Shown: positions 1 to 11,117 of the stretch, piece by piece
How the letters are laid out: every line of letters begins with the position of its first letter
Position numbering within the stretch: the first letter of the stretch is position 1
Notes under the pieces: generated by a model
Databases searched by the model: none
What the model saw: the letters and a program-made list of their open reading frames with translations, nothing else
What the model was told of the DNA's origin: nothing
From: Bacillota bacterium
GTDB lineage: Bacteria > Bacillota > Bacilli > Alicyclobacillales > SLC66
Direction: 5' to 3'
DNA: 11,117 nt
Assembly (NCBI GenBank): GCA_021820825.1
Contig: JAKADD010000047.1
Location: 1 to 11,117, forward strand
Translations under genes and position numbers: made by a program

Positions 1-2
1 CA

Positions 3-221
3 GCGGGGCCAACAGGTGCAACGGGAGCAATAGGACCGGCTGGACCAGCGGGGCCAACAGGTGCAACGGGAGCAATAGGACCGGCTGGACCAGCGGGGCC
101 AACAGGTGCAACGGGAGCAATAGGACCGGCTGGACCAGCGGGGCCAACAGGTGCAACGGGAGCAATAGGACCAGCAGGGCCAACAGGTGCAACGGGAGCA
201 ATAGGACCGGCAGGGCCGGCA
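3..221 (+). repeat. 45-nt in-frame tandem repeat coding collagen triplets
   Basis: The 45-nt unit starting GCGGGGCCAACAGGTGCAAC encodes [15 protein letters not shown]. It occurs three times with no base difference (3-47, 48-92, 93-137). A fourth copy starts at 138 and runs at a shorter 36-nt period into a fifth related copy at 174, with synonymous changes (CCG to CCA, GCT to GCA). Identity at synonymous positions in the first copies points to recent unit duplication. All periods are multiples of nine, so copy changes preserve the Gly-X-Y register. The left boundary is cut by the window. Confidence 0.95.
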
Positions 222-785
222 GGAGCAACAGGAGCAACAGGAGCAACAGGAGCAACAGGAGCAACAGGAGCAACAGGAGCAACAGGAGCAACAGGAGCAA
301 CAGGAGCAACAGGTGCAACAGGAGCAACAGGAGCTACGGGACCGGCAGGGCCGGCGGGAGGAGTATTAAGCTTTGCAGATTTCTTTGCGTTGATGCCTCC
401 TGATAATGCAGCAACAGTTGCTCCCGGTACAGACGTAAGTTTTCCGCAAGATGGGCCTACTAGCGGAACTGCTATTGCCCGTACTGGTCCCAGTACATTT
501 AACTTGGCTACAATTGGCACTTATCAGGTCCTGTTTCAGGTGAGCGTGTCCGAACCGGGCCAACTGATTTTAACTCTCAATGGCGCTGACCTAGCCTATA
601 CGGTTGTCGGACGAGCAACAGGTACTTCTCAGATAGTAGGAATGGCTCTTGTGCAAACGACAACCATCAATTCAATACTCACTGTACGAAATCCTGCTGG
701 AAATTCCACAGCGCTAACCATCACTCCTCTCGCCGGAGGAACGAGGCCTGTTTCAGCACACCTTGTTATCACGCAAATCGCATAG
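3..785 (+). CDS. Collagen-like protein with BclA-type C-terminal domain (5'-partial)
   Basis: The reading frame is open from the left edge (first full codon at 3) to TAG at 783-785, giving 260 visible residues; the N-terminus lies outside the window. Residues 1-120 are an uninterrupted Gly-X-Y tract, first [12 protein letters not shown] units and then a run of pure GAT triplets. This is the collagen-helix signature with Thr in the Y position, the usual O-glycan acceptor of BclA-type proteins. Residues 121-260 form a globular domain that begins [15 protein letters not shown] and ends AHLVITQIA. It is rich in alternating beta strands, as in the trimeric jelly-roll (C1q/TNF-like) C-terminal domain that follows collagen stalks in Bacillus exosporium proteins. 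The inferred role is a trimeric surface filament of the spore or exosporium. An anchoring leader peptide would be in the missing N-terminus, so the spore location is inference. An internal TTG or ATG near 390 is not the real start, because the frame continues upstream. Confidence 0.9.
222..338 (+). repeat. 9-nt tandem repeat (GGAGCAACA)n coding Gly-Ala-Thr
   Basis: Thirteen consecutive 9-nt units encode Gly-Ala-Thr. The ten units from 222 to 311 are identical, unit 11 (312-320) has GGT for GGA, unit 12 is exact, and unit 13 (330-338) is GGAGCTACG. Unit loss or gain by slippage would change stalk length and Thr number without a frameshift. The tract then returns to GPA-type triplets before the globular domain. 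Confidence 0.95.
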
Positions 786-796
786 AGGGAAATAGA

Positions 797-925
797 ATGA
801 CACACTTGAGTCAATATCCATGCAGCGACTTCCACAGTCCGTTTTGTCAGTGCGTCCATGAGAAACGATTGCGAAAGGCGCGGCTATTTCTGATTGGCTG
901 CGCTTCGGGTACGAAAAAAGCTTGA
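797..925 (+). CDS. Possible small Cys-containing protein (42 aa), hypothetical
   Basis: This short ATG-to-TGA frame begins 11 nt after the stop of the collagen-like gene. GAGGGA at 785-790 lies six bases upstream of the ATG, an acceptable ribosome-binding site that overlaps the upstream stop codon. The 42-residue product starts MTHLSQYPCSDF and has four Cys (residues 9, 17, 19, 35) including a CQC motif, a basic stretch EKRLRKAR (22-29), and a short hydrophobic patch LFLIGC (30-35). I do not recognise a family. Position and ribosome-binding site suggest translation from the collagen-gene transcript, perhaps as a small spore-surface component. It could equally be a chance frame: it is short, no homologue can be cited, and it overlaps the predicted terminator of the opposing operon. 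Confidence 0.28.
   Translation: MTHLSQYPCSDFHSPFCQCVHEKRLRKARLFLIGCASGTKKA
875..905. other. Imperfect inverted repeat between convergent genes
   Basis: AAGGCGCGGC (875-884) can pair with GCTGCGCTT (897-905) with one bulged G and one G-T pair around a 12-nt loop. No T-run follows on either strand, so it is not a standard terminator. It may be a transcript-end stabilising hairpin or chance. Confidence 0.2.
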
Positions 926-948
926 GGGGCCGGCAGCCTCCCGCCCTC
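914..948 (-). terminator. Possible intrinsic terminator of the five-gene operon
   Basis: About 15 nt past the SDR stop on the minus strand is GAGGG (948-944), a GC-rich stretch containing GCCGGC, then CCCCTC (929-924), AAGC and a run of six T (919-914). A GAGGG/CCCTC stem, or the closer GAGG (940-937) with CCTC (927-924), can form. The stem is short and is separated from the T-run by AAGC, so this is a weak call. Location at the end of a convergent operon supports it. Confidence 0.35.
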
Positions 949-963
949 CCCCTGTCGCGCCGC

Positions 964-1755
964 TTACTGCGCCAAGTACCCCCCATCAATCACAACGGCC
1001 TGACCAGTAATGCTTCTTGCCTGTTCAGAAGCCAAGAAAACTGCATAATCCCCAATTTCCTCAGGCAACAACAGCCGTCGTTGCGGAACCAGAGGATAGA
1101 TGACTTCCTCAAGTACTCTTTCCGACGGAATGCCTCGATTCTTGGCGATATCCACCAATTGATTGCGCACAAGCGGAGTGTCCACGTAACCCGGACACAA
1201 TGCATTGACCGTGATCCCACAGGTCGCGCCCTCCAGCGCGGCCACCTTCGTCAGTCCGATGACACCATGCTTCGCAGAGTTGTACGCTGCTTTACCGGTA
1301 AACCCAACCAAGCCATTGATTGAAGCAATATTTATGATTCGTCCAAATACCTGTCGCTTCATGATCGGGAAAACATGCTTCGTGGCAATGAATGGACCGA
1401 CCAACATGAGATCAATAATATGCCGAAATTTCTCCGTAGGAAATTCCTCGATATTGGAAACAAACTGTGTGCCTGCATTGTTGATCAATATGTCTAAGGA
1501 GTTAAATTCCTTTTCTGCATAATGTAGAAGCCGTGTAATATCCTGTTCCATACTCGCATCGGCTGCAAAGGACCTTACCTCAAGTCCGCTGGCCCGCAAC
1601 TGGTCTGCGGCCTCTTGTCCAGCTTCTGGCCTTAAATCGGACAACACCACTTTCGCGCCTGCCGAGGCAAGCGCCTTTGCGATAGCGAACCCAATACCGC
1701 TGGCGGCGCCGGTCACGACTGCGGTCATTCCACCCAATACTGGCGTTGTTGCCAT
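964..1755 (-). CDS. 3-hydroxybutyrate dehydrogenase-type short-chain dehydrogenase (SDR)
   Basis: This 263-residue classical SDR has the normal length for the family. The NAD-binding motif TGAASGIG is at 15-22, with Asp40 after the second strand favouring NAD over NADP. NNAG is at 92-95, catalytic Ser145 in the IASINGLVG strand, Tyr158 and Lys162 in YNSAK, and the PGYVDTPLV loop follows. It ends GGYLAQ with a C-terminal Gln. The combination EEFPTEKF, PIMKRQ, ASINGLVGFTGKAAYNSAK and LCPGYVDTPLVRNQL is what I associate with bacterial 3-hydroxybutyrate dehydrogenases, which interconvert (R)-3-hydroxybutyrate and acetoacetate. The Asn of the usual SDR Asn-Ser-Tyr-Lys tetrad appears to be Met117; I believe this is common in this subgroup, but have not checked. 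The start is set by GGAGGGA about eight bases upstream. It is the last gene of the operon, 18 nt after the preceding dehydrogenase. A different small 3-hydroxy acid or secondary alcohol substrate is possible. Confidence 0.88.
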   Translation of the reverse strand: MATTPVLGGMTAVVTGAASGIGFAIAKALASAGAKVVLSDLRPEAGQEAADQLRASGLEVRSFAADASMEQDITRLLHYAEKEFNSLDILINNAGTQFVSNIEEFPTEKFRHIIDLMLVGPFIATKHVFPIMKRQVFGRIINIASINGLVGFTGKAAYNSAKHGVIGLTKVAALEGATCGITVNALCPGYVDTPLVRNQLVDIAKNRGIPSERVLEEVIYPLVPQRRLLLPEEIGDYAVFLASEQARSITGQAVVIDGGYLAQ

Positions 1756-1773
1756 GACTATTTCCCTCCATTT

Positions 1774-2901
1774 CTAAGGAAATACAACAACCAACCTGGA
1801 GGCGTTTCCGCGATCAAGGCGATCGAATCCTTCATTAATTTGCTCCAGTGACAGAGTATCTGTTAACAGGCGATCAATCGGCAGCTTCCCTTGCTTATAC
1901 AACTCAATAAACCGAGGAATGTCTCGCGCCGGCACACAACTGCCCAAATAAGATCCTTTGATTGTCCGTTCTTCTGCGGTCAGTATGGCTGGAGGAAATG
2001 AGAACTTATGGTCGGGATGAGGCAGGCCAGTTGTAACCGTTGTGCCGCCGCGTCTCGTTATGGCATAAGCAACCTCCATAGCAGGTACGGCTCCCGCCGT
2101 CTCAAACGCATACTCGACCCCGCCGCCTGTTAAAGCCCTGACCAGGGAAACAACTTCAGGATCGCGCGAGTCAAAAACATGAGTCGCTCCTATCCGATTT
2201 GCAAATTGCAGTTTTTCAGGGTTGAGATCTACTGCGATGATTCTTGAGGCTCCAGCAGCAACGGCCCCGAGCAACGCGCTCAGCCCTACACCACCCAACC
2301 CCACGACCGCCACGGTGCTGCCAAATGGAATGCGGGCCGTATTTACCACTGCGCCAACCCCCGTCATCACTGCGCAGCCAAACATGGCAACCATTTCAAA
2401 TGGAACCTGCGGATCCACTTTAACCAGCGAACGGCGGGAAACTACCGCATAATCAGCAAACCCAGACACCCCCAAATGGTGCTGAATCTCGTGATTTTCG
2501 TGGTGTAGCCGTCTTTCTCCGCTCAATAGCGTACCCTGAGCATTGGCAAAAGCACCTGGTTCACAGAGTGCCGGTCGCCCTTCCTGGCAGGGCAGGCACT
2601 GACCGCAACTTGGAACAAATGTACAGACGACATGATCTCCTGGCTTTAAATCTGTGACTCCATCCCCTGTCTCAACAACCAGGCCTGCCGCTTCATGCCC
2701 CAGCGCCATGGGTACAGGTCGCGGACGGCTTCCGTTAATAACGGACAGATCTGAATGACATAACCCTGTCGCTTTGATCTCCACCAGTACTTCAGCATAT
2801 CCTGGGGCGTCAAGCTCCAATGTCTCAATCCGTAAAGGAACACTTTGAGCGTAAGGTTTTTCAAATCCCAATTCGTACAATACAGCAGCGCGGGTTTTCA
2901 T
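1774..2901 (-). CDS. Zinc-dependent alcohol dehydrogenase (MDR family)
   Basis: This 375-residue medium-chain dehydrogenase has both zinc sites. Catalytic ligands are Cys48 (GLCHSD), His69 with Glu70 (GHEAAG) and Cys176 (FGCAVMTG). Structural zinc is bound by Cys99, Cys102, Cys105 and Cys113. The Rossmann motif GLGGVG is at 201-206 and Asp225 ends the second strand, predicting NAD. The length and the segment at 115-150, with clustered His (133, 134, 137, 141, 142), resemble the longer class III or formaldehyde-dehydrogenase-like branch rather than the ~340-residue yeast type. The reaction is likely oxidation of a primary or hydroxy-alcohol to the aldehyde; the substrate is not readable. The ATG overlaps the stop of the preceding gene by one base (TAATG), and AGAGGA lies eight bases upstream, so the two are translationally coupled. 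It is a distant paralogue of the first gene of the same operon. Confidence 0.9.
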   Translation of the reverse strand: MKTRAAVLYELGFEKPYAQSVPLRIETLELDAPGYAEVLVEIKATGLCHSDLSVINGSRPRPVPMALGHEAAGLVVETGDGVTDLKPGDHVVCTFVPSCGQCLPCQEGRPALCEPGAFANAQGTLLSGERRLHHENHEIQHHLGVSGFADYAVVSRRSLVKVDPQVPFEMVAMFGCAVMTGVGAVVNTARIPFGSTVAVVGLGGVGLSALLGAVAAGASRIIAVDLNPEKLQFANRIGATHVFDSRDPEVVSLVRALTGGGVEYAFETAGAVPAMEVAYAITRRGGTTVTTGLPHPDHKFSFPPAILTAEERTIKGSYLGSCVPARDIPRFIELYKQGKLPIDRLLTDTLSLEQINEGFDRLDRGNASRLVVVFP

Positions 2902-3836
2902 TATAAAATCCTCTTTTCATCTGGTTTTGTTCCTTCTGGACAGCGACTGTGCGGAGCGGCCTGTACCGGATTGGCCAGCGCTTGCCGATCACTTGCCTGA
3001 TCGCTTGTTTGTGCCAGGTGGCGCAGGAGAATGTCCCGTTGCTCCGTTGCCAGCTTCACTTTCTCCTCGCTCCACTCGTAGAAGCCTTTCCCGGTCTTGG
3101 CGCCCAAGTCGCCGCGCTCGACAAGACTGGCCAAGAATCGTTGCGGCGAAGACAAAGCCGCATCCTCGTTTCTTTCGATGGACTTTGAGAGCGACAGGAA
3201 CACGTCGAGTCCACCCAAATCAGCCACGGTAAACGGGCCCAGGGAAGCCAGGCGGGCGCCCAATCCCCGTTTCACAATCTCATCCACTTCATGGAACGTC
3301 GCGATTCCCGAGTCAACCAACGAGATGGACTCTTTCAGCAGCGCCCATTGCAATCGATTCCCTACGAACCCGGCAATTTCGTTTTCTAAAACGACCACTA
3401 TTTTATGGATCGTTTCGAGAAACTCACGCATCGAACGCACAGTCTCGGGAGCCATTGCGGGATGGGGAACGAGTTCTACCAGCGGAACCAGGTCAGGAGG
3501 ATTCCACACGTGTGCGACGACCAATCGTTCAGGGCGGCGCAACATCCTGCCGAGCGCGGATGGTAAAAGAGCGGACGTCGTGCTGGCCAGGATGGCGGAG
3601 GCAGGGCAGACGTCCTCGATGGCAGCGAGCACTTGCTGCTTGATGGGAAGCGACTCCGGCACGCATTCAAAGACGATATCCGCATGCTTAACAGTCTCGT
3701 TGAGCGATTCAGAACGCCCTTTGAGATGCTGGCCCGCCGTATTCTTCGCATCGAATGAACGTACCTCAAGAGCGTTTTTTTCTATCCACTCCGCAAGGTT
3801 GCATCCGATCGTTCCGAGTCCAATGACAGCAATCAT
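2901..3836 (-). CDS. 3-hydroxyacyl-CoA dehydrogenase-family protein (CRYL1/L-gulonate dehydrogenase-like active site)
   Basis: This 311-residue protein has the two-domain 3HCDH fold. The N-terminal NAD domain carries GLGTIG at 6-11 and Asp29 after strand two. The catalytic pair is His109 and Glu121 in AHVWNPPDLVPLVELV. Asn160 lies in GFVGNRLQWALL, the start of the helical C-terminal domain (to about 275). The last 35 residues are a polar tail with no recognisable domain. True acyl-CoA dehydrogenases usually have a GxHFFNP motif. The NPP-x-LxPLVELVPHP form seen here is that of CRYL1 (L-gulonate 3-dehydrogenase) and carnitine-dehydrogenase-like members, which oxidise free beta-hydroxy acids. 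I therefore infer a beta-hydroxycarboxylate substrate as at least as likely as a CoA thioester. AGGGGAG lies eight bases upstream of the ATG. It is the third operon gene, 39 nt after the transporter and overlapping the next gene by one base. Confidence 0.86.
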   Translation of the reverse strand: MIAVIGLGTIGCNLAEWIEKNALEVRSFDAKNTAGQHLKGRSESLNETVKHADIVFECVPESLPIKQQVLAAIEDVCPASAILASTTSALLPSALGRMLRRPERLVVAHVWNPPDLVPLVELVPHPAMAPETVRSMREFLETIHKIVVVLENEIAGFVGNRLQWALLKESISLVDSGIATFHEVDEIVKRGLGARLASLGPFTVADLGGLDVFLSLSKSIERNEDAALSSPQRFLASLVERGDLGAKTGKGFYEWSEEKVKLATEQRDILLRHLAQTSDQASDRQALANPVQAAPHSRCPEGTKPDEKRIL

Positions 3837-3875
3837 GTGCGCAACTCCCCTGATCTCACACCCATTTCACCCACC

Positions 3876-5270
3876 TCAGGATTGTATGGCGGCGACCTCT
3901 TCGTACGTCGCGTCGGTGACGGTCTCCAGAGACTTCCTCGTCGCTCTGACGGTGAATCCCATAAAGAGAAGGGATGCGAGTGTGACGAGCCCCATCATTG
4001 AAAATGCACCTGAGAATCCATACACACCGTAGATGGCGAGCGCGAGTGGAGCGGAAATGGCGCCTCCAATATGACCGATTCCGTCACACATGGCCAACCC
4101 GGAACTGCGGGCCCGTGTTGGAAAATGCTCTGCAGTGATGATATAACCGAGAATCGACAGCATGGCAATGGTAGTCGTGAACAGAAATCCGCCGATGACG
4201 ATCATGACGGGAGAAGGCACAAACGCCACCACAATCATGGAGACCCCGCCAATCACCCCCATGACGATAAGCGAAATCTTGCGCTCAAATCGATCTCCAA
4301 ACCACAGGACGTACAGGGCGCCCACGATGAACCCGAGGCCGGAAATGGCTGAAAAGTCAATGCTGCTGGCCAAGTTGAATCCTTTGTCCACCAGGAATGT
4401 GGGCGCCAGGCCGAGATAGGTGTAGTCTCCTGTGTACCAGAGAATCCAGTATAGGAGCAGAATCACCATCCGCTGCAAGTAGGGCGGCTTGAAGAGAGAC
4501 AGCACAGGGAACCCGTGAGCCTTTTCTTCAAAAGGCATATCGATGACGGGCGGCAGTTTCTTGTCGCCAAGCTTCGCAATGGCCTGGTTTTCAATTTTTT
4601 CTACAAGGGAGACAGCCTTGTCATAGTGTCCATTCATCAACAGCCAACGCGGCGACTCAATGAGTTCTCCGGACATGAACAGCATCAAAATCCCGCCGAT
4701 GCCTCCGATGAAAAGCAACACCCGCCAACCCCAGACATACTCGGGAACCAACCAGAGAGCCGCGAACGGAACGGCTGCGAGTCCTGCGAACGCAAACACG
4801 TTGGCAAGTCCCGTGAACCGTCCTCTCAGAGCGGCAGGGGAAATTTCCCCCATGTACGTAGAGACCTGCGTAATCATGGTGCCAATGCCCATGCCGACGA
4901 CGAAACGAAAGGAAATCAGCCAAATCACATTTGGGCTGAAGGCGGTTGCAAAGGACCCGATGGTGTAGAGCCCGATCCCAATGAGCAGAGCCTTTTTCCG
5001 GCCGAAATAGTCACTCAAAATACCGACGATGATAGCTCCTGCGATATACCCGTATAGACTCAAGCTGATGGACTGAGCCACCAGGTTCGTGGATGAATGA
5101 AACTGTGTGGTGATGACAGGAATTCCGTACGCCACATTGGTGATATCGAAGAAGGCAAAGAAATAGCCAAGCCCAAGCATAATCAATAATTTCGATCCGT
5201 GCGGCCAAATCGGAATTCGTTCCAGTCTTGCAAGCGGATTCATTGCGGCAACCCCTTTTCCATTGGACAT
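3876..5270 (-). CDS. MFS transporter (metabolite:H+ symporter-like)
   Basis: This 464-residue permease has about twelve membrane segments in two halves. The MFS motif A is GILSDYFGRKK at 83-93, between segments 2 and 3. ESPRWLL at 205-211 starts the central cytoplasmic loop (about 212-262), and EHFPTRARSSG is at 381-391; both are shared with sugar-porter and related organic-acid symporters. Acidic Asp42 in segment 1 (FAFFDITN) resembles the proton-coupled carboxylate/nicotinate (NiaP/AAHS-like) groups. It probably imports the substrate of the operon, but specificity cannot be read. I chose the ATG at 5270 because a run of six G sits seven bases upstream. The in-frame ATG at 5294 adds eight residues and has no ribosome-binding site. 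A third ATG nine codons inside 5270 has GGGG eight bases before it and is a weaker alternative. It is the second gene of the operon, 95 nt after the first. Confidence 0.9.
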   Translation of the reverse strand: MSNGKGVAAMNPLARLERIPIWPHGSKLLIMLGLGYFFAFFDITNVAYGIPVITTQFHSSTNLVAQSISLSLYGYIAGAIIVGILSDYFGRKKALLIGIGLYTIGSFATAFSPNVIWLISFRFVVGMGIGTMITQVSTYMGEISPAALRGRFTGLANVFAFAGLAAVPFAALWLVPEYVWGWRVLLFIGGIGGILMLFMSGELIESPRWLLMNGHYDKAVSLVEKIENQAIAKLGDKKLPPVIDMPFEEKAHGFPVLSLFKPPYLQRMVILLLYWILWYTGDYTYLGLAPTFLVDKGFNLASSIDFSAISGLGFIVGALYVLWFGDRFERKISLIVMGVIGGVSMIVVAFVPSPVMIVIGGFLFTTTIAMLSILGYIITAEHFPTRARSSGLAMCDGIGHIGGAISAPLALAIYGVYGFSGAFSMMGLVTLASLLFMGFTVRATRKSLETVTDATYEEVAAIQS

Positions 5271-5274
5271 GTTT

Positions 5275-5284
5275 AATCCCCCCA
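5275..5284 (-). promoter_or_regulatory. Ribosome-binding site fixing the MFS start
   Basis: On the minus strand, TGGGGGGATT lies just upstream of the ATG at 5270 (seven bases from the last G to the A of ATG). The longer alternative start at 5294 has no purine-rich site, so this element decides in favour of 5270. Confidence 0.6.
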
Positions 5285-5298
5285 GTGTGTGCATTCAG

Positions 5299-5319
5299 TT
5301 TGGAGTCGGCACTCTCAAA
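5299..5319. other. Small hairpin in the gap between first and second operon genes
   Basis: TTTGGAGT (5299-5306) and ACTC-T-CAAA (5311-5319) pair over eight bases with one bulged T and a CGGC loop. It lies in the 95-nt gap, by far the longest inside the operon. No T-run follows on the minus strand, so it is unlikely to terminate; a role in mRNA processing or stability is possible. I see no convincing second promoter in this gap. Confidence 0.3.
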
Positions 5320-5365
5320 GTCACTTCGTTCTCATGCCTGAACACAATCACCCCCTTACGCAACA

Positions 5366-6475
5366 TCAGGCCATTTGAACAATGGCTCGCCCGGCAATTT
5401 TGCGCTGTTTCAGGTCTTGATAGGCCTGGTCCGCATCCTCAAGCGAGTAGGTCGCCGTGATGGACTGCCGGTAGTCAATGAATCCCAGTGCGGCCAACCG
5501 GATGATTTCTGGCATGTCTGCGCGGACGCGCGCTCCGTACGATCCGGCAATGCGCAACCCGCGACGCACCAGCCTCTGAATGTCCACCTGCGCGGTTGTT
5601 CCGACAGGCGCGATGCCGACGGCAATCATCCGGCCCCCGTCTTTGAGAATATCGACGGCGAGCGAGAACGTCTGCGCAGTTCCCAGGGCTTCGATGGCGA
5701 CGTCCACTCCCTGTCCGTCGGTAAGCGTTTTCACTTTTTCCACGGGATTTTCGCGCACGTTCACCACGTCGGTGGCCCCCATTTGTTTCGCCAATTCGAG
5801 CTTGTCGTCCGCGAGATCGAGAGCAATGATCTGGGATGCTCCGAACGCCTTCGCCCACTGCACGATGTTGAGTCCGACGCCCCCGGTGGCCACGACCGCC
5901 ACGCGCTCTCCTGCACGGAGATCGGCTGCGTGCCGAACGGCGCCATAGGCGGTAAAAACGGCACAGCCTAAAATGGCGGATTCGTTTTGCGCAGTAGATT
6001 CAGGAACAGGAAACACATCCGTTTCTGGAACGACGGCGTACTCTGCCAATCCGCCCATCGAGTACATCCAGATCGGATCGCCGTTCTCCCGATAAAGACG
6101 CGTTTCTCCGTCATACAGTTGCCCCTTCAGTCGGTTGAAACTGAAGAATTTTTCACACATATCGTCCCGGCCGACAGAGCAATACTGGCACGTTCCACAG
6201 GGAATGATGAACGAAGAAACCACTGGCTGGCCTATTTTTACTTTCTTGCTGCCGAGTCCCAACTCGACGACGTGCCCTGAAATTTCATGCCCAAGCACCG
6301 CAGGAGTCGGGAAGTTGACTTCGCCGAGCATCACGTGTAAGTCCGTATGGCACACACCGCATGCGGCGACTTTGACAAGCACCTCTCCCGCACGCGGTTT
6401 GGGGATGGGAATCTGTTCGATACGTAAAGGTTGGTCTGCTCCGACAAAGACGGCGGCTTTCATCACGGCAGTCAT
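5366..6475 (-). CDS. Zinc-dependent alcohol dehydrogenase (MDR family), first gene of sigma-54 operon
   Basis: This 369-residue zinc MDR enzyme has catalytic ligands Cys42 (GVCHTD), His63-Glu64 (GHEISG) and Cys171 (LGCAVFTAYGAV). Structural zinc is bound by Cys93, Cys96, Cys99 and Cys107. The cofactor loop reads ATGGVG (197-202): the first Gly of GxGGxG is Ala, an acceptable but less common variant. Asp221 predicts NAD. A segment at about 108-142 between the structural zinc and the catalytic core matches in length the extended insert in the operon's second zinc dehydrogenase, but the sequences differ clearly. The likely reaction is alcohol/aldehyde interconversion on the operon's unknown substrate. 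AGGAGGGG lies about five bases upstream of the ATG at 6475, better placed than for the Met four codons later. The gene sits about 48 nt downstream of a consensus sigma-54 promoter and is the promoter-proximal gene of five. Confidence 0.9.
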   Translation of the reverse strand: MTAVMKAAVFVGADQPLRIEQIPIPKPRAGEVLVKVAACGVCHTDLHVMLGEVNFPTPAVLGHEISGHVVELGLGSKKVKIGQPVVSSFIIPCGTCQYCSVGRDDMCEKFFSFNRLKGQLYDGETRLYRENGDPIWMYSMGGLAEYAVVPETDVFPVPESTAQNESAILGCAVFTAYGAVRHAADLRAGERVAVVATGGVGLNIVQWAKAFGASQIIALDLADDKLELAKQMGATDVVNVRENPVEKVKTLTDGQGVDVAIEALGTAQTFSLAVDILKDGGRMIAVGIAPVGTTAQVDIQRLVRRGLRIAGSYGARVRADMPEIIRLAALGFIDYRQSITATYSLEDADQAYQDLKQRKIAGRAIVQMA

Positions 6476-6522
6476 GCAGCCCCTCCTCTAAACCTGCTTA
6501 TATCCGGTTGGTCAAAGTAAAA

Positions 6523-6537
6523 GCAAGTTCCGTGCCA
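6523..6537 (-). promoter_or_regulatory. Sigma-54 (-24/-12) promoter of the operon
   Basis: The minus strand reads TGGCACGGAACTTGC (6537 to 6523), followed by TTTTACT. This is an exact match to the sigma-54 consensus TGGCAC-N5-TTGC with correct spacing between GG (-24) and GC (-12). The predicted transcription start is about 6511-6512, leaving a leader of roughly 36 nt before the ATG at 6475. The match, the upstream palindromes and the adjacent sigma-54 activator gene support each other. Confidence 0.88.
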
Positions 6538-6579
6538 ATCAGAAAAACCTGTAATTCCAGAATTTTTGATGTTTAAATG

Positions 6580-6606
6580 TGTCCTGTATGTAGAAAAACC
6601 AGGACA
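6580..6606. promoter_or_regulatory. Inverted repeat TGTCCTG-N13-CAGGACA
   Basis: Perfect seven-base arms at 6580-6586 and 6600-6606 flank 13 bases, between the enhancer palindromes and the sigma-54 promoter. In RNA it could form a hairpin after the regulator gene, but there is no T-run on the minus strand. Alternatives are a binding site for a second regulator or part of the activator footprint, since GGACA and TGTCC recur nearby. The 40 bases between it and the promoter are AT-rich, which may aid DNA bending. Confidence 0.4.
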
Positions 6607-6610
6607 TACT

Positions 6611-6645
6611 GTCGGACAATCCGACGCTTGTGTCGGATCATCTGA
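6611..6645. promoter_or_regulatory. Paired enhancer palindromes (upstream activating sites)
   Basis: GTCGGA-CAA-TCCGAC (6611-6625) is a perfect 6-3-6 palindrome centred at 6618. TCGGA-TCA-TCTGA (6633-6645) is the same palindrome with one mismatch, centred at 6639. The centres are 21 bp apart, two helical turns, so both sites face the same side of the DNA. They lie about 107 and 128 nt upstream of the predicted start, the usual range for sigma-54 activator enhancers. The distal site covers the last codons of the regulator gene, including its stop at 6638-6640. The neighbouring activator is the obvious ligand, but binding is inferred. Confidence 0.75.
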
Positions 6646-8509
6646 ATTCGGCTTCATTGTTTGTAAGGTTTGGATCCGCAGTGTGTTTTTTTATTTTTTC
6701 ATACAATGTCGAGCGATGAATTCCTAACTTTTTGGCGACGGCAGTCTTATTTCCGTTTAATTCCTGCAATGTCTCTAAAATTATGTTCATCTCGTAATCA
6801 TGATTCTGTTGTTTGATGTTTGTTTCTGGACGCCGCTTCACCGCAGACGTCGCTTCAGCGGCGGTGAAGCGGCGGGGATGGGATGGGGCCAATCGTTTTA
6901 AAATATGATCGGGAAAATCCGCGACGCCAATGCTTGAGCCTTCCGCCATGGCAATCAGCGCTTCGACCGTATTGACTAATTCGCGAATGTTTCCAGGCCA
7001 GTCGTAGTTCATGAAAAGGGCCATGGCCTCCTTGCTAAACTGCTTTTCGGGAACGCCCAGCAGGCTGCACAGTTTGTTGATTTGATGGGACACCAGGAGC
7101 GGAATGTCCTGTTTTCGTTTTCTGAGCGGAGGGAGTTCGAGCCGAATGATGTTCAGTCGGTAAAAAAGGTCCTCGCGAAAGGCGCCTGCGGCGATCATCT
7201 CTTCAAGGTTTCGGTTGGTTGCGGCGATAATCCGCACCTGGACGTCATACGTGGTCACACCGCCGATCCGCTCTACCTCGCGCTCTTCCAGAACACGCAA
7301 AATTTTGGCCTGCATGGAAAGCGGCATGTCTCCGATTTCATCCAGAAAAATAGTGCCTTTGTTGGCGAGCTCAAATTTACCAGGTTTTCCGCCTTTGCGA
7401 GCTCCCGTAAACGCGCCCTCTTCGTACCCAAACAACTCAGCCTCAAGCAGGTGTTCGGGGATGGCGGCGCAATTGAGAGAAACGAAGGGACCCTTGAACA
7501 TACCGCTGTTGTAGTGAATCGCTTTTGCAAACATCTCCTTGCCGGTTCCACTTTCGCCTGTAATCAGCACGGTTGAGGGGGTTCGCGCGATCCGTCGGGC
7601 GATGTGTTTGATGTAGGCAGTCTCAGGAGCGTTGCCAATAATGCGGTCGAAGGTGAACGTCGTCCTCTCGTGCAAAGGCTTATACGGAAACTCCACTCTG
7701 TTGTCTTTCGAGCCAGACAGTTCTTCGATTCGACTCAATAGTTTATAGAGTTCCGTGACGCCTTCAAAAATGACCATACCGATGGCGCCGATAACCTGAT
7801 CACCGGTCCAGATGGGAATCCGGTGCACAATCACCTCCTGCCCCTCAATGACCTGCAAGTACCCTCGCTCTGGCACACCCGATTTTATCACTTCGTGCAT
7901 ACGCGTATTCTGAATGACTTCCGTGACGTGCTTGCCGACGACAGAGTCTCGCGAAACACCCAAAAAATTTGCATAGGTGCGATTCATGTCGCGAATGATT
8001 CCCTGGGCGTCGACTAGAACGATGCCTTCGTAAGCAGATTCCAGGACGGTGTTCAGCGATTCAGCCAGCGTCTCTGTCTCACTGAGACGCGTGAAATGAT
8101 CCATATACACATAGACAATGTCCCGTTCTGAAAGCATCCCTACGAGTACCCCGTCTTCATCCACGATCGGCACTTGTCGGTAGGGAGTCGTAAATGCCTC
8201 TTCCAACAGGGAGTTCGTCTGGAACGTTGTGGCTGGAGACACCATGATCTGAGAAACGGGAGTCTCCAGGGATATTCCCTTAAGGATAGCGTGTATGACG
8301 TTTGACTTGGTCATGATTCCCACGACTCGCGTCTCGCCGTCGACGATGGGCAGACACGATCCACGGCTCTCCATCAGCTTATAACTGGCCTCTCTCAGCG
8401 TGCACGAAGTATCGGCCATGACCGTGACGGCGCTCATCCACTTGCCGATGCGCTCATGCGCTAACGACGGATAGTACTCTGGCCGGTGTTTCAGCTCATT
8501 AAACATCAT
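6638..8509 (-). CDS. Sigma-54-dependent transcriptional activator, CBS-CBS-PAS-AAA+-HTH
   Basis: This 623-residue enhancer-binding protein has tandem CBS domains at about 21-75 and 85-138 (LPIVDGETRVVGIMTKSN; VPIVDEDGVLVGMLSERD). A PAS domain spans about 150-250 (GIVLVDAQGIIRDMN). The AAA+ domain spans about 288-520, with Walker A GESGTGKE (318-325), the sigma-54-contacting GAFTGA loop (365-370), Walker B TIFLDEIG (386-393), FREDLFYRLN (444-453) and WPGNIREL (504-511). A Fis-type helix-turn-helix is at about 571-610 (NGNKTAVAKKLGIHRSTLYEK). All catalytic motifs are intact. There is no response-regulator receiver domain, so control is probably by ligand: CBS pairs commonly bind adenine nucleotides or SAM, and PAS binds small molecules. 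I prefer the ATG at 8509 (or the adjacent one at 8506) because AGGGGGA lies five to eight bases upstream. The longer frame from 8575 lacks a site and adds 22 unlikely residues. It probably activates the operon immediately downstream. Confidence 0.93.
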   Translation of the reverse strand: MMFNELKHRPEYYPSLAHERIGKWMSAVTVMADTSCTLREASYKLMESRGSCLPIVDGETRVVGIMTKSNVIHAILKGISLETPVSQIMVSPATTFQTNSLLEEAFTTPYRQVPIVDEDGVLVGMLSERDIVYVYMDHFTRLSETETLAESLNTVLESAYEGIVLVDAQGIIRDMNRTYANFLGVSRDSVVGKHVTEVIQNTRMHEVIKSGVPERGYLQVIEGQEVIVHRIPIWTGDQVIGAIGMVIFEGVTELYKLLSRIEELSGSKDNRVEFPYKPLHERTTFTFDRIIGNAPETAYIKHIARRIARTPSTVLITGESGTGKEMFAKAIHYNSGMFKGPFVSLNCAAIPEHLLEAELFGYEEGAFTGARKGGKPGKFELANKGTIFLDEIGDMPLSMQAKILRVLEEREVERIGGVTTYDVQVRIIAATNRNLEEMIAAGAFREDLFYRLNIIRLELPPLRKRKQDIPLLVSHQINKLCSLLGVPEKQFSKEAMALFMNYDWPGNIRELVNTVEALIAMAEGSSIGVADFPDHILKRLAPSHPRRFTAAEATSAVKRRPETNIKQQNHDYEMNIILETLQELNGNKTAVAKKLGIHRSTLYEKIKKHTADPNLTNNEAEFR

Positions 8510-8817
8510 GGAATCCCCCTGACGTATCCACAGATCGGATGAATCCAGCGCCCGCAGAACAAGATACTTCGTCATCCCGAATGCGACTCGGCTTATTGTG
8601 TTCCCCTCAGTTCGTCGTCTCTACTGTTGAGTCTAGCACCAAAATTGCGCTGCGCCTACGTACCAAGTCCATTCACATGCCATCCGCGCGTCTCCACGGC
8701 AGCCGCAAACAGCGCAGAACGCGATTTCGACTGCACCGCCATTTTCGTGCTTTTCTATTTTTTTAGCTGTAGAATAGAATGCATACAGGCAAACCGATTG
8801 AAAGAAGGTATGACAAG
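8510..8817. other. Divergent intergenic region between regulator and aldo/keto reductase
   Basis: These 308 bases separate two divergently transcribed genes and must hold both promoters, but I find no convincing -35/-10 pair on either strand. TAGAAT at 8770-8775 and 8775-8780 could be a -10 for the reductase, but lacks a good -35. A T-rich run occupies 8751-8765. TAGCAC-N5-TTGC at 8634-8648 (+) has sigma-54 spacing but lacks the essential GG. Short frames here have no ribosome-binding site or recognisable product. Confidence 0.5.
8514..8520 (-). promoter_or_regulatory. Ribosome-binding site fixing the regulator start
   Basis: AGGGGGA on the minus strand ends five bases before the ATG at 8509 and eight before the ATG at 8506. 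The in-frame ATG at 8575 has no comparable site. This places translation initiation just ahead of the first CBS domain. Confidence 0.6.
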
Positions 8818-9798
8818 ATGGACTACGTGAAACTCGGCCATACTGGCCTGGAGGTATCCCGCATTTGTCTGGGATGCATGAGTTACGGTATACCCGAACG
8901 CGGTAACCACCAGTGGGTTTTGAACGAAGAGCAGAGCCGCCCCTTTATTAAAAAAGCGCTTGCTCTTGGCATTAACTTCTTCGACACCGCGAACGTCTAT
9001 TCGGATGGAACCAGCGAAGAGATTGTTGGCCGGGCCCTGAAGGACTACGCCAAGCGCGATGAGGTGGTGATCGCCACCAAGGTGCATGGCCGCATGCGTC
9101 CGGGGCCCAATGGCTCCGGCCTCTCCCGAAAAGCAATTATGAGTGAGATCGATAACAGTCTCAGGCGACTGGGAACCGATTATGTCGACCTCTATCAGAC
9201 CCATCGCTGGGACTACCATACTCCGATCGAAGAGACCCTGGAAGCACTGCAGGATGTTGTGAAGGCGGGGAAGGCCAGATACATTGGCGCCTCCTCCATG
9301 TACGCGTGGCAGTTCCTCAAAGCGCTGCATGTCTCCGAGCAAAACGGCTGGGCGCGTTTTGCGACGATGCAAAACTACCTGAACCTATTGTATCGCGAGG
9401 AAGAGCGCGAGATGTTGCCGCTTTGCCAGGCAGAGAAAATTGGCGTGATTCCCTGGAGTCCGCTTGCGCGCGGACGGCTGACGCGCGACTGGGAGGAAAC
9501 AAGTGCGCGTTCGGAAACGGACGAATTCGGCAAGATGCTCTATGCCACAACAGCCGACGCCGATCGCAAGGTAGTCGATCGAGTAACGGAGACGGCGGCA
9601 AAACGCGGTGTTCCGCGTGCTCAGGTGGCGCTCGCCTGGGTGCTGCAAAAAGCGCCTGTTACGGCGCCGATCGTCGGAGCAACCAAGATGCATCACCTGG
9701 ACGACGCGGCGGCCGCTCTCGCGATCAAGCTGACGCCCGAGGAAGTGGCGAGTCTGGAAGAACCCTATATTCCGCATCCAGTGCGAGGCTTCAATTGA
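8818..9798 (+). CDS. Aldo/keto reductase
   Basis: This 326-residue (alpha/beta)8-barrel NADPH oxidoreductase has the expected family length. The catalytic tetrad is complete: Asp56 and Tyr61 in FFDTANVYSDGTSE, Lys88 in ATKVHG and His129 in QTHRWD. Further landmarks are GLEVSRICLGCMSYG near the N-terminus, GKARYIGASSM, IPWSPLARGRLT, and a C-terminal cofactor-binding segment APIVGATKMHHLDDA. The sequence resembles the bacterial YajO/general-stress type, which reduces aldehydes and ketones of broad range; the substrate is not readable. I place the start at 8818 because AGAAGG sits about nine bases upstream and the protein then begins MDYVKLG, as usual for the family. The in-frame ATG at 8779 adds 13 residues without a good site. 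It is transcribed alone, divergently from the regulator, and ends four bases before the convergent GNAT remnant. Confidence 0.92.
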   Translation: MDYVKLGHTGLEVSRICLGCMSYGIPERGNHQWVLNEEQSRPFIKKALALGINFFDTANVYSDGTSEEIVGRALKDYAKRDEVVIATKVHGRMRPGPNGSGLSRKAIMSEIDNSLRRLGTDYVDLYQTHRWDYHTPIEETLEALQDVVKAGKARYIGASSMYAWQFLKALHVSEQNGWARFATMQNYLNLLYREEEREMLPLCQAEKIGVIPWSPLARGRLTRDWEETSARSETDEFGKMLYATTADADRKVVDRVTETAAKRGVPRAQVALAWVLQKAPVTAPIVGATKMHHLDDAAAALAIKLTPEEVASLEEPYIPHPVRGFN

Positions 9799-9802
9799 GA
9801 GG

Positions 9803-10072
9803 CTATCCAAATGCCTGCGCTGCAATCGCGTAGAGGCGGCCTCTTTCACCCGGTAATGTGTCGCCATTTCGCATCATCACGGGCGGTCGCTCCTCCTCGT
9901 GGAAATTGAGACTGATGAGGCTTTGAAACAGTTCCATCTGCGCAGATGGAACGTCGATCCGCACGGACCCGTTCCATCCAACAGTTAGTTGCCGAATCAT
10001 CGTCAATGCAGACGCATGATTCGGCGCCATGATCGGTCCGACGATAAGCAGATCATTCCGTCGTACAGTCAT
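9803..10072 (-). pseudogene. Truncated GNAT acetyltransferase (C-terminal domain remnant)
   Basis: The 89-residue frame has the look of the C-terminal accessory domain of two-domain GNAT acetyltransferases of about 280-290 residues: VGPIMAP at 11-17, GWNGSVRIDVP at 32-42, PPVMMR at 63-68 and an ending LPGERGRLYAIAAQAFG at 73-89. The N-terminal acetyl-CoA-binding GNAT core is absent; upstream the frame runs without resemblance into the end of the EamA gene. The product would therefore lack catalysis. An ATG at 10072 with GCAGGGA about six bases upstream would permit translation as a standalone domain after the EamA gene (20-nt gap), so a small functional protein cannot be excluded. The homology reading is from memory of the family pattern and needs a search. 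Confidence 0.55.
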
Positions 10073-10092
10073 GGCGTATCCCTGCAGAGTAT

Positions 10093-11064
10093 TCACTCCA
10101 AGTCGTGTACCGAGCTTAGCGCGCCGCGAATGATGGAACGACTCTTGCGATTGATCAACCAAACCCCCACCATCATCAGGGCAGCCCCTGCGAACTGTCC
10201 AAGCGTCAAAGTCTCTCCAAGCACCGCCGCCGCCAAGATGAGCGAGGATACGGGAACAAAGTACATAAATACAGATGCTCGGGAAGGCCCGATCCGCTGG
10301 ACGCCCAAATAATAGAACCAATTGGCGAGTACACTCGGGAAAATTGCAAGGTACCCCAGATCAGTCCAGAATGGCCAACCCAGACTCGACCAATCGATCT
10401 GGACGAGTTGCGGCATCGCAATCAATCCCAGGATGAGGGAACCGAACACCATGGCGTACGTCGAGACGAGAAAGGGATCCATCCGACTCGTCAACCGCTT
10501 GCTCAGCAGGGTGGCGAACGCCCACAAGACCGCTGACCCCAGAAACATGAGGTCGCCGATAATTCGGTGCTGTCCACCCGCCACATGCGAAAAGACGATC
10601 ACAGAGAAGAAGATCATGGACCCGACTAGCGTAATGCCAAGCCCGGCGGCTTGCTTTCGCCGGAATCGTTCTTTCAGAAAAACGACCGCCAGAATCACGG
10701 TGATCGCAGGGGTCAGGGTGGGGATGATCATACTCCCGTCCGGCGCCTGTGACAGCGCCAGCCCTTCAAAAAAGAACAGATTGTATCCTGCCACACCGAC
10801 GATCCCCAGGACCGCGGTGTCAAACCACACCTTGCTTGGCTTGATGTCATAATCTGCGTTCCGACGCTTTCGCACCAGGATCATGATCAGTCCTACGATC
10901 GAACCGAGACCAAAGCGCAGGAAGGCGGCCGCCAGTGGTGGAACGGAAGTCTCAGCTACCTTGGAGAAGACAAAGGCGCTGCCCCAGAAGACGCTCGTAA
11001 GGACGAGCAGTCCGTATGTACCGTACAGCTTGCGGACTTCAGGTGCGGCACTGCTGTCTGACAT
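10093..11064 (-). CDS. EamA/DMT-family transporter
   Basis: This 323-residue inner-membrane permease has about ten membrane segments arranged as two EamA repeats (about 15-150 and 170-305). Hallmarks are FWGSAFVFSKVAETSVPPLAAAFLRF at the start, split as FWGSAFVFSK and PPLAAAFLRF, then GYNLFFFEGLAL, APDGSMIIPTLTP and the FLKERF motif ending the first repeat. The second repeat contains LGSAVLWAFATLLSKR, GVQRIGPSRASVFMYFVP and LGETLTLGQFAGAALMMVGV. The family exports or imports amino acids, metabolites or drugs; the substrate is unknown. The start is supported by GAGGCG about ten bases upstream, a somewhat long spacing. A polar tail of about 20 residues after the last segment overlaps the region where the neighbouring GNAT remnant breaks off. 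No upstream gene is visible in the 53 bases to the window edge. Confidence 0.9.
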   Translation of the reverse strand: MSDSSAAPEVRKLYGTYGLLVLTSVFWGSAFVFSKVAETSVPPLAAAFLRFGLGSIVGLIMILVRKRRNADYDIKPSKVWFDTAVLGIVGVAGYNLFFFEGLALSQAPDGSMIIPTLTPAITVILAVVFLKERFRRKQAAGLGITLVGSMIFFSVIVFSHVAGGQHRIIGDLMFLGSAVLWAFATLLSKRLTSRMDPFLVSTYAMVFGSLILGLIAMPQLVQIDWSSLGWPFWTDLGYLAIFPSVLANWFYYLGVQRIGPSRASVFMYFVPVSSLILAAAVLGETLTLGQFAGAALMMVGVWLINRKSRSIIRGALSSVHDLE

Positions 11065-11117
11065 GTGTGGATCGCCTCAATTCCCTGTTTGCCCGCTTTG
11101 TCCAATGACAGCATAAA

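Follow-up and report, generated by a model that had tools for sequence, protein, structure and literature searches.

The window, the whole stretch of DNA that was analyzed (11,117 nt), carries on its minus strand a gene for a sigma-54 activator (EBP), a sigma-54 promoter core and the genes designated ADH1, MFS, HCDH, ADH2 and HBDH. In the labels used below, L denotes a locus of a relative, G the genome of a relative, and P a homologous protein. The features, in the direction of reading, are as follows.

Positions 6638-8575, minus strand: activator gene encoding 2 CBS domains, a PAS domain, a sigma-54 AAA+ domain and a Fis-type HTH, from profile matches and intact motifs.
Positions 6619-6638, minus strand: candidate distal enhancer ATCCGACACAAGCGTCGGAT, with 7-bp arms, putatively assigned because its spacing is as in the paired upstream activator sequences (UAS) of relatives.
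Positions 6589-6606, minus strand: predicted proximal enhancer (UAS) TGTCCTGGTTTTTCTACA, a TGT-N12-ACA dyad, the motif being common to the nearest CBS-type loci.
Positions 6522-6537, minus strand: sigma-54 -24/-12 core TGGCACGGAACTTGCT, an exact match, with a similar core before 3 of 4 ADH1 homologues.
Positions 6473-6490, minus strand: ribosome-binding site GAGGAGGGG and ADH1 start codon (6475-6473), from the sequence.
Positions 5366-6475, minus strand: ADH1, a Zn-dependent alcohol dehydrogenase and first gene of the predicted target operon, from profile and homologues.
Positions 3876-5294, minus strand: MFS transporter, 71% identity to the MFS of the G313 and G215 operons.
Positions 2901-3836, minus strand: HCDH, a 3-hydroxyacyl-CoA-dehydrogenase-family oxidoreductase by profile, with the same family in L004 and L045 (operon end) and L005.
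Positions 1774-2901, minus strand: ADH2, a second Zn-dependent dehydrogenase, 72% identity to ADH2 in G313.
Positions 964-1755, minus strand: HBDH, an SDR that exceeds the cut-offs of two models for 3-hydroxybutyrate dehydrogenase.

The pattern TGGCAC-N5-TTGCW had 1 exact match in the 11,117-base window, TGGCACGGAACTTGCT at 6537-6522 on the minus strand, with GG at 6536-6535 and GC at 6524-6523. In 200 dinucleotide shuffles the mean number of exact matches was 0.01, and 3 of the 200 had at least 1. The GG-GC spacing is 10 bp, and the site conforms to TGGCAC-N5-TTGC, the pattern of a sigma-54 promoter. When up to 2 mismatches were allowed the window held 7 matches compared to 6.2 expected, which is chance-like, so the claim for the core depends on the exact site and on its position. 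That position is 100 nt past the activator stop and 46 nt, counted from the 16-base core, before the ADH1 ATG, which is preceded by a strong ribosome-binding site. The original prediction had described an exact, correctly spaced core on the minus strand with its GC at 6523-6524, and these points held; its placement of the core before a dehydrogenase gene was also correct, and the distance it gave, about 48 nt, is to be replaced by 46 nt. Taking C6523 as -12, simple arithmetic predicts a transcription start at about 6511 and a leader of 36 nt.

The activator ORF lies directly upstream of the promoter and ADH1 on the same strand. Its product has the AAA+ domain Sigma54_activat (234 bits, cut-off 20), with the lid domain also present, and the Fis-type HTH domain HTH_8 (47 bits, cut-off 22). 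The GAFTGA motif (residues 387-392; 7417-7400), Walker A (GESGTGKE) and Walker B (GTIFLDE) are intact. Both an AAA+ domain with Walker A/B and GAFTGA and a Fis-type HTH, as characterize an EBP, are thus present, and the earlier claim that the gene next upstream on this strand encodes a sigma-54 activator with an intact GAFTGA is borne out by domains as well as by motif. The true start is probably M23/M24 (8509/8506) rather than the first ATG of the ORF: an RBS-like GGGGG precedes the ATG there and the 88% homologue P0002 begins at M24, so residues 1-22/23 are probably untranslated. P0001, with 97% identity to the activator, is annotated with the longer start. The closest homologues have 97%, 88% and 59% identity; the closest with a named source, at 53%, are those of Fodinisporobacter, Neobacillus and Melghirimyces, and Priestia megaterium has one with 50%. 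The best NCBIfam model was PrdR (NF041552), aligned over residues 44-631; its score of 493.8 bits was below the cut-off of 795, and identity with PrdR was rejected on that score. No proline reductase genes were identified in the window. At the Pfam thresholds used, the activator homologues of L126, L140, L102 and L145 carry PAS without CBS, which suggests that CBS is an added input. A GMLSERD stretch in the second CBS domain presumably fits a nucleotide-binding signature.

We scanned 450 nt past the activator stop in 107 activator loci, two of which, the near-duplicates L088 and L096, were left out of the counts. The background for a core of at least 10/12 was 0.026 per 450 nt, calculated over all loci then in the set with true sites included. 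Such a core was found in 16 of the 19 relatives whose tblastn score to the activator was 500 bits or more (at least 11/12 in 13 of the 19), in 6 of 12 relatives at 395-500 bits and in 12 of 74 weaker ones; it was also present in 5 of seven extra loci, all below 395 bits. The misses among the 19 nearest were L098 (core 9/12), L101 and L102. In the last two (G313 and G215, respectively) the activator lies inside the operon, and no core follows the activator gene. An 11/12 core, TGGCATGAAACTTGCT, instead precedes FeADH, the first gene of that activator-containing operon, provided that translation of FeADH begins about 58 nt downstream of the core, at an ATG with an RBS in front of it, rather than at the first possible start codon. 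Directly upstream of MFS in G313 and G215, only distant cores of 9 were found. The rpoN gene, the presence of which the original prediction had left to be verified, was found in 12 of 12 relative genomes searched, the match in G094 being a 40-residue fragment, and the host itself presumably carries rpoN as well.

Enhancers were surveyed between the activator stop and the core in 23 loci (window included) with an activator above 395 bits and a core of at least 10, with a background from mononucleotide shuffles. Of the 11 nearest CBS-type loci (identity at least 47%, the window among them), all but L099 carry TGT-N12-ACA, which makes 10 compared to 0.38 expected; so do 6 of the 12 remaining loci, giving 16 of 23 promoter-bearing loci compared to 0.77 expected. 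The conserved upstream activator sequences expected of an EBP would be supplied by this motif. Eleven loci have two such sites, which are 31-34 bp apart in 9 and 30 and 42 bp apart in the other two; the promoter-near site is centered 49-62 nt before the core in 8 two-site relatives and farther away in the others. A spacer of N14, which the enhancer model does not predict, was also over-represented (7 of 11 and 10 of 23 loci). The motif published for 15 EBP groups of Clostridiales consists of TGT and ACA arms separated by 10-12 bp (PMC6615313). In L130/L087 (G101), an array of 20 TGATG pentanucleotides separates the activator stop from the enhancer, and the stop-to-core distance is 237 nt in place of about 100.

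In the window, the center of TGTCCTGGTTTTTCTACA is 60-61 nt upstream of the promoter core. The distal dyad, ATCCGACACAAGCGTCGGAT, is a symmetric ATCCGAC-N6-GTCGGAT that departs from TGT-N12-ACA; it shares one base, the final one of the stop codon, with the activator gene and is centered 31 bp upstream of the proximal site, a spacing that matches most paired UAS of relatives. Taken alone, the TGT-N12-ACA site of the window has a 4% shuffle probability, and its inner bases have low symmetry. The weight of the window dyad stems from the relatives. Both dyads fall inside 6476-6645, the region of the original prediction, and are absent from that prediction. Conservation of the core together with the TGT-N12-ACA motif lends support to the regulator-target pairing that it proposed.

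The promoter core, the anatomy of the activator, the enhancer motif, their conservation and rpoN in relatives are read directly from the sequences. Taken together, they suggest, with a probability of roughly 0.88, that the sigma-54 promoter at 6522-6537 and the adjacent activator switch on an ADH1-MFS-HCDH-ADH2-HBDH operon. This promoter would drive all of these genes as one co-transcribed unit, and would be silent until the one-component activator binds the TGT-N12-ACA-type enhancers in the 100-nt gap. The bound activator would then loop to the sigma-54 polymerase, and its GAFTGA AAA+ ATPase would open the complex. The probable sensor is the PAS domain, acting in the cytoplasm, and the probable signal is a C3-C4 3-hydroxy acid or the corresponding semialdehyde. 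The CBS pair, missing in some relatives, may be an accessory input, perhaps for an adenine nucleotide.

The proposed substrate derives from the operons of the regulator family in relatives. With reference proteins from the window and L001/L002, the first gene past the activator was FeADH (an Fe-type alcohol dehydrogenase, the type to which the class IV enzymes of COG1454 presumably belong) in 15 of the 19 nearest relatives. Other first genes were HBDH in L090, MMSDH in L100 and ADH2 in L101, and none was recognized in L102. MMSDH, a CoA-acylating methylmalonate-semialdehyde dehydrogenase (620 bits in L004, cut-off 448), was found near FeADH in 10 of 11 FeADH loci read further, namely L001, L003, L004, L005, L045, L130, L131, L141, L145 and L146, and not in L002. 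MMSDH (72%) comes directly behind ADH1 in L126 and L127, and in L090 an orthologue of the window HBDH is followed by MMSDH. The gene run of G313 is core, FeADH, MMSDH, MFS (71%), PAS-only activator, ADH2 (72%), thiolase, two CoA-transferase subunits and HBDH (67%), and that of G215 differs only in lacking ADH2. SDR and HCDH-family genes close the operons of L004 and L045. Among the permeases of relatives, that of L131 was above the Pfam cut-off as GntP, that of L001 had only a CitMHS match just under the cut-off, and that of L004 matched no NCBIfam model at the threshold used.

From this operon content, ADH1 probably takes the place of FeADH in the window; MFS, ADH2 and HBDH accompany the same regulator elsewhere. 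The window HBDH scored 349 bits with TIGR01963 (cut-off 307) and 372 bits with NF009093 (cut-off 258), consistent with a 3-hydroxybutyrate dehydrogenase, and 237 bits with a third model for this enzyme, NF009931, below its cut-off of 340. It has 62% identity to the first recognized gene after the L090 promoter and 67% to the HBDH of G313/G215. The closest named homologues of ADH1 (67-71%) are from Alicyclobacillus, Acidibacillus and Sulfoacidibacillus. These homologues and those of the activator place the source of the window in Bacillota, probably close to Alicyclobacillaceae. With the NDMA-dependent alcohol dehydrogenase model TIGR03989, ADH1 (257.5 bits) and ADH2 (327.8 bits) were both under the cut-off of 440.

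MMSDH converts malonate or methylmalonate semialdehyde to acetyl-CoA or propionyl-CoA, and HBDH, CoA-transferase and thiolase convert 3-hydroxybutyrate to acetyl-CoA. From these reactions, a C3-C4 3-hydroxy acid or its semialdehyde would be the common denominator, and may serve as both substrate and signal of the operon. The odds for this are about even, since the substrate is transferred from relatives and the window has no MMSDH, thiolase or CoA-transferase. What the original prediction called a catabolic operon of unknown substrate is narrowed by inference to this class of compounds. With a likelihood a little short of one half, the substrate could be a diol, an aromatic acid or a 4-hydroxy acid, which would leave the control model unchanged. 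In favor of such compounds, succinate semialdehyde reductase is among the source names of some ADH1 homologues, the MFS has scores below the cut-off with aromatic-acid symporters, and a CoA-acylating dehydrogenase is absent from the window; the association of the regulator family in relatives with MMSDH, HBDH, thiolase and CoA-transferase argues against them.

Homologues of ADH1 were sought in 398 class-level genomes (E 1e-90 or better, at most five candidates scored per genome) and were found in 4. An order-level search around G101 yielded none in 14 genomes at E 1e-110. Three of the four homologues (67-70% identity) have upstream cores, TGGAATGGAACTTGCT in L125, TGGAATGAAACTTGCT in L126 and TGGAATAGAACTTGCT in L127, scoring 10, 10 and 9 of 12; among 2000 shuffles, 8, 3 and 31, respectively, scored at least as high. 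Their -24 element is TGGAAT compared to TGGCAC in the window. Core identity to the window was 13-14 of 16 and that of 40-nt flanks 7-15 of 40, a contrast that is somewhat inflated because the cores were chosen by score. Each of the three also has TGT-N12-ACA 105-144 nt upstream of the core, compared to 60 in the window, with a single-site chance of 4-5%. The fourth, L129 (58%), had neither promoter nor enhancer, the dyad having been checked by eye over 250 nt. The conservation upstream of orthologues that the original prediction anticipated was therefore seen in altered form before 3 of 4 ADH1 homologues, in addition to that past the activator gene in the nearest relatives. To the extent that sequence can decide, the original prediction was right both in what it observed and in how it read it.

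The arrangement of these loci bears on whether another EBP of the host, and not the adjacent activator, acts at a genuine promoter. In L125-L127 the activator gene is not upstream of the promoter-bearing ADH1, and the dyads are farther from the core than in the window, both of which favor another EBP. However, an activator homologue still adjoins the target in 2 of the 3 genomes: in L125 and L126 its 3' end faces that of ADH1 or of the ADH1 operon. In G259 (L127) it is on a separate contig from ADH1, and the two pieces, both at contig ends, would fit the same order. In addition, TGT-N12-ACA lies upstream of ADH1 in all three loci, as it lies between activator and promoter in nearly all of the nearest CBS-type loci. 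We therefore consider action by another EBP improbable. Since L125-L127 keep both elements where the activator gene is not upstream, promoter and enhancer appear to remain with the dehydrogenase.

It is more improbable still that the core is a chance match and that the operon is transcribed from a different promoter or by polymerase running on from the activator gene, because, although there is no minus-strand intrinsic-terminator-like site at 6400-6900 and the dyads fold well as RNA (z -3.6), the core is exact, a similar core precedes three ADH1 homologues despite poorly matching flanks, and there is no sigma-70-type match at 6400-6900. Given this folding, the dyads could also act in the 3' end of the activator gene. 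An RNA element in the leader or gap was considered and rejected: the fold of the gap is stable, but the dyads as DNA account for it equally, no terminator was called on the minus strand, and the window had no Rfam match at gathering thresholds.

For activation of this operon by the adjacent activator, the nearest precedent is, by analogy, GabR of Bacillus thuringiensis, a sigma-54 activator of the PAS type that answers to GABA or succinic semialdehyde and whose PAS domain represses until the signal arrives (PMC4279683). As described there, GabR is likewise a one-component PAS-AAA+-HTH activator beside its target, gabT, binds an upstream repeat region and has a pathway metabolite or semialdehyde as signal, the last two features being ones that we propose for the window; GabR differs in having three domains with no CBS pair and in having the GABA transaminase as target. 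The AdhR, SadR and BldR regulons of Clostridiales (PMC6615313) share sigma-54-dependent alcohol dehydrogenase targets, UAS with the TGT/ACA arms noted above, and PAS and, in some EBPs, CBS sensors, so clostridial EBPs with CBS domains are already on record. These regulons are assigned to the synthesis of alcohols or butanediol and have single dehydrogenases as targets, and in Table 1 of that paper a dehydrogenase-MMSDH target occurs in 0 of 39 EBP rows, unlike in the regulator family of the window.

The enzyme classes of the target are no surprise, since a COG-level survey of Bacilli (PMC12316311) predicts as sigma-54 targets COG1454, COG1012, COG1250 and COG1028, that is, class IV alcohol dehydrogenases, aldehyde dehydrogenases, 3-hydroxyacyl-CoA dehydrogenases and COG1028 dehydrogenases; what this survey presents differs in that it includes no regulator, enhancer or operon like those of the window. 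A sigma-54 study of B. thuringiensis lists eight EBPs and sixteen operons (PMC4428206), and the terms CBS, alcohol dehydrogenase and methylmalonate are absent from its main text. MmsR of Pseudomonas denitrificans (PMC6441110) is likewise an inducible activator of mmsA, which encodes methylmalonate-semialdehyde dehydrogenase, and answers to 3-hydroxypropionate; it differs from the window activator in belonging to the LysR family and not being a sigma-54 activator. A CBS-PAS sigma-54 activator with a dehydrogenase-MMSDH target was not found among the open-licence papers searched.

The type of switch is thus well known, and only the regulator and its target look new; the locus reads as an ordinary sigma-54 control unit of known type, whose regulator is new and whose regulon is probably so. 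The main interest lies in a promoter and enhancer that stay constant across different first enzymes, as the architecture of one sigma-54 control unit appears to persist when a different catabolic enzyme takes first place behind it. A broader and tentative reading, for which the odds are somewhat below even, is that of a previously undescribed sigma-54 regulon for C3-C4 3-hydroxy acids across Bacilli. This regulon would have retained its regulator, enhancer motif and promoter through at least two replacements of the first enzyme (Fe-type ADH, Zn-type ADH, SDR). Because the control parts would have been kept while the first enzyme changed, the regulator in such a regulon would read the metabolite and not the enzyme; its N-terminal CBS pair would be an energy-state gate that was lost, or was never present, in PAS-only relatives. 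The locus provides a concrete set of regulator, enhancer, promoter and operon and suggests a pathway for a dehydrogenase cluster. If the proposed signal is true, it may also represent a natural 3-hydroxy-acid-inducible switch for Gram-positive hosts.

Several other observations were made in the window and in relatives. In L004 and L045 (Neobacillus and Bacillus), the activator operon lies directly behind a glycolysis cluster (gap, pgk, tpi, gpmI and eno, by eye). A HisD-family gene within these two operons raised the possibility of a sulfonate pathway, but the gene passes the histidinol-dehydrogenase model TIGR00069; no HisD-family gene was matched in the further operon loci compared. At L144:1297 a 12/12 core, TGGCACGACATTTGCT, is divergent from a CBS-type activator (41%) and precedes a 3-hydroxyisobutyrate-dehydrogenase-family gene (273-1169), and a second 12/12 core lies past the activator, before an acyl-CoA dehydrogenase. 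L126:14473-17209 and L128:6068-8815 each hold another EBP gene, with 35-36% identity to the activator and in divergent orientation to a sigma-54 core, TGGCAT-N5-TTGCT; in L126 proline dehydrogenase and then aldehyde dehydrogenase follow. Matches to ADH1 included proteins labeled as from the red alga Galdieria sulphuraria (67%), a eukaryote collection (66%) and Zea mays (53%) (P0131, P0132 and P0135), which may reflect gene transfer or contamination. At the far end of the window, positions 1-785 on the plus strand encode a collagen-like protein with a 45-base array in 8 copies and a non-repeat C-terminal part, convergent with the operon.
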